The notes under the pieces are model-generated. The model saw nothing but the letters and a program-made list of their open reading frames with translations, did not search any database and was not told the origin of the DNA. Below, piece by piece: positions 1 to 46,216 of a DNA stretch of 46,216 nt. Numbering within the stretch: the first letter of the stretch is position 1; the number at the start of each line of letters is the position of its first letter. The stretch comes from a virus, in the IMG/VR virus record IMGVR_UViG_3300044982_000019, positions 1 through 46,216 of that record, one strand, 5' to 3'. A program made the position numbers and the translations under genes.

Positions 1-113
1 AAGTGGCGCGGAACGACGGCGTTCGCACCGTCACCGCATGGGTCTAGCGTGAACGAAAACTCGGCGTGCAGCCTCCCGAACAGATCGGGGGGGGGGGGGG
101 TAGAGTGCACGTC
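1..113. repeat. Left copy of the terminal direct repeat (assembly overlap or terminal redundancy)
   Basis: Bases 1-86 match 46103-46188 exactly. A G tract follows (14 G here at 87-100, 15 G at the right end), then near-identical bases with two mismatches just beyond the tract and one near the end of the right copy. The pattern suits a circular or circularly permuted genome whose assembly stopped in a hard homopolymer. With 14 G, a methyltransferase reading frame is continuous across the join. Confidence 0.9.
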
Positions 114-164
114 GGTTATCGTTTTGCCGCCAGGCGGGCAGAGAATAGATGTTCCGACGCTCAT
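1..164 (-). CDS. dam: Phage DNA N-6-adenine methyltransferase (Dam-like), N-terminal part; continues at the right end
   Basis: The start ATG is at 164 and overlaps the ParB-like stop as ATGA. Read leftward through the 14-C tract (minus strand), the frame gives a Ser-Thr-Pro-rich turn, then DLFGRLHAEF and FTLDP, the hallmarks of phage Dam-type adenine methyltransferases. At base 1 the gene continues into the right terminal copy (46102 downward) and stops at 45796, giving about 156 residues in all. The product probably methylates adenine in phage DNA, for example against host restriction. It is last in the regulator/ParB unit and is followed by a terminator. Confidence 0.8.
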   Translation of the reverse strand, partial: MSVGTSILCPPGGKTITDVHSTPPPPDLFGRLHAEFSFTLDPCGDGANAVVPRH

Positions 165-1054
165 GCCACTGTCTCCGCTGCCTTGGAAGCGTCGAACAGG
201 TCGGCGGTCTTCGTGTCCTTCTCGGGCTCGCTGGTCGGCCTGCCGCCGAGAACGAATTCGAGGGCGCCCAGGTAGTCCGGCCCATAGCTCTCAGCCTTCG
301 CCTTGTGCCACTGCGCCTCGATCTGCGCGCGAGTCTTGAGCTTCGGGCCGGGCGCGGCTTGCGGCGTGCCAGCGTGGATCACCTCGCGCTTCGCCTTCGC
401 GCGCGCGTGGCCCTCCTTGCCGACCGTAGCCTTTACGATCTCCTCGACCTTGGCGCGCTGCTGATCCGGGGGCAGGCGGGAGAGGTACTTAGCATCCGAG
501 ACGCCGATGAAGCCTTGCTCGATGGCCTTCTGAACCGGCCTGGCGCAGTCCAGCAGGCTCAGGTGATTCTCGACGGTCTTCGTCGTGACGCCGAATGCCA
601 GGGCGACATTCGTGTCATCCATGCCGCGCGCCTTCATGCGCTGCATCTTGGCCGCGCGCACCATCGGCGGATCGGCCTGGCGGATCTCGTTCGTCGCGAC
701 CATGATGGACATCAGCGCGGCATCGTCGTCACCCTTGCGCGTGGTCGCGGGAACCAGCAGCAGTGGCAGACCCGCGGCGTCGAGGCGCTTGTTCGCCTCC
801 AGCGCATGCCGGACGCGCTGCCGGCCGTCGATGACCAACACGTCGCCAGAGTCGGGATCGCGCGTGACAATGATGGGCTCCAGTACGCCGAAGGTCTGGA
901 TGTTGCGGATCATCGTCTCGTCCAACGGCAGATTGATCCGCTCATCGTAGAGCGGGCTTGCCGGGTCGGTGACGATCACCAGCTTCTCCGGGTAGAACGA
1001 AAGCAGCGAAGTGCTTCCATCGGCGCCGTATGTGTCCTTCGAGTTCTTTCCCAT
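161..1054 (-). CDS. ParB/Spo0J-like nuclease-fold DNA-binding protein
   Basis: 297 residues. A ParB N-terminal domain is seen: the box with VIDGRQR at residues 74-80 and TNEIRQADPP at 121-130, followed by a helix-turn-helix near 148-168. The C-terminus is low-complexity. Phage ParB-like proteins without a ParA partner, as here, are usually regulators or CTP-dependent DNA-binding proteins rather than partition factors. Its stop overlaps the methyltransferase start by ATGA, and a 76-residue gene ends 7 bases upstream, so it sits in one leftward operon with the Cro-like gene. Family assignment is firm; its role is inferred. Confidence 0.85.
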   Translation of the reverse strand: MGKNSKDTYGADGSTSLLSFYPEKLVIVTDPASPLYDERINLPLDETMIRNIQTFGVLEPIIVTRDPDSGDVLVIDGRQRVRHALEANKRLDAAGLPLLLVPATTRKGDDDAALMSIMVATNEIRQADPPMVRAAKMQRMKARGMDDTNVALAFGVTTKTVENHLSLLDCARPVQKAIEQGFIGVSDAKYLSRLPPDQQRAKVEEIVKATVGKEGHARAKAKREVIHAGTPQAAPGPKLKTRAQIEAQWHKAKAESYGPDYLGALEFVLGGRPTSEPEKDTKTADLFDASKAAETVA

Positions 1055-1061
1055 GGTCTTC

Positions 1062-1292
1062 TCAGTTGGTGGATTGGTAGCCGGCGCGCGAGGGCGTGAC
1101 GGTGATTTGCTCGGTGGTGCAGCCCATTCGATGCCCGATGCTCACCTGCGTGACTTCGATTCGAAGCCCGTGGGCGCGCGCCTGACAGGCGATGGACTCA
1201 AGGTGAAGGCGGAGGCGGCGAGCGAGTGGCGACTCGTTGAGTTCGCGCCAGCGTTCCGCCTGGGCCTCCAGACTCGGCAGATCGGCGCTCAC
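1062..1292 (-). CDS. Small hypothetical protein, 76 residues
   Basis: The start is GTG at 1292, overlapping the upstream stop as GTGA, which is the typical junction in this genome. The longer in-frame reading from 1526 is rejected because its first half is an Arg/Ala-rich shadow of the neighbouring gene. The protein is helical and basic (RRLRLHLESIACQARAHGLRIEV) and ends with a short polar tail. I recognise no family. Its position between the Cro-like and ParB-like genes suggests an early accessory role. Confidence 0.6.
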   Translation of the reverse strand: MSADLPSLEAQAERWRELNESPLARRLRLHLESIACQARAHGLRIEVTQVSIGHRMGCTTEQITVTPSRAGYQSTN

Positions 1293-1498
1293 GGCTGCAC
1301 CGCCAGCTCGCGCGCTGCGGCATGCTTGTCGCGCGGCTTGACCAGCACCACACCGAACTCGCTGGCAACGTTGCGGATCTCCAGCGTCATCCCCGCGCCA
1401 CGCGCGCGCCGCAGCAGCGCGCCGGCCTCGTCGGCGATCTCGCGAGCCAGGGCCTCGGCCTCCAGCTCGCGGATTTGCTTCTCGGTCAGGAATCTCAT
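1289..1498 (-). CDS. Small hypothetical protein, 69 residues
   Basis: An AAAGGAGG ribosome-binding site lies 7 bases before the ATG at 1498, so this inner start is preferred to the ATG at 1516, which would put the site inside the gene. The N-terminal half is helical (LTEKQIRELEAEALAREIADEAGALLRRAR) and the C-terminal half a beta-rich segment. No family is recognised. It overlaps the next gene by GTGA and follows the Cro-like gene. Confidence 0.65.
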   Translation of the reverse strand: MRFLTEKQIRELEAEALAREIADEAGALLRRARGAGMTLEIRNVASEFGVVLVKPRDKHAAARELAVQP

Positions 1499-1512
1499 TT
1501 CGTGGCCTCCTT

Positions 1513-1779
1513 TCATGCTTCAGCACCGAACAGACGACGAATCGCCCGGCGCGCCTTCGTGAACATCGAAAGATGCTCCTCGGAGAAGGTTTCCGGGGCC
1601 GGCGCCCAGGCGTCCGGGTCGGCCCTCAGTTCGTAGTTGGTGATCCGCTCCAGGCGAACCTGATGGATCGGCGGAATTCGTTCGCCATCCCAGCGGTTCA
1701 GGGAGTGCTCCGCCAGGCCCAGCGCTCTTGCGAGGTTCCGGCGGGTCTTGAATTTTGCGAGGGCTTCACTCTTGGTCAT
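1513..1779 (-). CDS. P22-Cro-like DNA-binding regulator
   Basis: 88 residues from the ATG at 1779. The N-terminal 45 residues match the small Cro pattern: a helix, then NLARALGLAEHSLNRW as helix-turn-helix, then a short IPPIHQVRLERIT helix. The C-terminal tail is longer than in P22 Cro. There is no CI-like partner in the genome. The gene starts about 7 bases after a promoter -10 (GACACT), so the transcript would have almost no leader. It faces the plus-strand early promoter across a 136-base control region and is the best candidate to bind the shared 19-bp operator. In-frame codons upstream to 1881 lie in the promoter and are not used. Confidence 0.75.
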   Translation of the reverse strand: MTKSEALAKFKTRRNLARALGLAEHSLNRWDGERIPPIHQVRLERITNYELRADPDAWAPAPETFSEEHLSMFTKARRAIRRLFGAEA

Positions 1780-1786
1780 GACGCCG

Positions 1787-1815
1787 AGTGTCCCCCAGAC
1801 GATGCCGTCCCGCAA
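1787..1815 (-). promoter_or_regulatory. Predicted leftward promoter for the Cro-like gene
   Basis: Minus strand: TTGCGG (1815-1810), 17-base spacer, GACACT (1792-1787). Initiation about 7 bases on would be at 1780-1779, at or next to the ATG, implying a leaderless message. The spacer contains a GACG/CGTC dyad, but this site matches the 19-bp operator seen at the other promoters only weakly. Confidence 0.55.
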
Positions 1816-1848
1816 GCGATTTAATCTCAGCCGCGACACATAAACCAC

Positions 1849-1877
1849 TTGCGTCGGCGTGTCCCATGTGGGATACT
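1849..1877 (+). promoter_or_regulatory. Predicted rightward early promoter with 19-bp operator
   Basis: TTGCGT, 17-base spacer, GATACT. The shared element TGTCCCATGTGGGATACTG covers 1860-1878 and includes the dyad TCCCA-TG-TGGGA next to the -10. It precedes the small early genes from 1916. Confidence 0.65.
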
Positions 1878-1915
1878 GCAATCACTGAAGCGAACCAACC
1901 ACCGGAGAACACGCC

Positions 1916-2041
1916 ATGTCGATCATCTTTGAACACCTCGAAGGCGCCCTCGATTGCGCCCAGGCCCTCTACGCCGCCGGCCGCCCATACCGTTTCACCC
2001 GCACGGTGGATGGCGGCTTCGAGATCATCGTCCGCGACTGA
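1916..2041 (+). CDS. Very small early protein, 41 residues
   Basis: The ATG at 1916 is preceded by CCGGAGAAC at suitable spacing, and the gene lies about 39 bases past the -10 of the early promoter. The product (MSIIFEHLEGALDCAQALYA...) has a helix followed by a short beta hairpin. It is too short for family recognition; position, ribosome-binding site and tight packing support it as a gene. Confidence 0.55.
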   Translation: MSIIFEHLEGALDCAQALYAAGRPYRFTRTVDGGFEIIVRD

Positions 2042-2046
2042 GCGCC

Positions 2047-2184
2047 ATGCGGCCGACGAACACCCTCGCGATGATCGTCGCTCGCCAGATCCGCGAGCGC
2101 CACCTCTACATCTACAGCCTCGAGCACGCCCGCCGCTCGATCAAGCTCCTTCGCCAGGAGCGTGCGGCGGGGCGCGCTCTGTGA
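2047..2184 (+). CDS. Very small basic early protein, 45 residues
   Basis: The ATG at 2047 lies 5 bases after the preceding stop, and its own stop overlaps the next GTG start as GTGA. The sequence is strongly helical and Arg-rich (IVARQIRERHLYIYSLEHARRSIKLLRQER). No family is recognised. Such proteins in this position are often host-interaction factors, but nothing here proves it. Confidence 0.5.
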   Translation: MRPTNTLAMIVARQIRERHLYIYSLEHARRSIKLLRQERAAGRAL

Positions 2185-2807
2185 TCCTCGCGCTCTACGT
2201 CGAGACTGACGGCGCCTACTTCGGGTTGACCGGCGTGGAGGCCTGGGACGAGGCGCGGGACGCCCGCAAGGCCTGGGGGCCATCCTCTGCGGTCGCGCAT
2301 CCGCCCTGCCAACGTTGGGGCCGCTTCTGGCATGGGAGCACGCGCAAGCCGCATCAGTTCGAACTTGGCGCTGATGGCGGCTGCTTCGCCCACGCGCATG
2401 ACTACGCGCGCAAATGGGGGGGCATCATCGAGCACCCGATGGACTCGCACGCCTGGGCCGCTTTCGGCATCATCAAGCCGCCGCGTTCGGGCGGCTGGGT
2501 TCCGAGCGGCGACGGCGGCTGGACGTGCTGCGTCTATCAGGGCCACTACGGACACCCGGCCGGCAAGGGAACATGGCTCGTCGTCTATGGCGTGCATCGT
2601 TCCATGCTGCCCGAACTCAAGTGGGGCAAGACCGAACAGCGAATCCACCCGCGAGCACTGGAACTCTACGGCTACGCCAAGGCCCGGCGCGTCGGCATCA
2701 TGGCGATGATGGGCGGGAAGAACAAGATCCGCGACCGCAACGCCACGCCCATTCCGTTCCGAGACATCCTGATCGCCATTGCTCGATCCGTTCACCTGAA
2801 AGGCTGA
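2181..2807 (+). CDS. Dcm-like (C5-methyltransferase-related) phage protein of unknown activity
   Basis: 208 residues from GTG at 2181 (GTGA overlap). It has a Pro-Pro-Cys at residues 41-43 in an AHPPCQRWG context and an Ile-Ile-Glu-His-Pro at 82-86 followed by a Ser/His-Trp segment. This resembles the PPC and ENV motifs of cytosine-C5 methyltransferases as degraded in a family of short phage proteins. The C-terminal half has the conserved-looking YQGHYGHPAGKGTWLVVYGV stretch. The usual SAM-binding glycine loop and a target-recognition domain are not evident, so active methylation is uncertain. Confidence 0.55.
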   Translation: MILALYVETDGAYFGLTGVEAWDEARDARKAWGPSSAVAHPPCQRWGRFWHGSTRKPHQFELGADGGCFAHAHDYARKWGGIIEHPMDSHAWAAFGIIKPPRSGGWVPSGDGGWTCCVYQGHYGHPAGKGTWLVVYGVHRSMLPELKWGKTEQRIHPRALELYGYAKARRVGIMAMMGGKNKIRDRNATPIPFRDILIAIARSVHLKG

Positions 2808-2809
2808 CC

Positions 2810-2959
2810 ATGACCGATACCCGATCCGAACTCGTAGCCAGCCTTGCGCTGATAGAACGCCCGAAGTGGGAAGAGCCCTCGCGCCTGCGCAAGCGCCCGC
2901 CCGTCACGCCGCCGCGCGTCTCGCTGTTCCTGCGCCTGCTGGCGCTCCTGGGGCTGTGA
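2810..2959 (+). CDS. Small hypothetical protein, 49 residues
   Basis: The ATG at 2810 is 2 bases after the previous stop, with GAAAGGCTGACC upstream as ribosome-binding site. It has a charged N-terminal half, a Pro/Arg segment, and a hydrophobic end (VSLFLRLLALLGL) that could be a membrane-associating helix. Its stop overlaps the next ATG by one base. No family is recognised. Confidence 0.5.
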   Translation: MTDTRSELVASLALIERPKWEEPSRLRKRPPVTPPRVSLFLRLLALLGL

Positions 2960-3258
2960 TGCCGGCGCCGCGCCCCACCATTTCGCCCGAGGACGTTCGC
3001 GAACTGCGAGACTTCTTCGACACCCCCGAAGGCCGCCGCGTGCTGAACCGCCTGGGCGAGTCCTACCACCCGAAGGCGCTCCCGGAGCAGCGCGGTGACT
3101 ACTGGAAGCCCAGCCCGCCAGGCTCGACGCCGTTCCCACTGGACTGCGAAGCGGCAGGACAGGAGCCAGTCGACCCGCAACGCCTGTTCCCGTCGCCGCC
3201 GCCGGAGCCGCGCGCCGGCTTCTGGCATCGCTTGCTCCTCCTAATCTGTGGGCACTAG
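2959..3258 (+). CDS. Hypothetical protein, 99 residues
   Basis: The ATG at 2959 shares a base with the preceding TGA. An N-terminal helical segment (SPEDVRELRDFFDTPEGRRVLNRLGESY) is followed by a Pro-rich acidic region and a hydrophobic C-terminal stretch (FWHRLLLLICGH). It has no recognisable domain. It is the last gene before the promoter that drives the recombination gene. Confidence 0.5.
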   Translation: MPAPRPTISPEDVRELRDFFDTPEGRRVLNRLGESYHPKALPEQRGDYWKPSPPGSTPFPLDCEAAGQEPVDPQRLFPSPPPEPRAGFWHRLLLLICGH

Positions 3259-3263
3259 ATCCC

Positions 3264-3293
3264 TTGCGCGACACCTGTCGCGCGTGCGATACT
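3264..3293 (+). promoter_or_regulatory. Predicted promoter/operator upstream of the ERF gene
   Basis: TTGCGC, 18-base spacer, GATACT. The operator-like 19-mer TGTCGCGCGTGCGATACTG spans 3276-3294 with TCGC/GCGA arms, and an extra GACA-CC-TGTC dyad lies just upstream. The ERF gene starts 27 bases beyond the -10. Confidence 0.65.
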
Positions 3294-3319
3294 GTCCCAT
3301 CAACAACAACGGACTCACC

Positions 3320-4042
3320 ATGACCGAAACCACCCAGGCGCCGACGCCGCGCCCCAAGCCTACGAGCATTCACGCCTGCATGATGCAAGCCCAGGACGAG
3401 GTGGCCCGCAGCGGCATCGCGAAGGACAGCATGGCGAACCTGGGCGGCGGCTCCAGGGTCGCGTTTCGTGGCATCGAAGCCGCCATGAACATCATGAGCG
3501 GCATTCTGATCCGCGCCGGCTTGACCGTGACGCCAACCTATTCCGAGTTGCGCATGGAAACGCGCGCCCGCGCCGAGGTCGGCAAGGTGACGCATCATGC
3601 GATGGTTCTCGGAACGTTCAAGTTCACGGCCAGCGACGGCACGAACGCCTCCGCAAGCTGCTACGGAGAGGCTGAGGACACGGGCGACAAGGCCGTGACG
3701 AAGGCGCAATCCGTGAGCTTCCGAACGGCGCTGTTCCAGACGTTCATTGCCCCGACGATGGCAATCGATCCCGAGGACGATGCGACGATCAACGGCGACG
3801 ACGGATCTCCCATCGACGGCGATCCGTCGGAAACTCGCACGCGCCAGGACGCCGCGCCGCCGCCCGCGCGAGCCGAGAAGACCGACTATCCCCGGGAGAA
3901 CTTCGAGAAGAATTACCCCGCATGGAAGGCGAGCGTCGAGAAGGGCGAGAAGACCGCGCAAGAGATCATCGACATGGTGTCCACGCGGTTCGCCCTCAAC
4001 GCCACCCAGGCCGCGAAGATCAAGGCGCTCAAGCGCGCGTAA
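3320..4042 (+). CDS. erf: ERF-family single-strand annealing protein
   Basis: 240 residues. The ERF core is recognisable: VAFRGIEAAMNIM near 48-59, AGLTVTPTY at 66-74, and CYGEAEDTGDKAVTKAQSVSFRTALFQTF at 114-142, the conserved Gly-Glu-x-x-Asp-x-x-Asp-Lys motif with its following helix. It anneals complementary single strands in phage recombination. The C-terminal part (residues ~155-240) is acidic/Pro-rich followed by a small helical domain, as is common in ERF proteins. It works with the nuclease gene downstream, which has its own promoter 5 bases after this stop. Confidence 0.88.
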   Translation: MTETTQAPTPRPKPTSIHACMMQAQDEVARSGIAKDSMANLGGGSRVAFRGIEAAMNIMSGILIRAGLTVTPTYSELRMETRARAEVGKVTHHAMVLGTFKFTASDGTNASASCYGEAEDTGDKAVTKAQSVSFRTALFQTFIAPTMAIDPEDDATINGDDGSPIDGDPSETRTRQDAAPPPARAEKTDYPRENFEKNYPAWKASVEKGEKTAQEIIDMVSTRFALNATQAAKIKALKRA

Positions 4043-4046
4043 TCGC

Positions 4047-4075
4047 TTGCGGGATACTGTCCCGTGTGCGATACT
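4047..4075 (+). promoter_or_regulatory. Predicted promoter/operator upstream of the exonuclease gene
   Basis: TTGCGG, 17-base spacer, GATACT. The 19-mer TGTCCCGTGTGCGATACTG spans 4058-4076, and the spacer also holds GGGA-TACTG-TCCC at 4051-4063. The nuclease ATG is 28 bases from the -10 with only a weak ribosome-binding site. Confidence 0.65.
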
Positions 4076-4102
4076 GTTTGCTCCACAAACCTGACAAATA
4101 CC

Positions 4103-6061
4103 ATGATCACCAGAACCCTCGTCAATCACCCGCAAGGCTCGCTCGAGTGGATGGCCCTTCGGCAAACCGGCTACGGCGCCAGCGAACTCTCGGCGGCCAT
4201 GGGGATCAATCCCTACGTCACGCGGGACGAACTGCTGGCCCGCAAGGCGTCCGGCATCCCCAAGGAATACTCCGACTGGTTCCAAGAGCATGTCCTCGAC
4301 AACGGGCACGCGGTCGAGGCGCTGGCGCGACCATTCGCGGAGGATGAACTCGGAGGCGACGAACTCTATCCGGCCGTCTACCGGGTCGACGGCGTTGTGG
4401 ACGGCGCGCCGCTCATCGCCTCGTGCGACGGACTCACCATGTCGGGCCGCATCGCGTGGGAGTGCAAGCAGTGGAACGCGGCCGACGCCGACCTGATCTC
4501 GGCCGGGTTCCTGCCGGAGAAGCACGAGCCGCAATGTCAGCAGGTCATCCTCGCCTCGGGCGCGGAACGCCTGCTCTTCACCATGTCGGACGGCACGCGC
4601 GAGAACACGCTTCACCTATGGGTCGATCCGGGCGCCGGCTGGCCGCAGAAGATCGCGAGCACGTGGCGCCAGTTCCACGCGGATCGCCTCGCGTGGACGC
4701 CGCCGGCCCCGACTGAAGCGAAGTCTATCGGGAAGGTCATGGATTCGCTTCCGGCCCTGCGAATCCTCGTGAAGGGTGCGGTCGAAGAATCGAATATCGA
4801 CCGCTGGGCCGAGATCGCGCGCACGGTGCTGGGCAGCATCAATCGCACGCTGAACACGGATCAGGACTTCGCCGACGCCAAGCAGGCAATCAAGTGGTGC
4901 GACGAGCAGGAGAAGGCCCTCGAAGCGGCGAAGCAGCATGCGCTCTCGCAGACGGAGAGCATCGACAAGCTATTCAAGACGGTCGACGCGATCAAAGAGG
5001 AGACGCGGCAGATCCGACTGGAGCAGACCAAGCTCGTGGAGAAGCGCGAGGTCGAGCGGAAGACGGAACTCGTCGGCGAGACGGCGGCCGAGTGGAAGGC
5101 ATTCGTGGACTCGAAGAACGCTCTTCTCTCCCCCTATGCGCTGCCGGCCATCGCCACCGACTTCCCCGCGCAGATCAAGAATAAGCGCAGTTTCGAGTCC
5201 ATGTCGAACGCCCTGGGCGTCGAGCTGGCGCGCGTGAAGATCGCAGCGACGGAGATCGCCGATCGCATGGCCGAAAACGCCAAGCTCATCAACGAAAAGG
5301 CGGAATTCCGTTTCCTGTTCAACGATGCCGCGGCGCTGATCCACTACGCGACCGATCACCTCGCGCTGACGATCAAGACTCGGATCTCCGACCACGAGGC
5401 CGAGACGAAGCGCAAGGCCGAGGAGGCAGCGGAGGCCGCGCGCGAGAAGATCCGCGCCGAGGAGGCCGCCAAGCTAAAGGCCGAGCAGGAGGCTCGCGAG
5501 AAGGCTGAACGCGATGCCCAGGCGGAGCGCGACCGCCAGGCCGCCGCCGACCAGAAGCGGATCGATGACGAAGCCGCCGCCGAGCGCCGCCGCCAGGACG
5601 AGGACGGCCGGCGCCAGCGCGAGCAGGCCGAGTCCGACCTGAACAAGCTGGGTCAGGCCGGCGCGCCCGTGGCATCTGCCGCGGCCGAGTCCATCCTGTC
5701 GTCGTCGCTGGAACTCTACGAACAGGCGGCCGGCCATCGCAATGGCGAAGGCGGCCGATACGTCGATCAGACCGGTGGAGTCCAAACCCTCAGCGTTGAC
5801 CTGCCCGCAGAGGTCACCATTGTTGGCAATGTGACCGTTTCCGGCGCCCTCAAGACGGAGCCGGAACACGCCTGGATCAACATCGGCAAGATGAATGAGG
5901 CCTTCGGGTTCTCCGTGACGGTCGACCTGATCGTCAATGAGCTGGGTATCCAGTGGACGCGGACGGAGAGGGCCGTGAAGTTCTGGACGCCGACGCAATT
6001 CGAGGAGATCAAGCGGCGGCTTGCCGAGCGCACGCTGAAGGCGATCCCGATACCCTTTTGA
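4103..6061 (+). CDS. YqaJ/lambda-Exo-like recombination nuclease fused to a long coiled-coil region
   Basis: 652 residues, far longer than the usual 200-350. Residues 1-210 carry the YqaJ fold signs: GASELSAAMG at 25-34, GHAVE with Glu72, Asp109 in SCDGL, and WECKQW with Glu120 and Lys122 (the E-D-ExK metal site). Residues ~240-430 resemble the DUF1351-type coiled-coil proteins found in phage recombination operons. Residues ~433-513 are an Ala/Glu/Lys/Arg helix, and ~555-652 form a separate C-terminal domain. It should resect double-stranded ends for the ERF annealer just upstream. The start is the ATG at 4103, past the promoter; upstream in-frame codons lie in the promoter. Confidence 0.82.
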   Translation: MITRTLVNHPQGSLEWMALRQTGYGASELSAAMGINPYVTRDELLARKASGIPKEYSDWFQEHVLDNGHAVEALARPFAEDELGGDELYPAVYRVDGVVDGAPLIASCDGLTMSGRIAWECKQWNAADADLISAGFLPEKHEPQCQQVILASGAERLLFTMSDGTRENTLHLWVDPGAGWPQKIASTWRQFHADRLAWTPPAPTEAKSIGKVMDSLPALRILVKGAVEESNIDRWAEIARTVLGSINRTLNTDQDFADAKQAIKWCDEQEKALEAAKQHALSQTESIDKLFKTVDAIKEETRQIRLEQTKLVEKREVERKTELVGETAAEWKAFVDSKNALLSPYALPAIATDFPAQIKNKRSFESMSNALGVELARVKIAATEIADRMAENAKLINEKAEFRFLFNDAAALIHYATDHLALTIKTRISDHEAETKRKAEEAAEAAREKIRAEEAAKLKAEQEAREKAERDAQAERDRQAAADQKRIDDEAAAERRRQDEDGRRQREQAESDLNKLGQAGAPVASAAAESILSSSLELYEQAAGHRNGEGGRYVDQTGGVQTLSVDLPAEVTIVGNVTVSGALKTEPEHAWINIGKMNEAFGFSVTVDLIVNELGIQWTRTERAVKFWTPTQFEEIKRRLAERTLKAIPIPF

Positions 6062-6316
6062 CCCAATGCAGTGCGACTAGCGGCGTTGCCCACTGACTGC
6101 ATCACCGGGGTGCCAAGCCGCTAGTTACCCGCCCTCTCGCGAAGGGGGGCAATGGCCCGCGCTAGGGCGTGATCCGGGAACAGCGTTGCAGCCGGACAGA
6201 GGGATGAAAGTTCCTGATTCAAGCGACACACCGTTGAATGGCGGTCAATGACGCCTCTGAGAGCCTGAAGGCCGGCCGGGTGGAATGCCCGGCACCCTCA
6301 ACCACGAAAGGCAATC
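6062..6316 (+). other. 255-base gene-free region with pseudoknot-like and hairpin structure
   Basis: No supported gene. Two perfect complementary pairs interleave: ATGCAGT (6066-6072) with ACTGCAT (6096-6102), and ACTAGCGGC (6076-6084) with GCCGCTAGT (6117-6125), the order expected of an H-type pseudoknot. Further hairpins include CCCT/AGGG near 6132-6146 and GCCGGG/CCCGGC near 6277-6294, just before the next gene. It may be a structured leader, processing site or small RNA between the nuclease and the 6317 gene. I match it to no known riboswitch. Confidence 0.5.
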
Positions 6317-6514
6317 ATGGACTTCCCCGGACAAAACTCCATCGAACTCAACATGGCGACCGTGAAGACGCTCCTCGCCGAACACCTCGGCGATGCGTTC
6401 AAGACGACCGGCCTGCGCATCATCGACGTGTCCTCCAAGAACTACGGCGGCGGCCTGGAGGTCAAGTTCACGACCGACCTGGCCGAGCCGCTCCCGGAAC
6501 AGAGCGAGTCATGA
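6317..6514 (+). CDS. Small hypothetical protein, 65 residues
   Basis: The ATG is preceded by CGAAAGGCAATC. The product (residues 10-50 TVKTLLAEHLGDAFKTTGLRIIDVSSKNYGGGLEVKF) has an alpha/beta look with no recognised family. Its stop overlaps the following gene start as ATGA, so the two are probably translated together. It lies directly behind the structured 6062-6316 region. Confidence 0.6.
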   Translation: MDFPGQNSIELNMATVKTLLAEHLGDAFKTTGLRIIDVSSKNYGGGLEVKFTTDLAEPLPEQSES

Positions 6515-7128
6515 CGTTCAAGGCCACGCGCGGAATCGGCGCGTACTTCAAGCTGATCGCCGCGCTTCCGGCAACCACGTCGGACGCGGCGGCGGCGGCC
6601 GGCCTGAAACGAGACAACGCGCTGGACATCATGCGCCGTATGCACGCGCATGGCCTCATCCGCATTGCGAACTGGCAGGCCCCGCTCGCGGGCGGGAATA
6701 TCTGCGAGATCTGGTCGCTCGGCCCCGGCGCAGATTGTCCTCTGCCCCGAGGGCGAAGCCTGCGCCCCAGGACTCGCAGGCCGTTCCGCCCTGGCGTCTA
6801 TCAATTCGTGCTGCTATGGCGCGCGCTGGAAGATGGCATGACGGTTCGGTCGCTGAATGAGTTGCTGGGGCTGCACAAGGTCGCGCTATACGAGTGGCTG
6901 AATCAGGCGAAGAAGTTGAAGCTCGTGCATGTCGGCGGCTGGGAGCGTCAGGCGCAAGGCCCGGCAATCCGCATTTACAAGCTGGGCCACAAGCGTGACG
7001 CAGACTATCCGCCCCCCATCGGGAAGGCGGAGGTCAATCGGCGCCATTGGGCAAAACGGACGGCGCGCCTGCGCCAGGCGGAATTTCTGTCCGCTAGCGC
7101 TGGCCCCATTGCGCAGGCGTCCCTTTAG
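6511..7128 (+). CDS. Putative DNA-binding protein with two winged-helix-like domains
   Basis: 205 residues. Residues ~8-60 (YFKLIAALPATTSDAAAAAGLKRDNALDIMRRMHAHGLIRIANW) and ~97-160 (VLLWRALEDGMTVRSLNELLGLHKVALYEWLNQAKKLKLVHVGGW) each look like a winged helix-turn-helix with a following beta wing. The basic tail would aid DNA binding. It may be a middle-gene regulator. The end of the gene overlaps the next promoter/operator, which starts before its stop codon. Confidence 0.6.
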   Translation: MTFKATRGIGAYFKLIAALPATTSDAAAAAGLKRDNALDIMRRMHAHGLIRIANWQAPLAGGNICEIWSLGPGADCPLPRGRSLRPRTRRPFRPGVYQFVLLWRALEDGMTVRSLNELLGLHKVALYEWLNQAKKLKLVHVGGWERQAQGPAIRIYKLGHKRDADYPPPIGKAEVNRRHWAKRTARLRQAEFLSASAGPIAQASL

Positions 7129-7135
7129 GGATACT
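7109..7135 (+). promoter_or_regulatory. Predicted promoter/operator overlapping the end of the winged-helix gene
   Basis: GATACT at 7130-7135 with TTGCGC 15 bases upstream, a short spacer. The 19-mer CGTCCCTTTAGGGATACTA (7118-7136) matches the shared element and contains the dyad GGGATA-C-TATCCC. It is weaker as a promoter but a good operator match. It precedes the small-gene cluster from 7167. Confidence 0.55.
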
Positions 7136-7166
7136 ATCCCATCCACGACAACAACCTGACCACATC

Positions 7167-7328
7167 ATGAACGAGATCATTTGCCGCATCGGCGTCCAGG
7201 CCGCATGCCGGACGGCCATGACCCTCTACCCTCTACCCGACGCCGCCGTGGATGCGGTCGCCCGTGAACTCTGCATGCCCGTCGAAGCCGTCGAGGAGGC
7301 GATACGACCCGTCGCGCTGGAATCGTGA
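7167..7328 (+). CDS. Very small hypothetical protein, 53 residues
   Basis: The ATG at 7167 lies 31 bases past the predicted -10, and the stop overlaps the next GTG start as GTGA. The sequence contains a plausible helix-turn-helix-like stretch (PDAAVDAVARELCMPVEAVEEAIRPV), but it is too short to call. It is the first of a run of small overlapping genes. Confidence 0.5.
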   Translation: MNEIICRIGVQAACRTAMTLYPLPDAAVDAVARELCMPVEAVEEAIRPVALES

Positions 7329-7525
7329 TCAGCGACGACCACGCGCCGCGCAAGATCCCCGGCCGTGCCGACCCGATCAGCCCCGCCGACAACGCGGAGC
7401 GCCTGCGCAAGATCCGCGAGAAGACCCAGCGGATGACCTACAACCCCGACGATTCGCGCGTGGACTACGATGATCCCGCGTTCCGCGCAGTCGCACCTCA
7501 TGAATGGACACGCCGCCATGGCTGA
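7325..7525 (+). CDS. Small hypothetical protein, 66 residues
   Basis: The GTG start at 7325 overlaps the previous stop by GTGA. It is charged, with Arg/Lys-rich helix LRKIREKTQRM followed by an acidic segment. No family is recognised. Its end overlaps the next gene. Confidence 0.5.
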   Translation: MISDDHAPRKIPGRADPISPADNAERLRKIREKTQRMTYNPDDSRVDYDDPAFRAVAPHEWTRRHG

Positions 7526-7997
7526 CGAACACGGAGCACTCCCCGATTCGCTGATCGAGTTGATTTGCGACTACGGGCAATTGATCGCCGGCCGTGAGGC
7601 CCCAGCCGACGCGCGCACGCGCCTGATGCTGGCGATCCTCGAATACGGGGACAGTCGCGCGCAATCTTCGGTCGAAGCGCCGGCCGCAGCCGAGGTGCCG
7701 AAGATTGTGCATCGCATCGGCCTTCTGGTGCGCGCCATTGCTGGCGAGAATCCTACCGTAATGAAGCGATGGCTCAGCGAGCATTCCCAGCTTGTCGCCC
7801 GGCTTGCCATGCCGGCGTCCCTGGCAGAAGGCGAGCGCGCTGAACTGGAGCGACTGCGCGCCCTGGTGAATTCGCCCGAGACCCGCGATCCCGTCGCATG
7901 GATTTCTCAGACTGAGTGCGAGGCACTGAAGGACGGAAAGGCCGCGTTCGTGACGCCAGGCGGCGGAGACGGCGACACCCCGCTTTTCGGCGCATGA
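7518..7997 (+). CDS. Hypothetical protein, 159 residues
   Basis: The ATG at 7518 is preferred because it overlaps the previous stop by only 8 bases; an in-frame ATG at 7500 is the alternative, and neither has a strong ribosome-binding site. It is mostly helical. The C-terminal DPVAWISQTECEALKDGKAAFVTPGGGDGDTPLFGA ends in a Pro-Leu-Phe turn typical of many small phage proteins of unknown function. It overlaps the HNH gene by ATGA. Confidence 0.55.
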   Translation: MADEHGALPDSLIELICDYGQLIAGREAPADARTRLMLAILEYGDSRAQSSVEAPAAAEVPKIVHRIGLLVRAIAGENPTVMKRWLSEHSQLVARLAMPASLAEGERAELERLRALVNSPETRDPVAWISQTECEALKDGKAAFVTPGGGDGDTPLFGA

Positions 7998-8455
7998 GCC
8001 AGCCGGCGCCGATCACCGCCGAGACGCTGAAGGCCGCCACACGCGAGGCTTGGCAGTGGTACGGCCAGGACGAGAAGCTAGGGCCTTGCTGGTGCGCCAC
8101 CAGCGGCCCGATATGCCGTGGCGGCTACAGCCGGTTGGACGTGCGCATTCGCGGCCTCGGCGGGCGTCAGGTTCGGCTCTCTGCACACATCGTCGCCTGG
8201 CTGCTGGATCACCTCGGCCCGATGGAGCGGGATGACCTGTTCCTGGCGTACTGCGAGATCCGCGCGAGCGGGTGGCAATTCGATCATGCATGCGAGGAGC
8301 CATCCTGCCGGCGTCCGTCGCACCTGTCGCTCGTGACGCATAAGGAGAACATCGCGCGCGGCAAGGAACGCCAGTACCTGCGCGACCTGGCGCGCGCGGA
8401 AGCGGCGCCGATGGAGATCGAGCACTACGAAGAAGACGAGATTCTTCCGTTCTGA
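7994..8455 (+). CDS. HNH-type (zinc-binding) endonuclease-like protein
   Basis: 153 residues. The nuclease/zinc pattern is SAHIVAW (His65), then FDHACEEPSCRRPSHLSLVTHKENIARG at ~96-123, with Asp97-His98, Cys100, Cys105, His110 and Asn119. This is the HNH arrangement common in free-standing phage HNH proteins. It may be a homing endonuclease or a DNA-processing enzyme; nothing shows which. The start ATG overlaps the previous stop, so it belongs to the same translation unit. Confidence 0.75.
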   Translation: MSQPAPITAETLKAATREAWQWYGQDEKLGPCWCATSGPICRGGYSRLDVRIRGLGGRQVRLSAHIVAWLLDHLGPMERDDLFLAYCEIRASGWQFDHACEEPSCRRPSHLSLVTHKENIARGKERQYLRDLARAEAAPMEIEHYEEDEILPF

Positions 8456-8478
8456 TTGTAAAGATGGTGTCCTGTCCC

Positions 8479-8507
8479 TTGCGCGATGGTGTCTCATGTG
8501 GGATAGT
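8479..8507 (+). promoter_or_regulatory. Predicted promoter/operator upstream of the 8545 gene
   Basis: TTGCGC, 17-base spacer, GATAGT. The 19-mer TGTCTCATGTGGGATAGTA (8490-8508) matches the shared element. A second TGTCCCTTGCGCGATGGTG-like copy overlaps the -35 (from 8473), suggesting two adjacent operator half-sites. Confidence 0.65.
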
Positions 8508-8544
8508 AGACCCCATCGACACCGGCAACGCAACGGAGAACACC

Positions 8545-8859
8545 ATGATTCACACGCCCGCCGCTTCCGCCCTGATCCTCGACGCGATGCAATCCGTCCT
8601 GCTGGCGAACAACGGTTACGCCGATATCGGCATGAATTCCGAAGTGGCCGCCGCGATGGAAACGGCCGGCTTCATCGTCATCCGCACGACGAACCTGCAC
8701 GGCAACCCGGTGAACCGCGCCTTCACGAAGGCCGCGCAAGAATCCCTCCGCACCCCGCCGCACGGCGTCAGCACCTACAAGGCCTTCACGACGCGCCAGG
8801 ACACGCCCGACTACGAAGGCGCCATCCTCGCGCGCAACGACCGCCACCTATTCGCCTGA
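8545..8859 (+). CDS. Hypothetical protein, 104 residues
   Basis: The ATG at 8545 has ACGGAGAACACC upstream, the same leader style as the 1916 gene. Its N-terminal helix is LILDAMQSVLLANNG and its middle is an alpha/beta segment. No family is recognised. It is first in a small-gene unit behind its own promoter. Confidence 0.6.
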   Translation: MIHTPAASALILDAMQSVLLANNGYADIGMNSEVAAAMETAGFIVIRTTNLHGNPVNRAFTKAAQESLRTPPHGVSTYKAFTTRQDTPDYEGAILARNDRHLFA

Positions 8860-8907
8860 ACCCACGCGGCGCCCTCGGGCGCCTCCTCCGACTACTTGGA
8901 GCCCATC

Positions 8908-9315
8908 ATGAAAACCATTCACCCGACACCCGGCCCTTGGGGCGCTAACGGCTGCATCGGCCGTTCCGAGATCGGCGAAAGCGGCGGCCCGGAATGGAGC
9001 ATTGGCACGGATCGCGGCGATATTCGCGTCTACGGCGCCGGCCTCCGCGCCTACCACGGCCCGAAGGAAACGCGCGAGCAGTGGGAGCGCGCGACGGTCA
9101 CTCTGATCGCGAAGGCGCCCGAACTGCTGGCGCTCGCGGATCGCTTCTTCAGCTTCTACGAACTCCACAAATCCGCTCGCGGCGGCGCGCTCGGGCGCGA
9201 GTATGAGGAGCTTCGCGCGAAGATCATGGGCGCCAAGCGTGAGCGCGAGCCCGAAGCGCCTTGCCGCGAGTGCGGTCAGTCCGGCTGCAATGGCGAATGC
9301 ATGGAAACGCCCTGA
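8908..9315 (+). CDS. Hypothetical protein with C-terminal cysteine cluster, 135 residues
   Basis: The start at 8908 is chosen because GGAG lies 6 bases before it; the ATG at 8896 would put that site inside the gene. The N-terminal HPTPGPWGANG is a common opening of small phage proteins of unknown function. The end has four Cys in CRECGQSGCNGEC, a possible metal-binding turn. Confidence 0.6.
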   Translation: MKTIHPTPGPWGANGCIGRSEIGESGGPEWSIGTDRGDIRVYGAGLRAYHGPKETREQWERATVTLIAKAPELLALADRFFSFYELHKSARGGALGREYEELRAKIMGAKREREPEAPCRECGQSGCNGECMETP

Positions 9316-9383
9316 TCATGGCGAACGGCTACTTCCCTTCATTTGAGCTACCCGCTCAACAATTCACACTACCCGAGATCATC

Positions 9384-9713
9384 ATGAAAGTCATCGACCG
9401 AACTGACCAGGAAAAGAACCCGTTCACCAAATTCTCCGGCCATCGCAGCTACGAACAGATCCGCGCCGAATGCAAGGCTCAGGGCCTGATTCTGGAAGAC
9501 TTCATGTACCGCACGCAAGGCTCCGACTGGATCGGCATTCGCGGCAAGCCTGGCGGGACTCTCGTCCTCTACAGCACGCCGACCGGCCGCTTCCATGGCC
9601 GCCATCCGGCCACGGGCGAGGCCTTCACGGAGTCGAGTCCCTTCGACGGTGAACCCTGGTTCGACGCGCTGCTGGGCTTCTTCTACTACACGAAGCCGCA
9701 CTGCAATGCCTAG
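9384..9713 (+). CDS. Hypothetical protein, 109 residues
   Basis: The start at 9384 is placed by analogy with the preceding gene leader (GAGATCATCATG). An in-frame ATG at 9318 would add 22 residues that look untranslated. Beta-rich middle (SDWIGIRGKPGGTLVLYSTPTGRFHGR) with an aromatic C-terminus. No family is recognised. Confidence 0.5.
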   Translation: MKVIDRTDQEKNPFTKFSGHRSYEQIRAECKAQGLILEDFMYRTQGSDWIGIRGKPGGTLVLYSTPTGRFHGRHPATGEAFTESSPFDGEPWFDALLGFFYYTKPHCNA

Positions 9714-9942
9714 ACCCTACACCGATACCGAACTGCTGGATTTCCTGACGCAGCAGGCGGCGCTCGCTAACCTCAGGATCGAGGCGCCGAGCGTCTACGT
9801 CAAGGATTGGCGGTTCGCCGAGAACAACATGGATTGCGAGCATGCGTTCTCGATTGAGGATGCCGAGGCAATCGGTCGCGGCGCCTCGCTTCGAGAAGCG
9901 CTTTCCGCCGCGCTCGCACGCAGTGAGGCGGGCCATGCCTGA
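9706..9942 (+). CDS. Hypothetical protein, 78 residues
   Basis: The ATG at 9706 overlaps the preceding stop. It is a small alpha/beta protein (YTDTELLDFLTQQAALANLRI... SLREALSAALARSEAGHA). The layout resembles small phage proteins that end in a REALxxAL helix. It overlaps the next gene start by 8 bases. Confidence 0.55.
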   Translation: MPRPYTDTELLDFLTQQAALANLRIEAPSVYVKDWRFAENNMDCEHAFSIEDAEAIGRGASLREALSAALARSEAGHA

Positions 9943-10276
9943 AATCTCATACCGTCCGGCCCAGGTGCTCACGATCACCAACCCGGCACCGAATCTCGAC
10001 CCTATCGACGTGATTTTTATGGATCACAAGCCCGGCCAAGGTCGCATCATTATTCGCTGCTACTCTCAGGCTTGGACGGCTTGGTGGGGCGCAATGGGAG
10101 AACACCACACCGTTCGCACATTCATTCTGAAGTGTGATGCCTCATACCTCGTGAGCTATCTGCTCCAGGGGCAATACGAGCACATGAAGGTTCGCAATCG
10201 AACGCTTCAGGACACCTATGTCGAGCGCATCGTGCGAGCGATCCAAAACGCACTTCAACAGGAGGCTGCATCGTGA
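9935..10276 (+). CDS. Conserved-looking phage protein of unknown function, 113 residues
   Basis: The ATG is at 9935. The middle (DVIFMDHKPGQGRIIIRCYSQAWTAWWGAMGEHHTVRTFILKCDASYLVSYL) resembles a family of hypothetical proteins encoded by temperate and virulent phages of Gram-negative bacteria, sharing the GxGRIxIxCxxxAWTxYWGxMG pattern. No activity is known to me. It is translationally coupled (GTGA) to the next gene. Confidence 0.6.
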   Translation: MPEISYRPAQVLTITNPAPNLDPIDVIFMDHKPGQGRIIIRCYSQAWTAWWGAMGEHHTVRTFILKCDASYLVSYLLQGQYEHMKVRNRTLQDTYVERIVRAIQNALQQEAAS

Positions 10277-10497
10277 ACGTCTGGATCATCATCGCCATCG
10301 TCTGCGGTCACTTGCTGGCCCTGCTGATCGGCTACGTCCTGGGCGCCGCACGCATGGCGCGGCATGCCTACCGGCGCGGCCTCACGGACTCGGGAACGCT
10401 GATCCTGGCCGGCCAGGATCGCACGGCCGCCTCAATCTACGAGGCGCATTCCCGCATGATCGCCGCGTTCGATGCTGAGGCGTACCATGGCCGATGA
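10273..10497 (+). CDS. Small single-span membrane protein, 74 residues
   Basis: The GTG start overlaps the previous stop. Residues 4-26 (WIIIAIVCGHLLALLIGYVLGAA) form a clear transmembrane segment, followed by Arg residues and a cytoplasmic helix, so N-out/C-in is likely. It could be a host-membrane effector. No family is recognised. Confidence 0.6.
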   Translation: MNVWIIIAIVCGHLLALLIGYVLGAARMARHAYRRGLTDSGTLILAGQDRTAASIYEAHSRMIAAFDAEAYHGR

Positions 10498-10894
10498 ACC
10501 GATACGCGGCCCCTCCTGGCCCTTCCCGGCGTTCGTTGGCGTCCCGTCCCAATTGCAAGCGAAACCGGCGCATCCGCTGATGGAAAAGCTCGTGAGCGCG
10601 AGCGGGAACATGATCTCGCGCGAGTTATGGGAGGCCTGCCCCATCATCGGCGTGCGCGACGGGCACAACGTCCACCGCATGCCGAACGGGACGGAGGTCT
10701 TCGGAGATCCGGCCGAGTCAACGCAGAGGCCCGCGCGCCCGGCCCTGAGCATCGACACCGACATGGTGGAGCGCGCCTGCCGCGCGCACTGGCAGAGCTT
10801 CGACCGCATGCGCCCCGACCACGCAGCCGAGAAGCGCGTGAAGATGCAATCCGCGCTGGCGGCGGCGCTGTACGGCGGCCGGCTGAAGCCCTGA
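10487..10894 (+). CDS. Hypothetical protein, 135 residues
   Basis: The ATG at 10487 lies inside the end of the previous gene. An N-terminal Pro-rich part precedes helical segments (MVERACRAHWQSFDRMRPDHAAEKRVKMQSALAAALYGGR). The C-terminal part resembles a short helical module (...DHxAEKRVxMxxALxAAL) seen in phage small proteins. No function is known. Confidence 0.5.
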   Translation: MADEPIRGPSWPFPAFVGVPSQLQAKPAHPLMEKLVSASGNMISRELWEACPIIGVRDGHNVHRMPNGTEVFGDPAESTQRPARPALSIDTDMVERACRAHWQSFDRMRPDHAAEKRVKMQSALAAALYGGRLKP

Positions 10895-10925
10895 ACAATT
10901 TCTCCAACCGTCCGAAAGGCACCCC

Positions 10926-11213
10926 ATGGCTACCAACATCCTCACGAAAGAACAGCGGCAACACCTGTTGCAGCGGATTACCACGCGCGCGACCGGCCTG
11001 CGGAGCGCGCCGCGCCAGCGAACCATGCCGACCGCCATCGCGAAGGCCGCCGCACTGGTGAAGGCGTGGGAGGCCGACCAGTCGGCCGCCTACAGCAAGC
11101 GCCAGCAGGAGATCCAGGCCGCGCAGACGAAGGCGACGGCGGCGGTCGAATTCCCGACCAGTCGTGAGGCCGCCGTACGGGCCGTCGAGGCGTTCGAGGC
11201 GAAGGCGATCTGA
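10926..11213 (+). CDS. Small basic helical protein, 95 residues
   Basis: Preceded by CCGAAAGGCACCCC. It is Ala/Lys/Arg-rich and helical throughout (EQRQHLLQRITTRATGLRSAPRQRTMPTAIAKAAALVKAWEADQ), so nucleic-acid binding is possible. It is the last gene of the rightward block; a strong terminator follows 30 bases after its stop. Confidence 0.55.
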   Translation: MATNILTKEQRQHLLQRITTRATGLRSAPRQRTMPTAIAKAAALVKAWEADQSAAYSKRQQEIQAAQTKATAAVEFPTSREAAVRAVEAFEAKAI

Positions 11214-11243
11214 TCCTGGGCTCGGAACAGCCCCAGGAACGAC

Positions 11244-11270
11244 AAAGGCGCCCGCAGGCGCCTTTTTCTT
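11244..11270 (+). terminator. Rho-independent terminator of the rightward gene block
   Basis: AAAGGCGCC, loop CGCA, GGCGCCTTT, then a run of T. The stem is perfect. It sits between the converging rightward early block and the leftward late block. On the minus strand only three T follow the stem, so it acts mainly rightward. Confidence 0.85.
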
Positions 11271-11284
11271 GGCCCGGTAAGGGG

Positions 11285-11665
11285 TCAGGTGCCCGAAGGC
11301 GTGCCGGAGCCCGTATCGCCGCTGTCGGCGGCCGGGGCGGGAGCCGGAGCAGGCGGAGCCGCGTCCGGGTCTTTCGCGTCGTCGGTGGCGAGTTGCGAGG
11401 TGGCGGCGTCCACCTTCGCCTGGATGGCGTCGATGGCGGATTGATCGGCGCCGGCCGCCTGGGCGAGCGCCACGAGGTCGGCGATGGCCTTGGTGTTGAC
11501 GGCGGCTTGCGCGGTCAGGGCGTCGACAGACGCGGACAGCTTGGAGAGATCGGTCATCAGGGATTCCTTCAATTGGTTGAGCTTGGCTTCGATGAAACGG
11601 CGCGTCAGCTGGCCGTCGAGCGCGATCATACGCTCGATGCGCCTCAGATCGGTGTCACCGCTCAT
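11285..11665 (-). CDS. Small helical protein at the end of the lysis cassette, 126 residues
   Basis: The start at 11665 overlaps the Rz-like stop (ATGA) and has GGAG 6 bases upstream. An internal ATG at 11557 with its own AAGGA is a possible second start. N-terminal coiled coil, then a heptad-like Ala/Asp-rich region (LSASVDALTAQAAVNTKAIADLVALAQAAG), then a Pro/Ala linker. It resembles small phage proteins of unknown role with repeated helical counts. It is the last gene of the leftward late block. Confidence 0.55.
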   Translation of the reverse strand: MSGDTDLRRIERMIALDGQLTRRFIEAKLNQLKESLMTDLSKLSASVDALTAQAAVNTKAIADLVALAQAAGADQSAIDAIQAKVDAATSQLATDDAKDPDAAPPAPAPAPAADSGDTGSGTPSGT

Positions 11666-11969
11666 TGCGCGCTCCGATAGTCGCTGACGCAGAGCTGTCC
11701 GCTGGCGCGGAGGCCATCGGCGTAGACTGCGAGGTCTGAAGCGTCGTGTTCCGCTGCTGCACGCGCGTCGAGAGCTGCTGCGAGCATTGACCTTGGCACC
11801 ATGTCGGCTCCGTTGCCGATTCCGGTGTCGCCTGCGCTGGCAGGTCGGGAAGCCTGCGCGGCGGCGATGCGACGTAGCTGGTCGTCCCGCATGCGGTCAG
11901 CGACAGCGACAGCGCCAGCGAGGTCGCGAGCATCGACAGCGCGTGCAGCGTTCTGTGCATTGACTTCAT
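11655..11969 (-). CDS. Rz1: Rz1-like outer-membrane lipoprotein (o-spanin), embedded in the Rz-like gene
   Basis: 104 residues, almost wholly inside the Rz-like gene in another frame. The signal peptide (residues ~6-24) ends in the lipobox LTAC with Cys27, so the mature protein should be acylated and sent to the outer membrane. A Pro-rich stretch follows (PPRRLPDLPAQATP). Together with the inner-membrane spanin it would join the two membranes at lysis. It is longer than typical Rz1. The start is the ATG at 11969; upstream in-frame codons are Arg/Pro shadow sequence. Confidence 0.75.
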   Translation of the reverse strand: MKSMHRTLHALSMLATSLALSLSLTACGTTSYVASPPRRLPDLPAQATPESATEPTWCQGQCSQQLSTRVQQRNTTLQTSQSTPMASAPADSSASATIGARNER

Positions 11970-12186
11970 GGAGATTCGCCGCTTGATCGGCGTCCGTTTT
12001 CGCCGCCTTGGCGGCCTGGGCGGCGGAGGCCGCATCGGCCGCCGCCAGGATGGGTGCTGTCGCGGTAGCCTTCACGCGCGCGTCGTGTTCGTGCAGCCAG
12101 AAACCGACGCCGAGGCAGGCGATGGCGATCAGCAGCAGGACGCCGACGATCTCCGCCTGGAGGCGCGTGAAGGTAGCGCCGAGCAC
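11662..12186 (-). CDS. Rz: Rz-like inner-membrane spanin (i-spanin)
   Basis: 174 residues from GTG at 12186. A single N-terminal transmembrane anchor (residues ~13-31, VGVLLLIAIACLGVGFWLH) is followed by a long Ala-rich periplasmic coiled coil, the classic i-spanin layout. An Rz1-type lipoprotein gene is nested in it, which supports the assignment strongly. It follows the small membrane-protein gene by 3 bases. Confidence 0.78.
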   Translation of the reverse strand: MLGATFTRLQAEIVGVLLLIAIACLGVGFWLHEHDARVKATATAPILAAADAASAAQAAKAAKTDADQAANLHEVNAQNAARAVDARDLAGAVAVADRMRDDQLRRIAAAQASRPASAGDTGIGNGADMVPRSMLAAALDARAAAEHDASDLAVYADGLRASGQLCVSDYRSAQ

Positions 12187-12189
12187 GGC

Positions 12190-12525
12190 TTAGGCCGTCT
12201 TGACGGTCGCGGCTGAGGCAACGGCCTGCACGCGCGCGACGAGCGCGGTCTTCCGCGCGATCACGGCATCGGCGCTCGCCTTCGCCTGGAGGGCGGCGGA
12301 GGTGTCGGACAGACGCGCCAGCAACGCCGAGAACAGTTCCTCGGCCTCGGCGTCGGTGTAGTCCTCCACGCGCTTTTCGACGGTCTTGAACTCGGCGCGC
12401 GCGGCGGCGACGAGGGCGGTCGCCTTCGCGCCGGCATGGTAGTGTGCCCAGGCCCAGCAGAGCACGCCGACGAGCAGCAGCAGGCCGAGAACTTGGACAA
12501 ATGACAGGTGGTCGAGCGATTCCAT
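12190..12525 (-). CDS. Single-span membrane protein in the lysis cassette, 111 residues
   Basis: The AAGGAACGTC leader precedes the ATG. Residues ~9-27 (FVQVLGLLLLVGVLCWAWA) are transmembrane; the rest is a charged helix (VEKRVEDYTDAEAEELFSALLARLSDTSAALQAK). It lies between the endolysin and the Rz-like gene, so a lysis role (holin/antiholin or regulator) is likely but not shown. Confidence 0.55.
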   Translation of the reverse strand: MESLDHLSFVQVLGLLLLVGVLCWAWAHYHAGAKATALVAAARAEFKTVEKRVEDYTDAEAEELFSALLARLSDTSAALQAKASADAVIARKTALVARVQAVASAATVKTA

Positions 12526-12534
12526 GACGTTCCT

Positions 12535-13068
12535 TCAGGACTGGCGCATGCAGAGCGCCGTTTCGTGGGAGCGCCGCGTGATGATGCCGGCGCAGTGGTT
12601 CGCCGCGTCGTGGCAATCCTTGCCGCCAGCGTGGTCGAATTGGGCAATGGTAGCGCAAGCGGCGGCGTACTGTCCCGCTCGCACCTTGCCCGGGATTGAC
12701 GAGCTGCAGACGTCGCCCGCGCCGATGTTGAACCCGAGATCCAGAATCGCGCCGGCCTGGTTCTGGTTCAGGCGCTCCATGGGCATGCACGCGGCCTCGG
12801 CGTCCCAGGTCTTGCGGAGGTCGGCCGACAGCATCTCCTGGCACTCGGCCGCCGTGAAGACCTGGCCCGGCGCGAGCGCGACACCGTGGAACGTCCCCGT
12901 GTGTCCGTCGCAGGCAGTCGTCTTCGCCCAGCCCAGCACCACGTCGGGATAGCTGTGACGCACCTCACCCTCGGCGGGCCGGACGATGGCGGTCGCCGCC
13001 GCGATGGCCGCCAGCGCGAGGCCTGCGATCTGGCCGCCGCGTGATGCGGTCTGGATGCGGTCAGCCAT
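12535..13068 (-). CDS. SAR endolysin, glycoside hydrolase family 24 lysozyme
   Basis: 177 residues from the ATG at 13068, which has an AGGGGG leader. Residues ~11-30 (GGQIAGLALAAIAAATAIVR) form a weakly hydrophobic Gly/Ala-rich signal-anchor-release segment. Directly after comes the GH24 active-site region EGEVRHSYPDVVLGWAKTTACDGHTG: Glu33 and Asp42 have T4-lysozyme spacing, with the catalytic Thr probably at 50-51 after a two-residue shift. Several Cys (53, and in later CxxxI/CxxA positions) could control activation by disulfide exchange as in P1/P21-type enzymes. It cleaves peptidoglycan after membrane depolarisation. Confidence 0.85.
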   Translation of the reverse strand: MADRIQTASRGGQIAGLALAAIAAATAIVRPAEGEVRHSYPDVVLGWAKTTACDGHTGTFHGVALAPGQVFTAAECQEMLSADLRKTWDAEAACMPMERLNQNQAGAILDLGFNIGAGDVCSSSIPGKVRAGQYAAACATIAQFDHAGGKDCHDAANHCAGIITRRSHETALCMRQS

Positions 13069-13279
13069 CGAGCCCCCTGCGCGCCTTCGGCTGGGCCACG
13101 AGGCGCGAGAAGCCGGCACCAGCCGAAAACACCGCGGTCAGCAGGGCGAGATATGGCGGTTGCCCCGAAATATGGACTTCCCAGCCCGCATCAGCAGCGG
13201 AGGCGACGACCGCGAGCGCGGCGAAGCGGACGCTGTAGAAGCGATGCCAGAGCTTGCCAGCGTCGTCGATCAGTTGCAT
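13061..13279 (-). CDS. Holin-like small membrane protein, 72 residues
   Basis: A GGAGG sits 4 bases before the ATG at 13279. Two hydrophobic segments (FAALAVVASAADAGWEVHI and YLALLTAVFSAGAGFSRLVA) with a basic tail (QPKARR) follow an amphipathic start (LIDDAGKLWHRFYSVR). This matches small phage holin-like proteins that precede a SAR endolysin (a pinholin-like role is expected). It overlaps the endolysin start by 8 bases. Confidence 0.7.
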   Translation of the reverse strand: MQLIDDAGKLWHRFYSVRFAALAVVASAADAGWEVHISGQPPYLALLTAVFSAGAGFSRLVAQPKARRGLDG

Positions 13280-13342
13280 TGGGCCTCCGTTGCGTGAAAC
13301 CAACCACGTTTCACGTGAAACGTGTGTATGGATTCGGACAAG

Positions 13343-13660
13343 TCATCGACCGCGGCGCGTGGCGTCCCGCTGCCATTCCCCGACCATCCAGGCCGTGTGA
13401 TCGGCCTCCTCCTGGACGGCCTTGAGCTGGACGGCGTGGGCCTGGACTTGCACCTTCTGGTCGTCCACGTCGCGGCGCAGGACGGTCGTCGTCGTGTCAG
13501 AGGCCGCCAGGTGCGCGTCGATCCGGTCGAAGTGGTCGGACAGGCGGTTGACCGTGAATCCCAGGAACAGCATCGCGACAGCCATGATCCCGGGCATGAC
13601 GAGCTGGACGAGGCCCGATTGGGCGGCCTCCCTGATCTTCTCGCGCGTGGAGTCCTGCAT
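13343..13660 (-). CDS. Membrane-anchored coiled-coil protein of the lysis cassette, 105 residues
   Basis: CAGGAACACGAC precedes the ATG at 13660. One transmembrane segment (residues ~18-38, LVQLVMPGIMAVAMLFLGFTV) precedes a coiled coil (LSDHFDRIDAHLAAS... LRRDVDDQKVQVQAHAVQLKAVQEEA). This shape is common for phage holin-accessory or antiholin proteins next to lysis genes. The function is inferred from context only. Confidence 0.55.
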   Translation of the reverse strand: MQDSTREKIREAAQSGLVQLVMPGIMAVAMLFLGFTVNRLSDHFDRIDAHLAASDTTTTVLRRDVDDQKVQVQAHAVQLKAVQEEADHTAWMVGEWQRDATRRGR

Positions 13661-13767
13661 GTCGTGTTCCTGGTCGATCATTTTGGCGCCTGCCGCGTCA
13701 CGCTCGTTGAGTTGCGTGATGTTACTCGACGGGGCCAGTTGATTGAAAGGTACGGGTGTCCAGCCCT

Positions 13768-14646
13768 CTAGGAGTAGTTGTCCAATACGGCAGTGATTGC
13801 GGACACCGTTGTCGAATTGTGGGCCGCCTCATAGATCACGAACGAAACGACATACGTGTTAGCCGCGTTCGTGCCATCGGTGTCGCCACCCAGGCCCCAC
13901 GAGCCAGCGCCGAACGTATCGGAAGTCGAAATCGTACCGCTTGTGCTGAAGCTCCCCGGCGCGGACGTTGCCTCGGAGTAGAGCTGCAGCCGCGTTGCCG
14001 AACTAGATTGCGTGATATCCGAAACGACGGCGCGCACATGATCGGCCAGCGAGAGCCCGGTGTACGTTCCGAACACCAAATTCGCCCCGGCTTGAGTCGC
14101 AAGGATGTTGCGGAAGCCGAGAGTCGAATTCTGATAATCGAAGACGAACGATGCCTGCGAGACATTCCCGTTATCGAGCACGGCGAAACGACCGTTCGCT
14201 GTGCTATTGATCGTGCTCCGCATGTAGACGGACACCCCTGTCGGAGTGCCGAATGCGGGCGATGCCAGGTTGTCGTTGCTGCCGTCGAACGACAGGTGCC
14301 CGAGGTAGGAGCCGGCGTTCACGATCTGCGGCTGCATCGCCGCCGTCGACTGGCTGAGATTGTTCCCGTTGCCAGACTGATCGTAGAAGATCGACACGAA
14401 CCCATTTCCACTGCCGCAGAAAGACAACATGGAGGTCGTATCGAGGCCGCCGCCCGAGAGAAATGCAATGTCCTGGGTTGCGTTGTCCGATGAGCGCCGA
14501 ACCTGCAACGCAGCCCCGGCGTAGGCGGTGAGAAGCCTGCTCGTTCCATAGCAGCCGAACATCGACGTTGTGTAGGCATCGAGGTTCGGCGGAGGGGGCG
14601 GCGGAGGCGATGCCACCAAACCCCATAGGGCAAGCCACCTACTCAT
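13768..14646 (-). CDS. Tail fibre/receptor-binding protein with arabinofuranosidase-like carbohydrate domain
   Basis: 292 residues. A poly-Pro segment (residues 14-20) precedes a domain with YGTSRLLTAYAGAALQVRRSSDNATQDIAF, LDTTSMLSFCGSGNGFVSIFYDQSGNGNN and PQIVNAG, the pattern of the arabinofuranosidase-B/LamG-like module that recurs in phage tail proteins. It would bind, or perhaps cleave, surface glycans. The start overlaps the upstream fibre stop as ATGA, so it may assemble on that fibre. Confidence 0.7.
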   Translation of the reverse strand: MSRWLALWGLVASPPPPPPPNLDAYTTSMFGCYGTSRLLTAYAGAALQVRRSSDNATQDIAFLSGGGLDTTSMLSFCGSGNGFVSIFYDQSGNGNNLSQSTAAMQPQIVNAGSYLGHLSFDGSNDNLASPAFGTPTGVSVYMRSTINSTANGRFAVLDNGNVSQASFVFDYQNSTLGFRNILATQAGANLVFGTYTGLSLADHVRAVVSDITQSSSATRLQLYSEATSAPGSFSTSGTISTSDTFGAGSWGLGGDTDGTNAANTYVVSFVIYEAAHNSTTVSAITAVLDNYS

Positions 14647-16817
14647 GCGAATGCCTTGGCCGCAACCAGCCAGTAGGTATCGTCGCTGTCGTCGTACTGA
14701 AACGAGAGCATGTCCTTCGCGTTCGCCGCCGTCGAGAGAACGGGTGCCGTTCCGCCCGGGAACTTGTACTTGGTGCCGTAGGCCAGCGTCCGCGACCCGG
14801 TGCCGTCCTGGGAAACTCGGATGTTGACCATCTGGCCGCCCGTGGCGTTCGTCGGATTCGCCAGCGTTCGATTGCCGCCCAGCGTAAGACGGAAGTTCTC
14901 GAAGTTCGCCAGGTCGATTGACACCGTGGCGCCATCCGTCAGCGCGAACGTCCCCAGGCGCGAATTGACGTTGCGGAACGTCGTGACGCCCGATGCGGAG
15001 ACGAGGAGCGCGTGGGCGCTGCTCTTCACGCAGACACCAATTGCGACGTTGTCGATGTTCTGGAGGTTGATCGCCGCGACGGACGAAGACCCGTTCGTGA
15101 AATTCAGGTCGTCCAGAATCAGGCGGTCGAAGACACCCGTGGAACTCGCCACGATATCGACAGGCGGCAGCGTCGTGCTGTAGTTCGCCATCTGAATGCC
15201 GTGGATGACGGCGTTCGGCAGCGTGCCGCCCGAACCGTTGCGCATCTTGATCGGCGAGCCGGTGACATTCTCGATGCTCGAATTGCTGAACAGGAAATCG
15301 GACGTGACGGCGCTCGCGGCGATCTCCACGTCAACGCCGTGCCCCGTGAAGAAGCTCCCCCGGTTGTTGATCTTGAGGTTGACGATCTTGAGGCCGCCGC
15401 CGGACTCCCAGCGGATCGCCGCCGCGCTGTTGTACGTGGCCGCGATGGCGAAGCAGTTCACCAGCGACATATCGCCCCCGTCCACGGAGACGAGGTTGCG
15501 GATGTACCACCCCCAATTGACCCAGCCATAGACCGTGACGCTGACGTGCGACCATTCGCCCTGGTTGTCGATCTGGATGTCGTTCCAGAAGCCGAGAACG
15601 GTGACGTTCGTGAGCTTGTGGCCGCCGTTGTGGCCGGTCGAGTGGATGCCGGCGCCCGCCGACGGCGTGGTGCCGGCCGTGTTCTTGATGTGAACGTCAT
15701 TGACCTGGAACGGATCGACCGTGAAGTCGAATAGGTCAGCCGTGGCCGAGTTGATCGCGACCGTCGTCAGGGCCGCATTCATCAACTGATCGGCGCACCC
15801 GCAACCGATGACCGTAACCGGTTTGGTGAAGGTCTTCGTCGTCGTCCAGTTGTAGGCGCCCGGCGCCAAGTAGACCACGCCGCCCAACGTCGAGGCGTTG
15901 ATCGTGGTGACAGCGGCGTCCATCTCCGTATCGGTGAAGCCCGTGACGACGACCCATTGCAGATTCGTACCGCCGCCGGTCGGAGTCTCCCAATCCAGGC
16001 CGAGGCCAGCGGACGGATTGACCGTCAGGACTTGCCCAGCAGATCCGGCCGCGAGGCGGCTCGGCGTGCCACTGGCGCCGCCGACGATGATGTCGGCCAG
16101 CGTCGTCATGGGATTCGTCAGCGCGGTAGGCGCGGCCCACTTGATGCCGTCCGCTTGCGTGCTGTCGGCCGTGAGGACTTGACCATCTGCACCGACGCCC
16201 AGGCGAACGGCGCCCGACCCGTTGTCGGTGATCAGGTCGCCCTTGGTCGTCAGCGGCAGGCTTGCCGGCGTCGTCCAATGCATGCCGTCGGGCTGCGTGC
16301 TGTCGGCGGTCAGCACCTGACCATTCGAGCCGACCGACAGCGCCGCAGGCCCGGAGCCGTTGTCGACGAGAAGATCGCCCTTCGTCGAAAGAACGTCGGG
16401 CATGACAGGAACGCCGCCGACCTCAAGCGTCGGAACGTTGATCGAGCCGCCCGTGATCGCGACGGCGTTCGCATTCTGCGAGGCCATGGTGCCGAACGTC
16501 GCGGACTGGAGGAACATTTCTGCGATGCCGGCCGTGAGCGTGTTGCTCGCGAAGTCACCGGTCGTCCAGGCTTGCGCCGTGGTTCCCTCCTGCCCGCGAA
16601 CGACCGTGCAAACATCGCCCGCCCGGGCGGTGCAGTACATGATTTCCGTCTGCTCGCCGGTCGCGGAGTCCTTCATCGTGATCGAGAAGGCTTGCCCCGC
16701 CGACAGCGCCGGAAACTTCGCGCCCGCACCGGACGCCAGCGTGAGCGACGTAGCCGACGAATTGATGGGGGAGGCGAGCGTAGTCGTCGCGTTGTTCGCG
16801 AACAGGTAGGTCGTCAT
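14643..16817 (-). CDS. Large tail fibre with beta-helix (pectate-lyase-like) region
   Basis: 724 residues from the ATG at 16817. Residues 1-120 are a virion-attachment module shared with the 17095 fibre (TTxLFANNAxTTLA...FPALSAGQAF...DVCTVVRGxxGTTAxAW). Residues ~135-275 hold three repeats of a GDLIxDNGSG...GQVLTADSTQxDGxxW type. Residues ~285-600 form a right-handed beta-helix, beginning with a LGGVVYLAPGAYNWTTTKTFTKPVTVIG strand ladder typical of tailspike depolymerase folds. The C-terminus resembles a trimer-forming cap. It probably recognises or degrades host polysaccharide. Confidence 0.78.
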   Translation of the reverse strand: MTTYLFANNATTTLASPINSSATSLTLASGAGAKFPALSAGQAFSITMKDSATGEQTEIMYCTARAGDVCTVVRGQEGTTAQAWTTGDFASNTLTAGIAEMFLQSATFGTMASQNANAVAITGGSINVPTLEVGGVPVMPDVLSTKGDLLVDNGSGPAALSVGSNGQVLTADSTQPDGMHWTTPASLPLTTKGDLITDNGSGAVRLGVGADGQVLTADSTQADGIKWAAPTALTNPMTTLADIIVGGASGTPSRLAAGSAGQVLTVNPSAGLGLDWETPTGGGTNLQWVVVTGFTDTEMDAAVTTINASTLGGVVYLAPGAYNWTTTKTFTKPVTVIGCGCADQLMNAALTTVAINSATADLFDFTVDPFQVNDVHIKNTAGTTPSAGAGIHSTGHNGGHKLTNVTVLGFWNDIQIDNQGEWSHVSVTVYGWVNWGWYIRNLVSVDGGDMSLVNCFAIAATYNSAAAIRWESGGGLKIVNLKINNRGSFFTGHGVDVEIAASAVTSDFLFSNSSIENVTGSPIKMRNGSGGTLPNAVIHGIQMANYSTTLPPVDIVASSTGVFDRLILDDLNFTNGSSSVAAINLQNIDNVAIGVCVKSSAHALLVSASGVTTFRNVNSRLGTFALTDGATVSIDLANFENFRLTLGGNRTLANPTNATGGQMVNIRVSQDGTGSRTLAYGTKYKFPGGTAPVLSTAANAKDMLSFQYDDSDDTYWLVAAKAFA

Positions 16818-16818
16818 C

Positions 16819-17079
16819 TCAGGCGCCAATCCAGGTGATCTTGTCCGAGGTGTTCGCGCCGATCACGTAGAGCGAGCCCAGGTTCGCCACAGGGAGCTGG
16901 ATGATGTCGCCCGGATCGAGGATGAAGCCATTCCCGGCCGTTTCGCCGACGACGCCGACTTCGATGGTCTCGGCGTTGCCCTTCGGGGCCTTGAGCGTGA
17001 CGGGGCCGGCCACGAAGGCAACGGCCGGAAGTTCCGCGGCGGAGGTCGTGGTCAGTTGCTGGCCGGTCTTGACGGTCAT
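16819..17079 (-). CDS. Small beta-rich virion-associated protein, 86 residues
   Basis: AGAAGGATCATC precedes the ATG. The sequence (LPAVAFVAGPVTLKAPKGNAETIEVGVVGETAGNGFILDPGDIIQLPVANLGSLYVIGANTSDKITWIGA) looks like a jelly-roll-like accessory protein often placed between phage tail-fibre genes; the end DKITWIGA is typical. No precise role is known. Confidence 0.55.
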   Translation of the reverse strand: MTVKTGQQLTTTSAAELPAVAFVAGPVTLKAPKGNAETIEVGVVGETAGNGFILDPGDIIQLPVANLGSLYVIGANTSDKITWIGA

Positions 17080-17094
17080 GATGATCCTTCTGGC

Positions 17095-18231
17095 TTAATA
17101 GCCGATGGCGATCCAGTTAAGGAAGGTGCCGTTGTCGAGGTAGACGAAGCCGGCCGTGTTCTGCGAGATGACCTGCGCCGCATTGTTGTTCGGGCCGAGG
17201 GTGACGGCAACGCAGGCATTCGGGAAGATCTTCGGGAACGAGATCGGGAGACGAGTGTTCGGCGTGATCGCCTGCGATCCGGCCTGGATGATGAAGCTGC
17301 GCCCGGAGCCGTCCGGGGGCAGAACGATGAACATCGGATTCCCGAAAAAGGAATTCGGGCTGTCGAATGCCGCCTCCGCGACGGCGCCCACCATGGCCGC
17401 GTTGTAGTCGCCAGCCTGGGGGGTGACGGCACCCCCGCGGCCATTGAACGACGTGACGGCGGCGGCGACCCATGCCAGAATCGTCCCCGACCACGCGAGC
17501 ACCGAGCCGGCGATGGTCGGGGCCGCAACGAATCCCGTCGTCCCGGCCCCGGTCTGCACCAGAACCTCATTCGCCGCCCCCCCCGCGATGCTCCCAGCCA
17601 CACCCGTCCCCGGGTTCAGGAGCTCGTAGGCGCCGAGTGTGGCGCTCCACACGAGCGCAAGCGGGAAGCCAGCGACCGGAATGTCGCCAGCGTTCAGACC
17701 GCTCGATCCGTACTTGTGAACCGGATGGGAGCCCAGAACCGTCGATCCGAGTGTCAGCGTCAGCGTCACGGCACCCGTGTTCGCCCCGGCCGCGAAGACG
17801 ATGAACTGCATTCCATCGACCAACGCCGTCAGGCCAGACGGAAGGGTGGCCGTGATGCTGTTGACGGTGCCACCGACATCCGTCGCATTGCCGTAGAAGT
17901 TCGATTGCAGCGTGTCCGGCTGCACCATGCCTTGCATGTCGCCGGCCGTGTTCAACTGCGCGGCGATGTCGCCCGCGTTCCAGGCGAGCGCCGTCGTCCC
18001 CTGCGCGCCGCGAACGACCGTGCACACGTCGCCGGATCGCGCCGTTACCTCCACGATCTCGCGAACCTCCTGCGTTTCGGCGTCGGTGAGCGTCATGAAG
18101 AACGCCTGCCCCGCGGACAGCGCCGGGAAGATCGTTCCCGTCCCGGCCGCGAGTTGCAGCGTGGTCGCCGAATTGCTGATGCCACCGGCCAGCGTGCTTG
18201 CCGCATTGTTCGCGAATTGGAGGGTGGTCAT
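17095..18231 (-). CDS. Tail fibre protein sharing its attachment domain with the larger fibre
   Basis: 378 residues. The N-terminal ~120 residues are a clear paralogue of the start of the 14643 fibre, suggesting that both dock at the same baseplate site. The middle has Gly/Ala-rich shaft segments (SFNGRGGAVTPQAGDYNAAMVGAV). The C-terminal part (GRSFIIQAGSQAITPNTRLPISFPKIFPNACVAVTLGPNNN) resembles the gp37/gp38-like fibre tips with FPxxFxxxCxxV. It probably binds the host receptor. Confidence 0.78.
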   Translation of the reverse strand: MTTLQFANNAASTLAGGISNSATTLQLAAGTGTIFPALSAGQAFFMTLTDAETQEVREIVEVTARSGDVCTVVRGAQGTTALAWNAGDIAAQLNTAGDMQGMVQPDTLQSNFYGNATDVGGTVNSITATLPSGLTALVDGMQFIVFAAGANTGAVTLTLTLGSTVLGSHPVHKYGSSGLNAGDIPVAGFPLALVWSATLGAYELLNPGTGVAGSIAGGAANEVLVQTGAGTTGFVAAPTIAGSVLAWSGTILAWVAAAVTSFNGRGGAVTPQAGDYNAAMVGAVAEAAFDSPNSFFGNPMFIVLPPDGSGRSFIIQAGSQAITPNTRLPISFPKIFPNACVAVTLGPNNNAAQVISQNTAGFVYLDNGTFLNWIAIGY

Positions 18232-18232
18232 G

Positions 18233-18919
18233 TCAGATTTGCACCGTGCAGGTGTATTGAAACGGCAGCATGAGGACGCCAGAGTTTACAGCCGCCTTGA
18301 GGGCGCGCGCGAGCGCCGTGGCTGAGTGTTCGCTCGGATTGGTGTCGATTTCGTTAAAGTCCTGCCCGTTGAAGATCAACTGCCCGAACAAGGCGCCCCC
18401 AGCGAATCCGCGGTTCGTCTCCGAGACGGTGATCAGGACATCGGTATCGGTCGTGAACTTGATGCTGATGTCGAAGGTGTTATCCGGCAGGAGGTTTCCG
18501 GTCAGGAACCTCTCGACCCGGCGCTTCAGCCATCGCATCGAGAAATTCACGCCATCGCCGCGGAAGGTGTTCCACTGGATGATGGCGCGGTAGGTCTGAT
18601 CGTCTGCGATGAAGTTCGCCGCGCTGACCTCGAAGCGGAAGCCGTCGTAGGGTGCGGTGTTGTAGACCGTTGTGTCATACGGGCCGATGGGCCGCGGGCC
18701 ACCGGACGACAGCGTGGGGCGAAACACTCCGTAGATGCTCGAGGCCGCCCAATCCAGCAGCGCGCCGGACTGGTTGAGGTAGATCGGCAACTGATACCCA
18801 TTGATGGCGTCGAGGTTCGCCTGACTCATCATGTTGTAGGCGCGAAAGAACGCGCCAACGTCCGGGTCGTCACTCCATTGGACGTAGGGATAGCAGGGAA
18901 TCGTCGAGGTGATGTTCAC
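18233..18919 (-). CDS. Baseplate/tail-fibre connector protein, 228 residues
   Basis: It follows the J-like wedge and precedes the fibres, the place of P2 gpI/Mu gp48-type proteins. The repeated aromatic segments (YVQWSDDPDVGAFFRAYNMMSQANLDAINGYQLPIYLNQSGALLDWAASSIYGVFRP) and the late RWLKRRVERFL fit that role. The family assignment rests mainly on gene order. Confidence 0.6.
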   Translation of the reverse strand: MNITSTIPCYPYVQWSDDPDVGAFFRAYNMMSQANLDAINGYQLPIYLNQSGALLDWAASSIYGVFRPTLSSGGPRPIGPYDTTVYNTAPYDGFRFEVSAANFIADDQTYRAIIQWNTFRGDGVNFSMRWLKRRVERFLTGNLLPDNTFDISIKFTTDTDVLITVSETNRGFAGGALFGQLIFNGQDFNEIDTNPSEHSATALARALKAAVNSGVLMLPFQYTCTVQI

Positions 18920-18923
18920 CGGA

Positions 18924-20120
18924 TCACCCCTGGTTGATCGAGATACCCGTGGAGACGGCGAAGAAGTAGGACTCCGGGTCGCCGAAGATCAGCACGCCGC
19001 CCGATGGTGGCGCGACGATGGTTCCGTCGATCTTCACGACGAACTGGAGCTTTGAGATCACGCCCTCGGGGATCGATCCAGCCACCGCCGTGATGAAGGT
19101 GTCCTGCAATGTGAGCTCCGACATGGGTTGCCCCACATAGATGCTATTCACGTAGTTCACCAGCGCCGGGTTCACCAGCGACACGACGACGGCCGGCGAG
19201 ACGAAGTTCGCCGTGGCCTCGGTGTTCCATGTCACGATCAACTCGACCGATTGCTGATTCGGCACGACGAAGGTGATTTCGTAGGTGTCCGGGAAGTCGT
19301 TGATGGCGATGGTTTCCGTGGCGCCCAGCGTCGAAGCGCCCACGAGGTCGATGAAGTTGAACATCGACTGAAAAATCGCATTGGCGACCTGATAGGGATC
19401 GCCGCCGCCGACGATGACCTGCCAGCCCCCATCGGTCTGACGGAACGCGATCAGGCGCGCCTGCACGCCGCTCACCAGTTGGAGCGCCGTCTTCACGAGC
19501 TTGGGCGTCCCGGTGCCGACCGCCTGCTGCGACTGGATCACCTGGGCCTGATACTCGGGCAGCGTCTGAGGGTCGGACTGCGGGGTGCCCGTCGCCGTGT
19601 TGTTGCAGTTGACGACGTAGGAGGGCGGGATGCTCGTCACCACCTCGTTCACGGTGTTCGCAGGAACGGCCCAGGTGCCCGGGTCGACCGCGATGCAGAA
19701 GGTCTGCGCGCTCTGCCCGATGGGGCCAGGCGGCGAGATGATCGCGGACTCTTGCGTGACGTACTGGTGAAGACCATCGCTGACGACAGTCCCCTTGTTC
19801 ACGACGAAGCCCGGCGTTCCGGTGAAGACGACGAAGACGCTCGTGTTCGAACCGATGCCGCGGGGAATCCCGTTCTGCGCCCCGAGCTCGAGCAGGATGA
19901 ACTCGTTCGCCGACAAGGCCGATACGGAGTTGATCAGGTCGACCGCGGCCTGATCCTGCACCACGAGGGCGCCCGTCGCCGTGCTCGAGAGGTCTTCGAT
20001 CAGCGACCCGGGCAAGTTCGAAGTCAGCCCAGGCGAGAGCGCCACGGCATTCGCGAGAAGCGCATTGTTCAGGTCTTCGACGCTCGTGGGGATCGCCCCG
20101 GCACTGGTGATGAGTGGCAT
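18924..20120 (-). CDS. Baseplate wedge protein, gpJ/Mu gp47-like
   Basis: 398 residues from the ATG at 20120. The J-like signs are an N-terminal LPGSLIEDLSSTATGALVVQDQAAVDLINSV segment, then GIPRGIGSNTSVFVVFTGTPGFVVNKGTVVSDGLHQYVTQ (the conserved core strand pair), then a helical hinge and the C-terminal domain. It builds the baseplate wedges that trigger sheath contraction. The next upstream stop is 2 bases away. Confidence 0.82.
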   Translation of the reverse strand: MPLITSAGAIPTSVEDLNNALLANAVALSPGLTSNLPGSLIEDLSSTATGALVVQDQAAVDLINSVSALSANEFILLELGAQNGIPRGIGSNTSVFVVFTGTPGFVVNKGTVVSDGLHQYVTQESAIISPPGPIGQSAQTFCIAVDPGTWAVPANTVNEVVTSIPPSYVVNCNNTATGTPQSDPQTLPEYQAQVIQSQQAVGTGTPKLVKTALQLVSGVQARLIAFRQTDGGWQVIVGGGDPYQVANAIFQSMFNFIDLVGASTLGATETIAINDFPDTYEITFVVPNQQSVELIVTWNTEATANFVSPAVVVSLVNPALVNYVNSIYVGQPMSELTLQDTFITAVAGSIPEGVISKLQFVVKIDGTIVAPPSGGVLIFGDPESYFFAVSTGISINQG

Positions 20121-20122
20121 GG

Positions 20123-20458
20123 TTAGGTCGCTACCGTTTCGTTGAGGATCGTTCCATCGGTCAAGACGACCTCGACGTTGTAGGTTGGATCGATGGTGTC
20201 GGGGACGGCCGAGATCGCGAGGCTCGCGAAATACTGGACATACTGCGCCTGCGTGCGCGCGACGGCGGCGTCCGGCGCGATCTGCGACTTCACGGAGGCC
20301 GGCGCAGGGATGCCGAAGCCGCCATAGAGCGGGCTCTCGCCTTGCGTCAGGCGCAGGGTCTGCACGAGCGTGGCAAGCCACACGGCTTGGGTGTCCGTGA
20401 TCTTGATCCACGGCCCCCAGGAGCCGTCAGGCTGCTTCTGTCGTCCCCACGTCCTCAT
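20123..20458 (-). CDS. Baseplate protein, gp25/W-like position, 111 residues
   Basis: It lies between the spike and J-like genes, where P2 W/T4 gp25-type wedge proteins are found. The central LTQGESPLYGGFGIPAPASVKSQIAPDAAVARTQAQYVQYFASLAI recalls short phage baseplate proteins with a conserved GExPLYxxxGIP motif. It overlaps its upstream neighbour by 4 bases. Confidence 0.6.
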   Translation of the reverse strand: MRTWGRQKQPDGSWGPWIKITDTQAVWLATLVQTLRLTQGESPLYGGFGIPAPASVKSQIAPDAAVARTQAQYVQYFASLAISAVPDTIDPTYNVEVVLTDGTILNETVAT

Positions 20459-21264
20459 GGCCCAACCCCTCCAGATACGCCCGTGATCGACGTGCTGCCG
20501 GCCTTGTAGGTGCCCGGCAAGTGGTCATGCGATCCGAACGGCTTGCCGCCGATTGTCAGCGATCCAACCGACGCCGCGCCGATGATGTTCATGCTGGTTG
20601 CATTGACTGAGCCGATGGCGGAAATGTCAGAGCCCGAGGAGATCGCGCCCTCGACGAACAGCGTCCCCGTGATCGACGCGCTGCCGTTCACGTCGACCTG
20701 CCCATTGAACGTCGAATCGGTCGCGTTGACGATCACATGATCGGCCGTGATCGTGACGACGCCGCCCGTGATATCCACCGTCACGTCGCCCTGCGTCACC
20801 TTCACCTGGCCGGTGTCGACGATGATCTCCGAGGCGCCGTCATCGGTCAGGATCTTCGAGCCGTTCGGCGCCTGGATGACGACCGCATCGGGATCGATGG
20901 TCGTCCAATTCTTGTTTCCCAGCGGGACGAACACGAGGCCACCGAGATTGGCCGGCGTCGACAGCGGCGCGAGGCCGGAGCCGAGGCCCGTCACGCCGCC
21001 CAGGCGCGTGCTGGCCGCGGTGACGAAGCCCTGATCGCCCTCCTGCACCGGCAGGCGAACGTAGCGGCTTTCGGCAATCGGGCAAGTGACCTGGGGCAGC
21101 GTGAACTCGCTGGACACCTCGAAGGTGACTGTCACGATGGCGCCATCGACGGAGACGACGGTGCAAGGCCATTGTTGGCACTGCAACTGCTGCCCGTCGT
21201 TGATCGCGCCGCGGAGCGCGGCCGGCAGCGACTGCTGGATGGGTTTCTTGGTCGATGCGGTCAT
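20455..21264 (-). CDS. Baseplate spike protein, gpV/Mu gp45-like
   Basis: 269 residues. An N-terminal OB-like domain (WPCTVVSVDGAIVTVTFEVSSEFTLPQVTCPIAESRYVRLPVQEGDQGFV) is followed by a repetitive triangular beta-helix (residues ~150-240, many short V-x-I/T strands). The end has the HDH-containing GSHDHLPG motif, likely metal-binding at the needle tip as in P2/Phi92 spikes. It pierces the outer membrane. Confidence 0.82.
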   Translation of the reverse strand: MTASTKKPIQQSLPAALRGAINDGQQLQCQQWPCTVVSVDGAIVTVTFEVSSEFTLPQVTCPIAESRYVRLPVQEGDQGFVTAASTRLGGVTGLGSGLAPLSTPANLGGLVFVPLGNKNWTTIDPDAVVIQAPNGSKILTDDGASEIIVDTGQVKVTQGDVTVDITGGVVTITADHVIVNATDSTFNGQVDVNGSASITGTLFVEGAISSGSDISAIGSVNATSMNIIGAASVGSLTIGGKPFGSHDHLPGTYKAGSTSITGVSGGVGP

Positions 21265-22196
21265 GCGGGAATGGCGTCGATGACAGTGACCCAGGACTCC
21301 GCGGACAGTTGTCGGCTGTCGCCCAGGTGGCGCAGGTTGCGGAGGAAGAAGCTACCCTGAAAAGCGGTCTTGTTCCGGTACTGCGAGAAGCTGCTCTGCT
21401 GGTTGATCTGGTTGGCTCCCTGGGGCATTTTGATGATGTCGCCCGGCGTGAGGTCGGCGCGCATGACGCACATAACCTGCATGACCTGATTCTCCAGCCA
21501 GGTCGCATTGCCCACCATGTCGAGGTAGCTGATCTGCTTGGCGACCGGCTGGTTCGTTCCATCGTAGAGGAGGAATCCTTTCGGCGTCTGCACGATCTTC
21601 GCGCCCAGGTACGTGGCCGAGGTATTGATCGCCTTGCTCGTGTCGAAAACGAACTTCGCCAGTTGCGCGAGGTTCTGGTAGGCGAACGGCTGCTCTTCGG
21701 TGTAGACGAGCGAAGGATCGAAGCCGCCCGTCACGGAGGCGCCTGGATAGGCGATATTCAGCACTTGGCGCACTGCGGCCTCGAGCGATCCGCCCTTCGG
21801 CCACTTGTACGCGAGATTCACACTCGGCGCCTTCGCCACGATGAAGAGTTCCAACGAAGTCTCACGCCCGACCCAATTGCCGAAGCACTGGAAAACGCTT
21901 CCCTTGACCAGAATCCCGGCCTGCGCTGGGTTCGCGAGCGGCAGGCCCTTCGCCATTCCCCCATAGACCTCGATGTTCGCCCCATTGAGATCAGATTGCG
22001 CCTGGATGTCGGGGAAGTCTACGCCGTAGATCTTGACGCGCGCGAGGCCGCCCGGCGCCTCGTAGGAGTACACCGGGATATCGAACTCGACGCGCAAGGC
22101 GGCCCCGTTGGTCGAGCCGTCCGGCTTGAAGCTCGTGTAGAACTTCAACACCTTTCCGGTGTCTTTGTTCGTGATTCGGATGTAGTAGGCGCGCAT
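21261..22196 (-). CDS. Baseplate hub protein, gpD/Mu gp44-like
   Basis: 311 residues between the LamG-bearing baseplate gene and the spike, the canonical hub position. Features such as VRQVLNIAYPGASVTGGFDPSLVYTEEQPFAYQNLAQLAKFV (the hub-domain helix pair) and DLTPGDIIKMP support it. It forms the platform on which the spike and tail tube sit. It overlaps the spike gene start as ATGA. Confidence 0.7.
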   Translation of the reverse strand: MRAYYIRITNKDTGKVLKFYTSFKPDGSTNGAALRVEFDIPVYSYEAPGGLARVKIYGVDFPDIQAQSDLNGANIEVYGGMAKGLPLANPAQAGILVKGSVFQCFGNWVGRETSLELFIVAKAPSVNLAYKWPKGGSLEAAVRQVLNIAYPGASVTGGFDPSLVYTEEQPFAYQNLAQLAKFVFDTSKAINTSATYLGAKIVQTPKGFLLYDGTNQPVAKQISYLDMVGNATWLENQVMQVMCVMRADLTPGDIIKMPQGANQINQQSSFSQYRNKTAFQGSFFLRNLRHLGDSRQLSAESWVTVIDAIPA

Positions 22197-22200
22197 CTCG

Positions 22201-23256
22201 TCATGGCCCCGAGTTCGGAAATCGTCCGGTCGGGACTGGATAGTTCGCCGAGGTGTAGCGCGCCACTCCGATGGTCAGGCGATATTCCTGCATCCATCCG
22301 TTGAAACTCTGATCCGCGGCGTCGAGCCCATAGTTCCCGATGTTCGTTCCAGAGGCCATCGCCGCGGAAAGACGACCCGTATAGCTGGCAGCCAAGTTGC
22401 CGTTGATGTGCAGGTAATGGGTGCCCATGTAAGGGCCGGTGCTCGTGATGTTCTGCGTGATCGACAGGAACACCCATTGCGCCGCCGGGAAGGCGCCGGC
22501 CGAGGTCGTGAATCCGACCGGGTTATCCCCGAGCGCGTCCGCGCTGTAGAACTCCACCGTCCCGTCAGCATGGACGAAGATGGTCATTTGCCCGTTGTCG
22601 AACGTGTGCTCGTAGCGCGCGCAGAACAGGCTTTGGCCGTCCGAGCTCGAAAGCGTCGGCAGATAGAACCATCCCTCCATGGTGTAGTCGACACCATTCC
22701 AGGCAAACAGGGTGCTCTGCGAGGTAAGCCAATTCCCCGAAGGCATGTCGATGCTGCCCCCCGTGAATTCACCCTTGGTATCGTCGATGGTGACGGTTCC
22801 ATGCGTGGTCAGGATGTTGCTGTATCGGCTGCTGTCCTGAATCAGCGTCGAGCCCTGAGATCCTTCGCCGTGGAGCAGGAGAACCACGTCGTCGAAATAG
22901 GGATCGACCGGCGGCGGCGGCGGAGGCGGAGGCGGAGGATTCGGGGGCGCAGGCGGGCGCACGGTGACAGGGATCGGGATCTCGCCCGGGATCTCGAAGA
23001 CCGCGCGCGAATCGCGATAGATGACCGTCGTATCGAAGTAGCCGGCCGTGAGGCTGATGTTCGCCCCATCGGGCGAGCCGACGAGCGGCCTCGACAGAAC
23101 CTCGGTTCCCGCGAGATCGTAGATATTGACGTAATACCTCTGACCGTATGCGCTCCACGTGCAAACGATGTTGTAGGTGTCCCCATCCAGTTCCGCCTGA
23201 AACTGAAAGTTCGCACTCGGCGACGGGTTGAATGGCGTGATGACGGTATCGACCAT
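22201..23256 (-). CDS. Baseplate protein fused to a LamG/concanavalin-like domain
   Basis: 351 residues. The first ~95 (FQFQAELDGDTYNIVCTWSAYGQRYYVNIYDLAGTEVLSRPLVGSPDGANISLTAGYFDTTVIYRDSRAVFEIP) resemble the short (about 100-residue) beta-sandwich baseplate plug-like proteins found before the hub gene. After an 11-Pro stretch (~residues 106-116) comes a LamG-type lectin fold (VVLLLHGEG..., MEGWFYLP, YLHINGNLAASYTG). The extra domain could bind glycans or decorate the baseplate. Confidence 0.65.
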   Translation of the reverse strand: MVDTVITPFNPSPSANFQFQAELDGDTYNIVCTWSAYGQRYYVNIYDLAGTEVLSRPLVGSPDGANISLTAGYFDTTVIYRDSRAVFEIPGEIPIPVTVRPPAPPNPPPPPPPPPPVDPYFDDVVLLLHGEGSQGSTLIQDSSRYSNILTTHGTVTIDDTKGEFTGGSIDMPSGNWLTSQSTLFAWNGVDYTMEGWFYLPTLSSSDGQSLFCARYEHTFDNGQMTIFVHADGTVEFYSADALGDNPVGFTTSAGAFPAAQWVFLSITQNITSTGPYMGTHYLHINGNLAASYTGRLSAAMASGTNIGNYGLDAADQSFNGWMQEYRLTIGVARYTSANYPVPTGRFPNSGP

Positions 23257-23257
23257 T

Positions 23258-23950
23258 TCAATCCGGCCCGGTGCCGGTCGTGGAGTTGTTCGTGTTGGTA
23301 GGGCTCGCGGGCTGGTTCGTCGAGGCGCTGCCGGTGGACGTTGCGATACCCGAGTTCGTGGGCGGATTCGAGGTCGGCAGGCCGTTCGCCAGCTTGTTAT
23401 AGAGGCTGTTGAAGACCACGGTCGCCGCCTGCTGGGTGATCAGCGGCTGGAGGAACTCCCACACGTAGGCGTTTTGCACCGTCTTCTCCCCGGCGCTGCT
23501 GGCGTCACGCAGGCTCAGGAAAAGGCAGTTGTCGTAGATCGTGGCCGGCGTGGCAACCGTGCAGACGCCGCCGGCCAGGACGTGCGCCGTCATTTGCTGG
23601 CGGATGCGCGTGATGATGGCTTGCAGGCTCGGGTAGCTGTTCTTCGGGTTCGTGCGCGGCGGGCACGTCATCAGCATCGAGAACCGAAGCGCGTTCTGCA
23701 CCATCGCATTGGCCGCCATGTTCATGGACGCGAACGGGTATTCGGCCGCGCTGAAGTCGACCAGCGTGGCGCCAGGCAGCGGCCGGAAGTGCGCGAAGTA
23801 GTCCGATTCGTTCGGATAGTTCACGTCGTCGCTTCCCTCCGTCAGCGTCAGCACGGTCATCGTGCCATTGGCCGCTGTGCGGTTGGCGATGCCCCCCACC
23901 AACAGGATGGGGGCAAGTTGATAGTCCCTACGAAACTTGATGATGGACAT
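23258..23950 (-). CDS. Baseplate/tail-tip protein of unknown type, 230 residues
   Basis: It lies directly after the tape measure, the usual site of a distal-tail/baseplate initiator. An N-terminal RRDYQLAPILLVGGIANRTA and central ASMNMAANAMVQNALRFSMLMTCPP look structural. The C-terminus is a Ser/Thr/Asn/Pro low-complexity tail that may interact with the LamG-bearing protein. No family is recognised firmly. Confidence 0.55.
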   Translation of the reverse strand: MSIIKFRRDYQLAPILLVGGIANRTAANGTMTVLTLTEGSDDVNYPNESDYFAHFRPLPGATLVDFSAAEYPFASMNMAANAMVQNALRFSMLMTCPPRTNPKNSYPSLQAIITRIRQQMTAHVLAGGVCTVATPATIYDNCLFLSLRDASSAGEKTVQNAYVWEFLQPLITQQAATVVFNSLYNKLANGLPTSNPPTNSGIATSTGSASTNQPASPTNTNNSTTGTGPD

Positions 23951-23953
23951 AAA

Positions 23954-25660
23954 TCAATTCGCTGCCATTCCAGCCACACTGGCTTGAGCATTTCCGCCTG
24001 TCGTGTTCTGAATTAGAACGCGAATCTGCTCAGGCGTGTATTTGCTCTCTGCGTGCTCCTGCTTGGTGATTGCAAGCACGATCTTCACAAGCTGGTCAAT
24101 GTTTCGAGGATCGATCTGCTGGTCGGCGCCCAGGCCCGTCCGCTTTGCCGCATTGGCGATGAGCGCAGGCGTATTGTTTTCGTTGCTTGGGGAGTAGGCG
24201 GAAATTATTCCGCGAAGGGTGGTGAGCTTGTCGCGATCCTCGTAGATGCCAATTTGCCGAATGATGGCGCGAAGACCATCATTTTCAGATGCGAACGTTT
24301 GGAATCCCGTTTTCGACCCTGGAATTCGAATGTTTCCAGGATTGTTGTTTTTCAGTCCGATGGTGTATGCGCCAGCCGTCTTGCGATAGCGAGCAAGGGC
24401 CTCGTCGGCATCTCGATCGTCATCTTCCGCATAGCCTTGAACGGACTTAGCCGCTGCCGCGCTTATTCGAATGTTTTTCTCGCCTTCTGTCTCCCCGAAA
24501 AACTTCCCGACCAATTCGGCCATCTTGTGCATGCCGACAAAGAACTTTTCGATGTCCTCTTGAAATTCCTTGCTTCCAAGGTAACTTCCGAGCTTCTTAA
24601 GTCCTTCGCCAACTATTTTTATCCACTCCTGAAGGCCGCCGCTGGATACGAAAGAATTGATCGCCTTTACGATTCCTTCAGAAAGATCGGTCAAATACGG
24701 GGTCAGCGTCTTTAGATTGTCAATCAGCGAGGTTTCTATTTGTTGGCCGGCGCGCTGAAGCGAGACAAGAAAGTCTTGCCAACCCTTATTCGTGTCGTCG
24801 CTGTTTGCAAAAGTGACCCGATCTTGCTGGAAGGACTTGATTGTGTCGGCAAGCTCTTGCGGCTTCAGAGAGGCGAGGGCGAGAAGCTCGTCCTGACTGA
24901 TGACGGAGGTAAGTCCAGTGCTTGCTGCCGTGCTCGTGTTGTTTCCCGTGGCCTTGAATGCCTGGACGACCTTTTCCAGGTATTCCGGCAGGATGTCGGC
25001 TGCGCTCTTGCCGGTCGTGTCAACGCCTACGCGCCCATAGATCCATCGGTCATTCGAATCCTTGGTTCCGGCGATGTTGGAGAACGCCGATTCCGAATTG
25101 ATGTACTTGCCAAAGTTCACGTTCGCCGCCCGAAGGTCGCCCGTGTTGATGCCGTAGCCTTGCGCCTGGCGGCGTGCGGTCGCCGCGCTTGAGGCGAGTC
25201 CGCCCAGGCCGAAGCCGGAGGCGATGGCGCCGAACGCGAGCCACTTGGACGCGCTCAAGGCGCCGGACGCGATGTTGCGCGCGATCTCGGCCGTCCAGCG
25301 CGCCGATTCCTTGAGGCCGCCGATCTCCTGATCGCGCTCCTTCTTCCGATCGGTCGCCGCCTTGCGCTCCTCGTCGGCCTTCTTCTTCAGCGCCGCGACA
25401 TTGGCGTTTGCGATGGACGCGGCCTCGCGCGCGCTCTTGGCGGCGGCCTTGTCGTCTTTGCTCTGCGTCTCGAAGGCCTTTTTCCGGGCCTCCAGGGCCT
25501 TCGCTTCAAGCGCGGTCGCGGCCTTGGTTGCGTCGGAGAGTTCCTTCGATTGCTCCTTCGCTTCGCCGAGGGCGCGCCGATACTTCGCGAACGATTCGGC
25601 GAACCGCTTGAACGGCCCATCGTCCACGTCGATCTGGATGACACTGCGCTTTGTCGTCAT
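23954..25660 (-). CDS. Tape measure protein with C-terminal muralytic (P5-like) domain
   Basis: 568 residues, short for a myovirus tape measure. The first ~110 are a Lys/Glu/Ala coiled coil and ~125-160 hydrophobic (ASKWLAFGAIASGFGLGGLASSA). Residues ~431-510 carry NNNPGNIRIPG...GFQTFASENDGLRAIIRQIGIYEDRDKLTTLRGIISAYSPSNENNT, the pattern of the virion P5-like lytic domain that opens peptidoglycan during entry. It sits directly downstream of the frameshifted tail chaperone genes as expected. Confidence 0.8.
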   Translation of the reverse strand: MTTKRSVIQIDVDDGPFKRFAESFAKYRRALGEAKEQSKELSDATKAATALEAKALEARKKAFETQSKDDKAAAKSAREAASIANANVAALKKKADEERKAATDRKKERDQEIGGLKESARWTAEIARNIASGALSASKWLAFGAIASGFGLGGLASSAATARRQAQGYGINTGDLRAANVNFGKYINSESAFSNIAGTKDSNDRWIYGRVGVDTTGKSAADILPEYLEKVVQAFKATGNNTSTAASTGLTSVISQDELLALASLKPQELADTIKSFQQDRVTFANSDDTNKGWQDFLVSLQRAGQQIETSLIDNLKTLTPYLTDLSEGIVKAINSFVSSGGLQEWIKIVGEGLKKLGSYLGSKEFQEDIEKFFVGMHKMAELVGKFFGETEGEKNIRISAAAAKSVQGYAEDDDRDADEALARYRKTAGAYTIGLKNNNPGNIRIPGSKTGFQTFASENDGLRAIIRQIGIYEDRDKLTTLRGIISAYSPSNENNTPALIANAAKRTGLGADQQIDPRNIDQLVKIVLAITKQEHAESKYTPEQIRVLIQNTTGGNAQASVAGMAAN

Positions 25661-25673
25661 GGGCTCGATTCTC

Positions 25674-25961
25674 TCAGGGGATGCTCGGCCGCGATAGGGC
25701 CTTGATCAGGTGGCGCTGGCGGTACATTTGCGCGTCGATGCCGGGGGTGTCGAAGATCCCCGACAGCCACGCGCCGGCCATCATCGTCAGGCAATGACCG
25801 ATGATGGTTTCGTCGTCGTATTCTCGGCCGGCGTCAAGGTCGGCAAGGAATCGACGAAGGCCGTAGAGCTCCAAGAGCCGAATCGCCACTTTCCGGCCGC
25901 TTCCATCATAGTCATCATGTCCTGGACAACATCCCGCGGCCCCACCTTGGAGGCCGAGGAG
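25674..25961 (-). CDS. Frameshift extension of the tail assembly chaperone (-1 frame)
   Basis: This frame has no good start of its own but continues the 25787 gene after a -1 slip at T_TTT_TTC (25967-25961). It adds about 95 residues (RKVAIRLLELYGLRRFLADLDAGREYDDETIIGHCLTMMAGAWLSGIFDTPGIDAQMYRQRHLIKAL), giving a product of about 243. This is the classic G/G-T arrangement just before a tape measure gene. Confidence 0.7.
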   Translation of the reverse strand, partial: LLGLQGGAAGCCPGHDDYDGSGRKVAIRLLELYGLRRFLADLDAGREYDDETIIGHCLTMMAGAWLSGIFDTPGIDAQMYRQRHLIKALSRPSIP

Positions 25962-26404
25962 AAAAAAACCAGAAGCCCCAGGATCTCGTAATGCGATTCC
26001 TCGTCGAGGATCTCGCGCGCGATGGCCGTCGCCATGGGCAGCGTCTGCCAACCCTGGCCGCCAGAGGCATAGGCCACGGTTGTCAGCCGGACAAGCTCCT
26101 GAATCAGGCCGTCCTGCACGCTGGTCGGCGCATTCGCGGCAGGGGCGCCGCTCCTGTCCTTCGGCGTCTCCCAGGTGCCCAACTTCATCGCGGCCGATTT
26201 CAGGGCCGCGTAGGCGATCCTGGGGCCGCTCATGACGAAGGTGAGCGGATCGCCTGCATCGAAGCAGGCATCGAACGCGGCCTTCAACTCCGCGAAGTAA
26301 GCCTCGAAGGTCGTGCGCGCGATGGGTGCCGTGTGGACGTGAACCGTTCCGTGGTTCTCGCTCTCGACCTCGAAAGCGAAGTGCAAGCCCTTGGTCAGTC
26401 TCAT
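25787..26404 (-). CDS. Tail assembly chaperone (G-like), source of the frameshifted longer form
   Basis: 205 residues in the normal frame. It lies between the tail tube and the tape measure, as in nearly all long-tailed phages. Residues 145-150 are encoded by CTG GTT TTT TTC, a perfect slippery heptamer TTTTTTC, where a fraction of ribosomes would move into the -1 frame. The chaperone binds the tape measure during tail assembly. A terminator-like hairpin upstream may tune its level relative to the tube protein. Confidence 0.7.
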   Translation of the reverse strand: MRLTKGLHFAFEVESENHGTVHVHTAPIARTTFEAYFAELKAAFDACFDAGDPLTFVMSGPRIAYAALKSAAMKLGTWETPKDRSGAPAANAPTSVQDGLIQELVRLTTVAYASGGQGWQTLPMATAIAREILDEESHYEILGLLVFFSSASKVGPRDVVQDMMTMMEAAGKWRFGSWSSTAFVDSLPTLTPAENTTTKPSSVIA

Positions 26405-26422
26405 GGTGGTGCCTCAGAAGTG

Positions 26423-26448
26423 AAAACGCCCAGCGGGCGCCGGGCGTT
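26423..26448 (-). terminator. Intrinsic terminator-like hairpin between tail tube and chaperone genes
   Basis: Minus strand: AACGCCC, 10-base loop, GGGCGTT, continuing into TT (four T in all). It could reduce expression downstream of the abundant tube protein. The T run is short, so partial read-through is likely. Confidence 0.55.
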
Positions 26449-26472
26449 CATTGTGCAACACGACAGGGACGC

Positions 26473-26910
26473 TTAGGTGCCCGCCCACATCGTGGAATTG
26501 ATGTAATAAATTCCTTGCAGGCGCACCACGAAGCCTGCCGTGTTGCCGTCGAACGGCAGTTCGTCGACGCTCACGATGATCCCCTGCTCGATCTCGTAGT
26601 TCGAAAGCGCCGCGGTGTCCGGGATCACGTTGAGCGAGCCGATGTTCGCGTCGAGTTCGATCTGTTGCTTGAACAGATCGGCCAGGCCGTTCGCGCGGTT
26701 CAGGTGGATGCGGACATCCGCCATCTGATAGGGCTCCGGCGACTGCACGCCGCCGGTCATCGTCGGCAGAAGCCGGCCCACCTCGCCCTGGAATGAGAGC
26801 GAAATAGCCTCCTTCGTCAGGAAAGAATTGATGACGTTGAGCGTCGGATTGTCAGCGAAGACGACCGAAGCGCGGAGCTTGTTTATGACCCCCTGGTTGA
26901 TCTGTGCCAT
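26473..26910 (-). CDS. Tail tube protein
   Basis: 145 residues directly after the sheath gene, the usual order. Beta-rich with a C-terminal pair of strands (GIIVSVDELPFDGNTAGFVVRLQGIYYINSTMW) resembling contractile-tail tube proteins. It forms the inner tube through which DNA passes. A terminator-like hairpin follows it. Confidence 0.75.
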   Translation of the reverse strand: MAQINQGVINKLRASVVFADNPTLNVINSFLTKEAISLSFQGEVGRLLPTMTGGVQSPEPYQMADVRIHLNRANGLADLFKQQIELDANIGSLNVIPDTAALSNYEIEQGIIVSVDELPFDGNTAGFVVRLQGIYYINSTMWAGT

Positions 26911-26913
26911 TGC

Positions 26914-28227
26914 TTACCCCGTGACGATGTCGGTGACGACCATGTTGAGCGTGATGTTCGTGAACCCGCGTGCCGGGGTGAACGTCAGACCCAGGCCCGC
27001 GTATTCGCCGGCCGCGTAGTCGTCCGGGTTCTCCGCCACGTAGGTCAGGAAGTCCACGGCAGTGACGACAGGCTTCGGGGTGGCGAGCACCAAGCCGAAG
27101 TTGATGCCGCTCTGCACGATGGATTGCGACTTCTTCTGCAGGCGGTTGATCCCGGGCTGGTTGTAGTACAGCGGATTGAGCGGGTTGTTCGCCCCGTTGA
27201 TCACCTCGGCGGCCAGGCCCTGCACCTGGTTGACGATCATCCAGTCGACGCTGAACCAGTAGTTCCAGGGCTTCAGGTCGCCCATCTGGCCGTTGGTGAT
27301 CGTCAGGGCGCTGATGCCGCCCTCCGCACCCGTCCCCACCCAGTTCAGGCCGGCGGCCCGGTACGTGGTGAAGTTCGGGGGCGTGATGACCAGCGGCGTG
27401 ACGCCGAACAGGAAACGATTCGCCAGGGGTGCGGTCAGGTTGGCCGGGCCGGGGTTGGCCGAGAGCGTGACTTGGAACGCCGCCGCTGCCGTGAATTCGG
27501 TGGCGGGCGCGGTCGGCTCCTGAAGCCACAACTGCACGGCCTTGGTCGGGATCGTCGTCCACGCCGAATAGGTCGCGGGCGTCGTCGTGACGTAGAAATA
27601 CGTCTTCGCCGTCGTCGCGTCGTACTGACGGAACAGCGACGGCGCCGTCGTTTCGGTGTCCCACTCGCGTGGGATCAGGTAGCTGTAGAACGTGAGCGTC
27701 GGCGCCTGGAGGTAGGCGGTCAGGGCCGTGACACCCTGGGCCGGCGTGCCCGGGCCGAGCTCGAGCACGTAGACGGCCTGTCCGGCGCCCTGGCCGAAGA
27801 AGGTCGTCCCCATCGCTTGAAGCTCGCTGACGGCGCCCAGCGTGAACGTGCCCAGGCTGGTCTCGGAGCCCGGGTTCGAGGTGAGCGGGTAGGTGAACGA
27901 CGTGGAACTCACGTAGGTGCACGGGAACGTGCCATCGTAGCCCGAGGGCACGGCGCCCGCGATGACGCCCTGCACGGTGTCGCCAGCCGGAATGCCGTGT
28001 GCCGCCGCGGTGGTGACGGTGACGACGTTGGACGCCCAGGCGAGCGCGGTGATCGCGAGCGAGGAGCGCAGGATCGCCGGCAGGTTGGCCATCTCCGTCA
28101 GCAGCGTGGTCGTTCCGGCCGCCGTGTTCGTGCCACCCTGCGACACGAAAGCGCCCGTCCGTTGGAGCGTGATGGGGGTCGACGCCAGCTGTTGGCTGAC
28201 GTTGACGGTGATCAGGTTGTTCGCCAT
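26914..28227 (-). CDS. Tail sheath protein
   Basis: 437 residues with GGAGGGCCGA before the ATG. The N-terminus ITVNVSQQLASTPITLQRTGAFVSQGGTN and the central YLQAPTLTFYSYLIPREWDTE... are sheath-like. The C-terminal AAGEYAGLGLTFTPARGFTNITLNMVVTDI fits the C-terminal donor strand domain of DUF3383-type sheaths. It is the strongest evidence for a contractile tail. Confidence 0.82.
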   Translation of the reverse strand: MANNLITVNVSQQLASTPITLQRTGAFVSQGGTNTAAGTTTLLTEMANLPAILRSSLAITALAWASNVVTVTTAAAHGIPAGDTVQGVIAGAVPSGYDGTFPCTYVSSTSFTYPLTSNPGSETSLGTFTLGAVSELQAMGTTFFGQGAGQAVYVLELGPGTPAQGVTALTAYLQAPTLTFYSYLIPREWDTETTAPSLFRQYDATTAKTYFYVTTTPATYSAWTTIPTKAVQLWLQEPTAPATEFTAAAAFQVTLSANPGPANLTAPLANRFLFGVTPLVITPPNFTTYRAAGLNWVGTGAEGGISALTITNGQMGDLKPWNYWFSVDWMIVNQVQGLAAEVINGANNPLNPLYYNQPGINRLQKKSQSIVQSGINFGLVLATPKPVVTAVDFLTYVAENPDDYAAGEYAGLGLTFTPARGFTNITLNMVVTDIVTG

Positions 28228-28239
28228 TCGGCCCTCCGC

Positions 28240-28608
28240 TTAGGCCCAGGAGATGGCGAGGGTCTGCCCGGCGCCCACCGTCACGACGATGCCGACCTCC
28301 ATGGGCCAGTCGACATCGATCAGGCCGACCGCGGCGGGAATCGCCAGGATCTCGTTGGCGGTCGCGACGGCGCCTGTCGTGGCGCAATCGTTCAGCGAGC
28401 CGGCCGCGCCAGCGACGAGGACGCTGATCTTCGCCACGCGACCCGGGGACGCCTTGATGACGTGCGCGCCGGCCGTGAGGTTCAGCGTCGAGGACAAGCC
28501 CTTGCCGACCGCGGCGGTGCCGCTGGCATCGAGTTGGAGCGGGGCGCCGGACTTGCCGGAGCCATTCGGCTTGACGGCGGCGGATACTTGGAGAGGGCCT
28601 TGGGGCAT
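28240..28608 (-). CDS. Small virion-associated protein, 122 residues
   Basis: AAAGGAAACGCA precedes the ATG. The beta-rich, Gly/Ala-rich sequence (LNLTAGAHVIKASPGRVAKISVLVAGAAGSLNDCATTGAVATANEILAIP) resembles a compact beta-sandwich seen in small phage structural or decoration proteins. It sits just before the sheath gene, so it may be a connector or decoration protein. Confidence 0.5.
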   Translation of the reverse strand: MPQGPLQVSAAVKPNGSGKSGAPLQLDASGTAAVGKGLSSTLNLTAGAHVIKASPGRVAKISVLVAGAAGSLNDCATTGAVATANEILAIPAAVGLIDVDWPMEVGIVVTVGAGQTLAISWA

Positions 28609-28618
28609 TGCGTTTCCT

Positions 28619-29563
28619 TTACGCTGGGGTGATCGTGATGAAGGCCGACAAGATCAGCTTGCGCGCCACGTCCCGGGCTCGCGCCTGGTAGTAGTTCAGC
28701 TCCAGATCCATGATCTTGAGCTGCGCCTTGATCCCGAACTCGGCCTGCGTCCGGCTTTCATCGACTGGCACAGGGGTATTCATGACCCCATAGTCGCCGA
28801 CGAACGAATTCTCCAGCAGGGCATGCTGGAAATCCAGAACGGCGTCATTACGCACCCCATAGAACGTAAATCGCGCCGTTTCCGTGACGAGCTGGGTCTG
28901 GCTCGACATGCTGTCGCGGAAGGGTGAGGCACCGATGCCTTGCGTTCCGCGGATCTCCACGCTCACGAACGGCGGCGTGAGGTTGGCCGGCGACAGGAAG
29001 TCCGGGTAGACGGGAAGCTCGTCCGTCGACATCGCCAGCCAGAACGGCAGCGAATTGGATACGATGGTGCCGCCCAGGCTGATCGCGTCGGGCGTGGCGA
29101 CGAACTGCGATGCCTCGAAGGACAGCAGCGCCTTCCCGGTGTAGTGCCAGATCCCGGCCTGGTCGTAGCGCCCGCGCTGGGCGCTGAAAGCCGCCATGGC
29201 GCCGTTCGGCAGGGTCAACACGTAGAGTTGACTCGGCGACATGGCCGCGAAGTCGACGGCCTGCGTCTTGGTCGTGAATACGACATCCTGCCGCGTGTAG
29301 TTCGCGTCCCGCTCCTGCTGGACGGTCTGCGTGACGTGAAGGCTCCCGTTCGTCTGGAACGTGAGTCCGGCCGGCGGCGGCGTCACGGGCGGGATGATCG
29401 TGCTGGCCGGCGCGTAGAAGACGAAGCCATCGGCCGGCAGGATCAGGCGCTGATAGAGCGTGAAGGTGAACTGCTCATCGGCCGACAGTTGTTGGATGCC
29501 GGCCCGCAGATCGGCCGACATGCCCGAAGGCGCGGCGGCCGAGAGTTCGTCGAGGATCGGCAT
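28619..29563 (-). CDS. Structural protein of the head-tail region, 314 residues
   Basis: It lies between the neck-like gene and the sheath. The sequence is beta-rich with few charged residues (FVFYAPASTIIPPVTPPPAGLTFQTNGSLHVTQTVQQERDANYTRQDVVF). No specific family is recognised; tail-terminator or connector roles are the likely ones for this slot. Its start overlaps the preceding stop by one base. Confidence 0.55.
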   Translation of the reverse strand: MPILDELSAAAPSGMSADLRAGIQQLSADEQFTFTLYQRLILPADGFVFYAPASTIIPPVTPPPAGLTFQTNGSLHVTQTVQQERDANYTRQDVVFTTKTQAVDFAAMSPSQLYVLTLPNGAMAAFSAQRGRYDQAGIWHYTGKALLSFEASQFVATPDAISLGGTIVSNSLPFWLAMSTDELPVYPDFLSPANLTPPFVSVEIRGTQGIGASPFRDSMSSQTQLVTETARFTFYGVRNDAVLDFQHALLENSFVGDYGVMNTPVPVDESRTQAEFGIKAQLKIMDLELNYYQARARDVARKLILSAFITITPA

Positions 29564-29997
29564 CAGACGACCTCAGTCCAGCAGTCCGATGCGGCTCGAA
29601 GCGCGCCCGTATCGATGAACGACGGGCGGCGCGGCCCCTTGTTCATCTTCAGCCGGTGGTTCACGCCCTTCAGCGCCGCCGCGGTCGGCACGCCCTGGGC
29701 GCCGAGCTTGGCGATCTCTTCGCCGTCGAAGTAGGTGCGCAGGAGCGCCGTCACCTTCTGCTCTGCGGCGGCCAGGGGATTCGATGGCACGACGCCTGCG
29801 CCGATGATGGTGTCCAGCGCGTCGTCCAGGCTGTCGACCAGCGCCGCAGCGATGTCCTCCTGATGGAGCTCCACGAAGCCCGTATAGAGCTCATATTTCC
29901 CTTCGAGGATCTCGGCGAGATCGCCCGTGGTCAGGCCCGACTTCTCGCCGCCAGGGTGCGGGAGGTCGATGACACCGACATTGAGAACGCTGCTCAT
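29563..29997 (-). CDS. Neck/head-tail joining protein, HK97 gp10- or Mu gpG-like
   Basis: 144 residues. The start at 29997 (ATGA overlap with the endonuclease stop, TGGGA upstream) is preferred over 30009. The N-terminal half is acidic and helical; the C-terminal GVNHRLKMNKGPRRPSFIDTGALRAASDCWTE carries the Phe-Ile-Asp-Thr-Gly-Ala-Leu-Arg motif characteristic of these connectors. Confidence 0.68.
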   Translation of the reverse strand: MSSVLNVGVIDLPHPGGEKSGLTTGDLAEILEGKYELYTGFVELHQEDIAAALVDSLDDALDTIIGAGVVPSNPLAAAEQKVTALLRTYFDGEEIAKLGAQGVPTAAALKGVNHRLKMNKGPRRPSFIDTGALRAASDCWTEVV

Positions 29998-30617
29998 ATG
30001 AATTCCCATCGTTGTCCGAATGCAACAAGTCCAAGACGAGCCGCCTTGGCGATGTGCGCGCCGAATTGAGCCTTCTTCCCCAATGCGACCGCGGCCCGTC
30101 CGCAGCTGATGAACTCGCAGCCGGTTCCCAGGCATCTGACGGCGCGCACCTGAGGGGAGTTCTTCAATTGCTTTTCCACAGCCTCCGTCGGCTTGGGCTT
30201 TCCCATCATGGCCGCGCGCATCTTTTGCCGCGTTTCATCAGTGGCGCGGCGGCCTGTGTTGATCTCCCGAAGCTTTGCTTTTGTCGCCTCGGAAAGACGC
30301 ATTCCAAGCCTGCGCGCAACCTTTTTTTGGCGCGGGCCACTGGCGCCATCGCCGCCGTCCGTCAAATTCGCGAGCCTGAATCCCATGCTACGGAATGCGG
30401 CGATCAGGGCAACCTCATGGTGGAAAGCGTCCTTCTCATCAGCCCAATGCGCCAGGATCTCGACGGATATCCCGTGTTTCCTGACGATGCTTTTCCAGAA
30501 CTCATTGCGGGGACTGTGGCTGTGGGCTCGCGCTCCTTGCCCCTTTCCAATGTAGAACGGTATGCCGTCGTCTGCGCGACGATGAAGGTAGGTGTAGTGG
30601 CTCAACTGAGCCCCCAA
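29994..30617 (-). CDS. GIY-YIG homing endonuclease (SegA-like) inserted between structural genes
   Basis: 207 residues if read from TTG at 30617; a TTG at 30605 forms a TTGA overlap with the preceding stop and may be the real start. The GIY-YIG core is HYTYLHRRADDGIPFYIGKGQGARA near the N-terminus with HHEVALIAAF (catalytic Glu helix) at ~68. This is followed by LREINTGRRATDETRQKMRAAMMGKPKP-type NUMOD modules. It is an invader in an otherwise continuous connector cluster; the stop merges with the neck-gene start. Confidence 0.85.
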   Translation of the reverse strand: MGAQLSHYTYLHRRADDGIPFYIGKGQGARAHSHSPRNEFWKSIVRKHGISVEILAHWADEKDAFHHEVALIAAFRSMGFRLANLTDGGDGASGPRQKKVARRLGMRLSEATKAKLREINTGRRATDETRQKMRAAMMGKPKPTEAVEKQLKNSPQVRAVRCLGTGCEFISCGRAAVALGKKAQFGAHIAKAARLGLVAFGQRWEFI

Positions 30618-31051
30618 GGATTTGGCCCCAATGCCCCGAGAATCGCGAGCGCCTCGCGGCCAAACGGATCTTTCGCCTTCTGGAGCTCGATGAGCCCCAT
30701 GTTCGAAAGCTGCTTGCCGACCGTCAACGTCGTGGAAGTCGATTCGTCGGCCGTGGACGACACCACGCCAGGCACGAAGTCGAATTCATTGCACTTGGCG
30801 CGGAAGGTCGCGAAGTAGTTCTGCCCCGCCTGATCCTGCTGGAACTGGATGAGGTTGGAGGCCGACCAGTTATAGACCGCGGCGGTATAGAGGATGCACG
30901 ACACCACGCGCAAGAGCTTCGGAACCCACTCTTCGCCGAATGCGAGCGCCGTCGCGAAGCCAGGATCATCGTCCGGGATGACGGTCGGCGTCATGCCGGC
31001 GGCGCGGCAGAAGGCCACGAATCCGGCGAGGGTGGGTGTGGTGTCGGGCAT
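30602..31051 (-). CDS. Head-tail connector-like structural protein, 149 residues
   Basis: Gene order (capsid, then 172-residue protein, then this) and size fit a DUF4054/connector type protein. The helical FCRAAGMTPTVIPDDDPGFATALAFGEEWVPKLLR and the C-terminal LSNMGLIELQKAKDPFGREALAILGALGPNPWGLS recall such adaptors. Its end is where the GIY-YIG gene was inserted. Confidence 0.6.
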   Translation of the reverse strand: MPDTTPTLAGFVAFCRAAGMTPTVIPDDDPGFATALAFGEEWVPKLLRVVSCILYTAAVYNWSASNLIQFQQDQAGQNYFATFRAKCNEFDFVPGVVSSTADESTSTTLTVGKQLSNMGLIELQKAKDPFGREALAILGALGPNPWGLS

Positions 31052-31054
31052 GGC

Positions 31055-31573
31055 TCAGTCCCTGGTTGCGGCCGATTCGCGCGACCGCTTCGACTTCGGT
31101 GCTCCCTTGTCGACTTGGATCTTGTTCACCTGGAGGTCTTCGCGGGCCTTGCCGTTGTTCGGCTGCTCCAGCACCGTCACCTCGAGCGAGCCGACGCCCG
31201 TGCCGGCCTCCTGCGCGAGGCGGGCGACCTGATCGTCACCCGCGACCACGTTCTTCAGGCGCTCTTCATGCGCGCGTTCGATTGCGAGCTCGTCCACGGC
31301 GTCGAGGCCGGCGCGGATGTTGTCGACGCTGATCGGCTTTAAGTCGTAGATGATCCCGTTGAACAGCTTGTCCCGGCCCACGTCCTCGCGCGTGCGCGCC
31401 CCGTAGGTGGTCAACTGCTTGATGATCGCTTCAACCTGCTTCGGCTGGTCGTGCGGGATCTTGAACTGCGTTCCCTTCGGGATCAGGCGCTCATAGACGC
31501 GCGGATCGCCGGGGACACGGTAGTGGAGATGGTGTTCGCGCGGCGTGGCGTTGGCGACGTACAGGTTCGGCAT
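31055..31573 (-). CDS. Structural/connector protein, 172 residues
   Basis: GGAAAGACCCCATC precedes the ATG at 31573; upstream in-frame codons to 31618 overlap the terminator region. The N-terminus NATPREHHLHYRVPGDPRVYERLIPKGTQFKIP looks like a small beta domain; the rest is helical with a Lys/Arg tail. It sits right after the capsid gene, separated by a terminator-like hairpin. The family is not recognised. Confidence 0.55.
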   Translation of the reverse strand: MPNLYVANATPREHHLHYRVPGDPRVYERLIPKGTQFKIPHDQPKQVEAIIKQLTTYGARTREDVGRDKLFNGIIYDLKPISVDNIRAGLDAVDELAIERAHEERLKNVVAGDDQVARLAQEAGTGVGSLEVTVLEQPNNGKAREDLQVNKIQVDKGAPKSKRSRESAATRD

Positions 31574-31632
31574 GATGGGGTCTTTCCAATGGGTTGATGG
31601 GCGCTCGAATCCTACCACTCGACAGCGGAATG

Positions 31633-31660
31633 AAAAACGCCCCCGGGGTTAGCCGGAGGC
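31633..31660 (-). terminator. Intrinsic terminator-like hairpin after the major capsid gene
   Basis: Minus strand: GCCTCCGG, CTAAC-type loop, CCGGGGGC, then GTTTTT. This would lower transcription downstream of the capsid gene while letting some through. Its place in the middle of the late unit matters for the antitermination idea. Confidence 0.65.
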
Positions 31661-31698
31661 GCGAATCCCGAACCCATCGGCCCGAGAGGAGACAAGCG

Positions 31699-32715
31699 TC
31701 AGAAGGCCGCGGAGATGATCGTCAGCGTCTCCGGGCGAATCGTCCAGCCCGGGGTGATCCGCATCTCGCTCACCACGTCGACTGCGCCGCCGGGCAGCGG
31801 GCACTGGATCTCCTTCGGGGCCACCATGTCGGAGAGTTGCAGCGTGGCCGCGGCCATCGACGGCTGGAGGTCGGCGAACACGTTGGTGTTGATGCGCGAC
31901 TGCGAGGCCGGCTTCTTCACCTCGGGCATGTTCATGAGGATGTAGTCGTTCCCCGACGAGGCGCCTTGCAGCGTGTCGTCGCACGTGAACGTCACCTCGT
32001 CTCCCTGGCGCTTGGCGATCTCGGCCACCATCTCGGCCGTGGTCGCCACGCCCGCGCCCGCGCGCTGGTACTGCGTCAGCTGGACGACGCCCTGATAGTC
32101 CCAGGCGCCGATGACCCGCTGCGGCGCGAGGATGTTGATCCGAACGCCCTGGCCCATCAGGTTGGTGCGCGTCTTCAGCGCGGCGATCTGCGACAGCAGG
32201 AACAGGGCCATCTGGCCGTTGTCGTAGGTGCTGACGGAGGTGTTGCCGTTGGTGTCGGCCGGCAGGTTGACCGACGTGGCGCCGGCCGTGTTGATCATGC
32301 CTTGATCGGACACGCCCATGCCGAACAGCGCCGCCGTGCGGGTCTGTTGGAAGATCGCCTGCCGCATCGCGAGGCGCTGGGCCTCGGGCAGCGCCACGCC
32401 CCACACGCCAGCCTGTTGCTGGTCGTGGTGGTCGTACTCCGCGCGCGCTCGCAGGAGGTAGGTCGGCGATGCCGCCTGGTGCGCGACGATGGTCTGCGAC
32501 GGCAGTTGGTTGTAGGCCACCTGGCCGGCCGCGATCTGCGTGCGCAGTTCCAGCGCCTTCACGTAGACGAAGAGATCGCCTTCGGACAGCTTCGGCTGCA
32601 CGTTGCCGCCCGCGAGCGATTCGGTGAAGCCCGAAGCCTGCGCGTACTGGAGAACCAGTTCCGGCAGCATGAAGGACGGATGAACCTGCTCGAAGGCCGG
32701 GAAGATATTCGCCAT
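31699..32715 (-). CDS. Major capsid protein (DUF2184-type)
   Basis: 338 residues with ACAGGAGCTATAGAAA before the ATG. The features PQRVIGAWDYQGVVQLTQYQRAGAGVATTAEMVAEIAKRQGDEVTFTCDDTL and the C-terminal PEVKKPASQSRINTNVFADLQPSMAAATLQLSDMVAPKEIQCPLPGGAVDVVSEMRITPGWTIRPETL match my memory of the DUF2184 capsid family. It follows the protease/scaffold and decoration genes, the normal order. Confidence 0.85.
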   Translation of the reverse strand: MANIFPAFEQVHPSFMLPELVLQYAQASGFTESLAGGNVQPKLSEGDLFVYVKALELRTQIAAGQVAYNQLPSQTIVAHQAASPTYLLRARAEYDHHDQQQAGVWGVALPEAQRLAMRQAIFQQTRTAALFGMGVSDQGMINTAGATSVNLPADTNGNTSVSTYDNGQMALFLLSQIAALKTRTNLMGQGVRINILAPQRVIGAWDYQGVVQLTQYQRAGAGVATTAEMVAEIAKRQGDEVTFTCDDTLQGASSGNDYILMNMPEVKKPASQSRINTNVFADLQPSMAAATLQLSDMVAPKEIQCPLPGGAVDVVSEMRITPGWTIRPETLTIISAAF

Positions 32716-32747
32716 TTTCTATAGCTCCTGTTGTGGTTCCGGCCGCG

Positions 32748-33356
32748 TCAGATCACGATGACGGCGCAGGCGTTGGACGAGCGCGTCCACGTCGCGGCGC
32801 CCGTGCCCGAGTTGTAGCTCACGGTCATGCAGCCCGAGGCCTGGACGGACAGCACCTTGACCGGCAGCGCCGCAACGCTGTCGTAGGCCACAAGCTTCTG
32901 GTTCGTGTAGTCCCACGACACCTGGGCCGTGATGATGCCTCCGCCGAGGTCGATCAGCGCCGGATCGGCCGCGACGACGATGCGCGCGCCCGAGCCCAGC
33001 CGGAAGAAGTTGACCTGCCCGCCCAGCAGCGTCAGCGGAACCGGCGATTGCGGGGTGTTGATGGCCGCGCCGTTCTGGTTGAAGACACTGAAGCCGGTGA
33101 GGTGCGCCTGATCGGCAGCGCGGGCGATGTCGTTGCCCAGCGGCGAAAAGCCGGTGGCGCTGACGATCTCCTCCAGCGCCACGCCGCCCCACATGGGCAG
33201 CGTCTCGGTCGACTTCAGGACGCCGCCCGCGAGCTCGTAGCGGAGCGCGGGGTCGTCCATGAAGACGCCTTGCACCAGGCCTTGCGCCTGGGTGATGAAC
33301 AGCCCGGCGAGGTTGGTCGTCGCCGCCGGGTTGAAGGGGATGCTCGTGGCGCTCAT
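32748..33356 (-). CDS. Capsid decoration/accessory protein, 202 residues
   Basis: It lies between the prohead protease fusion and the capsid gene. Residues ~45-160 form a beta-rich region (LPMWGGVALEEIVSATGFSPLGNDIARA... TGFSVFNQNGAAINTPQSPVPLTLLGGQVNFFRLGSGARIVVA) typical of structural proteins of this type. Its start overlaps the protease stop by ATGA. Confidence 0.6.
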   Translation of the reverse strand: MSATSIPFNPAATTNLAGLFITQAQGLVQGVFMDDPALRYELAGGVLKSTETLPMWGGVALEEIVSATGFSPLGNDIARAADQAHLTGFSVFNQNGAAINTPQSPVPLTLLGGQVNFFRLGSGARIVVAADPALIDLGGGIITAQVSWDYTNQKLVAYDSVAALPVKVLSVQASGCMTVSYNSGTGAATWTRSSNACAVIVI

Positions 33357-35164
33357 TGCTTGCTGCCTTCCTTGTTGATCGTCACCAGGGCGCGGACGGG
33401 TGCGCGGAAGTCATCCATCCAGGCGCCAGCGCGGCCGGCGAAGGTGGTGACGTTGTGGCCGGCGTCATTGCGGCGCCGGATCGCGCGCAGGCCGCCGCCG
33501 GCATCGCCGCCGACGCTGGCCGCGGCCACCTGGGCGTCCGCGTAGATCGCGGTTTCGGCGATGCCGAACGCGGTCGCGTCACCGATGGTCGCGAGGTCGG
33601 CCTTCGCCCACGTCTTCGAATGCGGCTGCACCGTGCGAAGCAGGCGCTTGCGGTAGGCCATCAGGCCCTCGCCGTCCAGCGGACGCGGAGCGGCCCTGCC
33701 GAACTGCTGGAACACGGCATCGGCGCGGGCTTGGCAGTCCGCGTATTCCTCCTCGGAGGCCATGTCGCACTTCGCGGCGTCGGCCTTGGCCTTCTCTTCG
33801 GCGTCCATGCGTTCCTTCTCGGCGGCGTCGGCCTTGGCCTTCTTCTCGGCCTCTTCCTTCTCCTCGGCGTCGGCGCGAGCCTTCTTCTCGTCCTCCGAAT
33901 CCTTGCGCGCGTCGGTCGCGCCCTGGAGCATCTTGGCCGGCATGTCCTTCTCCATCGAGTCCATGCGCGCGTGGAGCGACTTCTGGCCGTCCACGATGCC
34001 GCTCACGGCCTTCATGATGTCGGCCAGGGAAGGCGATTGACTGTCCGCGCGCGCGGCGTCCGCACGGGCCTTTTCTTCGGCGGCGAGCTTCGCCTTCTCT
34101 TCTTCGGTCATTTGCACCTCGATTGGTTGGTCAACTTGCACTCCCTCGGGAGGCCCTTCTTTGTCCCAAACGCCCAACTCGCAGATTGCAAGGTGGTCGA
34201 TCAGGTTCGGATTCCCCTCGACTAGGACTGCCGATCCATTGTCGAGGGCGAGTTTAATGTTCTGCGAGCGGTCGTTGAACGTGACGCCCGGGGACGTGCT
34301 CCATAGTTCGCCTGGAGCGGCCATTTTGTCGGCCGCCACCATGTCGATGATTCGCGCGATGCCCCAGGCCTCTCCGTCCGTCTCGCCGCCCTTCAGGTAG
34401 GGCAGCAGGATCGTTCCGACGATGCTTTCGGCGAAGCTCTTGGAATCGAGGAGGTTCTTCTCGGGATGCAGCCACACGACGGGCAGGCCGTTGCAGCGCG
34501 CGAGGTATTCCTCGTTCATGACGAGCGACTCGTCGCGGTGAACGAACTCCTCGAGCTTCGAGCGGTACGCCTGGCCGGTGCCCGTGATGCGAACCGCGAA
34601 GAGCATGGAGTTCACGAACTTCTGCGGGCTGGGCAGCAGGCCGTCGCGGATCAGGCGCGCGACATCGAGCTCCGTGTGAGCGAGCGCGATGCGGAACGAA
34701 TCGGCCACGCCCGGATGGAGCGGCATCGGCTGGTCGCCGACGTTGGCCGGGTCGCACCAGACGAACCCGAGCGACTCGTCGCAGAGAGTGACGGGGAAGT
34801 CCGGCACGCCACGCGCGACGAACAGCGCGAACTGCCCGTCGTCATGCAGCAGCGTCAGGGGCCCCTCGTAGTTGAAGCCCGTTTCCTCGCGAGTCTCGCG
34901 GCGCGCGGCCTGCTCCGGCGTTTCGCCCGGTTCGAGATGGCCGGCGGGCGGCGCCCAGGTCAGCGGGAAGTCGCCGCCGTGGCCGCGCTTCAGGAGGAGC
35001 GTGCGCTCATCCAGCGTCAGGAACATGATCCCGGCCGCGCGACCATTCGGGCCAGCCCGCGGCGAGATCGGAGCCTCACCCGTCCGGCGCTCGCGAAGAC
35101 GAGACAATGCGAGTTCGGGATCGCCCCCGGCGATGGAATCTGCGATGGCGGTGCTGTCGGGCAT
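33353..35164 (-). CDS. NUDIX hydrolase-prohead protease (DUF2213)-scaffold fusion
   Basis: 603 residues. A complete Nudix box is present at residues 75-97 (GHLEPGE ... RETREETGF). Residues ~180-330 resemble the DUF2213 phage protease family (FAVRITGTGQAYRSKLEEFVHRDESLVMNEEYLARCNGLPVVWLHPEKN... GTILLPYLKGG). Residues ~355-480 are a highly charged helix (EEEKAKLAAEEKARAD... EKEEAEKKAKADAAEKERMDAEEKAKADAAK) of scaffold type. The C-terminus (~495-603) is a separate domain. The usual order (protease, decoration, capsid) supports prohead maturation. Confidence 0.75.
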   Translation of the reverse strand: MPDSTAIADSIAGGDPELALSRLRERRTGEAPISPRAGPNGRAAGIMFLTLDERTLLLKRGHGGDFPLTWAPPAGHLEPGETPEQAARRETREETGFNYEGPLTLLHDDGQFALFVARGVPDFPVTLCDESLGFVWCDPANVGDQPMPLHPGVADSFRIALAHTELDVARLIRDGLLPSPQKFVNSMLFAVRITGTGQAYRSKLEEFVHRDESLVMNEEYLARCNGLPVVWLHPEKNLLDSKSFAESIVGTILLPYLKGGETDGEAWGIARIIDMVAADKMAAPGELWSTSPGVTFNDRSQNIKLALDNGSAVLVEGNPNLIDHLAICELGVWDKEGPPEGVQVDQPIEVQMTEEEKAKLAAEEKARADAARADSQSPSLADIMKAVSGIVDGQKSLHARMDSMEKDMPAKMLQGATDARKDSEDEKKARADAEEKEEAEKKAKADAAEKERMDAEEKAKADAAKCDMASEEEYADCQARADAVFQQFGRAAPRPLDGEGLMAYRKRLLRTVQPHSKTWAKADLATIGDATAFGIAETAIYADAQVAAASVGGDAGGGLRAIRRRNDAGHNVTTFAGRAGAWMDDFRAPVRALVTINKEGSKQ

Positions 35165-35172
35165 GGCCGCGA

Positions 35173-35991
35173 TTATGCCGCTCGGGCTGGGATTGCGTAC
35201 ATGCCCGCTTTCGTCAGCATCTCGTCAGGCAGCTTCCGGAGCGCGAAAATGTATTCCGCCGTGCACGAGCAGAAGACCTCCTCGCCAACCTGCGTGATCT
35301 CGTCGTAGTAGCCATTCGGGCCAGCCTTCATGAGGCCCTTCTCGAGCGCCCAGCATCCGCGGATCGCCCAAACGCGCTCGTCGCGTTCCTTGTGATCCTT
35401 GCGGAAGTCGTAGCCGGGCCGGCGCCAGGGGGAGTGCCACCTGACGGCGATAGCGCCGGCCTCGGTCGCCACGATGTCACGGATGGACGCGACCAGCTTG
35501 TGCGACTGATCGATGGACACGCGGCGCTCGATGAAGCTCATCTGCCCGATGCTCTTGCGGATATTCTCCGATTCCTTGCGCTTCTCGACGGCGCGCGAGC
35601 CGCCCGCCGGAATCGACGTGGCCCAACCGGCGAACCGCTGAAGCGTCTTGTCGACGGCCTGCGCGCGGTTCAACTTGATCAGGCCCGCGCTCGCCATGAT
35701 GCGGCGATCGAGTTCTCGCCGCAGCTGCGGCTTCACGCGTTCGAGCGTGGCGCGCGTCACGTCAGGCATGCCGGTGAGGATGCCGCGATTCGTCACGAGA
35801 CCACGGTACTTCGCGCCCAGCAGGCGCCGCAGTTCCACCTCCGTCTGGGCCGGCGTCTGCAGGCTCAGCAGCGACTGCCGGCGGATCTTGCCCACCCACT
35901 CGTCCAGCGCGGCCTGCGACGTGAAGCCGTACTGCTGGAAATGGTTGATCGCCTCGCCGACGACCGATTGCAGGGTCGCCTTAGTCGGCAT
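35173..35991 (-). CDS. MuF-like head morphogenesis protein, 272 residues
   Basis: It directly follows the portal gene, the MuF position. Helical N-terminus; the C-terminal RWHSPWRRPGYDFRKDHKERDERVWAIRGCWALEKGLMKAGPNGYYDEITQVGEEVFCSCTAEYIFALRKLPDEM has the conserved His/Cys-containing part of MuF-related proteins. It probably goes into the capsid with the portal. The start at 35991 overlaps the portal end by 11 bases. Confidence 0.7.
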   Translation of the reverse strand: MPTKATLQSVVGEAINHFQQYGFTSQAALDEWVGKIRRQSLLSLQTPAQTEVELRRLLGAKYRGLVTNRGILTGMPDVTRATLERVKPQLRRELDRRIMASAGLIKLNRAQAVDKTLQRFAGWATSIPAGGSRAVEKRKESENIRKSIGQMSFIERRVSIDQSHKLVASIRDIVATEAGAIAVRWHSPWRRPGYDFRKDHKERDERVWAIRGCWALEKGLMKAGPNGYYDEITQVGEEVFCSCTAEYIFALRKLPDEMLTKAGMYAIPARAA

Positions 35992-37411
35992 CGCCGCCGA
36001 CCTCTTCTTCGCCGCCCGGGGCGACGGGCGTCGGAGGCTCGTAGTTCGCGAACAACTCCGCATCGAACTCGAGCATCGCGCTCGTGAATAGCTCCGGCAT
36101 GTCGTTGATGGCGTCGGTGATCCACTGGCGCAACTTCGCGCCGTTTTCCGGGTCGAGGGCAGGCGCGAGCGTCTTGAACAGGTCACCCATCGCCTTCAGC
36201 TTCTTCGCGTTCCGCTCGGTCTTCTCGCTCTCGGGCTCTTGGATGAGCGACGGCCATTCCGCCGTGAACAGGTCGCGCATCTCATAGAACCACGCCTTGT
36301 AGGAGCGGCCCTCGAGCTCGTCCGGGTATTCCTGGCGCAACTCCTCGAAGAGGGCGGGTGTCCATGCTCGGTATTGAACGATCCGGTCGAAGAACCGATG
36401 AGCAGGCTCGAGCCGCGTGCGCTCCCCGTTGATGTACTGAACCACGGCGAACATGTCCTGTTCGCCGCTCGATAGGCCTTTCGCGAAGCTCTCATCCTTC
36501 AGCAGGATAGCGGGCACGTCCGAGCCGGCCGCGACGTTGCTGATGATGTTGTCGCGGGCCGTCGTCATGGCCTTGTCGGTGTTCGTGAGGTCGAGCGATT
36601 CGATGGAGTCTTCCGGCCCAATGCTGATCACTTGGCCGGTCTGCCCCTCCTTCAGGATGTTGCGCTTGAAGTTGGTGACGGCATCGACCACGCGATTCAG
36701 GAATCCGCCGCCCTGGTCGACCTTCGCGACGAGTAGGCCCGCCTTCAGGCTCACCATGTCGTCGACCAGCATCGACTGGATGAAGGACTTGAGCGGGTAG
36801 AGCACGCGCAAGAAGATCGACCGGCCCGAGAAGCTGAAGCTCGAAGACTGATAGTCGAGATAGACGGGCGTGCCGTTGAACAGGACGCAGGTTCGACTGC
36901 GGTCGTAGGCTTGGCCGGCTGCGGTGATCTTGCTCCAAGCCTTCTGGAAGTCGGGGGCGTTCGGATCTTGGTTCGTCACCATCGAGCCCGCCGTGTTCAG
37001 TGGGTCGAGCAGGTTGAAATAGAGGCCGGGGCGGGTCGCCACCTCGAAGGGATCGGACAGGGGCGCGCTCGTCGCCTGATCGGGGAAGCCATAGATCAGG
37101 GCGCCGATCCCGTAGGCGCGCGAGACGTGCGCAAGGTCGGTGATGTGGCGCGTTGCCTCGATCTCGTCCCATTCCTTGTTGAAGGCTTCGACGAGCCGCT
37201 CCTCCAGGGCGCACGGGACATTGATCTTGCGGCGCTCACCCAGCGCGAGCGCCACTGGCTTCTCCACCAGCTTCCCGCCCAGGACGTGCTGCGTCCACAA
37301 AAGCTTGCAGATTTCGTAGCTTGGCGCATCGCCAGGCTGAAGGCTTTCTGCTCCTAGAATCGCCATCAGTTCGCTGGTGATACCGGATCCGGTGACGTTG
37401 ATTTCGCTCAT
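35981..37411 (-). CDS. Portal protein (DUF1073-type)
   Basis: 476 residues right after the large terminase. The N-terminus ICKLLWTQHVLGGKLVEKPVALALGERRKINVP, then HITDLAHVSRAYGIGALIYGF, and the DDMVSLKAGLLVAKVDQGGGFLNRVVDAVTNFKRNILKEGQTGQVISIGPEDSIESLDLTNTDKAMTTARDNIISNVAAGSDVPAILLKDESFAKGLSSGEQDMF segment are typical of this portal family. It forms the dodecameric DNA-entry ring. Confidence 0.85.
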   Translation of the reverse strand: MSEINVTGSGITSELMAILGAESLQPGDAPSYEICKLLWTQHVLGGKLVEKPVALALGERRKINVPCALEERLVEAFNKEWDEIEATRHITDLAHVSRAYGIGALIYGFPDQATSAPLSDPFEVATRPGLYFNLLDPLNTAGSMVTNQDPNAPDFQKAWSKITAAGQAYDRSRTCVLFNGTPVYLDYQSSSFSFSGRSIFLRVLYPLKSFIQSMLVDDMVSLKAGLLVAKVDQGGGFLNRVVDAVTNFKRNILKEGQTGQVISIGPEDSIESLDLTNTDKAMTTARDNIISNVAAGSDVPAILLKDESFAKGLSSGEQDMFAVVQYINGERTRLEPAHRFFDRIVQYRAWTPALFEELRQEYPDELEGRSYKAWFYEMRDLFTAEWPSLIQEPESEKTERNAKKLKAMGDLFKTLAPALDPENGAKLRQWITDAINDMPELFTSAMLEFDAELFANYEPPTPVAPGGEEEVGGDAD

Positions 37412-37452
37412 AGTGTGATTCTCGCAGAGTGCTCGGCCGTGATGCTACCCGC

Positions 37453-38757
37453 TCAGTGGCCCTTCTGGTTGCCAAGTCCGATGGACACGCCATAGACATA
37501 GGTGTCATACAGATCGTCCGGGCGCTTTGCGCTTTCGGGGTCGCCCATGCGGTAGCCCATGACCTGTGAGATGAGGTGATTCTTCGTGACGCCCTTGAAT
37601 CGAACCTGCTTGTCGTGGGCGTACTTGCTGATCTTTATCTCGCCGCGGAAGTGGTAGCCCGACGCCGTGAAGCCGCGGCCATCTTTTCCGGCGGCCACGA
37701 GGTCACTGCGAATCGGATTCGCCTTCCAGCCGTGGCGCTTGGCCTGCTGGAGCAGGATCGTCCCCGACGCCTTGTCTTCGATGTGAGGCGCCATCGCGCC
37801 CTGGCGCGCGCCGCACAGTTCGGCCAGTTGCTCCAGGCGAGCGTAGACCGATGGCAACCACGTCTCCAGAATCGCGCCCTCGATTTGGATGATGTCCCAA
37901 TCTAGGATGATCATCTTGACATCGCCATGGAACGTGCGCGCGAAGTAGGTGACGGCGGTTCCGTCATGCTCCTTGCCGTCCTTGACCGCGGAGTCGATGA
38001 CCGCGAACACGATGTCGCACTTCTTCGGGTAGTCAAAAGGTAGGCTATCGGCGTCCAGCCACTTCGGGAGTGCGAAGAAGGCTTTGCCACGCCAGTCGAT
38101 GAAGATCGCCTCGTATTCCTGAGCATGAACGTCCGGGTCGGTCTTCTCGCGTAGCTCGGCCAGCGCCTCCTCGTTCAGGTGCGGATTGAGCTTCGTGGGG
38201 ATGTGGAACTCAGTCCAGCCCTTCGATTTGTCGGTGCAGATCTCGTAGAACCATGACTCCTCAGTCGCGCCCTTCGGCGTGCCCGCGACATAGCAAGAGC
38301 CGCCCGTGTCCAGAAGCGTCGGCTCGATGGCCTGCTCGAAAATCTCCTTCAGCCCCTTCAGGACGAGGCCGGCTTCGTCGATGATGACCCGGTCGTAGTG
38401 GCGAGAGCGGCCGGCATCCGGGTTGTTCAGCGTCCAGAACTCGATGGAGCCGCCACCTTCGAGTTCAATCAGGCCGTCCGTGCGCGAGGCGCTGATGACC
38501 AGTTCCTTGACGCGCTTGAGGATCCGCTTGTACGACGGCGCCAGGAGCTTGTAGTTCGGGCAGAACCAGCCGACCTTTTCGCCCTTGATAGCCCAATTCG
38601 CGGCCATCTCTTCGAGCATCGTGGTTTTCCCGTAGCGCCGCCCGGCCCGCATGACGATGCGCGCGCGCTTCTGCCCCTTTATCGCCCGGTAGATCCGCGC
38701 CTGGTCGGCGTGGAACTTGATGAACTTGACCCGGGTTTCAGCAGCCGTCAGGGCCAT
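37453..38757 (-). CDS. terL: Terminase large subunit
   Basis: 434 residues. ATPase: Walker A RAGRRYGKTT at 37-46, Walker B VIIDEA at 124-129, and motif III AGTPKG at 158-163. The RNase H-like nuclease starts with FAVIDSAVKDG, Asp255. It packages DNA into the prohead. It overlaps the small-subunit gene by 20 bases and precedes the portal. Confidence 0.93.
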   Translation of the reverse strand: MALTAAETRVKFIKFHADQARIYRAIKGQKRARIVMRAGRRYGKTTMLEEMAANWAIKGEKVGWFCPNYKLLAPSYKRILKRVKELVISASRTDGLIELEGGGSIEFWTLNNPDAGRSRHYDRVIIDEAGLVLKGLKEIFEQAIEPTLLDTGGSCYVAGTPKGATEESWFYEICTDKSKGWTEFHIPTKLNPHLNEEALAELREKTDPDVHAQEYEAIFIDWRGKAFFALPKWLDADSLPFDYPKKCDIVFAVIDSAVKDGKEHDGTAVTYFARTFHGDVKMIILDWDIIQIEGAILETWLPSVYARLEQLAELCGARQGAMAPHIEDKASGTILLQQAKRHGWKANPIRSDLVAAGKDGRGFTASGYHFRGEIKISKYAHDKQVRFKGVTKNHLISQVMGYRMGDPESAKRPDDLYDTYVYGVSIGLGNQKGH

Positions 38758-39277
38758 CGATCACGATCACGCGGCGCTCGGGCGCATTGTTCGCCGCCTC
38801 GGCCGCCCGAACCTCTTGGCTGGCCTTGAGCAGGGTGGACGGGATCACCATCGCCAGATTGCCGGCTGCACTGAGCGAGGTGAACGCCTTGACGGCGGCC
38901 TTCGATGCCGGATGGCCCAGCGGGTCAGCATCGTCCATGTACTGCTTCTGCTCGGCCGCGAGGTTGTGCATGTGCATGGAGTTGCGCGCGGCAGTCTCGG
39001 CGGTCTGGAGATAAATGTCCTCCAGAACCGATAGCCTGTCCTTGACGGAAACCGCATGCACCCTGTCGGAAACTGGCAGTTCGCGAAGTGCTCGCTCACC
39101 GGCTAGCATCTGATTTGCTGCGGTCTTTATCTTCGACGCCCTGTCGGATACCTTTTCCGACATGGCCGACCGCGCGATGCCGAACTCTGCTGCGAGCTTG
39201 CTGATGCTCTCGCCTGCGAGGTGCCTGCGGATCACCTCGTCCCATTGCTTCTCTGTGAGCTTGCTCGGTCGTGCCAT
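38738..39277 (-). CDS. terS: Terminase small subunit
   Basis: 179 residues. An N-terminal helix-turn-helix (WDEVIRRHLAGESISKLAAEFGIARSAMSEKVSD, residues ~12-45) is followed by a helical oligomerisation core and a C-terminal acidic tail. It recognises phage DNA and loads the large subunit. Position immediately before terL is decisive. Confidence 0.85.
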   Translation of the reverse strand: MARPSKLTEKQWDEVIRRHLAGESISKLAAEFGIARSAMSEKVSDRASKIKTAANQMLAGERALRELPVSDRVHAVSVKDRLSVLEDIYLQTAETAARNSMHMHNLAAEQKQYMDDADPLGHPASKAAVKAFTSLSAAGNLAMVIPSTLLKASQEVRAAEAANNAPERRVIVIDGPDGC

Positions 39278-39286
39278 GGGGCGATT

Positions 39287-39505
39287 CTATGGCCGGGCAG
39301 GTACGCGGTCTGCTGGGTGCGGGATCAACATCGCATGTTCGGGGCTGGACGCCTCCGTGCGTGTCTGATCGCAGTGGATGCACCGAACCAGGGCGGCGGG
39401 GCCTTTCGGCCAGCCGTGATCGCGGGTCGTGAACACCTGGCGGCCGAACCAGCCGGATTGCAGGCGCTCGATGGGGCGGGGCTGCATCGGCCTGGGCTGG
39501 CTCAT
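39287..39505 (-). CDS. Small hypothetical protein with CxxC, 72 residues
   Basis: The ATG overlaps the HNH stop as ATGA. The RCIHCDQ motif could bind metal. Pro/Arg-rich N-terminus. It lies between the HNH gene and terS, so a packaging-associated role is possible but unproven. Confidence 0.5.
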   Translation of the reverse strand: MSQPRPMQPRPIERLQSGWFGRQVFTTRDHGWPKGPAALVRCIHCDQTRTEASSPEHAMLIPHPADRVPARP

Positions 39506-39894
39506 GGTGCGGCGTCGGGGCGCTCGAAGTAGAAGACGACCCGCGCGCCTGTTTCCTGAACCAGCCCGAAGCGCAGGGCATGCCGGTAGGTCGGCTGGTT
39601 GCGCGTCAACACGTCACACGCCTGCTGGAGCTTCTGGCGCCAGTTCTCCAGGCTGAACGTATGCTTGTCGATGTTGCACGGGGCGCAGGACGGCCAGAGG
39701 TTCGCGATGGTGTCGCGCTCGGGGCGATGGAATTCGCCGGTCGTCACGATGCGGCCATCGACCACGGCGAGCTTCCGCTCTACAGCCTCCACGTGGTCGG
39801 CATGCCAGCGGGCGCCGAGTATCGTCCCGCAATACGCGCACCGGCCGCCGAAAAGGCATCGGATCTTCTCGCGATCCACTTTTCCGAGTCTCAT
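39502..39894 (-). CDS. HNH endonuclease next to the terminase genes
   Basis: 130 residues. The motif series is CAYC (~residues 19-22), WHADHVEAV (~30-38) and LWPSCAPCNIDKHTFSLENWRQKL (~66-89), a complete HNH with four Cys. HNH proteins beside TerS/TerL are known to assist terminase cleavage in HK97-like systems, so that role is likely here. It overlaps both neighbours by ATGA. Confidence 0.82.
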   Translation of the reverse strand: MRLGKVDREKIRCLFGGRCAYCGTILGARWHADHVEAVERKLAVVDGRIVTTGEFHRPERDTIANLWPSCAPCNIDKHTFSLENWRQKLQQACDVLTRNQPTYRHALRFGLVQETGARVVFYFERPDAAP

Positions 39895-40127
39895 CGCCTG
39901 GACTTCCGTTTGCGCGGGAACTTCACGCGGTCGCGCTCGGCCTTGTGCTGGGCGACGTGGCCGCCGGCTTGCTTCTCCCGGACTCGATCATCCCCGAATA
40001 CGGGCGCCGGGGCGGGAGCGGCGTGGCGGATCTTGCCTGTACAGGCGCGGCGGCGGATGGCGCGCTTGCGGGGCCAGCGATCACGCATGATCGCGTCGTG
40101 GCGGCGTTTGTGCTGGCGGAGGTTCAT
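39891..40127 (-). CDS. Small very basic protein, 78 residues
   Basis: About one third Arg/Lys (HKRRHDAIMRDRWPRKRAIRRR... VKFPRKRKSRR), so nucleic-acid binding is expected. No domain is recognised. It overlaps the genes on both sides by 4 bases, which supports its reality despite the skewed composition. Confidence 0.45.
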   Translation of the reverse strand: MNLRQHKRRHDAIMRDRWPRKRAIRRRACTGKIRHAAPAPAPVFGDDRVREKQAGGHVAQHKAERDRVKFPRKRKSRR

Positions 40128-40342
40128 GGCCTGGGCTTGCCGGTGCGCTCAGCCTCGGTGTTCGCCGCCTTCAGGACGACGCCGAGGGCTTCGAGGTTGG
40201 TCGTGTCGACGCGCAGCAGCAGGGCCTCGGGGCTGATGTTGCCGGCGTTCGTGAAGGTGTAGCCGGCCTGCGTCAGGTGGCGCTCGAAGATCGGCAGTTT
40301 CCAGGGATCGATGGCGATCCGGGCCTTTTTCTTGTCGGTCAT
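40124..40342 (-). CDS. Small hypothetical protein, 72 residues
   Basis: The ATG at 40342 is 2 bases after the preceding stop; the upstream in-frame extension is a shadow of the next gene. An alpha/beta segment (IAIDPWKLPIFERHLTQAGYTFTNAGNISPEALLLRVDTTNLEALGVVLKAANTEAER) looks like a small folded protein. No family is recognised. Confidence 0.55.
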   Translation of the reverse strand: MTDKKKARIAIDPWKLPIFERHLTQAGYTFTNAGNISPEALLLRVDTTNLEALGVVLKAANTEAERTGKPRP

Positions 40343-40344
40343 GG

Positions 40345-40602
40345 TCAATGCTCCGTAGTAAAGAACTGGATCTTCACCGGCATGCCATCCGAGGACTTGA
40401 CGGAGACGCTGGGGAACGGCTGATGCGCGGTCGGCTTCGGCTTCAAGAGCTGGCGGCCGACCTTCAGGCGCGTCAGGTACAAGCGCAGGCACCTCGGGCC
40501 GCCCGCGGCCTTGTACGTTGCGAACTGTTCCTCTGTCAGACGAATCTCGACCTTGTGGGAGAGCCGATCCTCACCCTTTCGGGGCCTGCCTCGGGCTGTC
40601 AT
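40345..40602 (-). CDS. Small putative DNA-binding protein, 85 residues
   Basis: The start RPRKGEDRLSHKVEIRLTEEQFATYKAAGGPRCLRLYLTRL recalls the ribbon-helix-helix/MobC-like N-termini (beta strand then helix with a basic arm). It could be a repressor-like protein. It overlaps the neighbouring gene by ATGA. Confidence 0.5.
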   Translation of the reverse strand: MTARGRPRKGEDRLSHKVEIRLTEEQFATYKAAGGPRCLRLYLTRLKVGRQLLKPKPTAHQPFPSVSVKSSDGMPVKIQFFTTEH

Positions 40603-40865
40603 GGTTTGGGGGCGATGATCATCGAAGTCAGCGCTCGCAGGTTGTTGGCGTCGAGGGTCGACAGGTTTCCGGTGTGCGGCAGGCCAGCGCGCATTTCCGC
40701 TTGGCGGATCTTCGCGAACTTGTCATGCAGCGCCAGAATCCGGCCCTGGATGAGCTTGCGGCGCGCCTCTCGCGCGATCCGCTCCTCGCGCGCTTGGCTG
40801 GCGTAGGCGTGAACAGCCACGACGACAGGCGAGCGCTGGAAGCTTGGCTTACGCTGCTGCGCCAT
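40599..40865 (-). CDS. Small basic helical protein, 88 residues
   Basis: Helical and basic through residues 20-60 (SQAREERIAREARRKLIQGRILALHDKFAKIRQAEMR). No family is recognised. It overlaps the 40849 gene end by 17 bases. Confidence 0.5.
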   Translation of the reverse strand: MAQQRKPSFQRSPVVVAVHAYASQAREERIAREARRKLIQGRILALHDKFAKIRQAEMRAGLPHTGNLSTLDANNLRALTSMIIAPKP

Positions 40866-41157
40866 TGCCTTCTCCGTAGGCCAGCTTCGCGAGCCGGCTG
40901 CTCACGTCGATCTCCAGCAATTCCATGCCGGCCTGCATGCGCGCGGCGTGATCACGCTGGGTCGCGTCGATCAAGCACAGGACGCCGAAATTGACCGCCG
41001 AGCGCCGGGTGATCAGCGTGTTATCGCCGGAGGTGACGCGGCACTCGTGGGCGGCGTCGTCGCCATCGAAGTCAGCCGATGTCATCGGATGACCCGCGAC
41101 CTTGGTCTTCGTGTTCATCATGGGCTTGTCGATTGCTGATTGAAGAAGGGCCGCCAT
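40849..41157 (-). CDS. Hypothetical protein, 102 residues
   Basis: The start at 41157 (MAALLQSAI...) is chosen for its GGAG 4 bases upstream; the ATG at 41121 is the alternative. The core (SADFDGDDAAHECRVTSGDNTLITRRSAVNFGVLCLIDATQRDHAARMQAGMELLEIDVSSRLAKLA) is alpha/beta and unrecognised. It follows the gene-free structured stretch 41158-41372. Confidence 0.5.
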   Translation of the reverse strand: MAALLQSAIDKPMMNTKTKVAGHPMTSADFDGDDAAHECRVTSGDNTLITRRSAVNFGVLCLIDATQRDHAARMQAGMELLEIDVSSRLAKLAYGEGNGAAA

Positions 41158-41372
41158 GAGGCTCCGCGCTGCTGTGCCCGCTTGAGTAGCTCTCGCCCTT
41201 ACCGCGCCCGTCGTGCGCGCGGCTGGCGGCCTGCCTTGTTCTGGTCTTGCCTTGTCGTGCGACCCGAAGACACGTATGAATCTTGCGGCAGTTTTCCCCC
41301 TGCCACACCACGCAAGGCGCGCGGAACTGTCGGGGTGCCCACCAGCTTTCGCCGAAGCACCCCGAGCATAGC
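41158..41372 (-). other. Gene-free stretch with strong minus-strand RNA structure
   Basis: 215 bases between two leftward genes with no supported gene. On the minus strand, stem arms at 41357-41365 and 41330-41338 pair over 9 bases and enclose a nested hairpin with a GAAA tetraloop (41343-41354). A second hairpin uses 41312-41316/41282-41286 and 41300-41304/41287-41291. There is no T-run after the first hairpin, so a plain terminator is unlikely. Confidence 0.45.
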
Positions 41373-41618
41373 TCATGCGTGGTCGAGGATGAAATGCGCC
41401 GCGAGGCAAAGCGCGTTGACGAGCAGGTAGCACAGGGAATAGACGACCAGCACCGTCAGGACGGCTCCGGCCTTGCGCTGGCGGAACAGGTCAGAGAGCT
41501 CTTCGAGGCCGGCGCCGTTGCGGAAATAGTCGGCGACCATCGTCGCCACGGCGGCGAACATGAACAGGGCCAGCGCGACGAGGAAGGGATGGGCGATCAC
41601 GGCGAGAAAGATTTGCAT
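41373..41618 (-). CDS. Small two-span membrane protein, 81 residues
   Basis: The ATG at 41618 has CCAGGACAGCC upstream; the upstream in-frame extension to 41726 is unlikely. Residues ~3-25 (IFLAVIAHPFLVALALFMFAAVA) and ~52-73 (AVLTVLVVYSLCYLLVNALCLAA) are transmembrane with a charged loop between. It lies in the middle of the structured late leader region, flanked by putative RNA on both sides, which is unusual. No family is recognised. Confidence 0.6.
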   Translation of the reverse strand: MQIFLAVIAHPFLVALALFMFAAVATMVADYFRNGAGLEELSDLFRQRKAGAVLTVLVVYSLCYLLVNALCLAAHFILDHA

Positions 41619-41729
41619 GGCTGTCCTGGATGGGTTGATGAAGAGGGTGCCGGCCGTACTGCTGTCCTGCCGTCTGCGTGCGCTGCAGGCTGATGCACGC
41701 TTCGCGGCTAGGGGCGCGTCGGTCATGCG

Positions 41730-42211
41730 TCAAACGAATTGGGCCGGAACTCCGTCAGGCTTTAGCCTTCACCCTCAAGTCTGGAACCCTCGTCAATGCC
41801 TCGACGCCCGTCGACGCTACATTGGCGCTCGTCTCGGTGCTACCCGCTAGGCGTCTCGTCAGTCCGCTTTGCATGGGAGTGGCCGTCTAGAGTTCCAGGC
41901 GTGAAGGCCCGGCGATGCCTCGCCGGAACTCCCGGGCCGTCACTTTCCGACCCGTCAGCCCGAAGGCTTCTCGTGGTTGTTCATGGCCCCTTACGGGGGC
42001 CGGTCGGCACTCGACACCTCAATCCGTTTGCCCTGTGCTCGGGTGATCCGCTACGTCAGGTGTCCGACGCCACGCAGTTAGGCAATTCATGCGTGGAAAG
42101 TAGCTGCAACCTTTCGGCCCGTTGCCTACTGAGAACGTTGGACTATGAGGAACCTGCGACTTCCGGCGCCCACCTTCGCAGGGTGCAAAGCGCCGACCTC
42201 TTTCGTCCGTT
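41730..42211 (-). ncRNA. Putative large structured noncoding RNA or late-operon leader
   Basis: About 480 nt downstream of a near-consensus promoter with the phage operator, with no credible gene. The minus-strand RNA has at least seven strong helices. These include GGCGC..GCGCC with inner CACC/GGUG (42165-42194), AGUAG-GCAAC..GUUGC-AG-CUACU with C(GAAA)G (42099-42130), and CCACGCA..UGCGUGG (42070-42096). CCGACC..GGUCGG (42002-42007 with 41947-41952) encloses a C(GUAA)G hairpin (41985-42001) and an AGCC(UUCG)GGCU hairpin (41957-41968). A further stem uses 41901-41904/41940-41943 and 41906-41912/41932-41938, and AGGC(UAAA)GCCU lies at 41757-41768. The stable loops exist only on this strand. 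It matches no family I recognise. Confidence 0.6.
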
Positions 42212-42217
42212 GAATGC

Positions 42218-42246
42218 AGTATCCTTTAAGGGATAGTGTCCGTCAA
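42218..42246 (-). promoter_or_regulatory. Predicted leftward promoter/operator for the structured RNA and late block
   Basis: Minus strand: TTGACG (42246-42241), 17-base spacer, GATACT (42223-42218), the closest to consensus in the genome. The operator-like 19-mer TATCCCTTAAAGGATACTG covers 42235-42217 with TATCC/GGATA arms. It lies just after the stop of the 42254 gene and faces the 30-kb late block. Start site near 42211. Confidence 0.7.
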
Positions 42247-42253
42247 GCGATAT

Positions 42254-42721
42254 TTAAACGATCCCCTTCTCGCAGAGGCGCACGAGCGAACGGAGGTGCC
42301 CCTCGTGCCAGTCGATCTCGACGGCTTGGCGCGTCACGCCCTCCGGTGGATCGGCGCGCATGTCGACGACATCGTGGCAGGCCGAACAGGCGTAGGCGCC
42401 GCAGAGATCATTGCTCTTGAGGCCCATTCCGCGGCCACCCGCGAGGCCCGGCCAGTGGCTCCATACCGTCGTCGCGCTATCGTGGTTGCAAACGTCGATC
42501 ATGCGGATTGAGCACGCCTCGCCGCGCGCGCTCTCTCGGATGCGCCGGCCTCGTGCATCAGCTGCGCTCACGACAGCATGCGGCGAAGGCGGGACGCGCG
42601 CCGGGACGGCCGGCGCAGCAGCCAGGGCCGCGGCGAGCCCGATCCCGGGCGCGGTCTTGCGCGGGCCGATGGCGCCGTCGATCTGCTTCGGCGGCCTGGG
42701 GGTTGAGCGAGCCCACGTCAT
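42254..42721 (-). CDS. DUF1364/YbcO-like putative nuclease
   Basis: 155 residues. The C-terminal two-thirds carries SIRMIDVCNHDSATTVWSHWPGLAGGRGMGLKSNDLCGAYACSACHDVVD, the pattern of the YbcO family (Zn-binding, HNH-like DNase of lambdoid phages next to ninB). The N-terminal ~60 residues are Ala/Pro-rich linker and may include a later start. It follows NinB by ATGA overlap, as in lambdoid nin regions. Confidence 0.75.
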   Translation of the reverse strand: MTWARSTPRPPKQIDGAIGPRKTAPGIGLAAALAAAPAVPARVPPSPHAVVSAADARGRRIRESARGEACSIRMIDVCNHDSATTVWSHWPGLAGGRGMGLKSNDLCGAYACSACHDVVDMRADPPEGVTRQAVEIDWHEGHLRSLVRLCEKGIV

Positions 42722-43116
42722 TCGTCACCACCGCTGGATTCGATGCCGTTTTGCGCCATGAAGCAGACGGTGTACTCGATCAGGCTGGAGCTTCTCTTGA
42801 CGCTCATGAGGGCCGTGCTCTCGCGCAGGTTGACGAACTCGCCTTCGAGGCCTGGCACAAGATCATGTTCCTCCTTCGTGGCGACGGCGTGCCCCGAGAC
42901 CAGCAGAATCTTCCACTGGAGCGCGGTTCGCTTCTTGCCCATCCACGTCAGGCCGCTTTTCGCGATATCGCTGCAGCAGGCGTGGAATTTCGCGTTCTGC
43001 TCGCTATTCCGCGTCGGGTCTTTGATCTCCACGACCTGCCCGTCGAGGGCATCCCGAAAGACGTACCCGGCCGCGCGCTTGCGCACCTCTGGATTCGCCA
43101 GGATGAATCGCTTCAC
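42718..43116 (-). CDS. ninB: NinB recombination protein
   Basis: 132 residues. NinB signs are the PTRNSEQNAKFHACCSDIA helix (residues ~34-52), the following LTWMGKKRTALQWKILLVSGHAVA, and SSSLIEYTVCFMAQNG near the C-terminus. NinB (lambda Orf) binds SSB-coated DNA and loads recombination functions; here it would act with the ERF/nuclease pair. Confidence 0.85.
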   Translation of the reverse strand: MKRFILANPEVRKRAAGYVFRDALDGQVVEIKDPTRNSEQNAKFHACCSDIAKSGLTWMGKKRTALQWKILLVSGHAVATKEEHDLVPGLEGEFVNLRESTALMSVKRSSSLIEYTVCFMAQNGIESSGGDE

Positions 43117-43412
43117 AGCTCGATTTCCCGGATGATCGACAACGCGCCTGACTCGCTCTCGGGAACACGCGCGGCCTTGTCCATCGTGTCGTAGATTGTG
43201 ATCGCCAGCCTGGGCTCGTCAATGCCGTCGATGAAGCCATGCAGCCGCATTGGGTTGATGCGGAAGTCCCAGCGGTCGAACTTGACGCCCGCGTGATGAC
43301 GAACCGCGGCCAGCCACTGCGATACCAAATAGAGCGGCAGGCATGTGACGACGGCGACGTGCCGCAGAGTCTCAGGCGGCTCCAGCGTTTCAACGAATTC
43401 CTGCGGGGTCAT
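43113..43412 (-). CDS. Hypothetical protein, 99 residues
   Basis: The ATG overlaps the 43409 stop and its own stop overlaps NinB start. An alpha/beta protein (LPLYLVSQWLAAVRHHAGVKFDRWDFRINPMRLHGFIDGIDEPRLAITIYD). No family is recognised; position in the recombination/replication unit suggests a nin-type accessory role. Confidence 0.55.
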   Translation of the reverse strand: MTPQEFVETLEPPETLRHVAVVTCLPLYLVSQWLAAVRHHAGVKFDRWDFRINPMRLHGFIDGIDEPRLAITIYDTMDKAARVPESESGALSIIREIEL

Positions 43413-43678
43413 TTGGCGGCATCCTTCATTCGTTCGCCTTCGAGTTTCCAGACTCGGGCGACAGCATCTCGAACTCGCTTCTCGTACTCGAGGCCGCGCG
43501 TTTCACCCAGGCGCTTGTAGTAGGCGTCTCGCTTAGCGCGATTGGACTTGCCGAGCATGGAAAGGATCATGTCGACATGCGGCTTTCGCTCCATGCATTC
43601 GAGCCGCCAGCCCTCCGACCACGTGTCGACGATCTCGCCGCTCAGGAGAACAACCTTGGTGCGGTTCCCGTCCTTCAT
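43409..43678 (-). CDS. Small hypothetical protein, 89 residues
   Basis: The ATG at 43678 forms an ATGA with the previous stop. N-terminal strand-helix (TKVVLLSGEIVDTWSEGWRLECMERKPHVDMILSMLGKSNRAKRDAYYKRLGE) and a basic helical C-terminus. Resembles small phage proteins of the recombination region in composition only. Confidence 0.5.
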   Translation of the reverse strand: MKDGNRTKVVLLSGEIVDTWSEGWRLECMERKPHVDMILSMLGKSNRAKRDAYYKRLGETRGLEYEKRVRDAVARVWKLEGERMKDAAK

Positions 43679-43956
43679 GGCGCGACATCCGGCAAGGCAA
43701 ACGGGGCCGTCTGCCATTCCCAGCGAATGCGGCGCCGGCCAGACACATAGCGACCATCGACCACGCGCGGGATTCGCTCGCAAATGCGCACGAGGCCCGA
43801 GCCATGCAGCCCTTCAAGCCAGCGGCGCGTGGTCTGTTCCGACGCCTCGGTCATCTCCAGCAGATCGTGAACTGTCCGCGGCGCCTTCATCAGGGCCGCG
43901 ATGATCTCGGCTACCTGCACGGGTGTCGTGGTTCGGCGGGGTGCGCGTCGACTCAT
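43675..43956 (-). CDS. Winged-helix DNA-binding protein, 93 residues
   Basis: Residues ~14-60 (VAEIIAALMKAPRTVHDLLEMTEASEQTTRRWLEGLHGSGLVRI) form a clear winged helix-turn-helix, the recognition helix being EQTTRRWLEGLHGSGL. The basic N-terminal arm SRRAPRRTTTP may contact DNA. A transcription factor in the replication unit. Confidence 0.65.
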   Translation of the reverse strand: MSRRAPRRTTTPVQVAEIIAALMKAPRTVHDLLEMTEASEQTTRRWLEGLHGSGLVRICERIPRVVDGRYVSGRRRIRWEWQTAPFALPDVAP

Positions 43957-44144
43957 TCGGCGGATCTCTCGGGGTCAGCCCATGGCTTCACGGGCTCGGT
44001 TGTCGGGATGCTCTTTGTCGGCGCGTAGCCGGCATGTTCGCCGCAGAGCTTGCGGCCTGAAAACGTCGTCGTCCACACGCGCACGCAGCCCGGGTGCGTG
44101 CACAGGTGCGCGCGCTCCTTCTCGGCTTTGGTGAGGCGCGGCAT
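43953..44144 (-). CDS. Small zinc-ribbon-like protein, 63 residues
   Basis: Cys15 and Cys20 with Cys34 and His37 (CTHPGC ... CGEH) make a plausible zinc site. It overlaps the winged-helix gene by 4 bases. Such small zinc proteins are frequent in phage replication regions; function unknown. Confidence 0.55.
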   Translation of the reverse strand: MPRLTKAEKERAHLCTHPGCVRVWTTTFSGRKLCGEHAGYAPTKSIPTTEPVKPWADPERSAE

Positions 44145-44147
44145 GGC

Positions 44148-44711
44148 TCAGTTGATGCGCCTGGGCGCGGGCGCCGGGCTGGCCGCTAGGCGCTTCGCCA
44201 CGTCAGGGGACTCGAGCGAAAGGGCCGCGTTCGTCGCGTCGTGCTCGCCTTGCAGTTGCAGCGGCGCGTCTGGAGCGCCGCGCGCGGTGTAGGTGCGGAA
44301 GAAGTCGCAGAAGCGCTTCTGCAAAAACTGTTGCTCGTCGTTCGGGACGCGGCAGATCGCCGACCAGCCGCCAAGTTCGCGAACGACGGCGTGGATCACC
44401 GGATCGCCGAAGTCGACGGAGGCATAGCCGCCGACATTGGACATCGCCCGCGTGACGCGGCTCCAGGCCATCAGGGCACGATCCGTGAAGGTGCCGGCAA
44501 GCTCGCGCACGAGGTCGGCCGGCTTCGGCGGGAACTGACCCTTCTCCGGGTGCAGCGTGTGAGCGGACAATGCCCGGCGGACTTGCTGCATGTCGAAGGG
44601 CTGGCAAGCCTGCCACCAGACATCGATTGCGAACTCCGAAGCGTCCTGGCGATAGAAGCCGAGAACCTGCGTGATGTAGGCGACGAATTCCGGTTGATCA
44701 CGCGGCGTCAT
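44148..44711 (-). CDS. Replication accessory protein, DUF6475-like (P-like position)
   Basis: 187 residues from the ATG at 44711, which overlaps the initiator by 14 bases. The N-terminal FVAYITQVLGFYRQDASEFAIDVWWQACQPFDMQQVRRALSAHTLHPEKGQFPPKPADLVREL resembles a family of phage proteins (DUF6475-like) following O-type initiators. The position of lambda P suggests a helicase-loader or recruitment role, but no ATPase motif is seen. Confidence 0.6.
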   Translation of the reverse strand: MTPRDQPEFVAYITQVLGFYRQDASEFAIDVWWQACQPFDMQQVRRALSAHTLHPEKGQFPPKPADLVRELAGTFTDRALMAWSRVTRAMSNVGGYASVDFGDPVIHAVVRELGGWSAICRVPNDEQQFLQKRFCDFFRTYTARGAPDAPLQLQGEHDATNAALSLESPDVAKRLAASPAPAPRRIN

Positions 44712-45603
44712 GGATGCCTCCTTCGCTGGAGTGGCCTTGCTTTGCCAGCCACGCCTCACCTACCGCGCGATTGCTGGCCTCCAAGGCGGCTTGTCGATTG
44801 ACATGGGCGCCTCCCGGACGTGGCGACTCCGCGACCCATGAGGCTTCAAACCCCGTCCAGTTGCGAGCGATGGCTTTCAGGCATGCAGCCTCCAGCGTCC
44901 AGCCCGTCGCCTTCTCGACTTCAGCCCGGAATCCCTTCCAGGCCAACGCCGTGAGCTTGGCCTTCTTCGCTCGACGGTGGTCGAGGAATCCTTGCGCCGT
45001 CTCAGCCGTGAGGCCAGAGGCGGTGAGGTCGTCGATGGTGAGCCACGGCGAAGGCGTGGGCTTCTTTATCTTTTCCCCTGCCTTTGCTTCTGTCGCTGCC
45101 TCTGCCTCTGCCTCTGCTTGTGTGAACTGCTGTTCACCAGTGTTAACCGGATTAACGGTGCTAACAGTGCTAACAGTTTTAACGGAAGCAGGGGCGGGCG
45201 CTGGCGAAGGTGGCGGAGGCGCGCCAGTCTGGGCAGCCTTGCGGTCGGCGCGGAGCCGCTGCATCCCGAGGCGGGCCTGCTCTCGACGATGCTCGGCGTC
45301 CTGAATCGCGCGATACTTTCCGTGGTTGAGCAGCTGCCATCCGCCATCGACGTCCATGATTCGACGTCCCTCGTACTCGCGGGTTCGGCTCCATTCATCG
45401 GGCTGCCGAAACGCCTCCAGGGCCTTCAGGCAATCTTCCAGGGGCACCCGCGCCCTGTCGGCGAGGCCCGGCACCGACGCCGCCACATAGCCGTCAGCAT
45501 CGGCCATCGCAAGCATCGTGATCCAGACGAGGCGTGTCCTGTCGGGCTCCCTCCAAACCGTCGAGTCCGTGATGGACGAAAAGAGCTTCGTGTATCCAGT
45601 CAT
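44698..45603 (-). CDS. Replication initiator, O-like, containing iteron-type repeats
   Basis: 301 residues. The first ~110 (YTKLFSSITDSTVWREPDRTRLVWITMLAMADADGYVAASVPGLADRARVPLEDCLKALEAFRQPDEWSRTREYEGRRI) form the winged-helix initiator domain typical of phage O-like proteins. A Pro/Thr/Val linker (~residues 132-158) is encoded by 9-bp phased repeats, followed by a charged Ala/Glu/Lys part and a C-terminal helical domain (TASGLTAETAQGFLDHRRAKKAKLTALAWKGFRAEVEKATGWTLEAACLKAIARNWTGFEASWV). It starts replication; the repeats inside it recall lambda ori in gene O. Confidence 0.8.
   Translation of the reverse strand: MTGYTKLFSSITDSTVWREPDRTRLVWITMLAMADADGYVAASVPGLADRARVPLEDCLKALEAFRQPDEWSRTREYEGRRIMDVDGGWQLLNHGKYRAIQDAEHRREQARLGMQRLRADRKAAQTGAPPPPSPAPAPASVKTVSTVSTVNPVNTGEQQFTQAEAEAEAATEAKAGEKIKKPTPSPWLTIDDLTASGLTAETAQGFLDHRRAKKAKLTALAWKGFRAEVEKATGWTLEAACLKAIARNWTGFEASWVAESPRPGGAHVNRQAALEASNRAVGEAWLAKQGHSSEGGIHDAA
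45141..45185. repeat. Five phased 9-bp iteron-like repeats inside the initiator gene (candidate origin)
   Basis: YTAAC occurs on the plus strand at 45143, 45152, 45161, 45170 and 45179, an exact 9-bp period. Two more copies stand outside the gene at 45607 and 45616 with the same spacing. An origin binding array for the encoded initiator is the likely meaning. Confidence 0.55.
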
Positions 45604-45631
45604 TCACTAACCTTGTTAACCGTTAGCCTCC

Positions 45632-45662
45632 ATCATAACTATCGCTCTACGGGGCACGTCAA
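45632..45662 (-). promoter_or_regulatory. Predicted promoter of the replication unit
   Basis: Minus strand: TTGACG (45662-45657), 19-base spacer, TATGAT (45637-45632). The long spacer makes it tentative. It does not carry the 19-bp operator and so may be the unregulated early promoter. Two YTAAC repeats lie between it and the initiator ATG. Confidence 0.45.
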
Positions 45663-45736
45663 GTGCTATCTTGTAAAGTTCTCTAGACGGGATTTCCGTG
45701 CGTTACCCCACATAAGGTGCGGTAGCGCACCAACGG

Positions 45737-45768
45737 AAAAAGCCCGCAGGCGGCGAGCGCGTGCGGGC
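45737..45768 (-). terminator. Rho-independent terminator after the Dam-like gene
   Basis: Minus strand: GCCCGCA, 13-base loop, TGCGGGC, then five T (plus-strand AAAAA at 45737-45741). It ends the leftward Cro/ParB/Dam unit and insulates the replication unit promoter that follows. Confidence 0.8.
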
Positions 45769-45795
45769 AAACCGGCGATGCCGGGAGGGAGGAAA

Positions 45796-46216
45796 TCAGC
45801 GCGAGATTGATTCCATGGATGGAGGGCGTCCGCGAAATATGACCAGCGCAGATGGAAATGGCGCATTGGCCGTCGCGCTGCCGAACTTCAGGCGGCCTCG
45901 AATGAACCGAATCTCGCCCTTCATAGCGTACTCATGCCACCATGTCGTGTCCGTTCGGACAGGGATCAGGCAGACGACGACCGCGCCGTCCTGGGCCGAC
46001 TCATAGGCCTTGCGCATCCACGCGAGGCACTCGGTGTACGGCGGATTCATGAACACGCGATCCCGGCTCCAGTCCTGACTCAGGCCGTCAACCTCGGGCG
46101 TGAAGTGGCGCGGAACGACGGCGTTCGCACCGTCACCGCATGGGTCTAGCGTGAACGAAAACTCGGCGTGCAGCCTCCCGAACAGATCGGGGGGGGGGGG
46201 GGGTATTGTGCACGTG
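45796..46216 (-). CDS. dam: Phage DNA N-6-adenine methyltransferase (Dam-like), C-terminal part; begins at the left end
   Basis: The in-frame reading from 46188 downward gives DLFGRLHAEF, FTLDP and, at residues 74-77 of the full protein, NPPY (motif IV). Then comes MRKAYESAQDGAVVVCLIPVRTDTTWWHEY and a C-terminal FRG end, as in phage Dam proteins. The natural start lies at 164 on the left copy; the GTG at 46056 would lose the SAM-binding part. Beyond 46188 the right copy is corrupted by a 15-G run that breaks the frame; the left copy with 14 is in frame. Stop TGA at 45798-45796. Confidence 0.8.
   Translation of the reverse strand, partial: TCTIPPPPPDLFGRLHAEFSFTLDPCGDGANAVVPRHFTPEVDGLSQDWSRDRVFMNPPYTECLAWMRKAYESAQDGAVVVCLIPVRTDTTWWHEYAMKGEIRFIRGRLKFGSATANAPFPSALVIFRGRPPSMESISR
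46103..46216. repeat. Right copy of the terminal direct repeat
   Basis: Identical to bases 1-86 up to the G tract, which has 15 G here (46189-46203) against 14 at the left. The last dozen bases then carry two substitutions and a missing base. These differences sit exactly after the homopolymer, so sequencing or assembly error is more likely than real divergence. Confidence 0.9.

Follow-up and report, generated by a model that had tools for sequence, protein, structure and literature searches.

On the minus strand of a 46,216-bp IMG/VR virus record (the window, that is, the whole stretch of DNA analyzed here), what stands at the head of the packaging and head operon is, judging by sequence comparison, a structured, promoter-driven RNA. 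We tentatively assign this RNA, whose own 3' module has diverged, to a large family of modular phage RNAs that lacks annotation, and of which it would be the local branch. The chances appear evenly balanced that the family is a widespread phage RNA class that evolves like mosaic proteins, with exchangeable pseudoknot, tRNA-like and hairpin domains, overlapping helices and a kissing twin-hairpin end, and that it serves as a scaffold in many phages of Pseudomonadota. To our knowledge, very few classes of large phage RNAs are known. The present family would add a further class, occurring in phages of Escherichia coli, Klebsiella, Pseudomonas and Burkholderia. Since its carriers include model phages (HK620, P1-like), deletion and testing are feasible in standard laboratory strains; it is missing from Rfam, and hence from genome annotation, although about one-fifth of complete E. 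coli genomes match it. Exchange of its modules would give one of the few chances to observe domain shuffling in RNA.

The window RNA, its borders and its promoter

An earlier note on this DNA placed an RNA of about 480 nt at 41730-42211. The structured minus-strand RNA stands, and the borders have to be moved: it runs from about 42214 to about 41643 (~570 nt), as delimited by conserved blocks and helices in homologues, with the approximate 5' end taken from the promoter position and the 3' end from the last conserved helix. The RNA thus continues beyond 41730; its closing strand, CACCCTC, occupies 41649-41643, and the ORF start at 41726 falls within the RNA. The next gene probably starts at 41618 and encodes an 81-aa protein with hydrophobic stretches (41373-41618, minus strand), which is holin-like by inspection only and found no match in a PHROG search. 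The RNA is flanked by a YbcO-type nuclease gene (42254-42721) on one side and, on the other, by genes leading to terminase and portal, with the terminase large subunit gene at 37453-38757 and the portal gene also beyond the RNA. The same note had seen no credible gene here and had named a conserved protein frame in homologues as evidence against an RNA; the homologues keep no frame and differ in length by hundreds of bases.

The sigma-70 promoter (42218-42246, minus strand) is the near-consensus one reported before, with TTGACG at 42246-42241, a 17-nt spacer and GATACT at 42223-42218. It is the sole promoter-like site within 41500-42300, and its exact pattern matches once in the whole window. 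The shared operator noted with it is real as well: a dyad, TATCC-N6-GGATA, lies in the spacer (42220-42235), two sites with at most one mismatch are present in the window against 0.26 expected, and promoters of the same type with a spacer dyad occur at 1849-1877 and 4047-4075. These two lie upstream of a phrog_12600 gene and of a RecE-like exonuclease gene, between which sits the gene for an Erf-like annealing protein. The RNA is probably switched on together with these early recombination genes. Given that the operator type is common to their promoters, RNA synthesis probably starts on induction or early in infection, and because the promoter is of this early kind, "late" describes the position of the RNA, not a proven timing. 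In the eight relatives that reach the RNA start, CTTGAC, the spacing and GATACT are kept and the spacer sequence differs, with CTTGCA in place of CTTGAC in one of them (L006). As side observations, one phage repressor probably binds all three promoters, and a ParB-like partition protein encoded at 161-1054 hints at plasmid-like persistence of the phage.

Relatives and comparative fold

Relatives were gathered from IMG/VR by a terminase protein scan (72-83% identity) and then by pattern scans, which together gave nine contigs with the RNA, namely L002, L003 (in part), L005, L006, L007, L008, L012, L016 and L017; L002 and L007 are identical over the RNA, and L005 and L008 are nearly so. Conserved among them are the promoter, an H-type pseudoknot at the 5' end and a core helix of 16 bp; the remainder is swapped or interrupted by ORFs. 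The sequence marks that they conserve are CUCUAGACGG, CGAGAC and GGGUUCCAGACUUGAGGG; GGCCUUCAAGUCUGGAACUCUAGACGG, CGAGAC and GGGUUCCAGACUUGAGGG are nearly fixed among homologues, and the stretches between them vary or are swapped. The first ~70 nt of the RNA are the same in the window and L017, though the flanks diverge. Direct blastn of the window or L017 against the phage collection returned no matches, and a single match of L002 there was at chance level. Chance also accounts for the five matches of a contig scan with GGGTTCCAGACTTGAGG and the six contigs found with CGGGTAGCACCGAGAC, all of which lack the core. The motif CUGACG, proposed earlier as a mark of modular folding, is present four times in the window but missing from the compact homologue L002, and was dropped as such a mark.

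Folding energy alone is weak (z -1.59, with 5 of 100 shuffles as good; z -1.30 for the opposite strand), and the proof of structure is therefore comparative. The 5' domain (42140-42208, minus strand, as are all elements below) forms an H-type pseudoknot, with the same order and spacing in all five distinct sequences. P1 pairs GGAC (42208-42205) with GUCC (42143-42140), P2 pairs CGGCGC (42195-42190) with GCGCCG (42169-42164), and the pseudoknot helix pairs CUGCGA (42181-42176) with UCGCAG (42159-42154). P2 and the pseudoknot helix are made of different base pairs in the same arrangement in five of five distinct sequences: P2 reads CUGCUGG/CCAGCAG in L002, and the pseudoknot helix reads GCGAG/CUCGC in the others. 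As MAFFT misaligned this domain, its helices were counted by position. A comparable arrangement appears in 3-9% of shuffles of any single sequence, so the weight of the evidence lies in its recurrence at one place in five sequences.

The middle part (41970-42001) comprises a hairpin, GGCCCC-CGUAA-GGGGCC (42001-41985), followed by the conserved GAACAACCA from 41982; counterparts of the hairpin, plus GAACAAC, are found in L005, L006 and L008. All three tetraloop hairpins described previously exist (UUCG, 41967-41958; GUAA, 42001-41985; GAAA, about 42116-42111). The core module (41774-41905) is built on a long helix between UUCACGCCUGGAACUC (41905-41890) and GGGUUCCAGACUUGAG (41789-41774) and holds two blocks nearly invariant in eight sequences, CUCUAGACGG (41892-41883) and CGAGAC (41836-41831). 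All 16 pairs of the core helix form in five of seven homologues, 15 in L017 and 14 in the window; in L002 it contains four G-U pairs, which would read as A-C mismatches on the opposite strand. The core helix runs straight into the 3' module (41643-41776), closed by GAGGGUG (41776-41770) and CACCCUC (41649-41643), and a CCCUC strand also follows in L005, L006 and L012. The place of this module is occupied in L005, L008 and L012 by a twin-hairpin module, which links the window to a far larger set of phages. Two side observations concern the relatives themselves. In L002 and L007, the 3' place (L002:8533-8618) lacks the twin-hairpin module and is taken by a tRNA-like fold, whose T-arm is canonical and whose acceptor-like helix has 9 bp. 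The ORFs lodged inside the RNA in four relatives, at two different places (L005:6198-6902, L008:745-1545, L006:2309-2853 and L012:788-1314), carry short tandem repeats (AYANA/ADAYA or GYGDG), the number of which varies among relatives.

The twin-hairpin module in phages

The module was discovered by blastn of the L012 RNA against named phages, by which 26 phage records were matched through ~26 nt of the 3' module, mostly in unannotated DNA. It consists, in order, of a closing helix, a hairpin with loop AGGCUGAU, a variable linker, a hairpin with loop AGAUCAGCA and a closing strand, and the family was defined by the closing helix, the hairpin with loop AGGCUGA(U), the linker and a hairpin with a loop around AUCAGC. 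The first hairpin sequence is present without change in L005 and L008, and the second in L012; scans of IMG/VR with the first and with the second hairpin each found at least 120 stretches. Named phages with the module, nearly always unannotated, include HK620, the P1-like JL22, mEp460, ZC03 and CSP3, and a blastn search with the swi2 module hit 344 phage records, many by the linker only. Among complete E. coli genomes, 1063 of 5426 match, mostly via the second hairpin and closing strand. Within the phylum of Tritonibacter (Pseudomonadota), the first hairpin with at most one mismatch occurs in 31 of 399 sampled species against one hit for a reversed control pattern, most of the 31 being one-mismatch matches of which some will be chance; none of 200 sampled species from the phylum of an Oscillospiraceae genome has it.

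A strict structural descriptor found the module in 132 of 198 fetched loci and nowhere in 2.6 Mb of reversed control. It has no match in the window, whose own 3' module is diverged, and yet the window shows the family layout of a long core helix with its 3' arm running into the GAGGGUG/CACCCUC closing strand. The window is placed in the family by synteny, by the core helix that it has in common with L005, L008 and L012, and by the modules of those relatives.

Covariation was assessed in sets of 58 and 63 sequences after removal of near-identical ones, on joined 60-nt sequences that omit the linker. The closing helix is paired in 92% and 87%, with all four Watson-Crick types at inner positions and with 126 and 141 double-sided cells, each position lying above all shuffles. 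For the first stem, sequences chosen by their second hairpin show 95% pairing, 21 double-sided cells, 10 G-U and no A-C combinations; the last two figures favor the module strand over the opposite one. The second stem has eight double-sided cells. Compensatory changes in the helices, whose absence would have spoken against the earlier proposal, are found both in the pseudoknot, with different pairs in five sequences, and in the covarying 3' module of the larger family. The twin loops are complementary (GCUGAU/AUCAGC) but invariant, so that loop covariation is uninformative; from this complementarity of invariant loops, we infer that they may kiss.

Other parts recur around the module. A long helix (score of at least 11) whose 3' arm lies no more than 30 nt from the module is found at 52 of 148 modules, L005 among those listed, against 1 of 148 when shuffled, and in the window family a long helix leads into the module in the same layout. 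Its 3' arm often overlaps the module-closing strand, so that one strand has two possible partners. In a side observation, the closing strand also complements an upstream arm in L298:5858, L204:6270, L188:1780 and others, so that three strands compete, which may be a switch or a means of joining modules. A hairpin with the hexaloop GARAGA, usually after GACA, lies upstream of 17 of 133 modules (0.5 expected at random; none on the opposite strand); it is also present in L002, L016 and L017, its strict form being absent in the window, and represents a second module linking the window family to the twin-hairpin set. T-arms of tRNAs occur in seven linkers and eight upstream stretches (0.4 and 0.8 expected), on one strand only; L002 has one, L017 two and the window none. 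Of 111 modules, 21 have a terminator no more than 160 nt behind them, against about 3 in controls, and none follows the window's own 3' module. It was further observed that in L233:1978-2063 (Kuttervirus PhaxI, tRNA-OTHER) and L109:2965-2998 a tRNA-like gene has its anticodon arm apparently replaced by a motif of about GCAGGAAAG..AACAAGGUGCCUG, which in swi2 and SopranoGao takes up the module linker as well; by sequence, it seems to be the same RNA domain on two scaffolds.

None of this matched a known class in Rfam. The window has no match in Rfam 15 at the gathering score, and only chance-level matches at E <= 10 in the region of the RNA; neither ARAGORN nor Rfam found a tRNA or tmRNA in the window; and the covariance models of GOLLD and ROOL gave no match at the gathering score or at permissive E-values. 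A weak likeness to tRNA-Sec is confined to L002 (E 0.06). A candidate tmRNA tag ORF (ANEEMYLAVA) in swi2, KP591P1 and HK620 was rejected, as its changes fit a small hairpin at least equally, and a tmRNA predicted by ARAGORN in swi2, overlapping a tRNA, was taken as spurious. The earlier remark that the RNA matches no known class and may be new is therefore supported and, with modules in hundreds of phage records, was understated. The open-access literature that was searched does not describe the family, and an earlier description may exist elsewhere.

Genomic contexts and readings of function

The settings of the module are diverse. In HK620, it lies between pR'/qut and the terminator tQ, upstream of holin S; in Pseudomonas phage ZC03, E. 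coli phage swi2, Klebsiella phage KP591P1 and P1-like JL22, it adjoins tRNA genes; and in mEp460 and many IMG/VR contigs, it is downstream of a cI-type repressor. Other contigs have it upstream of a lysozyme gene or near HNH endonuclease genes, SopranoGao near lysis genes at the genome end, and Burkholderia CSP3 directly upstream of a ssDNA-binding protein gene, and L118, L129 and L165 hold lone modules between genes. Both functions proposed in the earlier note, a free RNA and a leader that modifies RNA polymerase, remain live.

We put a little short of an even chance on a free, abundant, ornate structural RNA of the GOLLD/ROOL kind, belonging to the twin-hairpin family. In such an RNA, helix-closed modules would follow one another in the order 5' pseudoknot, middle hairpins, core and 3' module; the family hallmark is the 3' twin hairpins, with a variable linker between them in which a tRNA or a tRNA-like structure is sometimes lodged. 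By kissing, whether inside one molecule or between molecules, the twin loops would build a scaffold; in the infected cell, this would present or enclose the exchangeable parts, both the linker and the tRNA-like elements. Synthesis presumably starts on induction or early in infection. This is consistent with the conserved promoter and pseudoknot, the module covariation and strand-specific G-U pairs, the hundreds of unannotated phage occurrences without an Rfam match, the specificity of the descriptor (132 of 198 against 0 in control), the GARAGA module, the tRNA-like parts above chance and the terminators (21 of 111 against ~3), and with contexts by tRNA genes or ahead of lysis genes that resemble those reported for GOLLD and ROOL (PMC12286853). 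Against it stand the invariant loops and the diverged 3' module of the window with no terminator, and lone modules between operon genes suit a cis-element better.

GOLLD and ROOL, large RNAs that phages encode near tRNAs, form RNA-only cages and combine variable linkers with kissing loops that are conserved; GOLLD has a conserved 3' part and a variable 5' part, with tRNAs sometimes in the linker (PMC12286853). The present family is like GOLLD in its size, its frequent proximity to tRNA genes, its conserved 3' and variable 5' parts and the occasional tRNA in the linker (PMC12286853), but differs in its lack of an Rfam match, its Pseudomonadota phages, its exchangeable modules and its approximately threefold length range. 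It shares with ROOL, in which the kissing loops are conserved, a large size, a place near tRNA islands and a variable linker (PMC12286853), whereas it has no Rfam match and its putative kissing is suggested by complementary invariant loops. With bacterial Y RNA-like (YrlA) and phage tRNA-like RNAs, it has in common tRNA-like folds within a longer noncoding RNA, but there is no YrlA match above the gathering score and the window itself is without a T-arm.

The main rival, which we consider rather unlikely, is a cis-acting leader conferring put-like processive antitermination on its operon through the 3' module, the part nearest the polymerase. Put-like RNAs suppress terminators in cis through the zinc-binding domain of RNA polymerase. 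The RNA begins right at the promoter and a long operon follows it; between the NinB/YbcO genes and the RNA, no gene product was recognized as Q-like; and relatives in other phages are often behind a cI-type repressor, near an operon start. Like HK022 put, it is a structured RNA directly after a phage promoter, and its two-hairpin form resembles put (PMC9378689). However, put RNAs are ~70 nt, with two stem-loops, and function without a phage protein (PMC9378689), whereas the family spans 300-1000 nt, with a variable-linker module, tRNA-like parts and a presence in tRNA clusters, and the window RNA, at ~570 nt with a pseudoknot and core module, is no ~70-nt two-stem RNA. Moreover, Q is already encoded by HK620, with a qut site at this very place. 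There, the module resembles a lambdoid late leader (pR' leader, 6S RNA of lambda) in lying between pR'/qut and tQ, upstream of the lysis genes, whereas the window has its own early-type promoter and no recognized Q, and the lambda late leader is short and non-modular.

It is unlikely that the RNA is a 5' untranslated or intergenic element that stabilizes, processes or controls translation of the surrounding mRNA. In the window, L002 and L017, the next gene begins shortly after the RNA, solitary modules occur between genes, and L005, L006, L008 and L012 have ORFs inside the RNA, but the size and elaborate modularity, the terminators that often follow the module and the changing identity of the following gene between relatives weigh against such a role. 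That the region is a DNA-level element (a packaging, replication or recombination site) with merely RNA-like inverted repeats is very improbable, since, for all its position upstream of the terminase genes, its inverted repeats and the swapping of modules among phages, the G-U pairs are strand-specific, the T-arms are on one strand only, the promoter is conserved and the sites in other phages are far from terminase genes.

Two minor observations concern the spread of the module. HNH endonuclease genes recur beside it (L248, L253, L254, L109 and others; a cluster of 11 ORFs), and these neighboring endonucleases could spread it between phages. About one-third of its places in E. coli (389 of 1256) are plasmid-borne, probably in part on phage-plasmids.
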